Under the pieces are notes generated by a model. It did not search any database. It was not told the origin of the DNA and worked only from the letters and a program-made list of their open reading frames with translations. Both the position numbers and the translations under genes were made by a program. A stretch of DNA of 64,000 nucleotides from Streptococcus alactolyticus. GTDB taxonomy: Bacteria; Bacillota; Bacilli; Lactobacillales; Streptococcaceae. Shown piece by piece: positions 1 through 64,000 of this stretch. Location: contig NZ_JAAXMT010000003.1 of NCBI RefSeq assembly GCF_012277075.1, positions 62,001 to 126,000 on the forward strand. The letters run 5' to 3'. How positions within the stretch are numbered: the stretch's first letter is position 1; every line of letters starts with the position of its first letter.

Positions 1-194
1 TCTCCGTCAATTAAAACATGCCCAGATTTCACAGGGTGAATGCGAGTCAAGGCTTTTAATAAAGTGGATTTGCCGCAACCATTTGCCCCAATAATCGTGG
101 TGATTTCTTGCTTGGCAATGGTGACAGATAGCTTGTCCAAAATAAGCTTGTCCTCATAGGCAACTGAGATATTTTCAGCAGCAATTTGTGACAT
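1..194 (-). CDS. Iron-siderophore ABC transporter ATP-binding protein (5' part only)
   Basis: Only the first 64 codons lie in the window; the gene runs off the left edge. The protein begins MSQIAAENISVAY and has a Walker A motif GANGCGKST at residues 36-44, followed by LLKALTRIHP, the usual layout of FhuC/FepC-type ATPases that energise ferric-siderophore import. A good ribosome site (AGGAGG on the minus strand, near 201-206) precedes the ATG at 194. Streptococci often carry a ferrichrome-type operon beside murE, which supports this reading. The exact substrate cannot be told from this fragment. Confidence 0.8.
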   Translation of the reverse strand, partial: MSQIAAENISVAYEDKLILDKLSVTIAKQEITTIIGANGCGKSTLLKALTRIHPVKSGHVLIDG

Positions 195-237
195 ACAAGT
201 CCTCCTTTCTAGAAAATGTCTTTTTTATTGTAACAAG

Positions 238-263
238 AAAAAAAGCCTGAGAAAAGGCTTTTT
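238..263 (-). terminator. Rho-independent terminator after murE
   Basis: A 9-bp stem (AAAAAGCCT / AGGCTTTTT, loop 249-254) lies between murE and the ABC gene. On the minus strand it is followed by a run of Ts, so it should end murE transcription before the ATPase gene. Confidence 0.8.
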
Positions 264-313
264 CTATGATTGCTACTTGGTTAGAATCATTCAAAAGTTT
301 ACTTAAAATCATT

Positions 314-1765
314 CTAATCAAGGTATTTTTTGGCGATTTGTAAATCTCCAGCGTAAGGCGTGTGTTCTCCGTTGACGATTTGGTAAGCGTCAGCCCCTTT
401 TCCTGCAATGATAACAGCATCATCTTGTGTTTTTGTTAATGTCATAGCGTGCGCGATAGCTTTTTCACGGTCCACTTGAACGGTAAGCGGACGGTTGACT
501 TGGCTGGCAATTTCTTCGGCAATAGCTTGCGGGTCTTCGTAGTTAGGGTCATCTGCCGTCAAAATCACGTGTAGATTAGGGTGGGCATTGATGATGCGGG
601 CAAAATCAGCTCGGCGACTTTCCCCTTTATTACCAGTCGCTCCCAAAATCAAATACAAGTTTCCTTTTTGGTGTTCTTCCACGACAGACAACAATTTGGC
701 AAGGCTATCTCCGTTATGGGCATAGTCTACAAAGACCTTGGCACCATTGGCTTGGGTGATGACTTCCATACGACCTGGGACGCTGGTTTCAGCAATTCCT
801 TTTTGAATATCATCAAGGCTAGCTCCTAGACGGTGGCAGGCAAGTCCAGCTGCCAAGGCATTTTCTTGGTTAAATGAACCAATGAGCTGAATATCGTAGT
901 GCCCAGCCAAGGTTCCTGCCACGTCAAATGCAAAAGCTTTGCTATTGTGGATAGTATTGTCAGTCGTTTTGCCGTAAAAATCATGCGGTTTGTCAGCCAC
1001 TTGTTGGGCCACCACTTTGAAATGGTCCATGTCAGCATTGACCACAACCGCTTTGCTATTAGCCATCAACAGACGCTTGTGGTAGAAATAATCCTCAAAG
1101 GTCGGATGCTCAATAGGTCCAATATGGTCTGGGCTGATGTTGAGAAAAGCGCCCACATCAAAGCTCAAACCATAAACACGGTCAACAAGATAAGCCTGAC
1201 TAGACACTTCCATGATGAGATGGGTCATGCCGTTGTCTACCGCTGTCGCCATCATTTTGAAGAGGTCAAGGCTCTCAGGAGTTGTCAGATGCGATTTGAA
1301 AAAAGTCTTTCCATCAAGCGTGGTGTTCATGGTTGAGAGCATGGCTGGCTTGTGGCTTTGTTTTAGAATATGGTAGGCAAAATAAGCCGCCGTAGTCTTG
1401 CCCTTCGTTCCTGTAAATGCCAGCAAATGCAATTGTTTTTCAGGGTGTCCGTAAAAGACCATAGCAATCAAACTCATGGCTTTTTTGATGTCCGTCACGA
1501 TGATGGCTGGAATCGCAAGACCATAATCCACTTGGCTCACATAAAAGCCTAGCCCTTTTTGAATAGCTTGCTCAAGGTATTCTTTTTTAAACGTCGCTCC
1601 CTTGGCAAAGAAAAGGGTGTCTTGGTCTACATCGCGACTATCAAAGCTGATGTGCTTAAACTGCGGATTTTCAGGCCAATCAAGGCTGTAATGATTGCCA
1701 AAGATAATCTCACGAAAATTGTGGTCTTTGGTTAAAATCTGGATGGTTTCTTCAAGTGTAATCAT
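314..1765 (-). CDS. murE: UDP-N-acetylmuramoyl-tripeptide synthetase (L-lysine adding)
   Basis: MurE adds the third stem-peptide residue to UDP-MurNAc-dipeptide in the cytoplasm, using ATP. The 483-residue protein has the UDP-binding SFDSRDV stretch (40-46), the Mur-ligase P-loop GTKGKTT (119-125) and a late DDPNYEDP motif. The last differs from the DNPR specificity motif of the diaminopimelate-adding enzymes and fits lysine addition, as expected for streptococci. The gene is divergent from murJ with about 100 bp between. I see no good Shine-Dalgarno sequence before the ATG; a small palindrome (AGACTTTAAGTCT, minus strand) lies just upstream of it. Confidence 0.95.
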
Positions 1766-1794
1766 ACGTTCTATTTTAGACTTAAAGTCTTTAA

Positions 1795-1823
1795 TTTACA
1801 AGTCATAAGCAAAAGTTTATAAT
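1795..1823 (+). promoter_or_regulatory. Promoter of murJ
   Basis: TTTACA (1795-1800) and TATAAT (1818-1823) with a 17-base spacer, 45 bases before the murJ ATG. It sits in the murE/murJ divergent gap. Confidence 0.75.
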
Positions 1824-1868
1824 AAAACGTAACGCTTATTTTTAAAATTTACATCTAGAGAGAATACT

Positions 1869-3503
1869 ATGTCTGAAAATAATACAACAACGACACAGCA
1901 ACAACAGATGGTCCGTGGGACGGCTTGGTTGACGGCTTCCAATTTTCTCAGCCGCCTGCTCGGTGCTTTCTACATTATTCCTTGGTACGCTTGGATGGGA
2001 ACGCACGCCGAACAAGCCAATGCCCTTTTTGGAATGGGGTATAACATTTATGCCGTTTTTCTTCTCATATCAACGGCAGGAATTCCTGTTGCCATTGCCA
2101 AACAGGTTTCCAAGTACAATGCCCTTGGTCAAGAAGAAACCAGCTACCACTTGCTGCGGAAAATACTGAAATTAACCAGTATTTTAGGGCTGATTTTTGC
2201 AGCCATCATGTATCTAGGCTCGCCGCTTCTGGCTGCTTGGAGTGGTGGTGGGGAAGACTTAGTTCGTGTCATGAAAAGCTTGTCTTGGGCCCTGCTGATT
2301 TTCCCTTCAATGAGTGTTTTACGTGGCTTTTTCCAAGGTTTCAATAATTTAAAACCCTACGCCATGAGCCAAATTGCTGAGCAAATTATCCGCGTGATTT
2401 GGATGCTGCTCACTGCCTATATCATCATGAATATCGGCTCTGGAGATTATGTGAATGCCGTCGTGCAATCCACTTTTGCAGCCTTCATTGGAATGATTGC
2501 CAGCGTCTTGGTTTTGGTAGTTTTCTTGTGGCGAGAAGGCAAATGGCAAGCTATTTTTGCTGGCAATACCAACGACGTGACGGTTGACACGCAAGCCCTT
2601 ATCCTTGAAACAATAAAAGAAGCCGTTCCTTTTATCATCACAGGAGCAGCTATTCAGCTCTTTCAAATTGTGGACCAAATGTCCTTCATCAATACGATGA
2701 CATCTTTTACATCGTATAGCAACAAAGACCTGCAAATCTTGTACGCTTTTCTATCAAGTAACCCTAACAAGATTACGATGATTTTGGTGTCTATTGCAAC
2801 GGCTATCGCAGGTGCGGGTATTCCCCTATTAACCGAAAACTTTGTCAACAAAGACAAAAAAGCCGCTGCTCAATTAGTTGTCAACAACTTGCAAATGCTT
2901 TGGATGGTGCTCTTCCCAGCCTTGGTTGGAGCCATTATCTTGGCAGAACCTATCTATACGCTCTTTTACGGAGCTCCAAGCAATACAGCTCTCTGGCTTT
3001 TTGTGGGGGCCTTGATTCAGGTTATTTTCCTAGCTCTTTACAGTTTGTTAGCACCAATGCTTCAAGCCCTCTTTGAACCTCGCAAAGCTATCCTTTACTT
3101 TGTCTATGGTTTGGTGGTGAAGATTGTGCTGCAAATTCCACTTATCTATGTGTTCCAAGCTTACGGTCCTTTGATTTCAACGGCGATTGGCTTAGCTGTG
3201 CCCATTGTCTTGATGTACCGTCGTATTCATGAAGTGACTGGCTTTAATCGCCAAGGGTTAAGACGTTCGATTCTCTTGATGACGCTATTAGCACTTATCA
3301 TGGGTGTGGTTGTGGCTATAGCAGCTTATGGGCTTCATTTTGCCATTAGTCCGACAACACGTCTTGGTAGTGTGGTTTACATTGCCTTGGTTGGTGCGAT
3401 TGGCGTCCTTGTCTATGGTTTTTTGACCCTAGCCACTCATTTGCTGGATAAACTCATCGGAACACGCGCCAAAACCTTGCGTCAAAAATTACACTTACCT
3501 TAA
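1869..3503 (+). CDS. murJ: MurJ/YtgP-type lipid II flippase (MOP superfamily)
   Basis: A 544-residue polytopic membrane protein with repeated hydrophobic segments throughout, in keeping with the 14-helix MOP (MATE-like) exporter fold. The opening VRGTAWLTASNFLSRLLGAFYIIPW and the later LRGFFQGFNNLKPYA segment are typical of Firmicute YtgP/MurJ proteins, which flip the cell-wall precursor lipid II across the membrane. The place next to murE fits the role. It has its own promoter and a strong terminator after the stop. The ribosome site (AGAGAG) is weak but correctly spaced. General polysaccharide export is the alternative annotation often given to this family. Confidence 0.88.
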   Translation: MSENNTTTTQQQQMVRGTAWLTASNFLSRLLGAFYIIPWYAWMGTHAEQANALFGMGYNIYAVFLLISTAGIPVAIAKQVSKYNALGQEETSYHLLRKILKLTSILGLIFAAIMYLGSPLLAAWSGGGEDLVRVMKSLSWALLIFPSMSVLRGFFQGFNNLKPYAMSQIAEQIIRVIWMLLTAYIIMNIGSGDYVNAVVQSTFAAFIGMIASVLVLVVFLWREGKWQAIFAGNTNDVTVDTQALILETIKEAVPFIITGAAIQLFQIVDQMSFINTMTSFTSYSNKDLQILYAFLSSNPNKITMILVSIATAIAGAGIPLLTENFVNKDKKAAAQLVVNNLQMLWMVLFPALVGAIILAEPIYTLFYGAPSNTALWLFVGALIQVIFLALYSLLAPMLQALFEPRKAILYFVYGLVVKIVLQIPLIYVFQAYGPLISTAIGLAVPIVLMYRRIHEVTGFNRQGLRRSILLMTLLALIMGVVVAIAAYGLHFAISPTTRLGSVVYIALVGAIGVLVYGFLTLATHLLDKLIGTRAKTLRQKLHLP

Positions 3504-3509
3504 GATATT

Positions 3510-3536
3510 AAAAAAGCACCCTTGCGGTGCTTTTTT
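3510..3536 (+). terminator. Terminator after murJ
   Basis: Stem AAAAAAGCACC / GGTGCTTTTTT with a 5-base loop and a T run. Confidence 0.9.
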
Positions 3537-3540
3537 GTGT

Positions 3541-3557
3541 TATAGTTTTGACTTATA
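3541..3557 (+). promoter_or_regulatory. MET-box-like site upstream of metB-patB
   Basis: TATAGTTTTGACTTATA matches the streptococcal MET-box (TATAGTTT-n-AAACTATA, bound by the LysR-type MtaR/MetR) at 8/8 bases on the left and 5/8 on the right. A -10 (TAGAAT, 3613-3618) lies downstream with no good -35, which suits an activator-dependent promoter. The consensus is from memory of published streptococcal regulon work. Confidence 0.55.
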
Positions 3558-3640
3558 GCTCATTATCAAGAATTAGAATAACCAAAAAGCCTGTCTAATG
3601 CCTAATAAGTGGTAGAATAGTGATAACATTTAAAAAGAGA

Positions 3641-3662
3641 TTGATTGCTTTGGAGCAATCAA
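3641..3662 (+). other. Hairpin in the metB 5' leader
   Basis: A perfect 9-bp stem, TTGATTGCT / AGCAATCAA with loop TTGG, just before the ribosome site (AAAGGGG) of metB. It has no T run, so it is not a terminator. It may protect the mRNA 5' end or affect ribosome access. Confidence 0.5.
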
Positions 3663-3678
3663 AAGAAAGGGGACTAGA

Positions 3679-4773
3679 ATGACTAACGAATACAAATTAG
3701 CCACTATCTTGGCACATACGGGAATCAAATCAGACGAAGCAACAGGAGCCTTGGCGGCACCCATTCACTTTTCCACAACTTATCAACACCCTGAATTTGG
3801 CAAATCAACAGGTTTTGATTACACACGCACCAAAAATCCAACGCGCGCGACCTTGGAAAAAACCTTAGCAGCGATTGAACAAGCTGATTATGCCCTAGCC
3901 ACATCCTCTGGTATGAGTGCTATTGTGCTGGCTTTTGAAATCTTTCCTGTCGGCGCTAAAGTAGTTGCGGCGCGTGACTTGTACGGTGGGTCTTTCCGCT
4001 GGTTCAACGACAAAGAAAGCGAAAGACGTTTTACCGTTGAGTATGCCAATACAGAAAGCGACTTGTTGGCAGCCATTTCTGATGAGACTGACATTGTTTA
4101 CATCGAAACCCCAACCAATCCCTTAATGGTCGAATTTGATATTGCGACGGTTGCCAAAGCCGCTCACGCCAAAGGAGCCAAACTCATTGTGGATAACACT
4201 TTTTATAGCCCTATTTACCAAAATCCTATTCCTCTTGGAGCAGATATTGTGGTGCATTCGGCAACCAAGTACTTGGCAGGGCACAATGACGTTTTAGCAG
4301 GGATTGTAGTGACCAATGACCAAGCCATTTATGACAAACTCTTCTATAATTTAAACACCACAGGCTCAACCCTATCGCCTTTTGATTCATACTTATTGAT
4401 GCGTGGCTTAAAAACCCTCAAATTGCGCATGGAAAAAGCCACTGAAAATGCACGTGAATTGGTTACTTTTTTGAAAACCTTGCCAACAGTTAAGGAAGTT
4501 CTTTATACAGGAAAAGGTGGCATGATTTCCTTTAAAGTGGCTGATGAAAGCAAAATTCCAACGATTATCAACCGCTTGGAAGTTATCACGTTTGCGGAAA
4601 GTCTTGGCGGTGTGGAAAGCCTTATCACCTACCCAAGAACGCAAACCCACGCTGATATTCCAGAGGACGTCCGCCTGTCTTACGGCTTGACCAATGATTT
4701 ATTGCGTTTGTCTATTGGTATCGAGGACGTAGACGATTTGAAGCAAGATTTGAAAGCAGCATTGGGGGCTTAA
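3679..4773 (+). CDS. metB: Cystathionine gamma-synthase / O-acylhomoserine sulfhydrylase family enzyme
   Basis: A PLP enzyme of the Cys/Met metabolism family, 364 residues. The fold-type I marks are YTRTKNPTR (48-56, phosphate contact from the neighbouring subunit), ETPTNPLM (143-150) and the PLP lysine K197 in HSATKYLAGHND. It joins an activated homoserine to cysteine (or sulfide) in methionine synthesis. patB starts one base after its stop, so the two are co-transcribed and together convert cysteine to homocysteine. A strong AAAGGGG ribosome site fixes the start. Family members differ in substrate, so cystathionine gamma-lyase activity cannot be excluded. Confidence 0.85.
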   Translation: MTNEYKLATILAHTGIKSDEATGALAAPIHFSTTYQHPEFGKSTGFDYTRTKNPTRATLEKTLAAIEQADYALATSSGMSAIVLAFEIFPVGAKVVAARDLYGGSFRWFNDKESERRFTVEYANTESDLLAAISDETDIVYIETPTNPLMVEFDIATVAKAAHAKGAKLIVDNTFYSPIYQNPIPLGADIVVHSATKYLAGHNDVLAGIVVTNDQAIYDKLFYNLNTTGSTLSPFDSYLLMRGLKTLKLRMEKATENARELVTFLKTLPTVKEVLYTGKGGMISFKVADESKIPTIINRLEVITFAESLGGVESLITYPRTQTHADIPEDVRLSYGLTNDLLRLSIGIEDVDDLKQDLKAALGA

Positions 4774-4774
4774 T

Positions 4775-5944
4775 ATGGGACAATACGATTTTACAACCAG
4801 ACCCAATCGCCTAAATCAATTTACTTATAAATGGCAAGCGTCGGAAAATGACCCTGATTTGCTACAACTTTGGGTGGCAGATATGGATTTTTTCCCTGTT
4901 CCAACTATCAAGGAAGCTATCATCAACTATGGTCAGGAGCATATTTTTGGATATAATTATGCCAAAGACTCGCTGTATCAAGCGGTGATTTATTGGGAGA
5001 AAAAGGAGCATGGCTACGCTATCAGTAAGGAAGACATTGCCTTTATTGACGGTGTTGTTCCTGCTATTTCCGTTGCTATTCAGGCCTTTACCCAAAAAGG
5101 CGACGCTGTTCTCATCAATTCGCCTGTTTATTACCCTTTTGCCAGAACCGTTCGTTTAAACGACCGCAAATTGGTGGAAAATTCCCTTCTCATTCGAAAT
5201 GGGCATTTTGAGATTGATTTTGAGCAGTTGGAAAAAGACATTGAGGATAATGAGGTCAAGCTCTATATCTTTTGCAGTCCTCACAATCCAGGTGGGCGCG
5301 TGTGGTCCAAAGAGGAACTCCAAAAAATCGGTGACCTTTGTGCCAAACACGGTGTTATCTTGATTTCCGATGAAATTCACCAAGATTTAGCCCTTTTTGG
5401 CAATACCCACCATTCTTTTAACACGGTGGACGAGCGTTTCAAGGATTTTGCCATCATTCTTTCATCAGCGACAAAGACCTTTAACATCGCGGGAACAAAG
5501 AACAGCTTTGCGATTATCCAAAATCCGCAATTACGCGATGCTTTCAAACGTGTCCAATTAGCCAATAATCAGCACGAAGTGCCAACCTTGGGCATGATAA
5601 CAACCGAAACCGCCTTTACTTATGGCAAACCTTGGCTAGAAGAATTGAAATCAGTCATTGAGGAAAACATCACTTACGTTGTGGATTACTTGGGGGAAAA
5701 TACTAATATCAAGGTCATGAAACCTGAAGGGACCTATCTGATTTGGCTTGATTTTTCAGCTTACAGCATTCAACAACCCCAGCTCAACGAAAAATTGCAA
5801 AAAGAAGCGCGTGTGGTCCTAAATGACGGAGAGCATTTTGGGGAAGAAGGCAAGACCTTTGCCCGCCTCAATGTCGCCGCTCCCCTTGAAACCATCAAAG
5901 AAGCCACCATGCGCATAGCAGATACCTTTGGAAAAATCAACTAG
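4775..5944 (+). CDS. patB: PatB/MalY-type cystathionine beta-lyase
   Basis: A 389-residue aminotransferase-fold PLP enzyme. Visible marks are WVADMDF near residue 33, CSPHNPGGRVW (167-177), the SDEIHQDL segment near 198 and the PLP lysine K234 in SSATKTFNIAG. These identify the MalY/PatB C-S lyase group, which cleaves cystathionine to homocysteine, pyruvate and ammonia. It follows metB by one base and is followed by a strong terminator, so the pair forms a two-gene unit under the MET-box-like site. Confidence 0.88.
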   Translation: MGQYDFTTRPNRLNQFTYKWQASENDPDLLQLWVADMDFFPVPTIKEAIINYGQEHIFGYNYAKDSLYQAVIYWEKKEHGYAISKEDIAFIDGVVPAISVAIQAFTQKGDAVLINSPVYYPFARTVRLNDRKLVENSLLIRNGHFEIDFEQLEKDIEDNEVKLYIFCSPHNPGGRVWSKEELQKIGDLCAKHGVILISDEIHQDLALFGNTHHSFNTVDERFKDFAIILSSATKTFNIAGTKNSFAIIQNPQLRDAFKRVQLANNQHEVPTLGMITTETAFTYGKPWLEELKSVIEENITYVVDYLGENTNIKVMKPEGTYLIWLDFSAYSIQQPQLNEKLQKEARVVLNDGEHFGEEGKTFARLNVAAPLETIKEATMRIADTFGKIN

Positions 5945-5951
5945 TGAAACC

Positions 5952-5987
5952 ATCAAAAGACTTGGCAACAAGTCTTTTGATTTTTTT
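5952..5987 (+). terminator. Terminator after patB
   Basis: A 12-bp stem, ATCAAAAGACTT / AAGTCTTTTGAT, loop GGCAAC, then a T run. Confidence 0.93.
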
Positions 5988-6009
5988 GATTTGAATTGTC
6001 ATAAATTGC
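5987..6009 (+). promoter_or_regulatory. Possible third copy of the AraC-locus operator, upstream of gabD
   Basis: TGTCATAA at 5997-6004, followed by ATTGC, with a weak partner TGATT ten bases before it (5987). It resembles the better sites at 7603-7626 and 8423-8447. A possible -10 (CATAAT, 6067-6072) follows. The match is partial. Confidence 0.3.
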
Positions 6010-6125
6010 TAAAAAGGAGTCGCTTTTTGCTATTCTGTTTTTAGGGGTGGCGGTGTAAACTAATACCATAATGTCGAGAGAGGCCAAATAAAAAAATAAC
6101 TAAAAAACGAAAGAGGTATTTGATT

Positions 6126-7526
6126 ATGCCATACCAAAGTAAAAACCCATATAACAACGAAGTTCTTGCAACATTTGATACATTAACAGATGCTCAATTA
6201 GAAGAAAAATTAGCCAAAGCTCACGAAGCTTTCCAATCTTGGAAAAACACAACGTTTGAAGAACGTGCAGCAATCCTTCACCGCGCTGCTGAATTAGTTA
6301 TGGAACGCCGCGAAGAGTTGGCAAGCTACAATACACTTGAAACAGGAAAACTCTTCATGGAATCAGCTTGGGAAATGAACGTGGTTGCTGATATGTTTAA
6401 CCACTACGCTGATCACGGTGCTGAATACTTGAAACCAGAAATCATCAAAAACCCTGACCAAAACGCAGGTGATGCAGTAGGTATCTACCAACCAACAGGA
6501 ATTATTTACCAAATCGAACCATGGAACGCTCCTTACTTCCAAATCGTTCGTCCAATGTCAGCAACCCTTATGGCAGGTAACGTGATGGTCTTGAAACACG
6601 CTTCAAACGTACCACAATGTGCCCTTGCAATGGAAAAATTGATGCGTGACGCTGGTGCACCAGAAGGTGTCTTCACAAGCTTGTTTGTCAGCTACGAACA
6701 ATCTGACCGTGTCATTGCTGACCCTCGTGTGACAGGTGTGACTATTACAGGTTCAACAGAAGTTGGACGTGGTGTGGCTGCAACAGCTGGTCAAAACCTT
6801 AAGAAAATCGTCCTTGAATTAGGTGGTTCTGATACCATGGTTGTTCTAGACGATGCAGATATGGAAAAAGTGATGCAAGGTGCTATGGTTGGACGCCTAA
6901 CCCTATCAGGTCAAGCTTGTGTAGGCGACAAACGTATGTTCATTCACTCTAGCCTTTACGATACTTTCATGGAACAAATCAAAGAAGCTGTTTGCAACTT
7001 GGTATCTGGTGACCCAATGGACCAAGCAACAACTCTAGCTCCTGTTGTGAATAAAAAAGCCGCTGACAAAGTTCGTGCACAAATTGCCCTTGCCGTTGAA
7101 CACGGTGCAACAGCAACAACTTATGGTCAACCTGTCCCAGAAGACACAGCCTTTGTTCAACCGACTATCTTGACAAATGTGACTCCAGATAACCCAATCT
7201 TCAACGAAGAAATCTTTGGTCCTGTCTTGATGATCTTCTCATTCGACACTGAAGAAGAAGTGGTTGCCCTTGCTAATGGTACACAATACGGTCTAGGTAG
7301 CTCAGTTTACACGGAATCACCAGAACGTGCTTACCGCCTTGCTGAACAAATGGAATCAGGTGCAGTCAGTGTTAACCAACCAACTCTTCCATCACCAGCT
7401 ATTCCATTTGGTGGTATCAAAAACTCAGGTTACGGCTGTGAATTAGGTGCTGACGGTATCCGTGAATTTACTAACCAAAAATACATCAATAGCAATAGCA
7501 TTGATATGAAAGTTTTCCATTTATAA
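6126..7526 (+). CDS. gabD: NAD(P)-dependent succinate-semialdehyde dehydrogenase family protein
   Basis: An aldehyde dehydrogenase of 466 residues. The general base is E231 in LELGGSD and the catalytic cysteine C265 in SGQACVGDKR; EPWNAPYFQ near 131 and the NEEIFGPVL segment are family marks. Succinate semialdehyde is the usual assigned substrate, but other small aldehydes are possible. I start at the ATG at 6126 (MPYQSKNPYN) because an AGAGGT ribosome site is 8-9 bases away; a TTG six bases earlier is also in frame. It opens a locus of NAD(P)-dependent oxidoreductases that ends with two AraC regulators. Codon use looks highly biased, suggesting strong expression. Confidence 0.85.
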   Translation: MPYQSKNPYNNEVLATFDTLTDAQLEEKLAKAHEAFQSWKNTTFEERAAILHRAAELVMERREELASYNTLETGKLFMESAWEMNVVADMFNHYADHGAEYLKPEIIKNPDQNAGDAVGIYQPTGIIYQIEPWNAPYFQIVRPMSATLMAGNVMVLKHASNVPQCALAMEKLMRDAGAPEGVFTSLFVSYEQSDRVIADPRVTGVTITGSTEVGRGVAATAGQNLKKIVLELGGSDTMVVLDDADMEKVMQGAMVGRLTLSGQACVGDKRMFIHSSLYDTFMEQIKEAVCNLVSGDPMDQATTLAPVVNKKAADKVRAQIALAVEHGATATTYGQPVPEDTAFVQPTILTNVTPDNPIFNEEIFGPVLMIFSFDTEEEVVALANGTQYGLGSSVYTESPERAYRLAEQMESGAVSVNQPTLPSPAIPFGGIKNSGYGCELGADGIREFTNQKYINSNSIDMKVFHL

Positions 7527-7555
7527 TTATAGATAAGACGACTCCTTAAGAGGCT

Positions 7556-7580
7556 AAGAGGCTACACTCTTTTTCTTTTT
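7556..7580 (+). terminator. Weak terminator candidate after gabD
   Basis: A short 5-bp stem (AAGAG / CTCTT, loop GCTACA) followed by TTTCTTTTT. Weak, but the T-rich tail is suggestive. Confidence 0.35.
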
Positions 7581-7602
7581 AGCAGTTCATTTTGATGAAA
7601 GC

Positions 7603-7626
7603 TGTCAAGGATTGTCGTAAAATGGC
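7603..7626 (+). promoter_or_regulatory. Operator-like element upstream of the first broken oxidoreductase gene
   Basis: TGTCA (7603) and TGTCGTAA (7613-7620), ten bases apart, followed directly by AATGGC (7621-7626). The same arrangement is at 8423-8447 before the SDR gene. It starts 69 bases upstream of the -10 (TATAAT, 7672-7677); the other copy starts 59 bases upstream of its -10, a difference of about one helix turn. It probably serves the AraC regulators of this locus. Confidence 0.5.
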
Positions 7627-7671
7627 AAATGAAAGGCATCCTTTATCATTTTATTTCCAATACTTTAGACG

Positions 7672-7722
7672 TATAATAATAGTGTCAAAAGTTAAGAGTC
7701 AACATCTTAAGGATGTGTTGAC
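7672..7722 (+). promoter_or_regulatory. -10 element and 5' leader hairpin
   Basis: TATAAT at 7672-7677. Its leader folds as GTCAA CATC / GATG (TG bulge) TTGAC between 7698 and 7722, upstream of the AAAGGAAAAG ribosome site of the next gene. Confidence 0.5.
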
Positions 7723-7748
7723 AGGTACTTGTAAGAAAGGAAAAGAGT

Positions 7749-8395
7749 ATGGCAACAGCAATTATTTTAGTTGCTACTGGTGAAGTAGGTGGCCATATTT
7801 TAAATGAAACACTGAAAAGTGCTTACTATGATAAGGTTTATGTCCTAGGACGTGAGTTTATTCGACGTTTACCAGACCATGACAAGATGAAGAGAATCTT
7901 GATTGATTTTAACCATCCGATTGTCGATGATGTGGTGTTACAAGACACAGATGTCTTTTTCGCCATTGGAACAGATGACCGCAAGTTATTTGAAAAAGTT
8001 GATTTTGGCTATGATTTCCAATTCGCGAAAATTTGTCAAGGTAAAATCAGAAGCTTTAATTTAGTATCTGCTATGGGTGCCAATAGCCAAATATCTTATT
8101 ACAAATATTTGCAAGTTAAAGGGCGCTTAGAAGATTCGCTACGCAGTATGTCACTTGGTGATGTGCGTTTTTACCATCTGTCAATGCTCATCGCCCCTGA
8201 CCGCGAGAACCTGCACTTGGCGATGCCATTTGGATTAAGATTTTCCAAGTCATCTCACCTGTCCTAGTCGGACCAATGTCTGGCTGGAAAGGTATCACCC
8301 CACAAAACGTTGCGCAAGCAATGGTGAAAAATGCAGAACGCCGCACCAAACAAACGGTTTACCTGCATGATGACATGATGAACAGCGCTCACTAA
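7749..8395 (+). pseudogene. NAD(P)-binding Rossmann-fold oxidoreductase, frameshifted
   Basis: The N-terminal part (MATAIILVATGEVGGHIL) has the Gly-rich Rossmann turn of atypical SDR / NAD(P)H-binding proteins (YbjT/TIP30-like). Reading stops early at 8267, but from about 8218 the next frame continues the protein (GDAIWIKIFQVISPV onward) to a stop at 8395. Restoring one G in the TTGG-CGATG stretch at 8219-8221 would give a single gene of about 216 residues. I see no slippery sequence, so this is a single-base deletion or a sequence error. The substrate is unknown. The next gene carries a similar lesion. Confidence 0.75.
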
Positions 8396-8422
8396 AAATA
8401 TGACGAAAAATGTTATTGCGTT

Positions 8423-8487
8423 TGTCATTAACTGTCATAATAATGGCGTTATAAGTTATGACAAAAGCCAAAATTAAGGACTATAAT
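8423..8487 (+). promoter_or_regulatory. Promoter and operator-like element of the SDR gene
   Basis: TGTCAT (8423) and TGTCATAA (8433-8440), ten bases apart, run into TAATGGC (8441-8447), matching 7603-7626. An inverted copy, TTATGACA (8456-8463), overlaps the likely -35 (TGACAA, 8459-8464), 17 bases before TATAAT (8482-8487). Direct repeats one helix turn apart suit an AraC-family regulator; two are encoded just downstream. Confidence 0.5.
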
Positions 8488-8528
8488 AAAGATATCAATT
8501 GAAAAAGAAGAAATAGAGGTAAGAAAAA

Positions 8529-9343
8529 ATGAAAAAGGTTATTTTGTTAACAGGAGCAAGTAGTGGTATTGGTTATCAAACAGCAGAAGATTTGGCTGGA
8601 CAAGGTCATATCGTTTACGGTGCAGCACGTCGTTTGGATGCTATGGAACCTTTGAAAGCTAAAAGTGTTAAACCAATCTACCTAGACGTGACAGATGGCG
8701 ATTCAATCAAAAAAGCAGTCGATACCATCATCAAAAACGAAGGTCGCATCGATGTTTTGGTTAACAACGCTGGTTACGGTCATACGGTGCCCTAGAAGAC
8801 GTTAGCATGGAAGAAGCACGCGCTCAATTTGAAGTTAACGTATTTAGTTTAGCGGAATTGATTCAACTAGTATTGCCACATATGCGTAAACAAAAATCAG
8901 GACGCATCATCAACGTTTCATCAATGGGTGGTCGTTTGACAACTTACTTTGGTGCTTGGTACCATGCAACAAAATACGCCGTAGAAGCTTTGTCTGATGC
9001 TCTTCGTATGGAAACCTCTGACTTTGATATTGACGTTTCAATCATCGAACCAGGTGGTATCAAAACGGATTGGGGCTTCATCGCAGCTGACAAATTGGAA
9101 GCATCTGCAAAAGGTGGAGCTTACGAAGAACAAGCTACAAAAGCAGCAAAAGGTATGCGTAGCCAATATTCAGGTAACATGATGTCTGATCCAAAAATCA
9201 TTTCACGTGCGATTTCAAAAGCGGTCAACAGCCGTCGTCCTCGCCCACGTTACTTGATTGGTATGGGAGCTAAACCACTTGTCTTCCTACACACTATCTT
9301 ACCAACTCGTCTATTTGACTATAGTATGAAACACGCAAGCTAA
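8529..9343 (+). pseudogene. Classical short-chain dehydrogenase/reductase, frameshifted
   Basis: The first part has the SDR cofactor motif GASSGIG (near residues 10-16) and NNAGYG; the second has the catalytic YHATK motif and PGGIKTDW. Reading breaks at about 8780: GGTTACGGT-CATACGG needs one more T to read GYGSYGALEDVSMEEA. With that base the gene encodes about 271 residues, the normal size for a classical SDR. It has its own promoter, a shared operator, and an AraC gene that starts 17 bases after its stop. It is the second single-base loss in about 560 bp, which suggests decay of this pathway or local sequence error. Confidence 0.78.
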
Positions 9344-9360
9344 TTAAGGGGAAATAAATT

Positions 9361-10335
9361 ATGAAATTAAGTGTGAGTGGCCAATATTTTCAATTTTTAA
9401 AAAGCATTGATGTTGACTTAGACCAATTACCTGAGTCACTGCGCTATCAAGAAGATTATCAAAAAGAAGAATTCGCGTTATCAACACTTGATTACTTCCA
9501 TTTATTAACCGCTTTGGACGAACTCTTGACGGATGAGCAAATTTTAGAAATGAGCCGTCTGAAAAACATCCAAATGATGATGCCACCGTTTTTTGCCGCT
9601 TTGTCGTCAAAAAACGGCTTGATGGCTATCAAGCATTTTGCAAAATTTAAACGCATCACAGGACCAATCATTGTGGATATTGAAACCTTTGATGATTTGG
9701 TGCGAGTGAGCTACCGTTACGATTACACAGGCTTGGAATTGCCACGCTTTGCAGTCTTAAATGAGCAACATTTGATTTTGGATATGATTCGGACAGGAAC
9801 AGGTGAAGCCATAAAACCTGTTCGTATAGGGGTTTCTTTCGAATACGGTCAAGAAGCCTTAGAATCATTTGGTTGCCACGTGAAATACACCGAAGGTAAT
9901 GAAATTATCTTCAACAAGGCTGACTTAGAACGCCCATTTATCACAGCTAACAACATCATGCTGGATTATTTGGAGCCGCAATTGAAAGAACGCCTAGCCG
10001 AAGCTATTTCTGGTGAAAGCTTTACAGGTGTTGTCCAACAAATGCTCTACAAAGCTATTCCAAGTGGGGAATTCTCAGTTGAGGATATCGCAGTAGCCTT
10101 GGGTATTAGCAGCCGCACCTTACAACGCAACTTGAGTGCTGAAGGTACCAAATTCAACCAAGAATTGCAAAACGTTCAAAAATTATTAGCATTAAGTTAC
10201 TTGAAAAAACCAGAAATGACTACTGATGAGGTCGCGTATTTGATTGGTTATGCTGAAGTTTCTTCTTTCTCACGCGCCTTCAAAAAATGGACTGGAATGA
10301 CCATCACCGAATACAAAAATTCAACTGACGATTAG
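9361..10335 (+). CDS. AraC-family regulator with arabinose-binding-like N-terminal domain (copy 1)
   Basis: A 324-residue regulator. The N-terminal ~200 residues resemble the 'Arabinose_bd' sensor domain found in OruR/ArgR-type AraC proteins. The C-terminal ~90 residues hold the double helix-turn-helix: SVEDIAVALGISSRTLQRNL (first HTH), then TTDEVAYLIGYAEVSSFSRAFKKWTGMTITEYK (second HTH with the family signature). It has a good AAGGGG ribosome site and directly follows the SDR gene, so it is probably co-transcribed and controls the locus through the TGTCA sites. The ligand is unknown. Confidence 0.85.
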   Translation: MKLSVSGQYFQFLKSIDVDLDQLPESLRYQEDYQKEEFALSTLDYFHLLTALDELLTDEQILEMSRLKNIQMMMPPFFAALSSKNGLMAIKHFAKFKRITGPIIVDIETFDDLVRVSYRYDYTGLELPRFAVLNEQHLILDMIRTGTGEAIKPVRIGVSFEYGQEALESFGCHVKYTEGNEIIFNKADLERPFITANNIMLDYLEPQLKERLAEAISGESFTGVVQQMLYKAIPSGEFSVEDIAVALGISSRTLQRNLSAEGTKFNQELQNVQKLLALSYLKKPEMTTDEVAYLIGYAEVSSFSRAFKKWTGMTITEYKNSTDD

Positions 10336-10371
10336 CATCGTCCGCTCTTGAAAAGGATAAGCACGCCAAAG

Positions 10372-11379
10372 ATGAAGTTAATCATTACACCACAGTTTCA
10401 AAGTTTCCTGTCTTCCATAAATATTCAAATGCGAGATATTTTGGAAAAAGCCGAGCTGCCCAATAAACTTTGGCAAGACGAAATCGAATACGATGCCGCT
10501 CAATACTTGAAATTGGTTAAAATATTGGAAGAAGAGATTTCAGATGAGGTCATTTATTCGATTAGTCAGCTAGTTAACGTCAAAATGCTGCTTCCTCCCT
10601 ATTTTTCAGCCTTGTCTTGCCGTAATGGTTTAGAGGCCTTGGAACGCATTGAAACCTATCGAAAAAGCAATGGATCTGTCCTTGTTCATGTGGAGGATTT
10701 AGGGGACACTGTTTCTATTCAGTTTTCTTATATGCTACCTGACAAGCCTCTACCACGTTTTCTCATTATTAATCAGCAATTGCTTTTATTAGATGTTTTG
10801 AGGACTGGAACGGGCGTTGATATTCATCCCATTTCAGTCACTACTCCTTATCCTTACGAGGATATCTTACATGACACATTTGCTTGTCCAATACAAATAG
10901 ATGCAGATAATCAAATGCTGCTGGTTAAAGCCGATTTGGAAAGGTATTTCTCTCCTTCTCACAACATGATGTGGTCTTACTTAGAATCCTTGTTTGACCA
11001 AAACTATACCTTTTCACCAGTAGCAGAAGATAGCATGACAGCAAAACTTCGCCGAGAACTCAAACGCAGTATCCCTAGCGGTAAGGGAGATTTGAACACC
11101 CTTGCTAAACGTTTAGACACTAGCTCAAGAACCTTACAACGTAAACTCGTCGCTGAAGGGACTAGCTTTAATAAAGAACTGCAAGAAGTGCAAAAAGCCA
11201 TGGTCTGCTCCTATCTGCAATTGCGTCTATCTACTGAGGATATCTTATACTTGCTTGGTTATGCTGAAAGTTCAAGCTTACTAAGAGTCTTTAAACGCTG
11301 GACAGGCATGACCTTTAAACAATACCAAACCAAATTATTAACCGAACCTAACCTTTCTCATCAACAAAATATTAGCTGA
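10372..11379 (+). CDS. AraC-family regulator, tandem paralogue (copy 2)
   Basis: A 335-residue paralogue of the preceding regulator with the same domain order and matching HTH motifs (LNTLAKRLDTSSRTLQRKL; then a GYAESSSLLRVFKRWTG signature). I place the start at the ATG at 10372 because MKLIITPQFQSFL aligns with the MKLSVSGQYFQFL start of copy 1; a TTG at 10348 is also in frame. The ribosome site is poor (AAAAGGA, 14 bases away), so expression may depend on coupling to copy 1. Tandem AraC paralogues suggest duplication followed by divergence in ligand or target. Confidence 0.82.
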   Translation: MKLIITPQFQSFLSSINIQMRDILEKAELPNKLWQDEIEYDAAQYLKLVKILEEEISDEVIYSISQLVNVKMLLPPYFSALSCRNGLEALERIETYRKSNGSVLVHVEDLGDTVSIQFSYMLPDKPLPRFLIINQQLLLLDVLRTGTGVDIHPISVTTPYPYEDILHDTFACPIQIDADNQMLLVKADLERYFSPSHNMMWSYLESLFDQNYTFSPVAEDSMTAKLRRELKRSIPSGKGDLNTLAKRLDTSSRTLQRKLVAEGTSFNKELQEVQKAMVCSYLQLRLSTEDILYLLGYAESSSLLRVFKRWTGMTFKQYQTKLLTEPNLSHQQNIS

Positions 11380-11441
11380 GCAAAGGCACAAAAATGATGA
11401 CATTTGTCAGTCAATCATGAGCATATTTTTCGTATTTCTGA

Positions 11442-11447
11442 TATAAT
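11442..11447 (+). promoter_or_regulatory. Extended -10 of upp
   Basis: TGATATAAT (extended -10; TATAAT at 11442-11447), 40 bases before the upp start. Confidence 0.6.
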
Positions 11448-11487
11448 TGATAGGGTTATACCAAAAAATGAAAAAGGGAGTAGAATT

Positions 11488-12117
11488 ATGGGAAAATTTC
11501 AAGTTATCTCACATCCATTGATTCAACACAAATTGTCTATTTTGCGTCGCTCAACAACGTCAACCAAAGATTTTCGTGAATTGGTTAATGAAATTGCCAT
11601 GTTAATGGGTTATGAGGTATCACGTGACCTTCCTCTAGAAGAAGTCGAAATCGAAACACCTATTACAAAGACAGTTCAAAAACAATTGGCTGGTAAAAAA
11701 TTAGCTATCGTTCCAATCTTGCGCGCAGGTATTGGGATGGTTGACGGTTTTCTTAGTCTAGTACCAGCAGCCAAGGTTGGTCACATTGGTATGTATCGTG
11801 ACGAAGAAACCTTACAACCTGTTGAATACTTGGTGAAATTGCCAGAAGATATTGACCAACGTCAAATTTTCGTCGTTGACCCAATGTTGGCCACTGGTGG
11901 TTCAGCCATTTTAGCAGTGGATTCCTTGAAAAAACGTGGTGCTGCTAACATTAAGTTTGTCTGCCTCGTATCTGCTCCTGAAGGGGTCAAAGCCTTGCAA
12001 GAAGCTCATCCAGATGTGGATATTTACACCGCCGCTTTGGATGAAAAACTAAACGAACACGGCTACATCGTTCCAGGTCTTGGCGATGCTGGTGACCGCT
12101 TATTTGGAACAAAATAA
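11488..12117 (+). CDS. upp: Uracil phosphoribosyltransferase
   Basis: Salvages uracil with PRPP to make UMP in the cytoplasm. The 209-residue protein ([16 protein letters not shown]) has the type I PRTase PRPP loop [12 protein letters not shown] and the conserved C-terminal [11 protein letters not shown] uracil-binding end. I chose the ATG at 11488 because AAAGGGAG lies 7-8 bases before it; upstream in-frame codons lie before or within the promoter. upp directly before clpP is a common streptococcal order. Confidence 0.97.
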
Positions 12118-12124
12118 TATTCAG

Positions 12125-12155
12125 AAAACTTTCTAGTTTCGGCTAGAAAGTTTTT
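12125..12155 (+). terminator. Terminator after upp
   Basis: Stem AAAACTTTCTAG / CTAGAAAGTTTT with loop TTTCGG and a T run. Confidence 0.9.
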
Positions 12156-12172
12156 AAAAAGCGACGTTTTTA

Positions 12173-12202
12173 TTTGACCTTTGTTGACCAATTGACTATA
12201 AT
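12173..12202 (+). promoter_or_regulatory. clpP promoter with CtsR operator
   Basis: -35 TTGACC (12174-12179) and -10 TATAAT (12197-12202), 17-base spacer. On the minus strand 12189-12173 reads GGTCAAC-AAA-GGTCAAA, the heptad repeat bound by the CtsR heat-shock repressor. It overlaps the -35 and spacer, so bound CtsR would block RNA polymerase. Confidence 0.85.
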
Positions 12203-12277
12203 AAACTCATATCAATCGAGCACAGCACAATCCTTGATAAACAGCTTGCTCTGACTATTTAAAAAAGGAGAATATTT

Positions 12278-12868
12278 ATGATTCCTGTAGTAATTGAACA
12301 AACAAGCCGCGGTGAGCGTTCATACGATATTTATTCACGTTTATTGAAAGACCGTATTATCATGTTGACTGGACCTGTTGAAGATAATATGGCAAATTCA
12401 ATCATTGCTCAACTCTTATTCCTTGACGCCCAAGACAATACTAAAGACATTTACCTCTATGTCAATACTCCTGGTGGTTCAGTATCTGCTGGTTTGGCGA
12501 TTGTGGATACAATGAATTTCATCAAATCAGATGTTCAAACTATCGTTATGGGTATGGCAGCATCTATGGGTACCATCATCGCCTCTTCAGGTGCTAAAGG
12601 CAAACGTTTCATGTTGCCAAATGCTGAATACATGATTCACCAACCAATGGGTGGTACTGGTGGCGGTACACAACAAACAGATATGGCTATTGCTGCTGAA
12701 CACCTTTTGAAAACACGTCAAAACTTAGAACAAATTTTGGCGGATAATTCAGGACAACCGCTTGAAAAAGTTCACCTTGATGCTGAACGTGATAACTGGA
12801 TGAGTGCCCAAGAAACCCTTGAATATGGCTTCATCGATGAAATCATGGTCAACAACGAATTAAACTAA
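12278..12868 (+). CDS. clpP: ATP-dependent Clp protease proteolytic subunit
   Basis: Serine peptidase of the ClpP tetradecamer, working with Clp ATPases in protein quality control and regulated proteolysis. The 196-residue protein has the full triad: S96 (GMAASMGT), H121 (YMIHQPMGG) and D172 (ERDNW). An AAAGGAG ribosome site precedes the ATG. The CtsR box upstream predicts heat-shock derepression. Confidence 0.98.
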
Positions 12869-12885
12869 GGCATAAGCCTTATCAT

Positions 12886-12912
12886 AAAAGTCTGCTCTTG
12901 CAGGCTTTTTTT
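12886..12912 (+). terminator. Terminator after clpP
   Basis: Stem AAGTCTGC / GCAGGCTT, loop TCTT, then a long T run. Confidence 0.9.
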
Positions 12913-12956
12913 GTGCTATTTTGAAAACAAGGTGAGGGTACATTTTCAGACAAATA

Positions 12957-12965
12957 TGGTATAAT
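12957..12965 (+). promoter_or_regulatory. Extended -10 giving a leaderless ylbF transcript
   Basis: TGGTATAAT, ending six bases before the ylbF ATG (12972). Transcription should start at or within a base or two of the ATG, leaving no room for a ribosome site, and none is seen. Confidence 0.6.
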
Positions 12966-12971
12966 CGATTT

Positions 12972-13400
12972 ATGTTGACAATTGATGACCAATTATTAGC
13001 CATTGATGATGCGATTGATGAGGTTGTTGCAGCCTTTTTAGCCTTAGATAGCGTACAAGATTACCTTGCGGTGCGGCAAGTCTTTCTCTCAGATAAGGCT
13101 TTGCAAGAAGACATTGCAGTTTTTCAAGCCCTGCGGCAAGAATATGAGGCTGTTGAGACTTATGCAGCTTTTCGCCCTGAAGTCAAAACCTTGCGTCGTC
13201 AATTGGTTCAAACAAAAAGAACAATTGATATGCATGAGAAAATGAGTGCTTTGCGGCAAAGTGAAGTTGCGGTGCAAAAGATTTTAGCAGAATTGACCCA
13301 AGACATCTCGTCAGTGATTTCATCTGCTATTTTTGTGGATACGGGACTGCCCCTAGCCGCCCACTCATCTCATCACCAATGCCATCATAAAGGAGGATAA
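12972..13400 (+). CDS. ylbF: YlbF/YmcA family regulator of RNA processing (RicF-like)
   Basis: A 142-residue, mostly alpha-helical protein of the YlbF/YmcA (DUF964) family. In Bacillus subtilis RicF (YlbF), RicA and RicT form an Fe-S complex that steers RNase Y. This copy ends in a His/Cys-rich tail (HSSHHQCHHKGG), which could bind metal. ylbG follows after three bases, the usual arrangement. The RicT partner (yaaT) is also in this window, near 20.7 kb. The mRNA appears leaderless. Confidence 0.82.
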   Translation: MLTIDDQLLAIDDAIDEVVAAFLALDSVQDYLAVRQVFLSDKALQEDIAVFQALRQEYEAVETYAAFRPEVKTLRRQLVQTKRTIDMHEKMSALRQSEVAVQKILAELTQDISSVISSAIFVDTGLPLAAHSSHHQCHHKGG

Positions 13401-13403
13401 GCT

Positions 13404-13655
13404 ATGTTTGAAAAGACGGAACGACAAGGGATTATCGTTTATTTGTATTATAATCGTGATGCGCGAAAGTTGGCAAAATACGGCGATGTCCTCTATCATT
13501 CTAGAAAAATGCACTATCAAATTTTGTATGTCAATAAGGCCGATGCGCCAGCCATTGCAAACGAAATTGCCCGTTTGAAATTTGTGAAATCAGTTTCATT
13601 GTCACAATTGGACAATATTAACCAAAATTTTGTAGGCAATCTGGAAAATTTTTGA
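13404..13655 (+). CDS. ylbG: YlbG family protein (DUF2129)
   Basis: An 83-residue cytoplasmic protein starting [28 protein letters not shown], typical of YlbG (DUF2129). Its function is not established. It is almost always next to ylbF, and here has a near-perfect AAAGGAGG ribosome site. Its stop codon overlaps the promoter region of the liv operon. Confidence 0.85.
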
Positions 13656-13712
13656 TATAATATAATTTCTGATAACTAAAATTTATTTAATATAAAAAAT
13701 TTTCTGATAATT
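13656..13712 (+). promoter_or_regulatory. liv operon promoter region with CodY box
   Basis: Two overlapping -10 candidates (TATAAT at 13656-13661 and 13661-13666) are followed by AATTTTCTGATAATT (13698-13712), one mismatch from the CodY consensus AATTTTCWGAAAATT. A partial copy (AATTTCTGATAACT) lies just after the -10. CodY bound to branched-chain amino acids would repress this importer. Confidence 0.75.
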
Positions 13713-13758
13713 CAGTATATTTTATCTGGATTATCAGGTATTGAAGGAGAAAGATGCT

Positions 13759-14940
13759 ATGAATAAAAAGGTTACCACATTTCTGTTGCCTTTTTTAGCA
13801 GCCCTTGTTTTAGTTGGTTGCAATAAGTCGCCAGATGTTACCGCAAACGCCACAGGAACAACCATTGGCGATACGTTGAAAATCGGTGTCAATTTGGAAT
13901 TGACAGGTTCGGTTGCGGCCTACGGTAATGCCGAAAAAAACGGGATTAACCTAGCAGTTGAGCAAATCAACAAGGCTGGCGGGGTTGACGGCAAAAAGAT
14001 TGAAGTCATCACCAAGGATAATAAATCGGAAAATGCGGAAGCATCAACAGCTGCTACAAACTTAGCGGTTCAAAGCCAAGTAAATGCAATGATTGGCCCA
14101 GCGACATCAGGTGCCGTAGCAGCAGCCAGCTTGAATGCTCAAAAAACGGGTGTCCCTTTATTGACGCCTAGTGGTACGCAAGATGATTTGACCATTGACA
14201 AAGATGGCGTGAAAAAATACATTTTCCGTACAACTTTCCAAGACAGTTTCCAAGGTCAGGTTCTTGCTCAATACGCTTACCAAAACTTGAATGCTAAAAA
14301 AGTCGTTCTTTATTATGACAATTCAAGTGACTATGCCAAAGGGATTGCCGAAGAATTTCAAAGAGTTTACCCAGGTGAAATCGTAACGGTGGCCACTTTT
14401 GCCTCAGGCGACAAGGATTTCCAATCAGCTTTGACAAAATTCAAAGATTTGGATTATGATGCGATTGTCATGCCAGGATACTATACAGAAACAGGTATCA
14501 TTACAAAACAAGCGCGTGATATGGGCATTGAAGTGCCAATCTTGGGTCCTGACGGATTTAATGACGATAGTTTTGCTGACTTGGCTGGTGTGGCCAATAC
14601 ACACGACGTTTACTACGTTTCAGGTTATTCTACCAAAACAGCTCTTTCAGATAAAGCAACGCAATTTATTGAAGCTTACAAGAAAAAATACGGTTCTGAG
14701 CCTAATATGTTTGCAGCCTTGGCTTATGATTCGGTTTACATGATTGCAGAAGCTGCCAAAGGTGCTAAAACGTCTATTGACATTGCTGATAATTTGGCGA
14801 AACTCTCTCAATTTGACGGGGTGACTGGTACCATGACGATTGATAAAGATCACAATCCAATCAAAACCGCTTTGATGGTTAAGATGGAAAATGGTGCAGA
14901 AGCCTCAGCTGAAGCAGTCGAAATCAATGGGAAAAACTAA
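13759..14940 (+). CDS. livJ: Branched-chain amino acid ABC transporter, substrate-binding lipoprotein
   Basis: A 393-residue periplasmic-binding-type protein anchored as a lipoprotein: signal peptide MNKKVTTFLLPFLAALVLVGC with the lipobox cysteine at C21. The mature part (LKIGVNLELTGSVAAYGNAEKNG) is typical of LivJ/LivK type I binding proteins for leucine, isoleucine and valine. I start at the ATG at 13759, after a GAAGGAG site, rather than the TTG at 13741, which overlaps that site. First gene of livJHMGF, under a CodY box. Confidence 0.95.
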   Translation: MNKKVTTFLLPFLAALVLVGCNKSPDVTANATGTTIGDTLKIGVNLELTGSVAAYGNAEKNGINLAVEQINKAGGVDGKKIEVITKDNKSENAEASTAATNLAVQSQVNAMIGPATSGAVAAASLNAQKTGVPLLTPSGTQDDLTIDKDGVKKYIFRTTFQDSFQGQVLAQYAYQNLNAKKVVLYYDNSSDYAKGIAEEFQRVYPGEIVTVATFASGDKDFQSALTKFKDLDYDAIVMPGYYTETGIITKQARDMGIEVPILGPDGFNDDSFADLAGVANTHDVYYVSGYSTKTALSDKATQFIEAYKKKYGSEPNMFAALAYDSVYMIAEAAKGAKTSIDIADNLAKLSQFDGVTGTMTIDKDHNPIKTALMVKMENGAEASAEAVEINGKN

Positions 14941-14991
14941 CGAATGATTTTTGCAACGTTTATATCACATCACTAGAAAGTTTGGTATTAT

Positions 14992-15876
14992 ATGTTTTTA
15001 GAACAACTTCCCCAACAACTGGTTAATGGTATTATTCTGGGCAGTATCTATGCCTTACTTGCCCTTGGATACACCATGGTGTATGGGATTATTAAATTGA
15101 TTAACTTTGCTCATGGCGATATTTATATGCTGGGGGCATTCATTGGGTATTATGCGATTAGCGCTTTGCACATGAATCTTTGGATGGCTTTGATTGTGAC
15201 AATGATTACAACGGCTATTTTTGGGATGCTTATCGAATTTCTGGCCTATAGACCTTTGCGCCATTCGACACGTATTTCTGCTTTGATTACAGCAATTGGG
15301 GTATCCTTCTTGCTGGAGTATGGCATGGTCTTTTTGGTCGGTGCTAACACGCGTTCATTCCCACAAGCTATTAAAATTGTCAATTACCACATTGGTTCGA
15401 TTACTGTAACCAATATTCAGTTGCTTATCCTTATTGTGGCTCTTGTTTTGATGGTGGCTCTTCAAATTATCGTTAGAAAAACGAAAATGGGGAAAGCCAT
15501 GCGTGCAGTATCTGTTGACAGCGACGCAGCAGAATTGATGGGGATTAACGTCAATTCAACCATCAGCTTTACCTTTGCTCTTGGTTCAGCACTAGCTGGT
15601 GCTGCAGGTGTCTTGATTGGATTGTACTACAATTCAATTGAGCCGTTGATGGGAATGACTCCAGGTATTAAAGCCTTTGTCGCTGCCGTTCTCGGTGGTA
15701 TTGGTATCATTCCAGGGGCTGCTTTAGGTGGTTTTGTCATTGGAATTTTGGAAACGTTATCCATTTCTCTAAATCTTTCAAGCTATCGTGATATCGTTGT
15801 GTACGGTGTTTTGATTATCATTTTATTAGTAAGACCAGCTGGTATTCTCGGTAAAAACGTAAAAGAAAAGGTGTAG
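14992..15876 (+). CDS. livH: Branched-chain amino acid ABC transporter permease LivH
   Basis: A 294-residue integral membrane permease. It starts LPQQLVNGIILGSIYALLALGYTMVYGIIKLINFAHGD, the standard LivH opening, and has the cytoplasmic coupling segment KAMRAVSVDSDAAELMGIN that contacts the ATPases. It pairs with LivM to form the transmembrane channel. livM follows after three bases. Confidence 0.95.
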   Translation: MFLEQLPQQLVNGIILGSIYALLALGYTMVYGIIKLINFAHGDIYMLGAFIGYYAISALHMNLWMALIVTMITTAIFGMLIEFLAYRPLRHSTRISALITAIGVSFLLEYGMVFLVGANTRSFPQAIKIVNYHIGSITVTNIQLLILIVALVLMVALQIIVRKTKMGKAMRAVSVDSDAAELMGINVNSTISFTFALGSALAGAAGVLIGLYYNSIEPLMGMTPGIKAFVAAVLGGIGIIPGAALGGFVIGILETLSISLNLSSYRDIVVYGVLIIILLVRPAGILGKNVKEKV

Positions 15877-15879
15877 AAA

Positions 15880-16833
15880 ATGAAAAAAAATCTAAAAGTA
15901 AATCTTTCATGGCTGGCCTTGATTGTTGTTCTTTATGCCATTTTAGAGGTTTTAACCCGCACAAATATTTTAAACTTGTACTACGTGCAAATTTTGATGG
16001 GGATTGGTATTAGTATCTTGATGGGGCTTGGAACCAACTTGGTTCTTGGCTTCTCAGGGCAATTCACCTTGGGGCAGGCTGGTTTCATGGCTATCGGTGC
16101 TTACGCAACAGCCATCATGACTCAGCAAAATCCAACTTACGGTGGCTTTTACCTATCAATGCTCGTTGGGGTTCTCATTGCCGTTGTGGTTGCCCTTATT
16201 TTTGGGATTCCGACCTTGCGGTTGAAGGGGGACTATCTGGCCATCGCAACCTTGGGTATGGCTGAGATTATCCGTATCTTGATTGTCAATGGTGGCGATT
16301 TGACTAACGGAGCTGCTGGTTTGACTGGTATTTTACCTTATACTACATGGCCTGTTATCTTTGCTTTTGTTGTGGTGATTACCATTTTAGTCTTGAATTT
16401 CCTACGTTCATCAATGGGACGTCAGGTGATTGCCGTTCGTGAAGATGAAATTGCAGCCGAAGCTATGGGTGTCAACGTGACCAAGATGAAAGTGCTGATT
16501 TTTGTGATGGGGGCTATTATTTCATCTATCGCAGGTTCGCTTTATGTGGGTTACATCGGTACAGTTGTTCCTAAAGATTTCACCATTATGAAATCTATCG
16601 ACTACTTGATTATCGCCGTTCTTGGTGGACTTGGTTCTATTACAGGAACGATTTTAGCGGCGGTTGCCCTAGGTATTTTGAATATGTTCTTGCAAAATAT
16701 CTCAAATCTTCGTATGATTATCTATTCTCTTGCCCTCATTTTGGTTATGATTTTCCGACCAGGAGGACTTTTGGGAACGAAGGAATTCACGTTATCTCGA
16801 TTCTTTAACAAAACTAAGGGAGGTAAGCAGTAA
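15880..16833 (+). CDS. livM: Branched-chain amino acid ABC transporter permease LivM
   Basis: A 317-residue membrane permease with NLVLGFSGQFTLGQAGFMAIGAY and the coupling helix AVREDEIAAEAMGVNVTKMK, both LivM marks. Its stop overlaps the ATG of livG, so the genes are translationally coupled. It forms the second half of the transmembrane pore. Confidence 0.95.
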   Translation: MKKNLKVNLSWLALIVVLYAILEVLTRTNILNLYYVQILMGIGISILMGLGTNLVLGFSGQFTLGQAGFMAIGAYATAIMTQQNPTYGGFYLSMLVGVLIAVVVALIFGIPTLRLKGDYLAIATLGMAEIIRILIVNGGDLTNGAAGLTGILPYTTWPVIFAFVVVITILVLNFLRSSMGRQVIAVREDEIAAEAMGVNVTKMKVLIFVMGAIISSIAGSLYVGYIGTVVPKDFTIMKSIDYLIIAVLGGLGSITGTILAAVALGILNMFLQNISNLRMIIYSLALILVMIFRPGGLLGTKEFTLSRFFNKTKGGKQ

Positions 16834-17597
16834 TGGCACTTCTTGATGTTAAAAAGCTCACCAAAAATTTTGGCGGATTGACAGCCGTAGGTGATGTTAC
16901 CATGCATCTCAATGAAGGTGAATTGGTTGGCTTGATTGGTCCAAACGGTGCTGGAAAAACCACACTTTTCAACTTGTTAACAGGTGTTTATGAGCCAAGT
17001 GAGGGAACTGTGTCACTTGATGGTACCATTTTAAATGGCATGAAACCTTATAAAATTGCGTCTTTGGGCTTGTCGCGTACCTTCCAAAACATTCGTTTGT
17101 TTAAGGAAATGACGGTTTTGGACAATGTTTTGATTGGGATGGCTAATCAAACTTCTCCGCATCTTTTAGCTAGTTTCTTGCGCTTGCCAAAATACTACCA
17201 AAGCGAGGAAGAATTGCGTCAAAAGGCCTTGGATTTATTGGCTATTTTCAATTTGGAAACAGAAGCTGATACTCTTGCTAAAAATCTTCCTTATGGGCAA
17301 CAACGCCGTTTGGAAATTGTGCGTGCCTTGGCAACCAAACCCAAAATTCTCTTTTTGGACGAGCCAGCAGCAGGGATGAACCCGCAAGAAACAGCAGAAT
17401 TGACAGAACTCATCCGCAAAATCAAAGACGAATTTAATATCACGATTATGCTAATCGAACACGATATGAGCCTTGTCATGGAAGTAACAGAGCGCATCTA
17501 TGTGCTTGAATATGGTCGTCTGATTGCCCAAGGAACACCAGACGAAATCAAGACCAACCAACGTGTTATTGAAGCTTACTTAGGAGGTGAAGGGTAA
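16833..17597 (+). CDS. livG: Branched-chain amino acid ABC transporter ATPase LivG
   Basis: A 254-residue ABC ATPase. Walker A is GPNGAGKTT; the signature position reads LPYGQQRRLEI, the degenerate form normal for LivG; Walker B is ILFLDEPAAGMNP; the switch histidine is in LIEHDM. Overlapping stop/start codons tie it to livM and livF. Confidence 0.95.
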   Translation: MALLDVKKLTKNFGGLTAVGDVTMHLNEGELVGLIGPNGAGKTTLFNLLTGVYEPSEGTVSLDGTILNGMKPYKIASLGLSRTFQNIRLFKEMTVLDNVLIGMANQTSPHLLASFLRLPKYYQSEEELRQKALDLLAIFNLETEADTLAKNLPYGQQRRLEIVRALATKPKILFLDEPAAGMNPQETAELTELIRKIKDEFNITIMLIEHDMSLVMEVTERIYVLEYGRLIAQGTPDEIKTNQRVIEAYLGGEG

Positions 17598-18307
17598 TGG
17601 CGATGTTAAAAGTGGACCACTTGTCTGTGCATTACGGTGTGATTCAAGCGGTTAAGGATGTTTCTTTTGAAGTCAATGAAGGCGAAGTCGTGACCCTTAT
17701 CGGTGCTAATGGAGCTGGTAAAACCTCTATTCTCCGTACGATTTCAGGTTTGGTGCGTCCAAGTGCTGGCGAAATCAACTTTTTAGGAAAAGAGATTCAG
17801 AAAGAGCCAGCTCGTAAAATTGTGGCTTCTGGTTTGTCGCAAGTTCCTGAAGGCCGACACGTTTTTCCAGGAATGACGGTTTTAGAAAACCTTGAACTAG
17901 GTGCCTTTTTACGCCGTGACCGTGAAGAAAATCAAAAGAATTTGAAGAAAATTTTTGACCGTTTCCCACGTTTGGAAGAACGTAAATCACAAGACGCTGC
18001 AACCTTGTCAGGTGGTGAACAGCAAATGCTTGCTATGGGAAGAGCCTTGATGAGTCAACCCAAATTATTGCTTTTAGATGAACCATCAATGGGATTGGCG
18101 CCAATTTTCATTCAAGAAATCTTTGACATTATCCAAGATATCCAAAAACAAGGAACAACAGTCTTGTTGATTGAGCAAAATGCCAACAAAGCCTTAGCCA
18201 TCGCTAACCGTGGTTACGTTTTGGAAACAGGTAAGATTGTCTTGTCAGGAACAGGTGAAGAATTATTGGCTTCTGAAGAAGTGCGTAAAGCTTACCTAGG
18301 AAGCTAG
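17597..18307 (+). CDS. livF: Branched-chain amino acid ABC transporter ATPase LivF
   Basis: A 236-residue ABC ATPase, the partner of LivG. Walker A is GANGAGKTS, the signature LSGGEQQM, Walker B LLLLDEPSMGLAP, and the switch region LLIEQN carries glutamine in place of histidine, usual for LivF. Last gene of the transporter. Confidence 0.95.
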   Translation: MAMLKVDHLSVHYGVIQAVKDVSFEVNEGEVVTLIGANGAGKTSILRTISGLVRPSAGEINFLGKEIQKEPARKIVASGLSQVPEGRHVFPGMTVLENLELGAFLRRDREENQKNLKKIFDRFPRLEERKSQDAATLSGGEQQMLAMGRALMSQPKLLLLDEPSMGLAPIFIQEIFDIIQDIQKQGTTVLLIEQNANKALAIANRGYVLETGKIVLSGTGEELLASEEVRKAYLGS

Positions 18308-18330
18308 TGATAATTGCCAATAGTATCACT
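18306..18330 (+). other. Hairpin after livF
   Basis: AGTGATA / TATCACT with an 11-base loop overlaps the livF stop. It lacks a T run, so it is a poor terminator. It may stabilise the 3' end, or be a protein-binding palindrome. Confidence 0.4.
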
Positions 18331-18420
18331 TGACTGCAACTAGCATGAACCATTTCCCTGATATCAAAAGAAAGCGTTATATGGTATAATAGTTGCGAAA
18401 AAAGGATTTGGAGAAATGAT

Positions 18421-19080
18421 ATGCCAGTAAAAGATTTTATGACGAAAAAAGTTGTCTATGTGTCGCCTGATACGACAGTAGCGCACGCGGCTGATATGAT
18501 GCGCGAGCAAAAGTTACGCCGCTTGCCTGTTATTGAAAACGATAAACTTGTCGGTCTTGTCACTGAAAGAACCATGGCAGAAGCTAGCCCTTCTAAAGCA
18601 ACGAGCTTGTCCATTTATGAAATGAATTACCTGCTCAATAAAACCAAGATTCGCGACGTGATGATTCGAGAAGTGGTGACGGTTTCCCCTTACGATAGGC
18701 TGGAAGATGCGATTTACCTCATGATGAAAAATCACGTTGGTATTTTGCCTGTTGTGGAAAACAATCGCGTACATGGTATTATCACCGATAAAGATGTTTT
18801 CAAAGCCTTTCTTGAAATTTCAGGATATGGCGAAGAAGGGGTGCGGGTCATTATCTCAGCAGATGATACTGTGGGCACTCTGGCTAAAATCACAGAAACC
18901 ATTTCAGCGGATAATCTAAATATCAAACGCACGGTGGTTGCCACACGCAAGTCTGGTAAAGTTGCTATTGAAATTCAAATTGACGGAAAAGTGGATCCAT
19001 CGCATTTAGAAAAAGCCTTGCTGGCCAAGGGTATTCAAGTGGATTCTATTGAATTGACAGAAGCCAAATCATTGGATTAA
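18421..19080 (+). CDS. CBS-domain protein (AcuB-like, CBS-CBS-ACT)
   Basis: A 219-residue cytoplasmic protein. Two CBS domains occupy roughly residues 1-60 and 75-135 (VKDFMTKKVVYVSPDTTV and IRDVMIREVVTVSPYDRL are their starts), followed by an ACT-like domain (VRVIISADDTVGTLAKITE) to about residue 210. CBS pairs usually bind adenine nucleotides and ACT domains amino acids. Its place right after livF is a common streptococcal order, so it may link energy or amino acid status to branched-chain amino acid uptake. It has its own promoter (TATAAT near 18385) and a ribosome site. The function is not established. Confidence 0.8.
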   Translation: MPVKDFMTKKVVYVSPDTTVAHAADMMREQKLRRLPVIENDKLVGLVTERTMAEASPSKATSLSIYEMNYLLNKTKIRDVMIREVVTVSPYDRLEDAIYLMMKNHVGILPVVENNRVHGIITDKDVFKAFLEISGYGEEGVRVIISADDTVGTLAKITETISADNLNIKRTVVATRKSGKVAIEIQIDGKVDPSHLEKALLAKGIQVDSIELTEAKSLD

Positions 19081-19115
19081 CAAGGATTTAGCTAGGTTGT
19101 TACACAAGTCTATTT

Positions 19116-19146
19116 AGGTGCTGCCATATTCGGTAGTGCCTTTTTG
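19116..19146 (+). terminator. Terminator after the CBS-domain gene
   Basis: A 10-bp stem AGGTGCTGCC / GGTAGTGCCT (with wobble pairs), loop ATATTC, then TTTTT. Confidence 0.85.
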
Positions 19147-19192
19147 CTATATTTTTGATAGAATAGAAGTAATAAGTTTGGAAGGAATTTTC

Positions 19193-19822
19193 ATGAAAAA
19201 CGGAGTAATCATCTCTTTTGAGGGACCTGACGGATCTGGTAAAACCAGCGTTTTAGAACGCATCATTCCACTATTGCAAGCGCAAGGGCTTAGTGTCTTG
19301 GCGACACGAGAGCCAGGTGGTGTGGCGATTGCAGAGCGGATTCGAGAGGTGATTTTAGACGTCCATCACGTTAATATGGACTATAAGACGGAATTGCTTT
19401 TGTATATGGCAGCACGTCGTCAACACTATGTGGAAAAAGTCTTGCCAGCCTTGGAAAATGGGAAGATTGTACTGATTGACCGCTTTATTGATAGCTCGAT
19501 TGCTTATCAGGGCGCAGGGCGTGGTTTGGATGAGGCGACCATTACACAACTCAATGATTTTGCAACAGACGGTCGTAAACCTGATATTACCATTTATTTG
19601 GATATCGAATCAGAACTTGGCTTGCAACGCATTGCTCAAAATGCTGAACGTGAGGTCAATCGTCTGGATTTGGAAAAATTAGATATGCACCAACGCGTGC
19701 GTCAAGGCTATTTGCGTTTGGCAGAACAGGAAAAAGACCGTATTGTGACCATCGATGCCTCACGTGACTTGGACAGCGTCGTTGAAGAGGTGTATCAGGT
19801 GATTTTACAACACTTAGCGTAG
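19193..19822 (+). CDS. tmk: Thymidylate kinase
   Basis: Phosphorylates dTMP to dTDP for DNA synthesis. The 209-residue protein has a P-loop [11 protein letters not shown] (9-19), the DRF motif ([18 protein letters not shown]) and the TREPGG nucleotide-binding segment. The start at 19193 follows a GGAAGG site; an earlier in-frame start at 19118 would place the terminator and promoter inside the gene. It heads the tmk-holB-yaaT-yabA-rsmI operon, linking nucleotide supply to replication genes. Confidence 0.97.
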
Positions 19823-19833
19823 GTAGTAGGAAA

Positions 19834-20715
19834 ATGAAAATGGATTTGGAAAGCTTGCAGCCTCATCTTTTTGAGGAATTCAATCACATCTTAAGGTCAG
19901 ATAGGATGAGCCATGCCTATCTTTTTTCTGGAGATTTTGCGAGCTTGGACTTTGCCCTTTACTTAGCTAAAAGCCGTTTTTGTGAGCATTTTCAAGATGG
20001 CTTGCCTTGTGGCAAGTGCCGTGAATGTGTTCTCATCGCTGAGAATGAATTTTCAGATGTGAAACAAATCAAGCCAACAGGTCAAGTTATTAAAACAGAT
20101 ACGATTCGTGACTTGTTGCGGGACTTTTCACGCTCAGGTTTTGAGAGCCAATCGCAAGTTTTTATCATTCAGGATTGTGACAAGATGCATCCAAACGCCG
20201 CTAATAGCCTGTTAAAATTCATTGAAGAGCCGCAAAGTTCGTCTTATATGATTTTGCTGACGAGTGATGAAAGCAAGGTCTTGCCAACCATTAAGAGCCG
20301 TACCCAAGTCATTCGTTTTCCAAAAAACGAGGCGCTATTACGCAAACAGGCTGAAGAAGCTGGTGTTTTAAAGACACAGGCAGAGATTTTGGTTGCCTTG
20401 GCTAAGACGCCCCAACACCTTGAAAAATTGATACAGGATAAAAAGGTTGAGGAGTTGTTGCAAGCGAGCGAGCGTTTTGTCGCTACCTTGTTTAAAGACA
20501 CGGATACGGCTTATTTGGAAGTCAATGAGTTGGTGAAGTTGGCTCCTGAAAAAAGCGAGCAAGAGTTGGCTTTTCAGGTGTTGACTTTGTATTTATCCAA
20601 ACACCTCGAGCGCAAACAAACTTTGGTTTATTTGGAAAAGGCTTATCAAGCTCAGCAAATGTGGAAAAGTAATGTGAGTTTTCAAAACGTATTAGAATAT
20701 ATGGTGGTTTCATGA
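19834..20715 (+). CDS. holB: DNA polymerase III delta' subunit
   Basis: Clamp-loader subunit of 293 residues. It has the zinc-module cysteines CGKCREC near residue 63 and NSLLKFIEEP, the conserved sensor-region segment of clamp loaders. The P-loop position is degenerate (SGDFASLD), as expected for delta', which does not hydrolyse ATP. Its stop codon overlaps the start of yaaT by four bases. Confidence 0.92.
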   Translation: MKMDLESLQPHLFEEFNHILRSDRMSHAYLFSGDFASLDFALYLAKSRFCEHFQDGLPCGKCRECVLIAENEFSDVKQIKPTGQVIKTDTIRDLLRDFSRSGFESQSQVFIIQDCDKMHPNAANSLLKFIEEPQSSSYMILLTSDESKVLPTIKSRTQVIRFPKNEALLRKQAEEAGVLKTQAEILVALAKTPQHLEKLIQDKKVEELLQASERFVATLFKDTDTAYLEVNELVKLAPEKSEQELAFQVLTLYLSKHLERKQTLVYLEKAYQAQQMWKSNVSFQNVLEYMVVS

Positions 20716-21512
20716 CAGAAGTATTGCGTATCAAATATAAAGAAACAGGTGGCATTGCCTATGTCTTGCCTAATCGCTGCTACAAACTTGGCGAGCAGGT
20801 GGTTGTCAAAAACAAAAAAGGCAATCGCTTAGCAGAAGTGGTCTGCGAAAATCAGGACATTGACGACACAAAATTACCAGCTGAAATGGATGTGATTTCG
20901 CGAGCAGCTGATGCCAAGGATATCAAGCATTATCAAGACAATAAAGCCTTTGCCAAAGACTCTTTTGAGGCTGTTAATCACTTGGTTGCTCTCAATCAAT
21001 TGCAGATGAAGGTCATTGATATCGTCTTTCCTTTGGAGCGCGATTATGTGCTTATCACTTTTTCGGCGGAAGAACGGGTTGATTTTCGAAAATTGCTGCG
21101 TGATTTGGCTAGTCATTTCAAGACAAGGATTGAATTAAGACAGATTAACAATCGGGAGGAAACCAAGGTTTACGGCGGTTTGGGCCCTTGTGGTCGTACG
21201 CTTTGTTGCTCAACTTTTCTGGGTGAATTTCCACCTGTTTCCATCAAAATGGTTAAAAATCAAGGCATGTCACTGAGCACAGGCAAGACAACTGGTCGCT
21301 GTGGTCGCCTCATGTGTTGCTTGAGTTTTGAGGATGATTTTTACAGAGAAGCCAAGGAAAAATTCCCTGATGTGGGAAGTGACATCGAAACGGCAGAAGG
21401 TGTGGGAAGTGTGGCCAGCATTGACGTCTTTTCAGATACCATTAAAGTGAAATTTCCTGAAAAACACGCCCTATTAACATATACTTTAGATGAGGTCAAA
21501 CGATATGGATAA
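20712..21512 (+). CDS. yaaT: PSP1-domain protein YaaT (RicT)
   Basis: A 266-residue protein with the PSP1 domain and two cysteine clusters, [13 protein letters not shown] and [13 protein letters not shown]. In B. subtilis the cysteines of RicT hold Fe-S clusters in the RicA-RicF-RicT complex that modulates RNase Y. Here it lies in its usual place between holB and yabA, overlapping both genes. YlbF (RicF-like) is at 12.97 kb, so two members of the complex are present in the window. Confidence 0.88.
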
Positions 21513-21825
21513 GAAAAAATTATTTGATGCTTTTGACGGTTTTTCGCAAAATTTGATGATTACATTGGCTGAAATTGATGCCATGAAAAAACAAGTCCAA
21601 TCGCTTTTGGAAGAAAACACCGCATTGCGTCTTGAAAATGATAAATTAAGAACGCGCCTTGCTCAATTGGAAGAAAATGCTTCGGCTAAGACCTCTAAAC
21701 AAGGAAAACGCTATATTGAAAGCATCTACCACGATGGCTTCCACATCTGCAACGATTACTACGGACAACGTCGTGAAAATGATGAGGAGTGCATGTTTTG
21801 TATGGAAGTGCTAGATAGAGAGTGA
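21505..21825 (+). CDS. yabA: Replication initiation control protein YabA
   Basis: A 106-residue protein with an N-terminal leucine-zipper-like coiled coil ([36 protein letters not shown], about 16-52) and a C-terminal zinc site (HICNDYYG...[10 protein letters not shown]). YabA binds DnaA and DnaN and limits over-initiation of replication. The start at 21505 (MDKKKLFD) overlaps the yaaT stop (ATGGATAA), consistent with coupling. Confidence 0.93.
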
Positions 21826-21832
21826 GGTTGTG

Positions 21833-22702
21833 ATGCAGGTCCAAAAAAGTTATCATAACGCTTCTACGACAGGTGAATTGTATCTTGTTCCAACGCCTAT
21901 CGGCAACTTTCAAGACATGACTTTTAGAGCGGTTGAGGTTTTGCAGACGGTGGATTTTGTCTGTGCAGAAGACACTCGAAACACAGGAATTTTGCTGAAA
22001 CACTTTGATATACCGGTAAAACAGATTAGTTTTCACGAGCACAATGCCTATGACAAAATTCCTGAGTTGATTGCCCTGTTAAAAGACGGCAAACGTTTGG
22101 CACAGGTATCTGATGCAGGGATGCCGTCCATTTCTGACCCAGGTCATGATTTGGTCAAGGCAGCTATCGAAGAAGGTATTCCTGTCATTTCTTTGCCAGG
22201 GGCATCGGCTGGTATTACCGCATTGATTGCCAGTGGTTTGGCGCCTCAACCCCATGTGTTCTACGGTTTTCTTCCCAGAAAAGCTGGGCAGCAAAAAGAA
22301 TTTTTTGAGAGCAAGAAAGCCTATCCTGAAACGCAAATTTTCTATGAATCACCTTATCGCGTGTTGGATACGCTTAGCAATATGCAGGACATTTATGGCG
22401 ACCGCCCCATCGTTCTTGTCCGTGAATTAACCAAAATTTACGAAGAATACCAACGAGGAACGATTTCAGAAATCATGGAGCATATCACCCAAGTGCCTTT
22501 GAAGGGGGAGTGTCTTTTGATTGTATCGGGGCAAGATGAAACAGCTATTCCCCAAGAAAGTGTGGCTCTGAGCGACATTCCAGACTTGGTCAATGACTTG
22601 ATTGCCTCAGGAGAAAAAACAAATCAAGCCATCAAAAAAGTTGCTAAAACCTATGGTTTAAAACGCCAAGAGGTTTACAACGCTTATCACAATATTGATT
22701 AA
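21833..22702 (+). CDS. rsmI: 16S rRNA (cytidine-1402 2'-O)-methyltransferase
   Basis: A SAM-dependent tetrapyrrole-methylase-fold enzyme of 289 residues. Marks are LYLVPTPIGNFQDMTFRAVEVL, the CAEDTRNTGILL segment and the VSDAGMPSISDPGHDLV glycine-rich SAM region. It modifies C1402 of 16S rRNA in the decoding centre. I start at the ATG at 21833; a GTG one codon before is possible. It follows yabA by seven bases and ends the operon at a strong terminator. Confidence 0.95.
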   Translation: MQVQKSYHNASTTGELYLVPTPIGNFQDMTFRAVEVLQTVDFVCAEDTRNTGILLKHFDIPVKQISFHEHNAYDKIPELIALLKDGKRLAQVSDAGMPSISDPGHDLVKAAIEEGIPVISLPGASAGITALIASGLAPQPHVFYGFLPRKAGQQKEFFESKKAYPETQIFYESPYRVLDTLSNMQDIYGDRPIVLVRELTKIYEEYQRGTISEIMEHITQVPLKGECLLIVSGQDETAIPQESVALSDIPDLVNDLIASGEKTNQAIKKVAKTYGLKRQEVYNAYHNID

Positions 22703-22708
22703 ATATCC

Positions 22709-22741
22709 AAAAGAGTCGAGTTGCTAGCACGACTCTTTTTG
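22709..22741 (+). terminator. Terminator after rsmI
   Basis: Stem AAAGAGTCG / CGACTCTTT with an 11-base loop, then T run. Confidence 0.9.
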
Positions 22742-22922
22742 TGTTATAAAATATGACATAATCTAACGACAAACATTTCGGGTAAAAGCTTACATCAGAT
22801 GTATTTGGGGAAAAGTGGAAGAAAAAGCGGTTTTGTTTGAGAAAAGATAGTCGTTTGTCTTAAAAACAAGTAACATTCTAGGTTATAAATGCAGAAAATT
22901 TAGAAATTTTTTGTAAAAAGTA
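22742..22922. other. Gene-free region upstream of amtB
   Basis: About 340 bp separate rsmI and amtB. Apart from the rsmI terminator and the GlnR promoter I see no gene. A GCAGAAAATT stretch near 22890 matches the right half of a CodY box but the left half is poor, so I do not call it. Confidence 0.5.
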
Positions 22923-22959
22923 TTGCTTTTAGGAAAACTTAGTGTTATATTATCTAACA
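22923..22959 (+). promoter_or_regulatory. amtB promoter with GlnR box
   Basis: -35 TTGCTT (22923-22928), 17-base spacer, -10 TATATT (22946-22951). TGTTA-TATTATC-TAACA (22943-22959) fits the GlnR consensus TGTNA-N7-TNACA exactly and covers the -10. GlnR would repress amtB-glnK when nitrogen is plentiful. Confidence 0.85.
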
Positions 22960-23045
22960 TAATAACTCAAGTCATTGAGGTTGACATCTTTAGGAAGTGG
23001 CTTTTTATCCAAAAGTCGTGGTAAAGAGAGTAAAGGAGATAGGAT

Positions 23046-24281
23046 ATGAATTCAGGAAGTATAGCGTTTATCATTATTTGCGCGAGTTTGGTTTTTCTTA
23101 TGACACCGGGTCTGGCTTTCTTCTATGGTGGCTTAGGGAGGCGTAAGAATGTCATCAACACGATGATGATGTGTGTCTTGCCGATTGCTCTGGCGTCAGT
23201 GATGTGGATTGTTTGTGGGTATTCTCTTTCTTTTGGTGGAAAAGGGGATATCATCGGAAATCTGTCCCATGTCTTTCTAAATGGTGTCAGTGAAACAACA
23301 AGCACACGTGGTCTAGAAATTCCAGATGCCTTATTTGCAGCATTTCAAATGATGTTTCCGATTATTACGGTTGCCATTTTAACAGGGGCAGCTGCAGGGC
23401 GTATGCGTTTTAGTGCTTTGATTATCTTTATTGTTTTTTGGCTCTTATTGGTCTATTTCCCATTTGCTCATATGGTTTGGGATGAAGGGCTTCTTGCTAA
23501 ATGGGGAACCATTGACTTTGCTGGTGGCGATGTGGTTCATATCACGTCAGGGGTGTCAGGTTTGGTTCTAGCCTTGATGCTTGGTAAACGTCGTGACTAT
23601 CATCGTTTGGAATACCGTCCTCACAACGTACCATTTGTCTTTTTAGGAGCTGGTATCCTTTGGTTTGGTTGGTTTGGTTTTAACGCTGGGTCAGCTCTTG
23701 CAGCAGATGGACTTGCGGTTCATGCTTTTATCACAACACATATCGCAGCAGCATCAGCCCTATTATCATGGATGATTGTTGAAAAAATCATGGCGGGTCG
23801 TTTCTCACTTGTAGGCGCGTCAACAGGTTTGGTAGCAGGGCTTGTTGCGATCACACCAGGGGCAGGTTTTGTATCAACTTGGAGTTCTCTTATCATTGGT
23901 CTTTGTGTGAGTCCTATTTGTTACTTTGCTATTTCTGTTTTGAAACCAAAATTAGCTTATGATGATGCCTTGGATGCCTTTGGTTGTCACGGTATCGGTG
24001 GTATCTTTGGTGGTCTAGCAACAGCTATTTTCACAACGCCAGAATTGGCTCTTGATTCGCATAATGTTGGTTTGATTTATGGCAATGCTCACTTGCTTTT
24101 GGTCACAGTAGCTGCTATTATCTTTACAATTGTTTGGTCAGCGGTAGCAAGTTTTGTGATTATCAAAGTCATTTCGCTCTTTATGGACATCCGTGTGGAA
24201 GAACGTTTGGAAGCAATTGGTCTTGATGATGCTGAGCATAAAGAAACAGCCTACCCAACCTTCATGGGATTGGATTCTTAA
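23046..24281 (+). CDS. amtB: Ammonium transporter
   Basis: A 411-residue Amt/Rh channel with about 11 membrane helices. FFYGGLGRRKNVINTMMMC and FAHMVWDEG (pore region), VHITSGVSG and DAFGCHGIGGIFGGL (pore histidines) are family landmarks. It conducts ammonium under nitrogen limitation and is gated by the PII protein encoded 21 bases downstream. The leader after the GlnR promoter is about 85 bases long. Confidence 0.95.
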   Translation: MNSGSIAFIIICASLVFLMTPGLAFFYGGLGRRKNVINTMMMCVLPIALASVMWIVCGYSLSFGGKGDIIGNLSHVFLNGVSETTSTRGLEIPDALFAAFQMMFPIITVAILTGAAAGRMRFSALIIFIVFWLLLVYFPFAHMVWDEGLLAKWGTIDFAGGDVVHITSGVSGLVLALMLGKRRDYHRLEYRPHNVPFVFLGAGILWFGWFGFNAGSALAADGLAVHAFITTHIAAASALLSWMIVEKIMAGRFSLVGASTGLVAGLVAITPGAGFVSTWSSLIIGLCVSPICYFAISVLKPKLAYDDALDAFGCHGIGGIFGGLATAIFTTPELALDSHNVGLIYGNAHLLLVTVAAIIFTIVWSAVASFVIIKVISLFMDIRVEERLEAIGLDDAEHKETAYPTFMGLDS

Positions 24282-24302
24282 TAAAAGCGAGGAAGTGACA
24301 TT

Positions 24303-24644
24303 ATGAAAAAAGTAGAAGCCATTATTCGAGCAGACCGCTTGGAAGATTTAAAGGATGCCCTGTCTAAGAAGAATCTGACCAATGGCATGACTGTCAGTCA
24401 GGTTTTGGGCCACGGCAAGCAACGTGGATTTGCGGAATATGTTCGTGGTCAAAAAATTGTGCCAACCTTACTGGCAAAAGTTAAGGTGGAAATCGTGGTT
24501 TGCGATGCTTTGGTGGATGATGTGGTGAGTAGTATCTGCCAGACTGTTCGGACAGGCGATGTCGGCGATGGGAAGATTTTTATCATTCCAGTTGATGAGG
24601 TGATTCGCATTCGGACAGGCGAAAAGGGCAGAGATGCTCTCTAA
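24303..24644 (+). CDS. glnK: Nitrogen regulatory PII protein
   Basis: A 113-residue PII protein. The B- and C-loop parts ([23 protein letters not shown]) that bind ATP and 2-oxoglutarate are intact. In the T-loop the tyrosine that is uridylylated in enteric PII (Tyr51) aligns with an isoleucine (I52, in RGQKIVPTL), so control is probably by ligand binding only, as in other Firmicutes. It should plug AmtB when nitrogen is sufficient. Confidence 0.95.
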
Positions 24645-24645
24645 T

Positions 24646-24678
24646 CAAAAAAACGAGGACGGCTAAGTCCTCATTTTT
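24646..24678. terminator. Bidirectional terminator between glnK and cutC
   Basis: GAGGAC / GTCCTC stem (24655-24672) with A-rich and T-rich flanks on both sides, placed between convergent genes. Confidence 0.85.
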
Positions 24679-24683
24679 GGCTT

Positions 24684-25316
24684 TTAGGCCATGATTTTAG
24701 TACCGTGGGCGGCTTGGGCACCCGTTTGTTTAATCAAATCTTGGTAGTTTTCTGCTGTCACGCCACCGCCAATCATGATTTCAATGCGACCGTCAGCATA
24801 TTCAACCAAGTCTTTCAAGTGGGTGATGTTTTCAGTAATTGGGTTATTTTGAGCAGACCCATGTGTCAAAATACGCGTGAAGCCTAAGTCCACCAATTGG
24901 TCAATGGCTTCTGTTTGTTGATCAAGTGGGATATGGTCAAAAGCCATGTGGAAAACTAGCGGCAAGCCCTGTGTTGCTGGCAAGAGTTGTTCAATAGCGT
25001 CTTGGTCAATGAGGTTGTCCTCGGTTAACAATCCCAAAACCAAGCTATCACTTTCTAATTCCACCGCGCGTAAAATATCATCTTCCATGATGCGCAATTC
25101 ACTATCATTATAGACAAAATTCCCTCCACGCGGACGAATCATAGTGGCTAGGGCAATGCTTTTTTCATGGAGATAGCGCGCTGCTTCCTTGATAACCCCA
25201 TAAGAGGGAGTCGTACCGCCAACGGCTAAGTTATCGCACAATTCAACGCGTTTAATCGTATCATCGAGCTGGTTAAGGCGTGTGGTATTTTCTGCACAAA
25301 ATTCTTTAATAATCAT
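24684..25316 (-). CDS. cutC: Copper homeostasis protein CutC
   Basis: A 210-residue TIM-barrel protein. VELCDNLAVGGTTPSYGVIKEA, MIRPRGGNFVYND and the C-terminal HGTKI match CutC. It was named for copper tolerance in E. coli, but its biochemical role remains unclear. A strong AAAAGGAG site precedes the ATG. It stands alone, convergent to amtB-glnK. Confidence 0.9.
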   Translation of the reverse strand: MIIKEFCAENTTRLNQLDDTIKRVELCDNLAVGGTTPSYGVIKEAARYLHEKSIALATMIRPRGGNFVYNDSELRIMEDDILRAVELESDSLVLGLLTEDNLIDQDAIEQLLPATQGLPLVFHMAFDHIPLDQQTEAIDQLVDLGFTRILTHGSAQNNPITENITHLKDLVEYADGRIEIMIGGGVTAENYQDLIKQTGAQAAHGTKIMA

Positions 25317-25394
25317 GAAAACTCCTTTTCTAGTCCTTCGTTATCATTATAACATGATTATTTATAAATCATTTGAGTAAAAATCTTAAAAATC

Positions 25395-25424
25395 TTTACA
25401 AAATTCAGAATATTATGCTATAAT
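25395..25424 (+). promoter_or_regulatory. serC promoter with candidate CodY box
   Basis: -35 TTTACA (25395-25400) and extended -10 TGCTATAAT (TATAAT at 25419-25424), spacer 18. Within it AAAATTCAGAATATT (25400-25414) matches the CodY consensus at 12 of 15 bases, including the central TTCAGAA. Confidence 0.55.
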
Positions 25425-25452
25425 TTATAACAATTATAACGGAGGTATTTTT

Positions 25453-26550
25453 ATGACAATTTACAATTTCTCTGCAGGTCCTGCAGTGTTGCCAAAACCC
25501 GTGCTTGAACAAGCACAGCGTGAAATGCTTGACTACCAAGGTAGCGGCATGAGTGTTTTAGAAATGTCCCACCGTTCCAAAGAGTTTGACCACATTATTA
25601 AAGAAGCAGAACGCTTGTTGCGTGAATTGATGGCGATTCCTGATAATTATAAGGTACTGTTTCTTCAAGGTGGTGCATCAACGCAATTTACAATGCTGCC
25701 TTTGAATCTAGCAAAGGGGCGTAAAGCGTACTATCTCGTTGGAGGATCATGGGGGAAAAAAGCTTATGCAGAAGCTGTAAAATTGTCCAAAACCATTCCT
25801 TTTGAGCCTGTTTTGTTGGCATCGTCTGAGGATACGGTGTATGACCATATTCCAACATTTGACCCTAAAACCATTGATCCAGAAGCCGCTTATGTGCATA
25901 TCACAACCAACAATACCATTGAGGGAACAGCCATTTATGACCTTCCTGATACCAATGGTGTGCCGATTGTCGCTGATATGTCGTCTAATATTTTAGCTGC
26001 GCGCTACAATGTGGAAGATTTTGCGGTTATTTATGCAGGCGGTCAAAAGAACATTGGTCCTGCAGGTGTGACTGTGGTTATTATCCGCGAAGATTTCCTA
26101 AACGACGAGCCAACTTTGTCATCAATGCTGGATTATCGCATCCAAGCAGAGGCAGGTTCGCTCTACAATACCCCACCAGCTTATAGCATTTACATTTCAA
26201 AATTGGTTTTTGAGTGGGTCAAGGCCTTTGGTGGTGTGGATAAAATGGAAGAAGCCAATCGTGAAAAATCAGGACTTTTGTACGATTTCATTGACCAGTC
26301 TGATTTTTACACCAATCCTGTTAAAAATCCAGCCCAACGTTCTGTTGCCAATGTTCCTTTTGTGACACCAAGTAAAGAATTGGATGCGCAGTTTGTGGCA
26401 GAAGCGACAGCGCTTGGCTTTAAAAACATCAAAGGGCACCGCTCAGTTGGAGGCATGCGTGCAAGTCTTTACAACGCATTCCCACGTCAAGGTGTGGTGG
26501 ATTTGATTGCCTTTATGAAGCAATTTGAAGCTGAAAATAAATCTAACTAA
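25453..26550 (+). CDS. serC: Phosphoserine aminotransferase
   Basis: A PLP enzyme of 365 residues that turns 3-phosphohydroxypyruvate and glutamate into phosphoserine. [10 protein letters not shown] (5-14) is the family start; the PLP lysine is K199 in [12 protein letters not shown]; the C-terminal [15 protein letters not shown] binds the substrate phosphate. Start fixed by a CGGAGG site. Its partner serA lies downstream, separated by a small acetyltransferase. serB is not in this window. Confidence 0.95.
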
Positions 26551-26612
26551 TGCCCTTTTTACAGCAGAAATGTTATACAATAGGTGTATATCAATAAAAA
26601 AGAGGTAATAAA

Positions 26613-27161
26613 ATGGAGATTAGACAAGCTTTTCCCAATGAAGTGACACCAATCATGCGAGTAATTGAGGATGCTAGAAAGCAATTAGCTGCAAGTGGTA
26701 GCAACCAGTGGCAAGGGACTTACCCTGATGAAAATACCATTTATGATGATATTTTAGCTGGTCAAGCTTATGTAGGCTTATTGGATGGGGAAATTGTTGC
26801 CCATGCTGCGGTGGTGATTGGGGTTGAACCTGCTTATGAAAAGATTTACGATGGTCATTGGCAGCACAATAATCACCAATACGTCACCTTTCACCGTGTG
26901 GCGGTCTTATCGCGCGTGACAGGGCAAAAAGTCGCTCAAACCTTTCTTCAAGGCTTGATTGAAGGGACAAAAGGGCATGATTTTCGTTGCGATACCCACG
27001 AGAAAAACCTTGCTATGCAGCATATTTTGACCAAACTCGGTTACGTTTATTGTGGAAAAGTCCCTGTTGATGGGGAACGTCTAGCTTATCAAAAAATCAA
27101 AACTAAGGCTGAGAATGCCTTTTATCAAGAAGTTGATGAGGCGGACCACCATAGTTTGTAA
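26613..27161 (+). CDS. GNAT family N-acetyltransferase
   Basis: A 182-residue protein with a GNAT fold: MEIRQAFPNEVTPIMRVIEDARKQL at the start, a central AHAAVVIGVEPAYEKIYDG strand region, and FHRVAVLSRVTGQKVAQTFLQ, the acetyl-CoA-binding motif A. The substrate is unknown. It sits between serC and serA on the same strand with short gaps, so all three are probably co-transcribed. A role in handling serine or a related metabolite is only an inference. Confidence 0.8.
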   Translation: MEIRQAFPNEVTPIMRVIEDARKQLAASGSNQWQGTYPDENTIYDDILAGQAYVGLLDGEIVAHAAVVIGVEPAYEKIYDGHWQHNNHQYVTFHRVAVLSRVTGQKVAQTFLQGLIEGTKGHDFRCDTHEKNLAMQHILTKLGYVYCGKVPVDGERLAYQKIKTKAENAFYQEVDEADHHSL

Positions 27162-27207
27162 CAAATAAGAGAAAAGGGAGGCTGCCTGCAGCCTTGGAGT
27201 GAAGTCT

Positions 27208-28386
27208 ATGGTCTATAGTGTTAAGACGTTTAATAATATCAATCAAGTGGGTCTAAAGGAATTAGGCAATCATTTTCAGGTAGATGGTGATTTGGCAGAT
27301 AATCCTGATGCTTATATTTTGCGGAGCCAAAATCTGCACGGGACAACATTTCCAGATAATCTCAAAGCTATTGCGCGTGCGGGTGCTGGTACGAATAATA
27401 TTCCGATTGACGAGGCAACGGCAGCAGGGATTGTGGTTTTTAACACCCCAGGTGCCAATGCAAATGCCGTCAAAGAAGCTGTTTTAGCATCTCTTTTGAT
27501 GTCTGCGCGTGATTACATTGCTGCAAATAAATGGGTCAATACCTTGTCAGGTGATGACGTTCCCAAACAAGTTGAAGCAGGCAAAAAACAATTTGCAGGT
27601 AGTGAAATTTCAGGTAAAACCCTTGGTGTCATTGGACTTGGTGCCATTGGTGGTCGCATTGCCAACTACGCTCAACGTCTAGGTATGAATGTCATGGGCT
27701 ATGACCCTTATGTGTCTATTGAAACGGCTTGGAATATTTCACACCATGTCAAACGCGTGGACGATGTGAAAGAGATTTTTGCCAATGCGGATTACATCAC
27801 TGTTCATGTGCCTTTGACTGATGAAACCCGTCACACTTTTAATAGCGAAGCCTTTGCCTTGATGCCAAAGGGAACTGTGATTATCAACTTTGCCCGTGGT
27901 GAATTGGTGGATAATGCTGCACTTTTTGATGCGATTGAAACTGGCGTTGTTAAACGCTATATCACTGATTTTGGGACAGAAGAGCTTTTAAATAAAGATA
28001 AAATCACGGTTTTCCCACACGTTGGTGGTTCAACGGCAGAAGCTGAGTTGAATTGTGCGATTATGGCTGGTAAAACAATTCGTCAATTTATGGAAACAGG
28101 TGAAATCACCAATTCTGTGAATTTCCCAAATGTGCATCAGGCTTTGACGGCGCCTTATCGCATTACCTTGATTAACAAAAATGTGCCAAATATCGTGGCG
28201 AGAATTTCAACCGCCGTGTCTAACCTAGGCATTAACATTGACAATATCATTAACCGTTCAAAAGGCGAGTACGCATATACTTTGCTTGATTTGGACGAAA
28301 CAGACAAAGCGAAAATTGATGATTTGGTAGCAACCTTTGAAGCCAGCGACAACATCGTTCGTGTGCGCTTAATTACCAAAAAATAA
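27208..28386 (+). CDS. serA: D-3-phosphoglycerate dehydrogenase
   Basis: First enzyme of serine synthesis, 392 residues. The NAD site is LGVIGLGAIGGRIA, followed by the D-isomer dehydrogenase signature and a C-terminal ACT domain (ITLINKNVPNIVARISTAVSNLG) that may sense serine. I chose the ATG at 27208 (MVYSVKTF) with GGAG at 27196-27199; an in-frame GTG at 27199 overlaps that site. A stronger AGGGAGG (27175-27181) lies upstream, followed at once by a small hairpin (GGCTG / CAGCC). Confidence 0.93.
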   Translation: MVYSVKTFNNINQVGLKELGNHFQVDGDLADNPDAYILRSQNLHGTTFPDNLKAIARAGAGTNNIPIDEATAAGIVVFNTPGANANAVKEAVLASLLMSARDYIAANKWVNTLSGDDVPKQVEAGKKQFAGSEISGKTLGVIGLGAIGGRIANYAQRLGMNVMGYDPYVSIETAWNISHHVKRVDDVKEIFANADYITVHVPLTDETRHTFNSEAFALMPKGTVIINFARGELVDNAALFDAIETGVVKRYITDFGTEELLNKDKITVFPHVGGSTAEAELNCAIMAGKTIRQFMETGEITNSVNFPNVHQALTAPYRITLINKNVPNIVARISTAVSNLGINIDNIINRSKGEYAYTLLDLDETDKAKIDDLVATFEASDNIVRVRLITKK

Positions 28387-28433
28387 AGCCAGTTCCCTAT
28401 TACCTCGCGTGGGTGATAGGGGCTTTTGTTTTT
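28386..28433 (+). terminator. Terminator after serA
   Basis: CCCTATTACC (28395-28404) pairs with GGTGATAGGG (28412-28421), framed by AAGCC / GGCTT and followed by TTTTGTTTTT. Confidence 0.85.
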
Positions 28434-28498
28434 CCTTCCCACCGCTTTTTGCTATAATGAAATCAGTTAAACCTCTAGCATTTGGAAAGGCACTGACG

Positions 28499-28984
28499 AT
28501 GTTGATGCGAAGCTATTACCCTTCTCCCTTGGGAACTATCAGTTTGTTGGCAGATGAGCATGGCTTGCTGGGATGCTACTTTGTCGGGCAAAAGTATTTT
28601 GAAAATGGCTACCGCGACCAAGCGATTGTGGAGGGTGATTCTATCTTTTTAGCAGATGCAACAGCGTGGTTAGATGCTTATTTTGCTGGTGAAAATCCTA
28701 AAGCTGAGGACGTGGTTTTAGCTCCCCAAGGAACGGCTTTTCAACAAAGCGCGTGGCAGGTTTTGAGGGAGATTCCTTATGGAAAAACGATGACTTATGG
28801 GGAAATTGCCCAAAAAATCCAGTGTGCATCTGCCCAAGCAGTCGGTGGTGCTGTCGGAAAAAATCCTTTGTCTGTCTTTGTTCCTTGTCATCGGGTTTTA
28901 GGAAGTCAAGGGCAGTTAACGGGATATGCTGGAGGACTAGAGCGGAAACGTTGGCTTCTATCCCATGAAGGGGTCACGTTTTAG
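28499..28984 (+). CDS. ogt: Methylated-DNA-[protein]-cysteine S-methyltransferase
   Basis: Suicide repair enzyme for O6-methylguanine, 161 residues from the ATG at 28499. The methyl-acceptor cysteine is C130 in VFVPCHRVLG; SAWQVLREIPYGKTMTYGEIA is the DNA-binding helix-turn-helix and KNPLSVF precedes the active site. A -10 (TATAAT, 28453-28458) lies between this start and earlier in-frame starts, so the longer form is unlikely. Its 3' end approaches the ArsC-like gene closely. Confidence 0.9.
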   Translation: MLMRSYYPSPLGTISLLADEHGLLGCYFVGQKYFENGYRDQAIVEGDSIFLADATAWLDAYFAGENPKAEDVVLAPQGTAFQQSAWQVLREIPYGKTMTYGEIAQKIQCASAQAVGGAVGKNPLSVFVPCHRVLGSQGQLTGYAGGLERKRWLLSHEGVTF

Positions 28985-28997
28985 AAAAGAGGACATG

Positions 28998-29351
28998 ATG
29001 TTAACATTTTATGAATACCCAAAATGCAGTACTTGCCGTCGTGCTAAAGCAGATTTACAGAAATTAGGAGTGGATTTTAAGGCAGTTGATTTGACGGTGG
29101 ATACACCCACAGCAGAGCAACTAAAGAAATGGATGCAAGAGTCCGATTACACGATAAAGAACTTTTTCAACACCAGCGGTCAGGCTTACCGCGCTTTGGG
29201 CTTGAAAGATAAGGTTGATAGTCTTTCCATTGATGAGGCGGCTGAGTTGCTGGCTTCAGACGGCATGTTGATTAAGCGTCCCGTACTAGTCAAGGACAAT
29301 CGTGTCTTGCAACTGGGTCACCGTAAGTCTTACCGTGATTTATTTGAATAA
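28998..29351 (+). CDS. ArsC/Spx family protein
   Basis: A 117-residue thioredoxin-fold protein: MLTFYEYPKCSTCRRAKADLQKLG has the CxxC-type N-terminal motif (CSTC) of the ArsC/Spx/MgsR family, and LIKRPVLVKDNRVLQLG is the conserved C-terminal segment. It is closer to YusI/ArsC-like proteins than to Spx, because the Spx RNA-polymerase-binding features are not obvious; redox activity is unproven. The start at 28998 (with a neighbouring ATG at 28995) follows an AGAGGA site. Confidence 0.8.
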   Translation: MLTFYEYPKCSTCRRAKADLQKLGVDFKAVDLTVDTPTAEQLKKWMQESDYTIKNFFNTSGQAYRALGLKDKVDSLSIDEAAELLASDGMLIKRPVLVKDNRVLQLGHRKSYRDLFE

Positions 29352-29353
29352 GT

Positions 29354-29392
29354 AAAATACCTCGGAGAACAGCATCTCTGAGGTATTTTTTA
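29354..29392. terminator. Bidirectional terminator between the ArsC-like gene and exoA
   Basis: Stem AAATACCTCGGAGA / TCTCTGAGGTATTT, loop ACAGCA, with a T run on the plus strand. Confidence 0.9.
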
Positions 29393-29395
29393 TGC

Positions 29396-30223
29396 TTACA
29401 AATCAATTTCCAAAAGAATTGGGGTGTGGTCTTGGCGAGCGCCTGAGTCAATCATTTCAGATTTGACGATTTTATCGGCAATGCGATTTGATGTGAGCCA
29501 ATAGTCAATCCGCCAGCCAGCATTGTTGATTTTGCTGGTTTTGCTGCGTTGTGCCCACCAGCTATAGACATTTGGAATGTCGCCATGAATATAACGGAAA
29601 GTGTCGGTAAAGCCCTTAGCCAACAAATGAGTAAAGCCTGAACGTTCTTCATCTGTGAAACCAGGTGAACGACGGTTGGCACTTGGGTGAGCTAAGTCAA
29701 TTTCCTTGTGGGCAACATTGTAATCGCCAGTTGCCAAAACAGGTTTCTTTTGGTCCAATGATGCCAAGTAATCTGCGTATTTTTCATCCCAAATTTGGCG
29801 ATCGGCTAAGCGTCTTAACCCATCCCCAGCATTTGGCGTATAAACTTGGGTAACATAGTAGTGCTCAAATTCAAGGGTGATGATACGTCCTTCACAATCC
29901 ATGGTGTCAGGGGCATCAATTTCAGGGTAAGAAATACTTGGGTTTAAGCCCTTTTTGTAAAGAAACATGGTACCAGCGTAGCCTTTTCTAGCAGGTTCAA
30001 CAGACGAACGCCAAGCGATTTCATAATCTGGGAAATAGTCTTGTAAGATTTGCAGGTGTTTTTTCGTTGGGCCTTTGGCAGACAATTTGGTTTCTTGGAT
30101 AGCGATGATGTCAGCTTCTTCCGCGACTAAGGTATCAATAACCGCGCGTGACAAAACGGCGCGTGCAGAATCGCTGGTCAAGGCAGCGTTAAGCGAGTCG
30201 ATATTCCATGAGATTAATTTCAT
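29396..30223 (-). CDS. exoA: Exodeoxyribonuclease III / AP endonuclease
   Basis: A 275-residue Mg-dependent EEP-family nuclease for base-excision repair. Visible catalytic stretches are SWNIDSLNAAL (N7 region), IQETKLS (metal-binding E), TGDYNVAHKEIDLAHP (catalytic D/N) and the C-terminal ARQDHTPI with D-H. It is convergent to the ArsC-like gene and divergent from metG. Confidence 0.95.
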   Translation of the reverse strand: MKLISWNIDSLNAALTSDSARAVLSRAVIDTLVAEEADIIAIQETKLSAKGPTKKHLQILQDYFPDYEIAWRSSVEPARKGYAGTMFLYKKGLNPSISYPEIDAPDTMDCEGRIITLEFEHYYVTQVYTPNAGDGLRRLADRQIWDEKYADYLASLDQKKPVLATGDYNVAHKEIDLAHPSANRRSPGFTDEERSGFTHLLAKGFTDTFRYIHGDIPNVYSWWAQRSKTSKINNAGWRIDYWLTSNRIADKIVKSEMIDSGARQDHTPILLEIDL

Positions 30224-30402
30224 AAGGTAAAACAGGTCTTCTTTCTATACTTTGCTACCTGCTATTCTACCAAAAAATCCCCCATCCAGCGATAAATTTG
30301 ATTATTCTGATTGATTTACGCTATAAGGGATCACAGAAATGTGGTATAATGAAGTGTTATCAATAAAGGAGTTTCATTAGCTTCGATTTGAAAGGAAAGA
30401 AA

Positions 30403-32406
30403 ATGACGAGTAAACAACCTTTTTACATTACGACACCGATTTACTACCCATCAGGTAAGCTTCACATTGGTTCAGCTTACACGACAATTGCTTGTGACGT
30501 TTTAGCCCGTTACAAACGCATGATGAACCACGAAGTCTTTTATTTAACAGGACTTGACGAACACGGTCAAAAAATTCAACAAAAAGCAGAAGAAGCAGGT
30601 ATCACGCCACAAGCTTACGTTGACGGCATGGCTGCTGACGTTAAAAAATTGTGGGAAATGCTTGATATTTCTTATGACAAATTTATCCGCACAACAGATG
30701 ACTACCATGAAAAAGTGGTGGCTGATGTGTTTGAAAAATTGTTGGCACAAGATGACATTTATTTGGGCGAATATTCAGGTTGGTATTCAGTTTCAGATGA
30801 AGAATTTTTCACAGAAAGCCAATTAGAAGAAGTTTTCCGTAACGAAAAAGGGGAAGTCATTGGTGGTATTGCCCCTTCTGGTCATGAAGTTGAGTGGGTT
30901 TCTGAGGAGTCATACTTCCTTCGCTTAGGCAAATACGCTGACCGCTTGGTTGACTTTTTCCATGCTCACCCTGATTTTATTCAGCCTGAAGGTCGTATGA
31001 ACGAAATTATCAAAAACTTCATTGAACCTGGTCTTGAAGATTTGGCTGTGAGCCGTACGTCATTTACATGGGGTGTCAAAGTGCCATCTAATCCAAAACA
31101 CGTGGTATATGTGTGGATTGATGCTCTATTGAACTATGTGACTGCTCTTGGTTACGACCAAGAAGATCACGCCAACTTTGACAAATTCTGGAACCAAGGT
31201 ACTGTTTTCCACATGGTTGGTAAAGATATCTTGCGTTTCCACTCTATTTACTGGCCAATTATGTTGATGATATTGGACATGAAATTGCCAGAACGCTTGA
31301 TTGCTCACGGTTGGTTTGTCATGAAAGACGGTAAAATGTCTAAATCAAAAGGTAACGTGGTTTACCCTGAAATGCTGGTAGAACGTTACGGTTTAGATCC
31401 ACTTCGTTATTACCTCATGCGTTCTCTTCCAGTCGGTTCAGATGGAACCTTCACGCCTGAAGATTACGTTGGACGTATCAATTATGAGTTGGCAAATGAC
31501 CTTGGAAACTTGCTCAACCGTACCGTTGCCATGATTAACAAATATTTTGACGGTAAGGTTCCAACATATGTGGAAAATGTGACAGCCTTTGATGCGGATT
31601 TGGCGGCTGTCGTGGCAGAAAATATCGCAGAATACCACAAACAAATGAACGCAGTTGATTACCCACGTGCTTTGGAAGCCGTTTGGAACATCATCTCACG
31701 TACTAATAAATACATTGACGAAACAGCGCCTTGGGTTCTTGCTAAAGACGAGGCTAAACGCGATGAATTGGCAGCTGTAATGGCACATTTGGCGGCTAGT
31801 CTGCGCGTGGTGGCTCATTTGATCCAACCATTTATGATGAGCACCTCAGATGCTATCATGGAACAACTTGGTCTTGGCAATGATTTTGACCTTGAAAACT
31901 TGACCTTGGCTGGTTTCCCAGAAGGTATCACAGTAGTTGCTAAAGGAACACCAATCTTCCCACGTCTTGATATGGAAGAAGAAATTGACTACATCAAAGC
32001 CAACATGGGAGCTGGTGCAGTTGTTGCCGAAGAAAAAGAATGGGACCCAGCAGACGTTGAACTTAACAATGAGAAAAAAGCCATTAAATTTGATGATTTT
32101 GACAAGGTTGAAATCCGTGTCGCTGAAGTCAAAGAAGTGTCTAAAGTTGAAGGCTCTGAAAAACTCTTGAAATTCCGCTTGGATGCCGGTGATGGTGAAG
32201 ACCGTCAAATCCTTTCAGGTATCGCGAAATACTATCCAAACGAACAAGAATTAGTGGGAAAAAAATTACAAATCGTAGCTAATTTGAAACCACGGAAAAT
32301 GATGGGCTTGCTCAGTCAAGGAATGATTTTATCAGCTGAACACGATGGCCATTTAACTGTTTTAACAGTGAATCCAAGTGTTCCAAACGGCAGCCAAATT
32401 GGCTAA
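30403..32406 (+). CDS. metG: Methionyl-tRNA synthetase
   Basis: Class I synthetase of 667 residues. The HIGH motif is HIGS at 21-24 and KMSKS is at 311-315. The knuckle region ([16 protein letters not shown]) lacks the zinc cysteines, so it is the zinc-free form. A C-terminal tRNA-binding OB domain starts near residue 560 ([20 protein letters not shown]). Start at ATG 30403 after GAAAGGAAAG; a TTG at 30388 is in frame but less likely. No T-box leader is seen. Confidence 0.97.
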
Positions 32407-32414
32407 GAGAGCAG

Positions 32415-32452
32415 AATATTCAGCCTCAAATCAGAGGCTGAGTATTTGTTTG
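32415..32452 (+). terminator. Terminator after metG
   Basis: A 13-bp stem AATATTCAGCCTC / GAGGCTGAGTATT, then TTGTTTGTT. Confidence 0.85.
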
Positions 32453-32563
32453 TTGAGGAATGAAACTCCTTTCAAGAAATGACAGTTTATTTTCATTTAA
32501 GTTTCCTTTGCTAGATTTTAAGGGACTTTTAACTGAAAAAACGAATAGAATTGAGAAAAACAG

Positions 32564-33799
32564 ATGAGTTTAACGATTTTATCCAGAGCGGATTACGAAC
32601 AAGTGAGTGCCTCTTTTAAAGAACGCTCGTTTATGCAGTCTGTCGAAATGGCAGATTTACTTGAAAAACGTGGGTTTGAGGTGACTTTTCTAGGTTTGGA
32701 GGCAGACGGAGCTATCCAGGTGGCTGGCATTTTGTATAGCAAGGCGATGACAGGTGGGCTTCACATGGAAATCAATTCAGGTCCAGCTTCTAAGAACCCA
32801 GCCTATCTTTCAGACTTTTATCGGGAATTACAAGCCTACGCCAAGGAAAATGGCGCCTTGGAGCTGATTGTCAAACCTTATGACATTTATCAAAGTTTTG
32901 ATACCCATGGCAATCCCAACGACGATGAAAGACCAGAATTGATTACAGATTTGACAGACCTTGGCTATCACTATGATGGTTTGCAGACGGGCTACCCTGA
33001 TGGTGAACCAGATTGGCATTATGTCAAGGATTTGACAGGCTTGACACCTGAAACGCTACGCAACTCCTTCAGTAAAAAAGGACGCCCTTTGGTTAATAAG
33101 ACCAATTCTTTCGGTATCAAGGTGCGTCGCCTCAAACGTGATGAATTGTCTATTTTTAAAGAAATCACAGCTTCCACATCAGCAAGACGCGATTATCAAG
33201 ACAAGCCTTTAGATTATTATGAGGACTTTTATGATAGTTTTGGGGATAATTGTGAATTTATGATTGCGACTTTGAATTTTAAAGATTATCTAAACAACCT
33301 TCAAGAAGGTTATGATGATATTGCGGCTCAGTTAGCGGTTTTAAATCAAAAAATTGCTGACGGGGTCAACTCAGCTAAGGTTAACAAACAAAAAGCGCAG
33401 TTGGATAAGCAAATTGCCACTTTTGACGTTCGTATCAAGGAAGCTAAGGACTTGATTGCTCAGCACGGTTCAGAAGATGTGGTCTTGGCAGGTAGTCTCT
33501 TTATCTACACACCACAAGAAGCGGTTTACCTTTTCAGCGGTTCTTACACCGAATTTAACAAATTCTACGCACCAGTAGTGCTGCAAGAGCACGTCATGAC
33601 AGAAGCTATTAAACGTGGCATTACCTTTTATAACTTCCTTGGTATTCAAGGTGTTTTCGACGGTAGCGATGGTGTCCTTCGTTTCAAACAAAATTTCAAT
33701 GGTTACATTGTCCGTAAAATGGGGACTTTCCGTTATTACCCACGCCCTAGATTGCATAAAGCCATTACAGCAGTGAAAAAGTTGTTAGGAAGAGCCTAA
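32564..33799 (+). CDS. FemAB/MurMN-type peptidoglycan bridge aminoacyltransferase
   Basis: A 411-residue FemABX-family protein, the size of pneumococcal MurM/MurN, which add amino acids from charged tRNA to the lipid II stem peptide at the membrane. Two GNAT-like halves are split by a helical arm near residues 250-300 (LAVLNQKIADGVNSAKVNKQK), the coiled-coil insertion seen in FemA. The C-terminal FYNFLGIQGVFDGSDGVLRFKQNFNGY is a strong family mark. It stands alone between terminators. Which residue it adds cannot be told. The ribosome site is weak (TTGAG). Confidence 0.85.
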   Translation: MSLTILSRADYEQVSASFKERSFMQSVEMADLLEKRGFEVTFLGLEADGAIQVAGILYSKAMTGGLHMEINSGPASKNPAYLSDFYRELQAYAKENGALELIVKPYDIYQSFDTHGNPNDDERPELITDLTDLGYHYDGLQTGYPDGEPDWHYVKDLTGLTPETLRNSFSKKGRPLVNKTNSFGIKVRRLKRDELSIFKEITASTSARRDYQDKPLDYYEDFYDSFGDNCEFMIATLNFKDYLNNLQEGYDDIAAQLAVLNQKIADGVNSAKVNKQKAQLDKQIATFDVRIKEAKDLIAQHGSEDVVLAGSLFIYTPQEAVYLFSGSYTEFNKFYAPVVLQEHVMTEAIKRGITFYNFLGIQGVFDGSDGVLRFKQNFNGYIVRKMGTFRYYPRPRLHKAITAVKKLLGRA

Positions 33800-33807
33800 C
33801 CATTCGT

Positions 33808-33835
33808 CAAAACGAGCTTACGGGCTCGTTTTTTG
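33808..33835 (+). terminator. Terminator after the FemAB-type gene
   Basis: AAAACGAGC / GCTCGTTTT, loop TTACGG, then T run. Confidence 0.9.
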
Positions 33836-33869
33836 ATATACTAGATATAGTAACAACAAGGAGAGAAAA

Positions 33870-34106
33870 ATGACTTTTGAAGAGATTTTACCAGGATTAA
33901 AAGCGAAGAAAAAATACGTGCGTACAGGCTGGGGCGGTGCCGAAAACTACGTGCAATTGTTTGACAGTATTGAGCAAAACGGTGTGGCTTTGCCAGTGAC
34001 CCCTTATTTCCTCATCAACGTTTCTGGTGAGGGCGAGGGCTTTTCTACGTGGTCACCGACCCCTTGTGACGTTTTAGCGACCGATTGGGTGGAAGTCCAT
34101 GACTAA
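33870..34106 (+). CDS. DUF2829 (Tad2-fold) small protein
   Basis: A 78-residue protein that fits the DUF2829 family: MTFEEILPGLKAKKKYVRTGW at the start, a central YFLINVSGEGEGFSTWSPT and the diagnostic end CDVLATDWVEV. Phage members (Tad2) bind the signalling nucleotide of Thoeris defence. Nothing here suggests a prophage: the neighbours are an SDR (8-base overlap), an ASCH protein and an oxidoreductase. So it may be a domesticated nucleotide-binding protein. It has a good AAGGAG site. Confidence 0.75.
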   Translation: MTFEEILPGLKAKKKYVRTGWGGAENYVQLFDSIEQNGVALPVTPYFLINVSGEGEGFSTWSPTPCDVLATDWVEVHD

Positions 34107-34797
34107 GGTGCTTATCACAGGCGTCAGTTCTGGCATTGGACTGGCACAAGCTCGTCTTTTTTTGAAAAATGGCTGCGCAGTTTATGGGGTTGACAAATCA
34201 GAAGCCCCTGATATTCAAGAAGAGAATTTTCATTTTTTGCAGTTGGATATCACAGGGAATTTAGCTGCGCTTTTTGATGTTGTGCCTGATGTGGATATCC
34301 TATGCAATACGGCAGGTATTCTCGATGCTTACAAGCCCTTGCTGGCTATATCAGATGACGAAATAGCAGATGTTTTTCAGACCAATTTCTTTGCAACCGT
34401 TGCTATTACTCGCCATTATTTAGCCAAGATGGTGGAACGACAAGCGGGCATCATTATCAATATGTGTTCGATTGCGTCTTTTATGGCAGGTGGGGGTGGA
34501 GCAGCCTATACAGCGAGCAAACACGCACTTGCAGGTTTCACCCGCCAGCTTGCCCTTGATTATGCCAAAGACAAGGTTCAGGTTTTTGGTATTGCACCAG
34601 GTGCGGTTAAGACAGCCATGACAGCTAGTGATTTTGAACCAGGCGGGTTGGCTGATTGGGTAGCTCAAGAAACCCCAATTGGACGTTGGAGTAGCCCTGA
34701 CGAAATAGCAGAATTAACAGGCTTTTTAGCCTCAGGCAAAGCCAGCTCTATGCAGGGCGAAATTGTTAAAATTGACGGTGGCTGGAGTTTGAAGTAG
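34099..34797 (+). CDS. Short-chain dehydrogenase/reductase (FabG-like)
   Basis: A 232-residue classical SDR: cofactor turn TGVSSGIG (7-14), NTAG near residue 70, catalytic serine in MCSIAS and the YTASK active site. The C-terminal GEIVKIDGGWS is FabG-like. It is not in a fatty-acid cluster, so the substrate is unknown. Its start overlaps the DUF2829 gene by eight bases and the ASCH gene follows closely, making a small operon. Confidence 0.85.
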   Translation: MTKVLITGVSSGIGLAQARLFLKNGCAVYGVDKSEAPDIQEENFHFLQLDITGNLAALFDVVPDVDILCNTAGILDAYKPLLAISDDEIADVFQTNFFATVAITRHYLAKMVERQAGIIINMCSIASFMAGGGGAAYTASKHALAGFTRQLALDYAKDKVQVFGIAPGAVKTAMTASDFEPGGLADWVAQETPIGRWSSPDEIAELTGFLASGKASSMQGEIVKIDGGWSLK

Positions 34798-34806
34798 GAG
34801 AAAACT

Positions 34807-35250
34807 ATGAATGCACAAGAACTTTGGAACAAGTATAAGAAAATGAATCCTTCAATCGGAGATGACATTGACGCTTGGCAATTTGGTACGGAAGCTGATG
34901 CGTTGGCACAGTTGGTCCTTGAGGAAACCAAAACGGCGACAGCACCGGCCTATGATTTGTACCACATTGACAATGTCCCCCTGCCTGAAGTTGGGTCTTA
35001 TGATGTGATTTTAGATAGCAAAGACCGAGCAGTTTGCATTATTCAGATTAAAAAAGTCTCTGTTGTACCTTTTAAAGAAGTCTCGGAGAAGCATGCTTTC
35101 AAAGAAGGTGAGGGTGATAAATCGCTTGCTTACTGGCGAGATGTTCACGAAGCATTTTTCAAACCCTATTTTAAAGAATGTGGGTTGACATTCACACCAG
35201 AAAGCTTAATCGTTTTAGAAGAATTTGAAGTGGTTTATCCCACAGTTTAG
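34807..35250 (+). CDS. ASCH domain-containing protein
   Basis: A 147-residue protein with an ASCH domain, a PUA-like fold thought to bind RNA or nucleobases. MNAQELWNKYKKMNP, GTEADALAQLVLEETKTAT and EEFEVVYP are typical of the bacterial single-domain form. Its function is unknown; some family members are amidohydrolases or RNA-binding. It lies nine bases after the SDR gene. Confidence 0.82.
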   Translation: MNAQELWNKYKKMNPSIGDDIDAWQFGTEADALAQLVLEETKTATAPAYDLYHIDNVPLPEVGSYDVILDSKDRAVCIIQIKKVSVVPFKEVSEKHAFKEGEGDKSLAYWRDVHEAFFKPYFKECGLTFTPESLIVLEEFEVVYPTV

Positions 35251-35273
35251 TAAGATACGATAGGAGGAAATTC

Positions 35274-36245
35274 ATGAAATTAGCCATTTTAGGAACAGGA
35301 AAAATCGTTGACGAGGTCTTGCCTGTTTTAAAAGAAATCAACGGCATTGCGATTGAAGCTATTTTGTCAACGCCACGCAGTTTAGAAAAAGCGCACCAAT
35401 TGGCGAAGCTTTACGACATCACTCAGGTGACTAGCGACTATGATAGCCTTTTGGCAAATCCAAACGTTGATACGGTTTATGTTGCCCTGCCGAATCACCT
35501 TCATTATGCCTATGCCAAGAAGGCTTTGCTGGCGGGCAAACACGTGATTTGTGAGAAGCCTTTTACAATGACCTTAGACGAATTTGAAGACTTGACTCAG
35601 ATTGCCGAGCAGCAGCAACGCATTTTGCTAGAAGCCATTACCAATCAATATTTGGGTAATTTCACCTCTATCAAGGCCAATCTTGCCAAGTTAGGTGAGA
35701 TTAAGATTGTTACCTGTAATTATTCCCAATATTCGTCGCGTTATGATGCTTTCAAGCGCGGGGAAATTGCGCCAGCCTTTGACCCACAAAAAGGTGGCGG
35801 TGCCCTCCGTGATTTAAATATTTATAATATTCATTTGGTGGTAGGCTTGTTTGGGAAACCGCAACGGGTACAGTATCTGGCTAATATGGAGCGTGAGGTG
35901 GATACGTCTGGTATTTTGCTTATGGACTATGGCGATTTCAAAGCGGTTTGTATCGGTGCCAAGGATTGTGCGGCAGAACTGACTTCAACTATTCAGGGCA
36001 ATAAAGGTTCTTTGGCCATTCTTGGTGCTACCAATACCTTGCCCGAAATAGCACTGGCACTCAATGAAGAAAGCAAGACGATTATCAACGAAAACACGCT
36101 CAATCACCGAATGCACGATGAATTTGTGGCCTTTCAAGCTATTATTGAGCAAGAAAATATGACAGCTACCAAGCTTGCCCTAGACCATAGCCGCTTGGTT
36201 ATGGAAGTCTTGGAACAAGCTGTTCAAATTATGTGGCATCAGTAA
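35274..36245 (+). CDS. Gfo/Idh/MocA family oxidoreductase
   Basis: A 323-residue NAD(P)-dependent oxidoreductase with Rossmann start MKLAILGTGKIVDEVLP, the family motif CEKPFTM near residue 97 and the GGGALRDLNIY catalytic region. The family acts on sugars and related alcohols; the substrate here is unknown. An AGGAGG site sets the start. It closes the four-gene group that begins with DUF2829. Confidence 0.85.
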   Translation: MKLAILGTGKIVDEVLPVLKEINGIAIEAILSTPRSLEKAHQLAKLYDITQVTSDYDSLLANPNVDTVYVALPNHLHYAYAKKALLAGKHVICEKPFTMTLDEFEDLTQIAEQQQRILLEAITNQYLGNFTSIKANLAKLGEIKIVTCNYSQYSSRYDAFKRGEIAPAFDPQKGGGALRDLNIYNIHLVVGLFGKPQRVQYLANMEREVDTSGILLMDYGDFKAVCIGAKDCAAELTSTIQGNKGSLAILGATNTLPEIALALNEESKTIINENTLNHRMHDEFVAFQAIIEQENMTATKLALDHSRLVMEVLEQAVQIMWHQ

Positions 36246-36294
36246 CTTAAAAATCATGTTCAGTTATGTTAATTATGGTATAATGGAATAGATT

Positions 36295-36324
36295 GTGTGA
36301 GAAAGTACAAAGTATTCGCACGCT
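36295..36324 (+). other. Hairpin at the 5' end of the glmU leader
   Basis: An imperfect stem, GTGTGAGAA / TTCGCACGC, lies just after the probable transcription start (TATAAT near 36276) and before the ribosome site. It has no T run. It may stabilise the mRNA. Confidence 0.35.
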
Positions 36325-36339
36325 ACTCTATATTTATAA

Positions 36340-37740
<1,401 letters not shown>

Positions 37741-37747
37741 TAGCATG

Positions 37748-37780
37748 GAATCTGAGATGAGGGTCTCAGGTTCTTTATTT
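37748..37780 (+). terminator. Terminator after glmU
   Basis: GAATCTGAGA / TCTCAGGTTC stem followed by TTTATTT. Confidence 0.75.
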
Positions 37781-37905
37781 GCCTTGCGCTTTTAGATTTT
37801 TTTAGCATTTTTGCGTTATCATAGTAAGGATATTTTGACAATAATGGCATTTCTGGCAAATTTATAGTAGAATCAAACGTGAAAGGTATTTTAAAGGTAG
37901 AGCAG

Positions 37906-38460
37906 ATGGATTTTGAGGAAAAAACAATTAAACGCACTGAGGTTTTTGATGGGCATATTTTTAAGGTTGTCGTGGATGACGTGGAATTGCCTAATCAATT
38001 AGGGCAAGCTAAACGGGAATTGATTTTTCACGGTGGGGCGGTGGCCGTTTTGCCAGTGACCAAGGACAATCGCATTGTCTTGGTTAAGCAGTACCGCAAG
38101 GCGATTGAAAAAGTGTCTTATGAAATTCCAGCAGGGAAATTGGAAGCTGGTGAAGCTCAGCATGAGCAAGAAGCTGCGGCGCGTGAATTGGAAGAAGAAA
38201 CAGGCTACTCAGGACAATTAACAAAAATCTATAATTTTTACACTGCAACAGGCTTTTGCAATGAAAAAATCAGATTGTATCTTGGAACTGATTTGCAAAA
38301 AGTGCCGAATCCTCGTCCGCAAGATGACGATGAAGTCCTTGAAATCTTGGAGTTGACTTATGCAGAATGCATGGATTTGGTTGCTTCGGGAGCTATCGAG
38401 GATGCTAAAACGATTATCGCCCTACAATATTACGCGTTAACATTTGGAGGAAACTTGTAA
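37906..38460 (+). CDS. nudF: ADP-ribose pyrophosphatase (NUDIX hydrolase)
   Basis: A 184-residue NUDIX enzyme that splits ADP-ribose to AMP and ribose-5-phosphate. The box reads GKLEAGE, then nine residues, then RELEEETG; the standard box has seven in that gap, so there are two extra residues. I choose the ATG at 37906 (MDFEEKTIKRTE). A -10 (TAGAAT, 37868-37873) lies only five bases before an in-frame GTG (37879), so a longer leaderless product is a lesser possibility. macP starts one base later. Confidence 0.88.
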   Translation: MDFEEKTIKRTEVFDGHIFKVVVDDVELPNQLGQAKRELIFHGGAVAVLPVTKDNRIVLVKQYRKAIEKVSYEIPAGKLEAGEAQHEQEAAARELEEETGYSGQLTKIYNFYTATGFCNEKIRLYLGTDLQKVPNPRPQDDDEVLEILELTYAECMDLVASGAIEDAKTIIALQYYALTFGGNL

Positions 38461-38780
38461 TGGGAAAACCACTTTTAACAGACGAGATAATCGAGCGTGC
38501 TAACCGTGGTGAACTTTTTTATGATGACATGATGACTGACGATGAAGAAACGAAAGTTATTCGGACAGATCGTTACGACAGCATTATACCGCCTGAAGAG
38601 TATGCTGAGAGAGGCTTTTTAGAAAGATGGACCAACCGCAAGCAAAAGGATCAGTTCGTCTATAAAAGCCGTCGGATTGAAAATGTCAAGCGAAGCCGTT
38701 TTCAACGCAAATTAAACTTGGCGATATTGATTATCTTTCTTTTGCTAGTGGCGTTATTCTACGCTGTGTTTAAACTCTAA
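38460..38780 (+). CDS. macP: MacP-like membrane-anchored activator of PBP2a
   Basis: A 106-residue protein, MGKPLLTDEIIERANRGE, with one C-terminal membrane helix (LNLAILIIFLLLVALFYAVF, about 84-103) and a charged cytoplasmic part. Sequence start, size and position between nudF and pfs match pneumococcal MacP, the cofactor of the cell-wall synthase PBP2a. A threonine at residue 31 (DEETK) is a candidate for the StkP-phosphorylated site known there; this is inference. Strong GGAGG site; the start overlaps the nudF stop. Confidence 0.85.
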   Translation: MGKPLLTDEIIERANRGELFYDDMMTDDEETKVIRTDRYDSIIPPEEYAERGFLERWTNRKQKDQFVYKSRRIENVKRSRFQRKLNLAILIIFLLLVALFYAVFKL

Positions 38781-38792
38781 GAAAGCGAGAAA

Positions 38793-38835
38793 AGGAGGAC
38801 AAGCCACTGCTTAAGCGGTGTGCGAAGATGTGATG
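38793..38835 (+). promoter_or_regulatory. Ribosome site separated from the pfs start by a hairpin
   Basis: AGGAGG (38793-38798) is 34 bases from the ATG (38833). Between them CACTGC / GCGGTG with loop TTAA (38805-38820) forms a 6-bp stem. Folded, the effective spacing drops to about 18. No other good ribosome site precedes the ATG. Confidence 0.55.
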
Positions 38836-39525
38836 AAAATTGGAATTATAGCAGCAATGGAGCAAGAATTACGACTTCTTGTAGACCATTTGGAAAATAA
38901 AGTCGAACACCATGTTTTAGGAAACACGTATTACGAAGGAAAACTGGGCCGTCATCAAGTTGTCTTGGTGCAATCAGGTGTCGGAAAAGTCATGTCAGCT
39001 ATGTCGGTTGCCATTTTGACGGACCATTTTGGAGTGGATGCCTTGATTAACACAGGGTCAGCTGGCGCTGTTGCAGAAGGTTTGCAAATTGGCGATGTTG
39101 TTGTGGCTGACACTTTAGCTTACCACGATGTTGATTTGACAGCCTTTGGCTATGACTACGGTCAAATGTCTATGCAACCTTTGTATTTTGAATCTGATAA
39201 AACATTCGTGGAAACGTTTGAGCAAGTCTTGAGTGAAGCAGACGTGTCAAGCCATATTGGTTTGATTGCGACAGGAGATTCTTTTATCGCTGGCCAAGAT
39301 AAAATTGATGCCATCAAATCTGTTTTCCCACAGGTTTTAGCGGTTGAAATGGAAGGGGCTGCAATTGCCCAAGCCGCTCACAGTTTGAAAAAGCCATTTG
39401 TTGTTGTGCGTGCCATGTCTGACACCGCAGCCCACGATGCTAACATTACCTTTGATGAATTTATCATTGCAGCAGGTAAACAATCTGCTGAGATTTTGTT
39501 AGCCTTCTTAGAAAAATTAACTTAA
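38833..39525 (+). CDS. pfs: 5'-methylthioadenosine / S-adenosylhomocysteine nucleosidase
   Basis: Removes adenine from MTA and SAH, recycling methyl-donor by-products and feeding AI-2 formation. The protein (MKIGIIAAMEQELRLL, 230 residues) has the nucleosidase marks QSGVGKVMSA, NTGSAGA and the catalytic VEMEGAAIAQ and RAMSDTA segments. I start at the ATG at 38833, where the family begins. An in-frame GTG at 38818 would sit inside the hairpin. Confidence 0.95.
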   Translation: MKIGIIAAMEQELRLLVDHLENKVEHHVLGNTYYEGKLGRHQVVLVQSGVGKVMSAMSVAILTDHFGVDALINTGSAGAVAEGLQIGDVVVADTLAYHDVDLTAFGYDYGQMSMQPLYFESDKTFVETFEQVLSEADVSSHIGLIATGDSFIAGQDKIDAIKSVFPQVLAVEMEGAAIAQAAHSLKKPFVVVRAMSDTAAHDANITFDEFIIAAGKQSAEILLAFLEKLT

Positions 39526-39540
39526 ATAGCATCTAAACCT

Positions 39541-39582
39541 AAAAAAGAAGAAAGTACCGAGTGGTATTTTCTTCTTTTTTTG
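39541..39582. terminator. Bidirectional terminator between pfs and phoA
   Basis: GAAGAAAGTACC / GGTATTTTCTTC with A/T tails, between convergent genes. Confidence 0.85.
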
Positions 39583-39584
39583 CT

Positions 39585-41306
39585 TTATTTGTCAGCTTGT
39601 TTTAGTCCGACTCCAGTTGGTTTTTTAGTTTCTGTTTCAACTTGTTCTTCAGCGTCTTTTGAATCGCCGTTGAAGCCCATGGCCTCTCCTAAACGAATAC
39701 TGATGTCAGTATCATCGTACTCACCGTCAAACATTTTGGCACCTGAACCCATAGCATAGACAGGAACTTTGTCACCAGAGTGGTCAGTTGTTGTCCAAGC
39801 CAAGCCAGCTTTTTTGTCTAGCAAACGAGTAGCCGTGATAGCAATTGGAACGTAGCCACCGTAGCTTACATTTTGCTCATCTTCTGATTTTTTAGTTTCA
39901 TCAAAGGCTGTTTTTAACTCGTTGTACTCTTCTTTAGAGCATTTAAGTCTGTTTTTAGCTAGTTCTTCCGCGTAAGCTTCGCTTTCAGCGTTTGTAACGT
40001 CTTCAGATGGCGCATCTGGATCCAAGACTAAGCCGAAGTAGTCTTCAATTTGTGGCGCAAATTCTTCGAAAGTCAAATCTGGATTTTTTTCCAAAGTTTC
40101 AGTAGTCAAATCGGCAAAGGCAACTGGTGACCCTTTTTGGTTAGTTAAAAGATCAAAAGAAGTGCTATTTCCTGTTGAACCATTACCAATTGTGAAACCA
40201 CCAGTTGCATGGTCTGCCGTTACAACGATCAAGGTTTCGTCAGGATGCTCGTTGTAGAAGTCAATCGCTGTTTGAATTGACTCTTCAAAACCAAGTACTT
40301 CGTGAATAGCTGTTAGACCGTCATTGGCGTGCTCAGCCCAGTCCACTTTTCCACCTTCAACCATCATGAAGAAACCTTCAGGATCATCTTCCATGACTTC
40401 AATTCCTTTAGCTACCATGTCGCTAAGGGTTTGGTCACCTTCTTCTTGGTCAATGGTATAAGGCATTGAATCGCTATCTTGTAAACGCTCAGATACTAGG
40501 TAAACTTTTTCAGAGTCAGCATTTATTTTCTCTGCTTTTTCTTTAGTATCAGCGATAGTGTAGCCATTTTCTTCCATGACTTCATAAAGGTCCTTTTGGT
40601 CCTCATCTTTACCAGTACGCTGTCCAAGTGAACCACCAGCAAAGTAGTCAAAACCTGATTCTGCCATTTGAAGTCCGATATCGTAGTAAGATTTACGAGA
40701 CTCAACATTTGCGTAGAAAGCAGCAGGAGTTGCGTGGTTAAGCGTTACATTGGTTACAATTCCGACAGCTTTGCCAGCACGTTTGGCTTTTTCAGCCACA
40801 GAATCAGCAGATTTTTCCAAATCGCCTGTCAAACCGATGACTTTACTTTGGGTCTTAATTCCAGTTGCAAAAGCCGTAGCCGTAGCCGCTGAATCAGGAA
40901 TGAATGAAGAACAGTCGTATTGTGTTTTCAGACCAACAACTGGCATTTCAGTAAAGTTCATACGATCTGGGTAAACTTCGCCTTTGTTTGTTTGTGTGTA
41001 GCCAAGATAATCTTCAGCAGCCGTTACAGGAGTTACCCCCATCCCGTCACCGATGAAAAGGAAAACATATTTAGCTTGGTTAGAATTGACTTTAGAATGG
41101 TCTTCCATTTTTGCACGGCTAGTATCGTACATTTGCACGTCTTTACCGTTAGCTGTTTCTTTTGCCAAGCTTGTGCTGTTTGCGGCTTCTGTATCTAATT
41201 TCAGCTTATTGCCTGATGATGTTGTTGAACTACAAGCAGCTAGCAAGGTGCTAGAAACCAGTAAGGTCACCCCTAAGCGTGCCAAATATTTTGAACTTTT
41301 TTTCAT
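39585..41306 (-). CDS. phoA: Alkaline phosphatase lipoprotein
   Basis: A 573-residue secreted phosphomonoesterase. The signal peptide ends in LLAAC with the lipobox at C25, so it should be anchored outside the membrane. The nucleophile serine is in PDSAATATAFATG; FIGDGMGV, VEGGKVDWAEHAND and VTADHATGG carry the metal ligands. It is longer than E. coli PhoA, with a C-terminal charged extension. Calcium- or zinc-dependent activity and phosphate regulation cannot be judged. It lies alone between terminators. Confidence 0.92.
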   Translation of the reverse strand: MKKSSKYLARLGVTLLVSSTLLAACSSTTSSGNKLKLDTEAANSTSLAKETANGKDVQMYDTSRAKMEDHSKVNSNQAKYVFLFIGDGMGVTPVTAAEDYLGYTQTNKGEVYPDRMNFTEMPVVGLKTQYDCSSFIPDSAATATAFATGIKTQSKVIGLTGDLEKSADSVAEKAKRAGKAVGIVTNVTLNHATPAAFYANVESRKSYYDIGLQMAESGFDYFAGGSLGQRTGKDEDQKDLYEVMEENGYTIADTKEKAEKINADSEKVYLVSERLQDSDSMPYTIDQEEGDQTLSDMVAKGIEVMEDDPEGFFMMVEGGKVDWAEHANDGLTAIHEVLGFEESIQTAIDFYNEHPDETLIVVTADHATGGFTIGNGSTGNSTSFDLLTNQKGSPVAFADLTTETLEKNPDLTFEEFAPQIEDYFGLVLDPDAPSEDVTNAESEAYAEELAKNRLKCSKEEYNELKTAFDETKKSEDEQNVSYGGYVPIAITATRLLDKKAGLAWTTTDHSGDKVPVYAMGSGAKMFDGEYDDTDISIRLGEAMGFNGDSKDAEEQVETETKKPTGVGLKQADK

Positions 41307-41446
41307 AAGAACCTCGTTAATAATTTTTAGACCTTGGTCTTGATTCTTATTCTAGCAAATGAATGTAAACTCCCTAACCGCCTTTTGTAAAACTTCCATA
41401 AATCCTTTTGCAGCAGGGTTTGATAAAATTTACAAAACAACAAAAA

Positions 41447-41474
41447 AACAGTAAAACGCTGATGTTTTGCTGTT
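41447..41474 (-). terminator. Terminator after the MntR-type regulator
   Basis: AACAGTAAAAC / GTTTTGCTGTT stem with a T run on the minus strand; overlaps the gene's stop codon. Confidence 0.85.
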
Positions 41475-42129
41475 AAAGAGATTCGATTTTTTCGAGGTAA
41501 ATTTGTTCGGCGACGCGTTCTGGAATAATCAAGGTTTGTGAGTTGTGGATAAGTGTGTGGGTCTTGGCGTAGCTATCTTGTTTAACCAACTCCACAACAT
41601 CATTGATGGTCAAGTGATGCTCTTGCAAATAGTTTAACAAATGCACCTCATCATGAACTCGGCAAATGCGATAAGTACCCAATTCTGAGATATGATTGAG
41701 TGGCTGACGGTGAATTTCTTGCAATAATTCTCCCTTTTGCGGAATGGTTCCACCGTGCGGGCAGAATTTTGGAAAACCTAGACTTTCTTCTAAACGGTCG
41801 ATGAATGTAGTGGAAACTGTGTGCTCCAAAACTTCGGCTTCTTGGTGAATTTCATCAGGGCTATAATGCAACTCATTGGCTAGAAAGACTTCAATCAAGC
41901 GGTGTTTGCGGTACAATTCAGAAACCAAGAGCAAACCTTTTGGTGTCAAGTGATAGCCTACTTTTTGGTCTTTGGCAATGAGGGCTTCGTTGCTCATTTT
42001 TTTGACCATTTCAGAAACGGCTGGTGCTGAAACGCCCATCAATTCAGCGATGCCTTTATTGGTTACCTTGGCTTGACTTTCTCCAAGTTCGTTAATACAT
42101 TTAAGATAATCTTCTTTATTTGGCGTCAT
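41473..42129 (-). CDS. DtxR/MntR-family metal-dependent repressor (SloR/MtsR/ScaR type)
   Basis: A 218-residue regulator. The winged helix-turn-helix (ELMGVSAPAVSEMVKKMSNEAL) is followed by a dimerisation/metal domain (HRLIEVFLANELHYSPDEIHQEAEVLEHTVS, with the H-E-H metal ligands) and a C-terminal FeoA/SH3-like domain. In streptococci this group senses Mn (and Fe) and represses metal importers. I start at MTPNKEDYL (42129); an earlier in-frame start at 42171 is unlikely because it overlaps the promoter (TATAAT). No metal transporter is adjacent. Confidence 0.88.
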   Translation of the reverse strand: MTPNKEDYLKCINELGESQAKVTNKGIAELMGVSAPAVSEMVKKMSNEALIAKDQKVGYHLTPKGLLLVSELYRKHRLIEVFLANELHYSPDEIHQEAEVLEHTVSTTFIDRLEESLGFPKFCPHGGTIPQKGELLQEIHRQPLNHISELGTYRICRVHDEVHLLNYLQEHHLTINDVVELVKQDSYAKTHTLIHNSQTLIIPERVAEQIYLEKIESL

Positions 42130-42200
42130 ATAATCTCGCTTTCTATCCTTTCTATTATACCAAAAAATCACTTATTCCTGTTCATCAATCCAACATAAGC

Positions 42201-42236
42201 AAAAAAATCAAGTCGCTAGGCTTACTTGATTTTTTA
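42201..42236 (-). terminator. Terminator after the cyclophilin gene
   Basis: AAAAATCAAGT / ACTTGATTTTT stem, with A-rich (minus-strand T) flank. Confidence 0.85.
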
Positions 42237-42246
42237 AGGGTTATCC

Positions 42247-43077
42247 TTAGTCCTTTTGTGAAGAACTGTCTTTTAGAATATCAATTGATGTGATGGTAAC
42301 ATCGGTTGTTGGCTTGTCGTTGTCATCGGTCGCGGTTTGAGCAATCTTATCCACAACGTCCATGCCATCAATTACTTGCCCAAAAACGGTGTAATTGCCA
42401 TCTAAGCCTGGATTACCACCTTTAGCATAAGCTCCAATAATGGGTTCTGGGTAGCTTGATGATGAGAGTTTTTGCGATTGGTCATCTGTATTTTGATTGA
42501 TGAAAAATTGACTGCCATTGGTGTCTGCACCAGCATTTGCCATGGCAACCGCCCCGCGAATGTTGTAGAGGTAAGGTGAGATTTCATTTTTAAAACCATT
42601 GCCAGAATCAATGCTCTTATCCTTATTTTTCCAGATAGATTCTCCGCCTGTGCCATCTCCTTTAGGGTCACCTGATTGAATCATAAAATCAGAAATCACG
42701 CGGTGAAATAGCACACCGTTGTAATAGCCTTCTTTGGCGTGAGTGAGAAAGTTTTCCACAGCGAGTGGAGCATATTTTGGAAATAACTTGATGGTGATGT
42801 CACCTTCAGAGGTGTGCATGAGGACTTCTGACTCGTTGTCAGTGACGTCATTAGATAATTGTGGAAAAGCTGACGTATCAGCACTCAAAGCTTTTTTCAA
42901 TTCTTTTTGGTAGGCTTTTGAGGACGATGCACTGGCACTTTTTGAAGCAGAAGCGGCTGAAGCAGATGCTTTGGCATTGACGTAATCTTCTCCTCGAATG
43001 GCTTTGGTCAATTGGCTACAACCTGATAGGCTTACCAAACTAAGTATTATAACAAGCAATGGGATTGTTTTTTTCAT
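42247..43077 (-). CDS. Cyclophilin-type peptidyl-prolyl isomerase lipoprotein
   Basis: A 276-residue surface foldase. Signal peptide MKKTIPLLVIILSLVSLSGC with the lipobox at C20, then a Ser/Ala/Lys-rich linker (ASASAASASKSASASSSK, about 38-55), then a cyclophilin domain: FHRVISDFMIQSGDPKGDGTGG and ANAGADTNGSQFFI are its active-site segments. It probably helps fold exported proteins, like the pneumococcal SlrA. Its own promoter is upstream. Confidence 0.92.
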   Translation of the reverse strand: MKKTIPLLVIILSLVSLSGCSQLTKAIRGEDYVNAKASASAASASKSASASSSKAYQKELKKALSADTSAFPQLSNDVTDNESEVLMHTSEGDITIKLFPKYAPLAVENFLTHAKEGYYNGVLFHRVISDFMIQSGDPKGDGTGGESIWKNKDKSIDSGNGFKNEISPYLYNIRGAVAMANAGADTNGSQFFINQNTDDQSQKLSSSSYPEPIIGAYAKGGNPGLDGNYTVFGQVIDGMDVVDKIAQTATDDNDKPTTDVTITSIDILKDSSSQKD

Positions 43078-43206
43078 GTAAACTCCTAAATATGTATCTT
43101 AAAGCTGTGTTGATAGGGTTATTTGTCAAAATTCATTGAGCTCTAAGCAAACTCAACTAAGCTATTCTACCATATTTTGTTTTCAATAACCTAAAAGTTT
43201 AAAAAA

Positions 43207-43215
43207 TGCTATAAT
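43207..43215 (+). promoter_or_regulatory. Extended -10 giving a leaderless ftsK transcript
   Basis: TGCTATAAT, ending six bases before the ftsK ATG (43222). Transcription should begin at the ATG. No ribosome site is present and no good -35 is seen. Confidence 0.6.
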
Positions 43216-43221
43216 AAACTC

Positions 43222-45600
43222 ATGGCAAAATCAAAAAATAGAAAAAAAGGTCGTAAAACGCGCCGACCAACCAAAGCAGAAATAAAAAGACAACAAGCCT
43301 TGCAACGCTTTATAGGGACTATTATTCTGATTATAGTCTTTTTCTTTGCAGTGACACGGCTGGGGATTTTTGGCGTTACGGTTTATAACCTCATGCGCTT
43401 TGCCGTTGGTAGCCTTGCTTATCTGGTTATGCTGGCTATTTTGGCTTATTTTATCGGTTTTAAATGGTTCCACAAACAAGTCGGTCTTGTGGGTGGTTTT
43501 GTGGTGTTTATGATTGGTATGTTATTGGAGTGGCAGGCCTATTTATTTTCACTATCAGCTTATCATGACAAGCCTGTTTTATCCACAACGGCTTCCTTGC
43601 TTTTTAATGACATTCTTCATTTTAAAGTCAGCCACTTTGTTGGTGGGGGGATGATTGGGGCTTTACTTTACATGCCTGTTTCCTTTCTTTTTTCCAATAT
43701 TGGAACCTTCTTGATTGGTAGCTTGTTTATTCTTTTGGGAATTTATTTGATGACGCCGTGGGATTTGTACGATATTGCTGATTTTGTCAAAGCTAGAGGA
43801 CAGACTCTTGCTTCGAGGTATGAATTGCACAAGCAAAAACGCTTTGTGAAACGTGAGGAGAAAAAAGCTAGAGCTGAGCAAAAACGTGCTGAGCAGGAAC
43901 AAAAAGCAGCAGAAGAAGAACGTTTGGCCCAGCTTGAAGTGGATCTCGAAACAGGCGAAATTTTGACTGATTCAGCCAATGTTGACATGCCTGCAACAGA
44001 GTCTGACAAAGTGCCCCAACCTTCAGACGCAGAGCCTGAAATCTTGTCTTATGACCAAGGAGTTGTGACGGATGATGATCAACAAGCCGCTGATCTACCT
44101 GAGCAAGAAGAACAAGCTGACGAACCTTTGGACGTTGATTTTACGGCAAAAACAGCCCTGCATTACACCTTGCCAACGATTGATTTGTTTGCACCAGACA
44201 AGCCCAAAAATCAATCCAAGGAAAAAAGCATTGTCCGTCATAATATCAAGGTGTTAGAGGACACCTTTACCAGCTTTGGTATTGATGTCAAGGTAGAACG
44301 TGCTGAAATTGGCCCATCGGTAACCAAGTACGAAGTCAAACCAGCCGTTGGTGTGCGTGTCAACCGCATTTCCAATTTGGCAGATGATCTAGCCCTAGCC
44401 TTGGCTGCTAAAGATGTACGTATCGAAGCCCCTATTCCAGGTAAATCCTTAGTCGGTATTGAAGTACCGAATTCTGAAATTGCCACGGTTACTTTCCGTG
44501 AATTATGGGAGCAATCCAATACTGACCCGAATAAATTGTTGGAAGTTCCCCTTGGAAAAGCAGTCAATGGTACGGCACGCACCTTTGACTTGGCTCGTAT
44601 GCCTCACCTGCTCGTAGCTGGTTCAACGGGTTCAGGAAAATCTGTTGCGGTCAATGGCATCATTGCCAGCATTTTGATGAAAGCACGACCTGACCAAGTC
44701 AAATTCATGATGATTGACCCCAAAATGGTTGAATTATCGGTTTACAATGATATTCCCCATTTGTTGATTCCTGTGGTAACCAACCCTCGTAAGGCAGCTA
44801 GAGCCTTGCAAAAAGTGGTGGATGAAATGGAAAACCGTTATGAACTCTTTAGCCATTTTGGCGTTCGCAATATTGCAGGTTACAATGCCAAGGTTGAAGA
44901 GTTTAACAAACAATCTGACCAAAAACACATTCCACTACCTTTGATTGTGGTTATTGTGGATGAGTTGGCAGATTTGATGATGGTTGCCAGCAAAGAAGTG
45001 GAAGATGCCATCATTCGTTTGGGGCAAAAAGCGCGTGCGGCAGGTATTCACATGATTTTAGCAACCCAACGCCCATCTGTTGATGTTATTAGCGGTTTGA
45101 TTAAGGCCAATGTGCCATCGCGGATTGCCTTTGCCGTGTCATCAGGGACCGATAGCCGTACGATTTTGGATGAAAACGGCGCTGAAAAACTTTTGGGACG
45201 TGGGGACATGCTCTTTAAACCGATTGATGAAAATCACCCTGTCCGTTTGCAAGGTTCTTTCATTTCAGATGACGATGTGGAGCATATTGTTAGCTTTATT
45301 AAAAATCAAGCTGACGCCGAATATGACGATAGTTTTGACCCAGGTGATGTGTCTGAGGCTGATTTGAAATCAGGAAATGGCAGCAGCGCTCAAGAAGGTG
45401 ATCCCCTATTTGAAGACGCTAAGGCTTTAGTGCTTGAAACCCAAAAAGCCAGTGCCTCAATGCTCCAACGCCGTTTGTCAGTAGGCTTTAACCGTGCTAC
45501 TCGTTTAATGGATGAATTAGAAGCTGCTGGTGTCATCGGGCCCGCCGAAGGAACCAAACCTCGAAAAGTTTTGATGACTACTGCAACATCGGAAGACTAA
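43222..45600 (+). CDS. ftsK: DNA translocase FtsK/SpoIIIE
   Basis: A 792-residue membrane-anchored motor that clears chromosome ends from the division septum. Four hydrophobic segments lie in residues ~30-180, then an acidic/Gln-rich linker (~210-310), the alpha and RecA-like beta domains with Walker A (AGSTGSGKS) near 470 and Walker B ([13 protein letters not shown]) near 580, and a C-terminal gamma winged helix ([20 protein letters not shown]) that reads orientation sequences. It starts with [15 protein letters not shown]. Its mRNA appears leaderless. Confidence 0.96.
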
Positions 45601-45632
45601 AAAAACGTTAGCTGTAAAGCTAACGTTTTTTT
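45600..45632. terminator. Bidirectional terminator between ftsK and the DUF3397 gene
   Basis: AAAAACGTTAGC / GCTAACGTTTTT, loop TGTAAA; overlaps the DUF3397 stop. Confidence 0.9.
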
Positions 45633-45984
45633 AGCGTCCAATTGTAAAGACTAAAATCAACTCAATGACATAAAAAATAGCTGTCAAAATAAACCCTGAC
45701 CGCCAGAAAAATTTCAAAAAGCGGCGATAAGAAAAAGCGTGGTAACGTTTCAAAAAAGTAATGCTCAAAATCAAAGCCAACAAAGATAGGCAAATCAAGT
45801 AGTAAAAGAAAACATCTAATGTCAAAGATTGCATTGCCACTAAAGCAATTTCAAGTGCAAACAAGGGAAAAGACAGGTCTGTAAACAAGATCCCAAAGCG
45901 TTTTAGGTTAAAAAAGGTAACCAAAATGTAAGAAAAAAGCGGCGTCAGCACCAAAAAAGCAATCGAAAATAATTTATATACCAT
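45631..45984 (-). CDS. DUF3397 membrane protein
   Basis: A 117-residue protein with about four hydrophobic segments (starting KLFSIAFLVLTPLFSYILVTFF), matching DUF3397, a Firmicute family often next to rplK. Function unknown. On the minus strand TATAAA lies nine bases before its ATG, so its transcript may also be nearly leaderless. It is divergent from rplK. Confidence 0.75.
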   Translation of the reverse strand: MVYKLFSIAFLVLTPLFSYILVTFFNLKRFGILFTDLSFPLFALEIALVAMQSLTLDVFFYYLICLSLLALILSITFLKRYHAFSYRRFLKFFWRSGFILTAIFYVIELILVFTIGR

Positions 45985-46101
45985 GTCCTATATTTTATAC
46001 CGAAACCCTGAAGATGTAAATGATTAGAGCCTTTTTCCTCAAATTTCCTTTGCTCTCAAAAAAAGGGGAAGATTTTTTTGAAAAATAATGAGCTAAATAG
46101 C

Positions 46102-46129
46102 TTGCTTTTTCCCTGAATTCCTGTATAAT
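46102..46129 (+). promoter_or_regulatory. rplK-rplA promoter
   Basis: TTGCTT (46102-46107), 16-base spacer, TATAAT (46124-46129). Confidence 0.8.
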
Positions 46130-46136
46130 GGTAAAG

Positions 46137-46198
46137 TATGCGATTGAGCATATCTGTGGGAGGTAAAAATCTTAATTACCGCCAAAACCACAACAGGA
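46137..46198 (+). promoter_or_regulatory. Leader with an L1-binding-site-like element before rplK
   Basis: A TATGC / GCATA hairpin (46137-46152) is followed by GTGGGAGG (46156-46163), the sequence at the L1 site of 23S rRNA. TGTGG (46155-46159) can pair with CCACA (46188-46192), enclosing GGTAA / TTACC. The closing strand lies just before the rplK ribosome site, so bound L1 could hide it. Confidence 0.55.
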
Positions 46199-46208
46199 GG
46201 ATTTAAAA

Positions 46209-46634
46209 ATGGCTAAAAAAGTCGAAAAAGTTGTTAAACTTCAAATTCCTGCTGGTAAAGCGACACCAGCTCCACCAGTTGGTCCAGCTCTTGGTCAAGC
46301 AGGTATTAACATCATGGGATTCACTAAAGAATTTAACGCACGTACAGCTGATCAAGCTGGCATGATCATCCCAGTTGTTATCTCAGTGTATGAAGACAAA
46401 TCATTTGATTTCGTTACAAAAACACCACCAGCTGCTGTTCTTTTGAAAAAAGCTGCAGGTGTTGAAAAAGGTTCAGGAACACCTAACACAACAAAAGTTG
46501 CAACAGTTACTCGTGCACAAGTACAAGAAATTGCTGAAACTAAAATGCCAGACTTAAACGCTGCAAATATTGAATCTGCAATGCGTATGATTGAAGGTAC
46601 TGCTCGTTCTATGGGATTCACTGTTGTTGATTAA
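46209..46634 (+). CDS. rplK: 50S ribosomal protein L11
   Basis: The 141-residue L11 protein of the GTPase-associated centre. [29 protein letters not shown] is the highly conserved N-terminal signature; the C-terminal RNA-binding domain ends [14 protein letters not shown] strong AGGAGG site precedes it. Codon bias is strong, as expected. Confidence 0.99.
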
Positions 46635-46677
46635 TCAATGACACCCAAATTGTGACTGAATTTGGTTGCTAGACCGA

Positions 46678-46740
46678 AAAATCACTCACACTAGACCCGC
46701 AAGACTTCATCATGATTTGATGAGTGACGTGGGAGATTTT
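46678..46740 (+). promoter_or_regulatory. Second L1-binding-site-like element, between rplK and rplA
   Basis: GTGGGAG (46729-46735) lies in a structured 146-base spacer. AAAATC (46678-46683) can pair with GATTTT (46735-46740); inside, CCCGC (46696-46700) can pair with GTGGG, or TCACTCA (46682-46688) with TGAGTGA (46721-46727). The two inner folds exclude each other. It probably lets L1 control its own synthesis. Confidence 0.5.
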
Positions 46741-46780
46741 AAATCAAATCGATATGACCACATTACAAGGAGAATTTTAA

Positions 46781-47470
46781 ATGGCTAAAAAAAGCAAACA
46801 AATGCGTGCTGCACTTGAAAAAATTGACAGCACTAAAGCATACAGCGTAGAAGAAGCTGTGGCGCTTGCAAAAGAAACTAACTTCGCAAAATTTGATGCA
46901 TCTGTAGAAGTTGCATATAAACTTAATATTGACGTTCGTAAAGCTGACCAACAAATCCGTGGTGCAATGGTATTGCCAAACGGTACTGGTAAAACACAAC
47001 GTGTGCTTGTTTTCGCACGTGGTGCTAAAGCTGAAGAAGCAAAAGCTGCTGGTGCAGACTTCGTTGGTGAAGATGACCTTGTTGCTAAAATCAACGATGG
47101 TTGGCTTGATTTCGACGTTGTTATCGCAACACCAGATATGATGGCTATCGTTGGACGTCTTGGACGTGTCCTTGGACCTCGTAACCTTATGCCAAACCCT
47201 AAAACTGGTACAGTAACTATGGACGTTGCTAAAGCAGTTGAAGAGTCTAAAGGTGGTAAAATCACTTACCGTGCTGATAAAGCTGGTAACGTACAAGCTA
47301 TCATCGGTAAAGTATCATTCGACGCAGACAAATTGGTTGAAAACTTCAAAGCATTCCACGATGTTATCGTGAAATCTAAACCAGCTACTGCTAAAGGTAC
47401 TTACATGACTAACTTGTCTATCACAACAACTCAAGGTGTCGGTATCAAAGTAGATCCAAGCTCATTCTAA
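46781..47470 (+). CDS. rplA: 50S ribosomal protein L1
   Basis: L1, 229 residues, of the ribosomal L1 stalk. [16 protein letters not shown], the VLPNGTGK segment and [21 protein letters not shown] are diagnostic. L1 is a known translational repressor of its own mRNA in other bacteria, and two rRNA-like sites are in this operon. Confidence 0.99.
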
Positions 47471-47486
47471 TGTAATGATATGACAG

Positions 47487-47524
47487 AAAAAATCCGTTTC
47501 CGTTTCGCTGAAGCGGATTTTTTT
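47487..47524 (+). terminator. Terminator after rplA
   Basis: An 11-bp stem AAATCCGTTTC / GAAGCGGATTT with a T run. Confidence 0.93.
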
Positions 47525-47662
47525 ATAAGCTGTGTCAAAAAATTTTTTAACGCTGTACCTTAGGGACTGGCGAGTATTGAATCGTTAAAAATGAGATATT
47601 TTGCTAGGTAAAATAAGCAATTTATGATAAAATAGTAGGGATAAAAGAAGGAGTAACGTGTA

Positions 47663-48400
47663 GTGGAACCTAAGTATAAACGTATTTTAATTAAGTTGTC
47701 TGGAGAAGCTTTGGCTGGTGATAAGGGTGTGGGTATTGACCTTGCCACTGTTCAAGCTATCGCAAAAGAAATTGCTGAAGTTCATGATTCAGGTGTTGAA
47801 ATTGCCTTGGTTATCGGTGGTGGAAACCTTTGGCGTGGTGAACCAGCTGCGGCAGCTGGTATGGATCGCGTACAGGCAGACTACACTGGAATGTTAGGAA
47901 CAGTCATGAATGCCCTTGTTATGGCTGATAGCTTGCAACAATATGGTGTGGACACTCGTGTTCAAACAGCTATCCCAATGCAAAATGTTGCGGAACCTTA
48001 TATTCGTGGACGTGCCCTTCGTCATCTTGAAAAAGGTCGTATCGTTATCTTTGGTGCGGGTATCGGTTCACCTTATTTCTCAACAGATACAACAGCTGCC
48101 CTTCGTGCTGCTGAAATCGAAGCAGAAGCTATTTTGATGGCGAAAAATGGTGTTGATGGGGTTTACAACGCAGATCCTAAGAAAGATGCCAATGCAGTTA
48201 AATTCGACGAATTAACACACGTTGAAGTGATTAAACGTGGTCTTAAAATCATGGATGCTACTGCCTCTACCCTTTCAATGGACAACGATATTGACTTAGT
48301 TGTCTTTAACATGAACGAACCTGGTAACATCAAACGTGTGGTCTTTGGTGAAGCTATCGGGACAACGGTTTCTAACAAAGCAGACCACCACAACCATTAA
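47663..48400 (+). CDS. pyrH: UMP kinase
   Basis: Phosphorylates UMP; a 245-residue amino-acid-kinase-fold enzyme. [25 protein letters not shown] and [17 protein letters not shown] are family marks. It uses a GTG start (47663), with GAAGGAG about nine bases before. frr follows after about 50 bases, the usual pyrH-frr order. Confidence 0.97.
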
Positions 48401-48451
48401 GAGTTGGCTCTACTATTTTAAAAAAACAAGAAACGAGGATAATACTGACTT

Positions 48452-49009
48452 ATGGCTAATGCTATTATTGAAAAAGCGAAAGAACGCTTTGAACAATCAC
48501 ACAGTGCTTTGGCGCGTGAATTTGCTTCTATTCGTGCTGGACGTGCTAACGCGTCACTCTTAGACCGTATTCAAGTGGAATACTACGGCGCACCAACACC
48601 TTTGAACCAATTGGCTTCTATTACCGTTCCAGAAGCGCGTGTTCTCTTGATTTCTCCATTTGACAAATCTGTTTTGAAAGACATTGAGCATGCGATCAAC
48701 GCTTCTGACCTTGGTATTAACCCTGCCAATGATGGTTCAGTGATCCGTCTTGTTATTCCAGCATTGACAGAAGAAACACGTAAAGATTTGGCTAAAGAAG
48801 TGAAAAAAGTTGGTGAAAGTGCCAAAATTGCTATCCGTAACATCCGCCGTGATGCGATGGACGAAGCTAAAAAACAAGAAAAAGCCAAAGAAATCACAGA
48901 AGACGAATTGAAAGTGCTTGAAAAAGATATTCAAAAAGTTACTGACGAAGCTGTGAAACACATTGACAGCATGACTGCTAACAAAGAAAAAGAATTGCTA
49001 GAAGTCTAA
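48452..49009 (+). CDS. frr: Ribosome recycling factor
   Basis: 185 residues, normal length. It splits post-termination ribosomes together with [31 protein letters not shown] and the C-terminal helical [23 protein letters not shown] are typical. The ribosome site (GAGGA) is 12 bases from the ATG, a little long. Confidence 0.97.
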
Positions 49010-49036
49010 TGTCATCTCTATAAGACAAAGGTAAGG

Positions 49037-49060
49037 GGGTGGAGATTCCACTCTCTTTTC
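49037..49060 (+). terminator. Weak terminator or leader hairpin between frr and cvfB
   Basis: GGGTGGA / TCCACTC stem with loop GAT, then TCTTTTCT. It could be a weak terminator. It also lies between an AAGGGGG sequence and an ATG at 49062, in frame with cvfB. Confidence 0.4.
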
Positions 49061-49079
49061 TATGATAAAGGAAAAAAAC

Positions 49080-49937
49080 ATGAATAAACTACTTGCTACG
49101 GTTATCACTGGTTTGGTAATTGATGAAAATGCAAAAGCCTATTTTGTTCAAAAAGATGGAGTGACTTTCACTTTGGATAAGAGCGAGGGTTCACACGCTA
49201 TCGGAGATATGGTCAAGGGCTTTGCTTACACGGATTTGCACCAAAAAGCACGTCTAACAACTGCAGATGTGGCAGCAACACGCACTAGCTATGGTTGGGG
49301 CGTTGTGACAGAAGTGCGTCGCGACCTCGGTGTTTTCCTAGACACAGGTCTGCCAGACAAACAATTTGTCGTTTCGCTAGACGTTTTGCCTGATTTAAAA
49401 GAACTTTGGCCTAAGAAGGGTGACAAGCTTTATGTTCGTTTGGATGTGGATAAAAAAGACCGCATTTGGGCCATTCCAGCAGAACCTGAAGTTTTCCAAA
49501 AACTCTCAGGACCAGCTTATGACAATATGCAAAATGAGAAGTTACGCGCAATTGTTTACCGTTTGAAATTGTCAGGAACGTTTGTTTACCTGCCAGATAA
49601 TAATATGCTTGGTTTTATCCATCCAAGTGAGCGCTATGCGGAACCACGTCTTGGGGAAGAAGTAACGGCTCGCGTCATTGGTTATCGTGCTGTTGACCGC
49701 ACGCTAAACCTTTCGTTAAAACCGCGTTCTTTTGAAATGTTGGAAAATGATTCGCAGATGATTTTGACTTATTTGCAGTCAAATGGTGGCTTTATGACCT
49801 TGAATGACAAGTCATCACCAGAGGATATCAAGGCTACTTTTGGTATTTCAAAAGGACAATTTAAAAAAGCTTTGGGTGGTTTGATGAAAGCTAAGAAAGT
49901 CAAACAAGATGCCCTTGGAACAGAATTAATCGATTAA
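49080..49937 (+). CDS. cvfB: CvfB-type S1 RNA-binding protein
   Basis: A 285-residue protein with three S1-like OB domains and a C-terminal winged helix (SSPEDIKATFGISKGQFKKALGGL). Members (CvfB, YitL) bind RNA and affect virulence gene expression in staphylococci and pneumococci. I start at MNKLLATVITG (49080), after AAAGGAAA. An ATG six codons upstream (49062) is in frame and has an AAGGGGG-hairpin arrangement before it, so an alternative start is possible. Confidence 0.88.
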   Translation: MNKLLATVITGLVIDENAKAYFVQKDGVTFTLDKSEGSHAIGDMVKGFAYTDLHQKARLTTADVAATRTSYGWGVVTEVRRDLGVFLDTGLPDKQFVVSLDVLPDLKELWPKKGDKLYVRLDVDKKDRIWAIPAEPEVFQKLSGPAYDNMQNEKLRAIVYRLKLSGTFVYLPDNNMLGFIHPSERYAEPRLGEEVTARVIGYRAVDRTLNLSLKPRSFEMLENDSQMILTYLQSNGGFMTLNDKSSPEDIKATFGISKGQFKKALGGLMKAKKVKQDALGTELID

Positions 49938-49946
49938 AGGCTTTAT

Positions 49947-49989
49947 CAAAAAGAGTTGTGTTAGAAATGGTCTAACACGCTCTTTTTTT
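49947..49989 (+). terminator. Terminator after cvfB
   Basis: AAAGAG plus GTGTTAGA / TCTAACAC plus CTCTTT form a long stem followed by TTTTTTT. Confidence 0.9.
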
Positions 49990-50035
49990 GAAAGTCTTAT
50001 GTTATAATAGAAACATTATTTTTGGAGGTGCTAGA

Positions 50036-50545
50036 ATGGAACGAGCGATTTTTGCAGGTGGGTGTTTTTGGTGCATGGTGCAGCCTTTTGAGGAATTAGA
50101 TGGTATTTTATCTGTGCGTTCGGGCTACACTGGAGGTCATGTGCCTCATCCAACTTATGAGCAAGTCAAAGCCCACCAGACAGGGCATACCGAAGCAGTT
50201 GAGATTATTTTTGATGAGCACGTTATTTCTTATGCGGATTTGGTGGAGATTTACTGGGCACAAACAGATCCGACGGATGCGTTTGGGCAATTTGAGGACC
50301 GCGGTGATAATTACCGTCCTGTGATTTTTTATGAAAACGACAAGCAACGTCGCATCGCAGAGCAATCCAAACAAGCCCTACAAGAGTCAGGACGTTTTCA
50401 TTCACCTATCGTGACGACGATTGAACCTGCACAAGCATTTTACGTGGCTGAGGACTATCACCAAGGTTTCTACAAAAAGAACCCTGAACGCTATGCCCAA
50501 AGTAGCGCCATCCGACATCAGTTTTTAAAGGAGTATTGGCAATGA
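50036..50545 (+). CDS. msrA: Peptide-methionine (S)-S-oxide reductase
   Basis: A 169-residue repair enzyme. The catalytic cysteine is C10 in AGGCFWC (C13 follows). [16 protein letters not shown] and [14 protein letters not shown] are MsrA marks. The start at 50036 follows a GGAGG site. yozE overlaps its end by four bases. MsrB is not fused here. Confidence 0.95.
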
Positions 50546-50757
50546 GAAAATCATTTTATACCTGGTTAATGACCCAGCGTAACCCCAAAAGTCACGAACC
50601 TGTCGCTATTTTAGCGGACTTGGTATTTGAAGATTCAACTTTCCCAAAGCATAGCGATGATTTTGAAGTTATCAGCACTTATTTGGAAAATGAGGCGGAC
50701 TTCACCTTCAATCTTAGTGACTTTGACCAGATTTGGGAAGATTATTTAGCACATTGA
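50542..50757 (+). CDS. yozE: YozE family protein (UPF0346)
   Basis: A 71-residue SAM-like helical protein, [36 protein letters not shown], typical of YozE. Function unknown. The start at 50542 has an AAAGGAG site inside the end of msrA, indicating coupling. The following terminator overlaps its stop. Confidence 0.88.
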
Positions 50758-50779
50758 GAGGTTATAACCTCTCTTTTTT
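50756..50779 (+). terminator. Terminator after yozE
   Basis: GAGAGGT / ACCTCTC stem with loop TATA, then TTTTTT. Confidence 0.9.
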
Positions 50780-50822
50780 AGCACTTTTTCTAATAAATGA
50801 ATTATTGGTATTATTGTTAATA

Positions 50823-50856
50823 TAAAAGCAATAGCACTGAGGCTATTGCTTTTAAT
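50823..50856 (-). terminator. Terminator after the esterase gene
   Basis: A 12-bp perfect stem AAAAGCAATAGC / GCTATTGCTTTT between the yozE terminator and the esterase stop. Confidence 0.85.
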
Positions 50857-50862
50857 TATGAG

Positions 50863-52554
50863 TTAATTTTTAACAACTTGCTCTTCTTGACTAGAATAGA
50901 TTTCATCAAGGGGAGCGGAGAACCAGCGACCACCTAATACAGTTGTATTCAATTCATTTTTTACCCCTTCAGATAAGGTAGTGTCCGCTTGCATTTTTTC
51001 TAAAATATCACTGGCAGTCTCACTATCAGTCGCTGCTTTAATGTCTTTAGCATTTTCAGTAGCAGAAATTGATAGGACTTCGCTTTGCTCTGACCATTTT
51101 GGCCAATTAACCAAATTTTTATCGTTTGGATTACCTGAGGCTAAGAAGTTTTTCAGGTAAGCCTTAAAGTCACTTGACATGTCCTTAGCACCATCGTTAT
51201 CAAATTCTTCTCCAATAAATGTAGCATAGTTTGACGGAGTTTGAAGCATTGCTTTAAAGATACCGTGAAAAGCTCCTAGAGTTGATGCTAATTGAGGTGT
51301 TACATTTGAATCATCGCCATAGAAAATTTCTGAAATATAGATATCTGAATTATATTTTCCTGCTAATTTTCGTGCACTGTCAACCCCATTTGAAAGTCTG
51401 TAAAGTTGACCACCGTAATTTCTTGAATAGTCAAATTCTGCTTGTTTTTGTTCATCTTGGAATAAGTCCCCACTATTAAAATCCTCTGCGAAGCGCTCAT
51501 CTGATGCAATAAAGAGTGAAAATTCATTAGTTCCAGTGACAAGCATAAGCGGCACATCGTTGAATGTTTCAGTCTCAAAGCCTTCTTCTGGAATAACAGT
51601 TCCATCTTTATAAAGATGTGGGAAAACAGACAAGCGAATACCTGCATTTCCCATAAATGGAGCTAAACGATCAGCAGAAAGATTTTTGAGATAATCAGCA
51701 ATTTCATTATTATCTTCGAGGAGCCAGTTTTTAGCATCTTCTTCAGTTGGTTGTAGGCCATTTTCAACAACTAAAGGTGCAATAGCTGTTGCGAAAATCT
51801 CTTGACTTTCCTCTTCATCTGAAAGTGTCATTCCACCGCTAAAGGAGATAGCCTTGTCATATTTTCCTTTGAAAGTAGGTGAAATTAAAGTGGCCATAAC
51901 ATCTCGACCTCCTGCTGAAAATCCAGCTAAGGTCACATTATCTTTGTTACCACCGAAGGTTTCAATATTCTTTTCTACCCAGTCTAGTGCTTGAGCGATA
52001 TCCAGTAACGCAAAATTACCAGAATTTTCTTCATCTGATCCAGTTTTTAAAGCATCCAGAGGATTGAGACCTAATGCTCCTAATCGGTAATTAACAGACA
52101 CATAGACTGCGTTTAAATCATTTGCGAGAGTATTTCCTTTGATTTCCTGAGCATGACCAGTTTGGTTGTTACCACCATGTAAAAAGACTAAAACTGGTAA
52201 ATCTGTTTCATCTGTATCAGGACGTACAATATCTAAATTTAATTCATTTTCAGAGCCGACGACTTCGTTATTAGAAAATTGAATATCTTTTTCTCCGTGT
52301 TCTGTTGCATCAAAAGTATCGTCCCATTTATCTACTTCTTTTGGAGCTTGCCAACGTTCAGCTTGTGCATAAGGAACGCCTAGCCATTCTAAAGCATTAT
52401 TTTCCGTATCTTTTTTCCCTTTGATATTTCCAGTTTCAATAGTTTGTGTAGTTGATTGATTAAAGGTATTAGCACTTTCAGTACTTTTATGACTACATGC
52501 TGTTAAAGTTAGCACAGCGCTAAACGCGATCAGACCCATTATCGTTTTTTTCAT
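50863..52554 (-). CDS. Type B carboxylesterase lipoprotein
   Basis: A 563-residue alpha/beta-hydrolase. The signal peptide ends LTAC with the lipobox at C20, so it is surface-anchored. The oxyanion HGG is at 126-128, the nucleophile S213 in AGFSAGGRD, preceded by FGGNKDNVTL, and the catalytic histidine is probably in LGAFHGIF near 440. It resembles para-nitrobenzyl/cholinesterase-type esterases; the natural ester is unknown. It is oriented against its neighbours, looks more AT-rich and less codon-biased, and has an unrelated promoter, suggesting later acquisition. Confidence 0.88.
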   Translation of the reverse strand: MKKTIMGLIAFSAVLTLTACSHKSTESANTFNQSTTQTIETGNIKGKKDTENNALEWLGVPYAQAERWQAPKEVDKWDDTFDATEHGEKDIQFSNNEVVGSENELNLDIVRPDTDETDLPVLVFLHGGNNQTGHAQEIKGNTLANDLNAVYVSVNYRLGALGLNPLDALKTGSDEENSGNFALLDIAQALDWVEKNIETFGGNKDNVTLAGFSAGGRDVMATLISPTFKGKYDKAISFSGGMTLSDEEESQEIFATAIAPLVVENGLQPTEEDAKNWLLEDNNEIADYLKNLSADRLAPFMGNAGIRLSVFPHLYKDGTVIPEEGFETETFNDVPLMLVTGTNEFSLFIASDERFAEDFNSGDLFQDEQKQAEFDYSRNYGGQLYRLSNGVDSARKLAGKYNSDIYISEIFYGDDSNVTPQLASTLGAFHGIFKAMLQTPSNYATFIGEEFDNDGAKDMSSDFKAYLKNFLASGNPNDKNLVNWPKWSEQSEVLSISATENAKDIKAATDSETASDILEKMQADTTLSEGVKNELNTTVLGGRWFSAPLDEIYSSQEEQVVKN

Positions 52555-52624
52555 GATGTTTCCTTTCAGTTATCAGATAGAAATAAGTGCATCAATAAGT
52601 TGGAATTGTTTATCTTAGCCTTAT

Positions 52625-52630
52625 ATTATA
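52625..52630 (-). promoter_or_regulatory. -10 of the esterase promoter
   Basis: TATAAT on the minus strand (52630-52625), with TTGGAT 15 bases upstream as a possible -35. The leader would be about 60 bases. Confidence 0.55.
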
Positions 52631-52666
52631 ATTTACTTCTCATTTATCCAACCGCTTACTTATTAT

Positions 52667-52704
52667 TTAGTGAGATAGTATCATTTTTTAGTGGCTTAGT
52701 ATCA
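52667..52704 (-). repeat. Tandem 17-bp repeat upstream of the esterase promoter
   Basis: TTAGTGAGATAGTATCA (52667-52683) and TTAGTGGCTTAGTATCA (52688-52704) agree at 14 of 17 bases and are exactly 21 bp apart, two helix turns. They lie at about -50 to -90 of the esterase promoter, where an activator would bind. Confidence 0.6.
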
Positions 52705-52777
52705 ATGAGATATATATTGTATTAGGAATTTTCTTATTGTTCATTTAGCACCGCCATTTTCAATAAAGATAAGCAAG

Positions 52778-52801
52778 AAATCACGCAAGTCGTGATTTTT
52801 T
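52778..52801 (+). terminator. Orphan terminator before phoH
   Basis: AAATCACG / CGTGATTT stem, loop CAAGT, then TTT. No plus-strand gene ends nearby; the closest is yozE, 2 kb upstream, which has its own terminator. It may be a relic of the order before the esterase gene arrived. Confidence 0.7.
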
Positions 52802-52855
52802 GTGGTAAATGAGCTATAATAGGTTTATCAGATACAAAAGAAAGAGGGACTCTAT

Positions 52856-53917
52856 TTGCAAGAGTATTCGACTGAGATTACGTTAAGCCATCCAGATGAT
52901 GTGTTGGCTTTGTTTGGCTCAAATGAGCGTCATTTAAAATTGATTGAAGATAACTTGGGCGTCATTATCCACGCACGAACTGAGCGGGTGCAGATTTTAG
53001 GGGATGATGAAGATAGTGTCGAATTAGCCCGTCTGACTATTCAAGCTTTGTTGATTTTGGTGGGACGTGGCATGCTCATCAACACTTCAGATGTGGTGAC
53101 AGCTTTGAGCATGGCACAAGATGGTTCGGTAGATAAATTTGTTGCCCTATACGAAGAAGAAATTATCAAGGACAATTCAGGCAAGCCTATCCGTGTTAAG
53201 ACTTTGGGGCAAAAGGTTTATGTCGATAGTGTCAAATCACATGATGTTGTGTTTGGGATTGGACCTGCGGGGACTGGTAAGACCTTTTTGGCGGTGACCT
53301 TGGCAGTGACGGCTCTTAAACGTGGTCAGGTTAAACGCATTATTTTGACGCGTCCAGCTGTTGAAGCTGGTGAAAATCTAGGTTTTTTGCCTGGTGATTT
53401 GAAGGAAAAAGTGGACCCTTACCTTCGTCCTGTTTACGATGCCCTTTATCAAATCTTAGGCAAGGAGCAAACCACTCGTCTCATGGAGCGCGACATTATT
53501 GAAATTGCTCCGTTGGCGTATATGCGTGGTCGGACGCTTGATGACGCTTTTGTCATTTTAGATGAGGCCCAAAACACGACCATCATGCAAATGAAGATGT
53601 TCTTGACTCGTCTAGGTTTCCACTCTAAGATGATTATCAATGGAGATACTAGCCAGATTGATTTGCCTAAAAAAGTCAAATCAGGTTTGATTGACGCGAC
53701 TGAAAAGCTCAAACACATCAAGCAAATTGACTTTGTGCATTTCTCAGCAAATGACGTGGTGCGTCATCCTGTCGTGGCTGAAATTATCAACGCTTACGAG
53801 TCTGAGCAAGCACCTCAAGTTTCGCCTGAGCAGAGATACGCTCAAAATGAATCGAACTTTGCCAATTATGAAACCATCGGCGAATTGCCCAAAGAGGTAG
53901 ATACGACAGATAACTAA
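52856..53917 (+). CDS. phoH: PhoH family ATPase
   Basis: A 353-residue cytoplasmic ATPase with Walker A GPAGTGKTF near residue 139 and Walker B FVILDEAQNTT near 240. PhoH-like proteins are linked to RNA handling and commonly precede ybeY. It uses a TTG start (52856, MQEYSTEITLSHPDD), with AAAGAGGG about seven bases before it, under a TATAAT at 52815-52820. Confidence 0.93.
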   Translation: MQEYSTEITLSHPDDVLALFGSNERHLKLIEDNLGVIIHARTERVQILGDDEDSVELARLTIQALLILVGRGMLINTSDVVTALSMAQDGSVDKFVALYEEEIIKDNSGKPIRVKTLGQKVYVDSVKSHDVVFGIGPAGTGKTFLAVTLAVTALKRGQVKRIILTRPAVEAGENLGFLPGDLKEKVDPYLRPVYDALYQILGKEQTTRLMERDIIEIAPLAYMRGRTLDDAFVILDEAQNTTIMQMKMFLTRLGFHSKMIINGDTSQIDLPKKVKSGLIDATEKLKHIKQIDFVHFSANDVVRHPVVAEIINAYESEQAPQVSPEQRYAQNESNFANYETIGELPKEVDTTDN

Positions 53918-53927
53918 TTGCTTAACC

Positions 53928-53960
53928 AAAGACTTCTTGTTTTCCAAGAAGTCTTTTAAA
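53928..53960 (+). terminator. Terminator after phoH
   Basis: AAAGACTTCTTG / CAAGAAGTCTTT stem, then TTAAAA. Confidence 0.8.
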
Positions 53961-54045
53961 ATGGGGAATTGGGACATAAAATAGCACTCCAACACTTATT
54001 GTGGTATAATATCATTGACAAGAATACAGTTGAAAGAAGAATATT

Positions 54046-54540
54046 ATGTACGTTGAAATGATAGATGAAACTGGTCAAGTTTCAGAAGCCATCAAGAAAC
54101 AAACGCTTGATTTATTGGAGTTTGCTGCTGAAAAGACAGGTAAAGAAAACAAGGAAATGTCTGTGACTTTTGTGACAAATGAACGCAGTCACGAATTGAA
54201 CTTGAAGTATCGTCATACAGATCGTCCAACGGACGTGATTAGCTTGGAGTACAAGCCAGACTCAGGTCTGTCATTTTCAGAAGAAGATTTGAAAGACAAT
54301 CCTGAATTGGTCGAAATGCTCGACGAATTTGATGCTTATATTGGAGAGTTGTTCATTTCAGTGGATAAGGCGCGTGAGCAAGCCGAAGAATATGGTCACT
54401 CTTTTGAACGTGAAATGGGATTTCTTGCGGTTCATGGTTTCTTACACATCAATGGTTACGATCATTACACACCAGAAGAAGAAAAAGAAATGTTTACGTT
54501 ACAGGAAGAAATTTTAACCGCCTATGGACTCAAGAGATAA
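54046..54540 (+). CDS. ybeY: Endoribonuclease YbeY (rRNA maturation factor)
   Basis: A 164-residue metalloprotein needed for 16S rRNA 3'-end maturation and ribosome quality control. The zinc site [11 protein letters not shown] gives ligands H130, H134 and H140. Its own promoter (TATAAT near 54006) precedes it. It overlaps dgkA by 17 bases and heads the run to coaE. Confidence 0.96.
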
Positions 54541-54952
54541 GCATTCCCCAAAGAAGTGGAAGAACCGTACCCTAGTATCAAGTTTAGAATTTGCGATTAC
54601 TGGGATTATTACCGCGTTAAAAGAAGAGCGCAATATGCGCAAACACATGTTTTCAGCGATTTTAGCCTGCATGGCAGGTGCGATTTTTCGTATTTCAGCT
54701 GTCGAGTGGCTCTTTTTGCTGTTGGTCATATTTTTAGTGATTACGCTTGAAGTCGTTAATTCGGCTATTGAAAATGTTGTGGATTTAGCCAGCAACTACC
54801 ATTTTTCCATGTTAGCGAAAAATGCTAAGGACATGGCTGCTGGTGCTGTTTTATTGATGTCAGGATATGCAGTGATTACGGGCTTGATTATCTTTGTCCC
54901 AAAGCTGCTAAAATTCTTTGAACTTATCCTTAGTGATAAGAGCTTATGGTAG
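54524..54952 (+). CDS. dgkA: Diacylglycerol / undecaprenol kinase
   Basis: A 142-residue, three-helix membrane kinase. [21 protein letters not shown] and [15 protein letters not shown] (active site) mark the DgkA family. Gram-positive members mainly phosphorylate undecaprenol to recycle the cell-wall carrier lipid. The start lies inside ybeY; no clear ribosome site, so coupling is likely. Confidence 0.93.
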
Positions 54953-54959
54953 ATGATGG

Positions 54960-55001
54960 AAAGGAGTAGGACGTTGTGAGATGCGTCCTTATTATCTTAT
55001 G
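54960..55001 (+). promoter_or_regulatory. Ribosome site separated from the era start by a hairpin
   Basis: AAAGGAG (54960-54966) is 32 bases from the era ATG (54999). Between them AGGACG (54968-54973) pairs perfectly with CGTCCT (54984-54989). Folding out this hairpin leaves 10 bases of spacing. An in-frame ATG (54981) is inside the hairpin loop and would give a six-residue extension. Confidence 0.6.
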
Positions 55002-55895
55002 TTTAAATCAGGTTTTGTTGCTATTTTAGGTCGTCCAAATGTTGGAAAATCAACCTTTTTAAATCGTGTAATGGGTCAAAAAATTGCGATTATGAGTAAT
55101 AAAGCTCAAACAACGCGTAATAAAATCATGGGGATTTACACGACAGAAACAGAGCAAATCGTCTTTATCGACACACCAGGTATTCACAAACCTAAGACGG
55201 CTCTAGGCGATTTTATGGTGGAATCAGCTTATAGTACCTTGCGCGAAGTGGATACGGTACTCTTTATGGTGCCTGCCGATGAAAAACGTGGTAAGGGCGA
55301 TGACATGATTATCGAGCGTTTGAAAGAAGCTAAGGTGCCTGTTATCTTGGTTATCAACAAAATTGACAAGGTTCATCCTGACCAATTGTTGGAGCAAATC
55401 GATGATTTCCGTGACCAAATGGATTTCAAAGAAATTATCCCAATTTCAGCCCTTCAAGGTAACAATGTGGATAGATTGTTGACTGTCTTGACTGAGAATT
55501 TGGAAGAAGGTTTCCAATATTTCCCAGAGGACCAAATAACTGACCACCCTGAACGTTTCTTGGTATCTGAAATGATTCGTGAAAAAATCTTGACCCTCAC
55601 TGAACAAGAAGTGCCACACTCAGTTGCTGTTGTGGTGGATTCGATGAAACGCGACCCTGAAACGGATAAAATTCACATTCAAGCAACTATCATGGTGGAA
55701 CGAAACAGCCAAAAAGGCATTATTATCGGGAAACATGGTGCCATGTTGAAAAAAATTGGTACTTTAGCTCGCCGTGATATTGAAATCATGCTCGGTGATA
55801 AGGTTTATCTTGAAACATGGGTTAAAGTCAAGAAAAATTGGCGTGATAAAAAACTAGATTTGGCGGACTTTGGCTATAACGAAAAAGAATACTAA
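54999..55895 (+). CDS. era: GTPase Era
   Basis: A 298-residue ribosome-assembly GTPase. G1 GRPNVGKST (11-19), G3 DTPGIH, G4 NKID and a C-terminal KH domain ([20 protein letters not shown]) that binds the 3' end of 16S rRNA. The family start [11 protein letters not shown] is at 54999. It follows dgkA in the conserved order. Confidence 0.97.
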
Positions 55896-55931
55896 AAGAG
55901 ATAGCTTTTGCTAAACTCTGAGATCTTACAG

Positions 55932-55983
55932 AAAGGAAAATCAAGCAGTCTAAAGGTTTAGGCTGCTTGCTAGTGTTGTTATG
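55932..55983 (+). promoter_or_regulatory. Ribosome site separated from the mutM start by a long hairpin
   Basis: AAAGGA (55932-55937) is 43 bases from the mutM ATG (55981). A 12-bp stem (55942-55969; CAAGCAG-T-CTAA with TTAG-G-CTGCTTG, one U-G pair, loop AGGT) lies between. Folded, about 15 bases remain. No T run follows, so it is not a terminator. Confidence 0.58.
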
Positions 55984-56802
55984 CCTGAATTACCTGAAGT
56001 TGAAACCGTTAGACGAGGTTTGGAAAAGTTGATTTTGGGGCGTAAAATTGAAGCCATTGACGTGCGTGTGCCTAAACTGATAAAGACAGGTATCGAAGCC
56101 TTTGAAATAGACCTAATTGGGCAAACGTTTCAGGCCATTGGCCGACGTGGTAAATATTTGTTGCTGCAATTAGATAGGCAAGTGATTGTGTCCCATCTGC
56201 GTATGGAAGGAAAATACCTGCTTTTTCCACAAGAAGTTCCTGAAAACAAGCATTTTCACGTCTTTTTCACGTTAGATGATGGCTCAACCTTGGTTTACCA
56301 AGATGTCCGCAAGTTTGGCACAATGGAATTGTTGTTGCCTGAGCAAGTTGAGCCTTATTTCCAAAATAGGAAGCTTGGGCCAGAGCCAACCAAAGCGGCT
56401 TTTGATTTAGCAACTTTTGAAAAGCAACTGGGACAATCAAAAAAACTGATAAAACCGCATCTTTTGGACCAAACGTTGGTGGTTGGCTTGGGTAATATCT
56501 ACGTCGATGAGGTGCTTTGGGCAGCAAAAATTCATCCAGAACGTATGAGTTCGACCCTGACAAGTCCTGAAATCACCTTGCTTCATGACGAGATTATTCG
56601 TATTTTGCAGTTGGCCATTGAAAAAGGTGGAACAACGGTTCGAACGTATCAGAATGCCTTTGGTGAAAATGGCCGCATGCAGGATTTTTTGCAGGTTTAT
56701 GGCAAAACAGGTCAGCCTTGCCCACGTTGTGGAACGCCTATTGAAAAAATCAAGGTGGGCGGGCGTGGCACGCATATTTGTCCGAGGTGCCAAAAACGAT
56801 GA
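55981..56802 (+). CDS. mutM: Formamidopyrimidine-DNA glycosylase
   Basis: Excises 8-oxoguanine and formamidopyrimidines. The 273-residue enzyme has the catalytic N-terminal PELPEVE (Pro2, Glu3), the H2TH region and the C-terminal zinc finger [24 protein letters not shown]. Its TGA overlaps the coaE ATG (ATGA). Confidence 0.97.
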
Positions 56803-57395
56803 CGAAGATAGTTGGTATTACAGGCGGCATTGCTTCTGGCAAATCAACGGTGGTAGCCCAGCTTTGCAAACACGGTTATCAGGTGATTGACGCTGACCAA
56901 GTGGTGCATGACTTGCAAAAAAAAGGTGGCAGGCTGTATCAAGCTCTGTTTGATTGGCTAGGTGATGCCATTTTACAGGACAATGGTGAACTTGACCGTC
57001 AAGCCTTAGGGCAAGCAATTTTTGGAAATCAAGAGATGATGGCCAAGTCATCTGCTTTGCAAAACGATATTATTCGTCAGGAACTCGCCCAACGTCGTCA
57101 GGAACTTGCCAAAACGGAAAGCCTCTTTTTCATGGACATTCCCTTGTTGATTGAGTTGGATTATGTGGGTTGGTTCGATGCCATTTGGTTGGTGGTTGTG
57201 GACGATGAAATGCAGTTAAATCGCTTGATGGCGCGTAATCATCTCACGTTAGCTGAGGCCAAAAAGCGTATGGCTAGCCAAATGCCGACCAAAGAGAAAC
57301 TGGCTTATGCGGACCATATCTTAGATAATAATGGCGATAAAGCTGCCCTAGAGAAGCAAGTAGAAGTTCTATTGACAGACTTATCCCAACCTTAG
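56799..57395 (+). CDS. coaE: Dephospho-CoA kinase
   Basis: Last step of CoA synthesis; 198 residues. P-loop GGIASGKST (9-17), DADQVVHDL and the lid region [22 protein letters not shown] are diagnostic. Translationally coupled to mutM by ATGA. A fresh promoter follows it. Confidence 0.96.
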
Positions 57396-57456
57396 CTTTT
57401 TACGCTGTAAAAACAATTTCTTGTATAATCACTTTTCCATTAAGAAAAAAGTGTGC

Positions 57457-57462
57457 TATAAT
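57457..57462 (+). promoter_or_regulatory. Extended -10 upstream of the efflux gene
   Basis: TGCTATAAT (TATAAT at 57457-57462), with TTTTCC 17 bases before it as a weak -35. Confidence 0.55.
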
Positions 57463-57494
57463 ATCAATGATTTTTTTAGAAAGAAGGGGTTATT

Positions 57495-58700
57495 ATTAGT
57501 CGCGAAGTTAACTGGCAACAAAATCTCCGTATAGCTTGGCTCGGTAATTTCTTTACTGGGGCAAGCTTTTCACTTGTTATGCCATTCATGATTGTGTATA
57601 TTGAGGAATTAGGTGCTCCTAAGGATATGACTGACTGGTACGCTGGTTTGGCGGTTTCGCTGTCGGCACTAAGTTCAGCCTTGATTTCACCAGTGTGGGG
57701 GCGTTTTGCGGACCGTTATGGTCGTAAGCCAATGATGGTGCGGGCAAGTTTGGCCATGACCTTTACTATGGGGGGGTTAGCCTTTGTTCACAATGTGTAT
57801 TGGTTGTTGGCTTTGCGCGTGTTAAATGGTTTGCTTTCGGGTTATGTGCCCAATTCAACCGCTCTGATTGCTAGTCAAGTTCCCAAAGAACGTTCGGGTT
57901 ATGCTCTAGGAACCTTAGCAACAGGGGTTATTGGTGGAACCTTGGTGGGTCCTTTAATTGGTGGGGTATTAGCTCAGTGGCTAGGTATCCGCCACGTTTT
58001 TTTATTGGTCGGCTTTATCTTGTTACTTTGTAACTTGTTGACTTTCTTCTTTATCAAGGAAGATTTCAAGCCTGTTACCAAGGAAAAAGATTTATCAACC
58101 CGCGAAGTGTTTGAAGCAATTAAAGACAAACAAATCTTGATTGGCTTGTTTATCACCAGCATGACCATTCAAATTTCTGCGCAATCCATTGCTCCAATTT
58201 TGACCATGTACATTCGTCATTTGGGGCAAAAAGAAAATCTGATGTTTGTTTCAGGATTGATCGTTTCGGCGTTAGGTTTCTCAAGTATGCTTTCTAGCTC
58301 AAGCCTTGGAAAACTTGGGGATAAGATTGGTAACCACCGTTTGTTGCTTATTGCTCTTTTTTATAGTTTTTGCATGTATATCTTATCAGCCCTCTCCCAA
58401 AATACCCTCCAATTGGGAATTGTGCGTTTCTTCTACGGTTTTGGGACAGGGGCTTTGATGCCAAGTATCAATTCGCTTTTGAATAAGATTGCACCACGAG
58501 AAGGGATATCGCGAATCTTTAGTTACAATCAAACCTTTAGTTACTTAGGACAAGTTATTGGGCCATTCATTGGTTCAGCTGTTGCCACAGGTCTTGGCTA
58601 TCGTTCAGTCTTTTATGTAACCAGTCTGATTGTCCTAGCCAACTTTGTGTGGAGTTTGATTACCTTTAGAAAATATTTAACAGTTAAGGAAATAGTGTGA
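57495..58700 (+). CDS. MFS multidrug efflux transporter (PmrA-like), ATT start
   Basis: A 12-helix major facilitator. The A-motif [11 protein letters not shown] and 401-residue length match the pneumococcal PmrA drug pump, which is also followed by rpmG-secG. No ATG, GTG or TTG lies before residue 29. The reading frame from 57480 gives [22 protein letters not shown], aligning with the family start, and AGAAGGGG (57482-57489) is correctly placed for the ATT at 57495. The first standard start (57579) would lose most of the first membrane helix. So ATT is the likely initiator, or the start codon has mutated. Confidence 0.8.
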
Positions 58701-58843
58701 GAGTAAAGATTCATTTAACGTGTAGCAGTTGTGGTCAAAAAAATTATCTGACCAGTAAAAACAAAACCACCCATCCAGAACGGATTGAGGTACCCAAATA
58801 TTGTCCAAAAGAACGAAAAGTGACCCTACATATTGAATCTTGA
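58697..58843 (+). CDS. rpmG: 50S ribosomal protein L33
   Basis: A 48-residue protein, [18 protein letters not shown], ending [15 protein letters not shown]. It has C9, C12 and C36; the fourth zinc cysteine of a full CxxC pair is absent, as in some other Firmicute copies. It uses a GTG start overlapping the transporter stop (GTGTGA), with AAGGAA before it. Confidence 0.92.
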
Positions 58844-58878
58844 TAAGTTTTATGTTAAAATAGTATTGACCATAGTGT

Positions 58879-58922
58879 AGGAAGGAAAAAAGAATGCTTC
58901 GGTATTCTTGATGGCATAAATG
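58879..58922 (+). promoter_or_regulatory. Ribosome site separated from the secG start by a UUCG hairpin
   Basis: AGGAAGGA (58879-58886) is 33 bases from the secG ATG (58920). Between them an 8-bp stem, AAGAATGC / GTATTCTT (58890-58909, one wobble), is capped by C-TTCG-G, the very stable UUCG tetraloop. Folded, 13 bases remain. A two-codon ORF (ATG GCA TAA, 58911-58919) ends right at the secG ATG. Confidence 0.62.
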
Positions 58923-59156
58923 TACGACTTTTTATTAACCGTTTTACTGATTTTATCAGTTATTATTGTGATTTCGATTTTAATGCAACCACAAAAGAAT
59001 CCAAGTAGCAATGTCTTTGATAGTAATAGCTCTGAAGCTTTGTTTGAGCGTACAAAGGCACGTGGCTTTGAAGCATTCATGCAACGTTTTACAGCCATTT
59101 TGGTTTTCTTTTGGTTAGCCATTGCTTTAGTACTAGCAATCTTATCAAGTAACTAG
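58920..59156 (+). CDS. secG: Preprotein translocase subunit SecG
   Basis: A 78-residue protein with two membrane helices (about 2-22 and 57-76) joined by a loop with SSNVFDSNSSEALFERTKARGFEA, the SecG pattern. It stimulates SecYEG-dependent export. The start MYDFLLTVLL matches streptococcal SecG. Confidence 0.93.
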   Translation: MYDFLLTVLLILSVIIVISILMQPQKNPSSNVFDSNSSEALFERTKARGFEAFMQRFTAILVFFWLAIALVLAILSSN

Positions 59157-59158
59157 AT

Positions 59159-59190
59159 AGCGGTTAGGGACGGACTTTGTCTTAGCCGCT
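59159..59190 (+). other. Hairpin after secG
   Basis: AGCGGTTAGG pairs with CTTAGCCGCT (some wobble) right after the secG stop. It lacks a T run, and a true terminator follows 25 bases later. Confidence 0.45.
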
Positions 59191-59215
59191 CATCTTGAAT
59201 GGTGTCTAAGAACTC

Positions 59216-59242
59216 ATGAGCTGGTCAGTCAGCTCATTTTTT
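59216..59242 (+). terminator. Terminator after secG
   Basis: ATGAGCTG / CAGCTCAT stem, loop GTCAGT, then TTTTT. Confidence 0.85.
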
Positions 59243-59245
59243 ATT

Positions 59246-59356
59246 ATGAATGAAAGTGGTAAAAGCGAGTTCACAGTACTTGCTTTTCCAAATCAAGAGA
59301 TTAAAGGTGAGGATATAAAAGGCTTTTTAGAGGAAAAAGCCAAAAAAGCAGTATGA
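59246..59356 (+). CDS. Possible 36-residue small ORF coupled to rnr
   Basis: MNESGKSEFTVLAFPNQEIK and 16 further residues, ending in a TGA that overlaps the rnr ATG (ATGA). No clear ribosome site precedes it, and it directly follows the secG terminator. rnr has no well-placed ribosome site of its own, so translation of this ORF might deliver ribosomes to rnr. It could also be the remnant of a longer gene. I recognise no family. Confidence 0.35.
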   Translation: MNESGKSEFTVLAFPNQEIKGEDIKGFLEEKAKKAV

Positions 59357-61695
59357 TGAATGACAAAATTATAACGTATTTAGAAACACGAGAAAAAGTG
59401 ACGGTGAATGAATTAGCCGAGGCTTTGGAGATGACTGGAGCTAAGAAATTTCCTAAGCTGATTAAGGAAATTTCAACCCTTGAAAGTCAGGGAAAGTTGC
59501 GTTTTAATGACGCTGGTATGCTATCTTTGCGTAAGAAACAAGAAAAGAAAAAAGAAGTTACCGTTACAGGGATTTTTCGAGCAAATAAGGCAGGCTTTGG
59601 CTTTTTAATCGTTGATGAGAATGAAGACGATATGTTTATCGGTCGCAATGATGTTGGCTATGCGATTGATGGGGATACGGTTGAGGCAGTCATTAAAAAG
59701 CCTGCTAACCGTTTGAAAGGAACAGCTGCTGAAGCTAAAATTGTTGGTATTGTGGAACGCAGCCTGAAGACTGTTGTGGGGAAATTTATCCTCGATGATG
59801 AAAAGCCAAAATATGCTGGTTACATCAAATCTAAAAATCAAAAAATCCAACAAAAAATTTACATCAAAAAAGAGCCCGTGGTCTTGGACGGAACTGAGAT
59901 TATCAAGGTAGATATTGACAAGTACCCAACGCGTGGCCACGATTATTTTGTCGGTCAAGTGCGTGATATTGTGGGACATCAAGGCGATGTGGGGATTGAT
60001 GTCTTGGAGGTCTTGGAATCGATGGACATCGTGTCTGACTTTCCAGATGATGTGCTTGCGGAAGCCAATGCTGTGCCCAATGTACCAACAAACAAAGATT
60101 TGATTGGGCGAGTGGATTTGCGTCAAGAAGTGACGTTTACCATTGACGGTGCGGATGCCAAGGACTTGGACGATGCCGTACATATTAAATTGCTTGATAA
60201 TGGCCATTTTGAATTGGGTGTGCATATTGCGGACGTATCTTATTATGTGACAGAAGGCTCTGCCCTAAACCGTGAGGCAGTGGCGCGTGGAACTTCTGTT
60301 TATGTAACGGACCGTGTGGTACCTATGCTGCCTGAGCGTTTGTCAAATGGAATTTGTTCCCTCAATCCAAATGTGGACCGTTTGACGCAATCTTGTCTGA
60401 TGGAAATCGATCGCAAGGGTCGTGTGGTCAATCACCAAATTTGCCAATCAGTGATTAACACCACTTTCCGCATGACTTATAGTGATGTCAATGCTATCCT
60501 TGCTGGGGATGACGAATTGGCAGAAAAATACCAGCCGATTGTTGAATCGATTCACCACATGGCTGATTTGCACGCCATTTTGGAGAAAATGCGTGTGCGT
60601 CGTGGGGCTTTGAATTTTGATACCAATGAGGCAAAAATTATCATCAATGATAAAGGGATGCCTGTGGATATCGTCTTGCGTCAGCGTGGTGTAGCTGAAC
60701 GCATGATTGAGTCTTTCATGTTGGCAGCCAATGAAACTGTAGCAGAACATTTCTCAAAACGCAAATTGCCTTTTATCTATCGTATTCACGAAGAGCCTAA
60801 AGCAGAGAAATTGCAAAAATTCCTTGATTATGCAAGTATTTTTGGCATTCACATTCATGGGACGGCCAATAAAATCACCCAACAAGCCTTGCAAGAATTC
60901 ATGGCTAAGGTGGAAAATAAGCCAGGTGCAGACGTTTTGAACATGATGTTGCTGCGTTCGATGCAACAAGCCCGCTATTCAGAACACAATCATGGGCATT
61001 ATGGTCTGGCAGCAGAGTATTATACCCACTTTACCAGCCCAATTCGCCGTTATCCTGACCTTCTGGTTCACCGCATGATTCGCGAATACACGCAGGTCAC
61101 TGATGAGAAAATCGAGCATTTCAGACAAGTTATCCCTGAATTAGCCACTTCCTCATCAACCCTTGAACGCCGGGCTATCGACGCTGAACGCGTAGTAGAA
61201 GCCATGAAAAAAGCAGAATACATGGAAGAATACGTTGGCGAAGAGTTTGAAGGTGTGGTATCTAGCGTTGTCAAATTTGGTCTGTTTATTGAATTGCCAA
61301 ATACCATTGAAGGGTTGATTCACATCACGACTCTCCCAGAATTTTACAACTACAATGAGCGTACCATGACGCTGCAAGGTGAGAAGTCTGGCAAGGTCTT
61401 TCGTGTGGGGCAACCAATTAAGATTAAGTTGGTTCGTGCCGACAAGGAAACAGGCGACATTGACTTTGAATACCTACCAAGCGAGTATGACGTGATTGAA
61501 AAAGTGAAAAAATCCCGTAAGGACCGCTCTAACAAGGACAAACGCCGACCAAAATCAGACCAAGCAAAGGACCACAAATCTAAAAAACGCAGAGGCTCTA
61601 AACCAGCTAAAAAAGCATCTAAAAAATCAGGTAAGAAACCTTTTTACAAAGAGGTTGCCAAGAAAAAAAACGTAAAAAGAAATAAGTCGCTATAA
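59353..61695 (+). CDS. rnr: Ribonuclease R
   Basis: A 780-residue 3'-5' exoribonuclease that degrades structured RNA and works with tmRNA. Domains: N-terminal winged helix (1-60), cold-shock OB domains (~65-230), catalytic RNB domain (TIDGADAKDLDDAVHI near 265, with the metal-binding Asp cluster), S1 domain (~630-710) and a Lys-rich tail. smpB follows, matching the functional link. The ATG at 59353 or 59356 may be used. Confidence 0.96.
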   Translation: MMNDKIITYLETREKVTVNELAEALEMTGAKKFPKLIKEISTLESQGKLRFNDAGMLSLRKKQEKKKEVTVTGIFRANKAGFGFLIVDENEDDMFIGRNDVGYAIDGDTVEAVIKKPANRLKGTAAEAKIVGIVERSLKTVVGKFILDDEKPKYAGYIKSKNQKIQQKIYIKKEPVVLDGTEIIKVDIDKYPTRGHDYFVGQVRDIVGHQGDVGIDVLEVLESMDIVSDFPDDVLAEANAVPNVPTNKDLIGRVDLRQEVTFTIDGADAKDLDDAVHIKLLDNGHFELGVHIADVSYYVTEGSALNREAVARGTSVYVTDRVVPMLPERLSNGICSLNPNVDRLTQSCLMEIDRKGRVVNHQICQSVINTTFRMTYSDVNAILAGDDELAEKYQPIVESIHHMADLHAILEKMRVRRGALNFDTNEAKIIINDKGMPVDIVLRQRGVAERMIESFMLAANETVAEHFSKRKLPFIYRIHEEPKAEKLQKFLDYASIFGIHIHGTANKITQQALQEFMAKVENKPGADVLNMMLLRSMQQARYSEHNHGHYGLAAEYYTHFTSPIRRYPDLLVHRMIREYTQVTDEKIEHFRQVIPELATSSSTLERRAIDAERVVEAMKKAEYMEEYVGEEFEGVVSSVVKFGLFIELPNTIEGLIHITTLPEFYNYNERTMTLQGEKSGKVFRVGQPIKIKLVRADKETGDIDFEYLPSEYDVIEKVKKSRKDRSNKDKRRPKSDQAKDHKSKKRRGSKPAKKASKKSGKKPFYKEVAKKKNVKRNKSL

Positions 61696-61727
61696 CGTGA
61701 CGACAAAGGTTCAAGAGAGGTATCGCT

Positions 61728-62195
61728 ATGCCAAAAGGTGAAGGAAATGTCGTGGCCCAAAATAAAAAAGCTCGTCATGACTATAACATTATTGATACAA
61801 TTGAAGCAGGAATAGTCCTAGCAGGGACTGAAATCAAAAGCGTTCGTGCTGCTCGTATTCAACTAAAGGACGGCTACGCTCAAATTAAAAACGGAGAAGC
61901 TTGGCTCATTAATGTCCACATTTCTCCTTTTGAGCAAGGGAATATCTGGAATCAAGACCCCGACCGCACTCGAAAATTATTGCTGAAAAAACGTGAAATT
62001 GACAAATTAGCCAATGAATTAAAAGGAACAGGGATGACCCTCGTTCCTCTCAAGGTTTATTTGAAAAATGGCTTTGCTAAAGTCTTGCTCGGTGTGGCAA
62101 AAGGAAAACACGATTATGATAAGCGCGAATCCATCAAACGCCGCGAACAAGACCGCGATATCAAACGCCAAATGAAAAATTTCAATGCACGTTAA
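61728..62195 (+). CDS. smpB: SsrA-binding protein
   Basis: Binds tmRNA to rescue stalled ribosomes. The 155-residue protein has [28 protein letters not shown] and a basic C-terminal tail ([19 protein letters not shown]). AGAGAGGT precedes the start. The rnr-smpB order is conserved in streptococci. Confidence 0.97.
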
Positions 62196-62202
62196 TCACC
62201 AT

Positions 62203-62229
62203 AAAAAAGCTCCGTGGTGAGCTTTTTTT
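62203..62229 (+). terminator. Terminator after smpB
   Basis: AAAAGCTC / GAGCTTTT, loop CGTGGT, then T run. Confidence 0.93.
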
Positions 62230-62350
62230 GTTTTTAGAACCGTTTAGGACTTAAAAATAACCATTTGTGACTAAGCTGTCCATTGTTTTGAAAAGTGTGC
62301 TATACTAGTAAGCATTAAGAAGATACCGAAAGGTGATAGAAGGGGTGATT

Positions 62351-62650
62351 ATGATGGGAATAAAATGGTTTTCAGGTGGTAAAGAGAGAAGAGAGGCAGC
62401 CTTACCTATTTTTGAGGAATTAATCGCATCAATGGCAAATGATAGCAAAAAAGAGCCTTTGAAGGCACTCTTGGTCAAGTACCGTCAGGAATTAAAAACA
62501 AGTGGTACCTCAACGCCTTTTATCTTTAATCAAATGAACATCGAACTGGTAAAGGTCATGGCAGATAATCACATTGTTTTATCCAAAGAACAATCCGACT
62601 TATTTAAAGCCTTGCAGCAGCTATCGGCTATCCGTTATGGTTATTATTAA
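62351..62650 (+). CDS. Bacteriocin immunity protein-like (pediocin-type)
   Basis: A 99-residue helical protein resembling the four-helix-bundle immunity proteins of class IIa/IIb bacteriocins: LPIFEELIASMANDSKKEPLK, then LKTSGTSTPFIFNQMN, ending LQQLSAIRYGYY, the usual 'RYGY' tail. No bacteriocin gene, leader peptide or transporter is next to it, so it is an orphan and may protect against bacteriocins of neighbours. The start at 62351 (or 62354) follows AAGGGG. Confidence 0.72.
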   Translation: MMGIKWFSGGKERREAALPIFEELIASMANDSKKEPLKALLVKYRQELKTSGTSTPFIFNQMNIELVKVMADNHIVLSKEQSDLFKALQQLSAIRYGYY

Positions 62651-62656
62651 GCAGTT

Positions 62657-62690
62657 AAAAAGGCTAGGACACAAGTCCTAGCCTTTTGGT
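62657..62690. terminator. Bidirectional terminator
   Basis: AAAAGGCTAGGAC / GTCCTAGCCTTTT, loop ACAA, between convergent genes. Confidence 0.93.
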
Positions 62691-62692
62691 TT

Positions 62693-63373
62693 TTAATCCC
62701 ACCAAGTGATGACTTCTTCGCGTGGTTTGCGTGAGCGTGGGTGTTTTGGGTCACGGAGGCGATAGCCAAAGGATACCATGCTGGCAATGCCTTCTTTGTC
62801 AGGGTCAATGATGCCTTCCTGAGCCAAAATAGTATTGACCTTGTCATAGTTGAAGCCCTCAATCGGGCAAGAATCAATGCCAATCATGCTAGCTGTGGTC
62901 ATCATATTGCCAAGAGCGATGTAGGTTTGCTTTGCTGTCCAATCAAACAAGGCTCTTGAATTATCAGCCATCTTCATGTCGTTTTTTTGGAAAGATTTAT
63001 AAGTCGCCAAGCGAGCATTGAGCTCTTCCTCACCAATAAACCCACGACGAATCAAGCTTTCTTTGACCGATTCAGAATCGTAGCGGGCATTTTTTTCTGC
63101 AAGGAGCAAGACAAAATGACTAGCAGTGTCCAGCTGGTATTGGGCACCCCAAGCGACGGCATTGAGTTCTTGACGCAGTTTGGCAATGTGTGGACGGTCC
63201 AAGACGACAAAACGCCAACCTTCTAATCCGATAGAAGAAGGGCTTAGCCAAGCACTATCCAAAATAAATTCCATATCCTCACGCGAAATGGCTTTGTCAT
63301 TATAGACACGAACGGCCACGCGGTTATCAAATGCAGCACGAACGGTTTCTTTGATGGTTTCTTTAGATGTCAT
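62693..63373 (-). CDS. Nitroreductase family protein
   Basis: An FMN-dependent nitroreductase-fold protein of 226 residues: RVAVRVYNDKAISREDMEFILDSAWLSPSSIGLEGW (FMN-binding start), IALGNMMTTASMIGIDSCPIEGF and the C-terminal SFGYRLRDPKHPRSRKP. It is closest in look to the NfnB/YfkO-type NAD(P)H oxidoreductases; the substrate is unknown. Start at ATG 63373, eight bases after AAAGGA. Confidence 0.87.
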   Translation of the reverse strand: MTSKETIKETVRAAFDNRVAVRVYNDKAISREDMEFILDSAWLSPSSIGLEGWRFVVLDRPHIAKLRQELNAVAWGAQYQLDTASHFVLLLAEKNARYDSESVKESLIRRGFIGEEELNARLATYKSFQKNDMKMADNSRALFDWTAKQTYIALGNMMTTASMIGIDSCPIEGFNYDKVNTILAQEGIIDPDKEGIASMVSFGYRLRDPKHPRSRKPREEVITWWD

Positions 63374-63548
63374 TGTCACATTCCTTTCTAGTTAATCATT
63401 GTTACTAAAATGACCATATCATTAGAATTAAGACTTGTTTTTTTTACCTATTTAAAATAAAATAGGGTTATCTATCTTTTATTTTACCACAAGAGATGCA
63501 AAACGTAGATACAATAGATAAAGCAAGACATAAGGAGGTCAATCAGTT

Positions 63549-63875
63549 GTGTCGTATATCTACCTGTTTATCGCGATAATAGGTGAGTTGTTGGGGACAA
63601 CATTGTTAAAAGTATCAGAAGGGTTTAGTAAACCCTTACCTGGTGTATCAGCCCTGTTGAGTTATGGAGTGTGTTTCTTTTTCTTGTCATTAGCCATGAA
63701 AAAAATTCCACTGGGGATTACCTATGCCACTTGGTCAGGTGTTGGTTTGCTAGTAACGGCTGTTATTTCCATCTTGGTTTTCAATGAAAAGCTCAATCTT
63801 TACACCATTATTGGTTTGGGCTTGATTATTGTCGGAGTCTTGATGGTTAATTTGCTAGGAAATGCAGGGCGTTAA
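63549..63875 (+). CDS. SMR family multidrug efflux protein (EmrE-like)
   Basis: A 108-residue, four-helix small multidrug resistance protein. The essential membrane glutamate is E13 (IAIIGELLGTT); ITYATWSGVG and LGLIIVGVLMVNL are family marks. It probably works as a dimer exporting cationic compounds or guanidinium. GTG start with AAGGAGG ten bases before. It is divergent from the nitroreductase. Confidence 0.9.
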   Translation: MSYIYLFIAIIGELLGTTLLKVSEGFSKPLPGVSALLSYGVCFFFLSLAMKKIPLGITYATWSGVGLLVTAVISILVFNEKLNLYTIIGLGLIIVGVLMVNLLGNAGR

Positions 63876-63876
63876 C

Positions 63877-63906
63877 AAAAAAACGTTCAGATGTTGAACG
63901 TTTTTT
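63877..63906. terminator. Bidirectional terminator between the SMR gene and pepQ
   Basis: AAAAAACGTTCA / TGAACGTTTTTT, loop GATGT. Confidence 0.93.
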
Positions 63907-63913
63907 CTTGTGT

Positions 63914-64000
63914 TTAGCCTTCAAAGTAAAGTAATTCTTTTGGTGTTTGGGTAAAGACTTCAAATCCTGATTTGGTCACATGACCGCAATCTTCAATACG
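63914..64000 (-). CDS. pepQ: Xaa-Pro dipeptidase (C-terminal end only)
   Basis: The last 28 codons of a gene that enters from the right edge. RIEDCGHVTKSGFEVFTQTPKEL is the conserved C-terminus of PepQ-type prolidases, including the metal-binding E of RIED. In streptococci pepQ usually lies next to ccpA, which would be beyond the window. Confidence 0.8.
   Translation of the reverse strand, partial: RIEDCGHVTKSGFEVFTQTPKELLYFEG

Follow-up and report, generated by a model that had tools for sequence, protein, structure and literature searches.

A hairpin between a distant Shine-Dalgarno sequence and the start codon of secG as a candidate split ribosome-binding site in a group of streptococci

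How is the start codon of secG selected on a transcript whose strong Shine-Dalgarno sequence (SD), AGGAAGGA, lies 33 nt upstream of it (58887-58919)? This question is raised by the window, that is the whole stretch of 64,000 nucleotides of Streptococcus alactolyticus DNA analysed here, in which secG is flanked by rpmG and an RNase R-type gene (Table 1). The distance is occupied in large part by a small hairpin, whose 8-bp stem of seven Watson-Crick pairs and one G-U pair is capped by C(UUCG)G. Once the hairpin is removed, 3 + 10 = 13 nt remain between SD and ATG. Inspection of the sequence bears out the initial annotation of this locus with respect to the distant SD, the UUCG-capped stem and the restored 13-base spacing, and also its remark that ATG GCA TAA (58911-58919) abuts the secG ATG at 58920. 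The strength of potential SDs was determined from duplexes with a 17-mer representing the 16S 3' tail, which is present once in the window's genome. The best 9-mer lying wholly within the last 18 nt before the secG ATG reaches only -2.4 kcal/mol, as compared to -10.2 kcal/mol for AGGAAGGA.

Table 1. Features of the secG region in the window
Feature	Position	Strand	Basis
rpmG (ribosomal protein L33), GTG start, 5' neighbour of secG	58697-58843	+	ORF; Pfam Ribosomal_L33, E 2.8e-18
Promoter-like site TTGAAT-17-TAAAAT, TG before -10 (extended -10)	58833-58861	+	promoter scan
SD AGGAAGGA	58879-58886	+	9-nt duplex with 16S 3' tail, -10.2 kcal/mol
Hairpin	58890-58909	+	sequence, folding, match to structure model built from sister species
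Hairpin 5' arm AAGAAUGC	58890-58897	+	
Hairpin loop UUCG	58898-58901	+	
Hairpin 3' arm GUAUUCUU	58902-58909	+	
Mini-ORF M-L-R-Y-S-stop (ATG CTT CGG TAT TCT TGA)	58894-58911	+	sequence
Mini-ORF M-A-stop (ATG GCA TAA), abuts secG ATG	58911-58919	+	sequence
secG, 78 aa, protein-export channel subunit	58920-59156	+	ORF; Pfam SecG, E 3.6e-16
RNase R-type gene, third in row after rpmG and secG	59353-61695		RNB domain by Pfam

The leader contains a further start codon, which the initial annotation had not listed. This ATG (58894-58896) is located 7 nt after the SD within the 5' arm of the hairpin and opens the five-codon ORF MLRYS, whose UGA stop codon (58909-58911) shares one base with ATG GCA TAA. 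By ordinary spacing rules, no start on the transcript is better placed than AUG 58894. Judging from the promoter-like site upstream of secG, transcription probably initiates near 58868, ~10 nt ahead of the SD. Three promoter-like sites were found as compared to 2.5 expected by chance, and a -10 element resembling that of the window was seen by eye at the equivalent place in many relatives. Downstream, an ORF of 36-46 aa (59216-59356) is present between secG and the RNase R gene. It gave no match in Pfam or in the 40 other genomes searched, and its longer form starts within a terminator-like hairpin (59216-59237).

Could such a hairpin occur by chance? Scanning of both strands of the 64-kb window for C(UUCG)G stems of at least 6 bp returned the secG hairpin as the sole case, and shuffling of the plus strand (n = 50) yielded on average 0.14 stems of this size and 0.04 stems of at least 8 bp. 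The hairpin 20-mer has a single exact copy in the genome, and one further place matches with at most three mismatches. The spacer (32/33 bases) folds with -6.9 kcal/mol (z -2.2), a value reached by 11 of 300 shuffled sequences, and folding of the transcript predicts the outer stem pair with a probability of 0.98 and an unpaired SD with 0.89, while the secG AUG is unpaired with a probability of only 0.56. The 61-nt stretch from 58870 to 58930 folds no better than its shuffled counterparts (z -0.26; 70/200 as low). The stability of the stretch is unexceptional, and it is therefore the place and the loop that make the hairpin special. An intrinsic terminator or attenuator was rejected as an explanation, as there is no T run and the hairpin is followed by GATGGCATAA; a terminator scan of 58650-59400 listed three sites, none of them at the secG hairpin. 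Likewise, a known structured RNA leader was dismissed, since no curated Rfam family matches the leaders tried, that is, the window at gathering score and leaders L001, L019, L017, L027 and L322 at E up to 1. Two exact patterns searched in viral contigs and one 501-base query searched in phages and plasmids remained without a match.

A comparison of the rpmG-secG gap across streptococci, as proposed in the initial annotation, was carried out with 284 genomes of the genus, 283 of which gave a secG leader (G128 lacks a SecG match). We read 189 of these leaders, namely 188 that were scored and that of G243, which has no insert; the remaining 94 were judged by match span alone, their match being 28 to 37 bases shorter than that of the window. 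The insert is absent in 271 of the 283 leaders, and in 12, including the window, a self-pairing insert is found at exactly the same place between SD and ATG, with the stem conserved. The 12 comprise the window (G000), nine sister species (G038, G039, G040, G043, G044, G079, G081, G180 and G278) as well as G134 and G050. Leaders of the nine sisters carry the motif GACGCGTTCTTAG, which occurs in exact form in 10 of the 284 genomes, in nine of them in the secG leader and in the tenth (G049) elsewhere.

The two classes of leaders differ in their local SD, defined as a 16S-tail duplex that ends 2-13 nt from the start and reaches -6.0 kcal/mol or better. All 176 scored insert-free leaders possess such a site (mean -7.9 kcal/mol; the eight weakest at -6.0 kcal/mol, a value also found for G243), whereas none of the 12 hairpin leaders does. 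Their best local duplex amounts to -5.4 kcal/mol in the window and to -3.7 or -3.9 kcal/mol in the other eleven. The value for the window is not far from the weakest insert-free value, which counts against the split-site reading; the duplex in question is formed by the hairpin stretch and is not SD-like in appearance. Every hairpin leader has instead a far SD of -10.2 or -10.7 kcal/mol that ends 32-96 nt from the start. Reading of the leaders also revealed that in G029, G030 and G232 (L086, L088 and L111) the usual rpmG end is missing just before secG, and the upstream gene thus seems to differ in these genomes. In L127, L129-L134, L136-L140, L168-L172 and L176, the start nearest the SD begins with ATGAGCGGA rather than with the usual MYN-type sequence, and the SecG N-terminus thus seems to be variable within the genus.

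The main argument that the hairpin does not count in the distance seen by the ribosome comes from the geometry of the 12 leaders. The linear distance between SD and ATG is 33, 73, 73, 73, 74, 74, 74, 83, 83, 83, 90 and 97 nt, and the hairpin measures between 20 and 80 nt (20, about 60, 70 and 72-80 nt), that of the window being the smallest. Subtraction of the hairpin leaves 13 nt in six genomes, the window among them, 14 nt in four, 17 nt in G050 and 18 nt in G134. Since the linear length varies nearly threefold while the remainder is near-constant, the ribosome would appear to see the distance minus the hairpin. With an effective spacing of 13-14 nt in 10 of the 12 leaders and no typical local SD in any of them, the comparison supports the idea of a spacing-restoring hairpin put forward originally for the window.

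Is the structure itself conserved? The basal stem is present in the lowest-energy fold of the isolated spacer in all 12 cases, with z-scores between -1.3 and -2.9. We built a covariance model from the nine sister leaders only, leaving out the window. For every hairpin genome (n = 12), this model returned one match at E up to 1, always the secG leader, with 150 of the 436-854 candidates per genome scored. The nine builders obtained 93.6-110 bits, G134 27.2 bits, G050 25.9 bits and the window 25.3 bits (E 0.095 for its genome). The score of the window, near E 0.1, is convincing only by its place because two of eight other genomes searched also contain weak matches (E 0.19 and 0.30). One match in each of the 12 genomes, at the number of candidates given above, led us to reject a dispersed small repeat, BOX and RUP being names of such elements.

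In an alignment of the 12 leaders, which was fitted to the covariance model and is thus biased towards it, 96% of the cells pair as compared to 30-53% with one arm slid. At the innermost position of the outer stem, the window has U-A and 10 of the 11 distinct rows have C-G, representing a two-sided change. A change of this kind affects 1 of 10 modelled pairs in a single sequence, a number reached by 132 of 500 shuffles. RNAalifold detected no pair changed on both sides among the nine sisters. Thus, covariation support for the hairpin is thin, and a stronger test is precluded because the outer stem is too invariant. Inspection of the inner stem by eye reveals C-G in G079, G039 and G180 versus G-C in G038, G278 and G040, and A-U versus G-C between G134 and G050. 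In an arm-swap control, the own inner arms formed 7 bp in G040 and G079, 6 bp in G044 and 10 bp in G134 and G050. Own arms performed best in G079, G134 and G050, while foreign arms did better with the 5' arms of G040 (up to 10 bp) and G044 (8 bp), because these arms are purine or pyrimidine rich.

To place the trait in the history of the genus, a tree was calculated from RNase R and transporter proteins of 28 chosen rows, 6 of which lack the transporter piece. It unites the window with the nine sisters in one clade (support 100/99), and G134 and G050 are placed in the next set together with six insert-free species (91/99, which is below the star threshold). This topology is in agreement with that of a quick tree of 53 RNase R rows. 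The hairpin trait needs three changes on the tree and two to three on bootstrap trees. The 12 hairpin genomes were grouped alone in 0 of 200 bootstrap trees; a constraint holding them together lowered the log-likelihood by 1.06 and was not rejected (p-AU 0.47). This outcome would fit one gain and two losses or, alternatively, two to three gains; we infer that the hairpin leader arose once. As to the identity of the sisters, the secG leaders of G040 and Streptococcus equinus Sb04 (L256) are identical to the letter. L256 was the only one with a SecG match at E<=0.001 among the at least 117 stretches listed by a pattern scan of genome contigs. Therefore, the nine sisters probably represent the S. 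bovis/S. equinus complex.

How may the leader then work? The reading we lean towards is that it acts as a split, that is hairpin-accommodating, ribosome-binding site of the type found in phage T4 genes 38 and 25. The 30S subunit would pair with the sole good SD 33 nt upstream of the secG AUG, and the UUCG hairpin would remain folded and be looped out, thereby presenting the AUG at a distance of 13 nt from the SD. AUG 58894, which the SD would otherwise serve, would be buried by the same fold, and the longish distance that remains may be offset by the strength of the SD. Pairing and a near-constant effective spacing are conserved among the 12 leaders. On this reading, which we infer, the hairpin would not unfold on the ribosome, and translation of secG would depend on the fold. 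However, in folds of longer transcripts the other eleven leaders yield weaker predictions than the window, both for the outer pair (probability 0.07-0.64) and for accessibility of the SD (unpaired with 0.23-0.67), and in G134 the likeliest partner of the outer-pair base is a different base. Moreover, ordinary rules would favour AUG 58894 over the secG AUG, which is itself unpaired with a probability of only 0.56; this also counts against a split site.

The precedent is provided by phage T4. According to PMC3014915, which refers to Nivinskas et al. 1999 and Malys and Nivinskas 2009 for these sites, structures between SD and AUG cut the spacing from 22 to 5 nt in gene 38 and from 27 to 11 nt in gene 25, destabilising mutations decrease initiation, and the arrangement of gene 25 is limited to close T-even phages. 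The secG leader resembles genes 38 and 25 in that the SD is over-distant in the linear sequence and a structure in between would shorten the spacing, and the restriction of the secG form to one part of the genus is reminiscent of gene 25. The remainder is longer in secG, where 33-97 nt would be reduced to 13-18 nt, rather than to 5 and 11 nt as in T4, and this counts against the split site. Further differences are that secG is a chromosomal housekeeping gene, that its hairpin varies about fourfold in size among species and is known here from sequence and prediction, and that a competing AUG is located inside the stem in the window. Escherichia coli thrS provides a second comparison: in this gene, autoregulation involves a hairpin located upstream of the SD, whereas the secG hairpin is placed between SD and AUG. 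In PMC3936740, the ribosome is reported to accommodate the long hairpin of the thrS split site without unfolding it, as we propose for secG. This paper was the only one retrieved from the open-access literature with 'split ribosome binding site' and 'Shine-Dalgarno'. Hairpins that shorten the SD-AUG distance turned up there in the two T4 genes only, and no title among the matches listed, two of which mention secG, deals with a secG leader. Because the literature covered was open-access only, this is weak evidence for novelty.

The two mini-ORFs suggest another route to secG, as ribosomes could start at AUG 58894, translate MLRYS, terminate and reach secG by re-initiation via the overlapping AUG GCA UAA. 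Indeed, ATG 58894 sits 7 nt past the -10.2 kcal/mol SD, and stops and starts overlap or abut all the way up to secG. Translational coupling through overlapping stop and start codons is a known system, which the secG leader resembles in this layout. However, the ORFs upstream of secG differ from such systems in having 5 and 2 sense codons and in not being conserved. G134 and G050 likewise possess a TTG 1 nt past AGGAAAGGA (7 nt past GGAGG), opening ORFs with 7 and 8 sense codons, respectively, and have another TTG at 11 nt; however, these ORFs differ in sequence from the mini-ORF of the window. No ATG, GTG or TTG is located at up to 14 nt from the SD in any of the nine sisters, yet hairpin and spacing are kept, and five of them lack any start codon within 20 nt. 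The other four have TTG at 15 and ATG at 18 nt (G278) or GTG at 18 nt (G044, G081 and G043), with ORFs of at most 8 codons. In addition, folding of the window's transcript predicts both starts to be largely hidden: the final two bases of AUG 58894 together with the following base are unpaired with a probability of 0.01, and ATG 58911 with 0.07. The initial annotation had suggested that ATG GCA TAA might add re-initiation control. The position of this ORF agrees with the idea, but conservation does not, as its counterpart in the nine sisters is GTG AAA CAT, GTG AAA AAT or GTG AAA AAG and reads through into secG. Since neither mini-ORF is conserved in the nine sisters, re-initiation is not the conserved feature; it may add to SecG output in the species of the window, but we regard it as an unlikely account of how secG is started. 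The GTG of the sisters follows shortly after the hairpin and precedes the secG ATG in frame by 9 nt (e.g. L019 1757-1768), and judged from the reading frame their SecG may carry three extra residues. In the window, an in-frame extension of SecG is blocked by TAA (58917-58919).

Two further explanations address the hairpin itself. In the nine sisters, the leader could be regulated, with a protein, a small RNA, a metabolite or temperature switching the basal stem and the window representing a reduced form. This scenario would account for CTGACGCGTTCTTAGTGAAA, which is letter-identical in the nine despite differing inner arms and exceeds the needs of a mere spacer, although its identity is partly due to descent because the nine are close relatives. 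It would also find a possible switch in the lowest-energy folds of G079 and G038 that include the first secG codons: in these, GUGU before the SD pairs with ACGC on the hairpin's 3' side, which replaces closure of the basal stem (L002 1735-1827; L018 1735-1826 (minus strand)). However, the window has neither the motif nor the inner loop and retains the stem only, neighbouring species lack the insert altogether, and Rfam offers no family for the leaders tried, making regulation improbable in our view. A specific version, in which the basal stem sets the SD-AUG distance of a riboregulator, strikes us as quite improbable. Closure of the stem would allow SecG to be made, whereas its opening, by the GUGU-ACGC pairing or a bound factor, would leave the SD wasted or captured by a mini-ORF. 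If true, the supply of an export subunit would be tied to a cellular signal through a change in spacing rather than through hiding of the SD, and the window would represent a constitutive, UUCG-locked form. At the other extreme, the hairpin might be a neutral insertion, that is, a self-complementary insert is tolerated, its pairing is a remnant, and initiation at secG is inefficient or independent of an SD. Its confinement to one part of the tree, with closely placed species devoid of the insert, and the wide variation in hairpin size and inner sequence are in line with this possibility. Near relatives manage without a hairpin, and the leader might merely put up with an insert that folds away. 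However, a mere remnant fits less well with a basal stem and an effective spacing that are kept though lengths shift by tens of bases, or with a far SD (-10.2 to -10.7 kcal/mol) that exceeds the average local SD of insert-free leaders (-7.9 kcal/mol) in strength. We thus consider neutrality unlikely.

For annotation, the split site we favour carries a warning, as a gene finder relying on the usual spacing rule would choose the start of the five-codon ORF here. For the ribosome, the secG hairpins of 20, about 60, 70 and 72-80 nt, along with their hairpin-free neighbours, provide a natural series in which the limits of looping-out by the 30S subunit may be explored.
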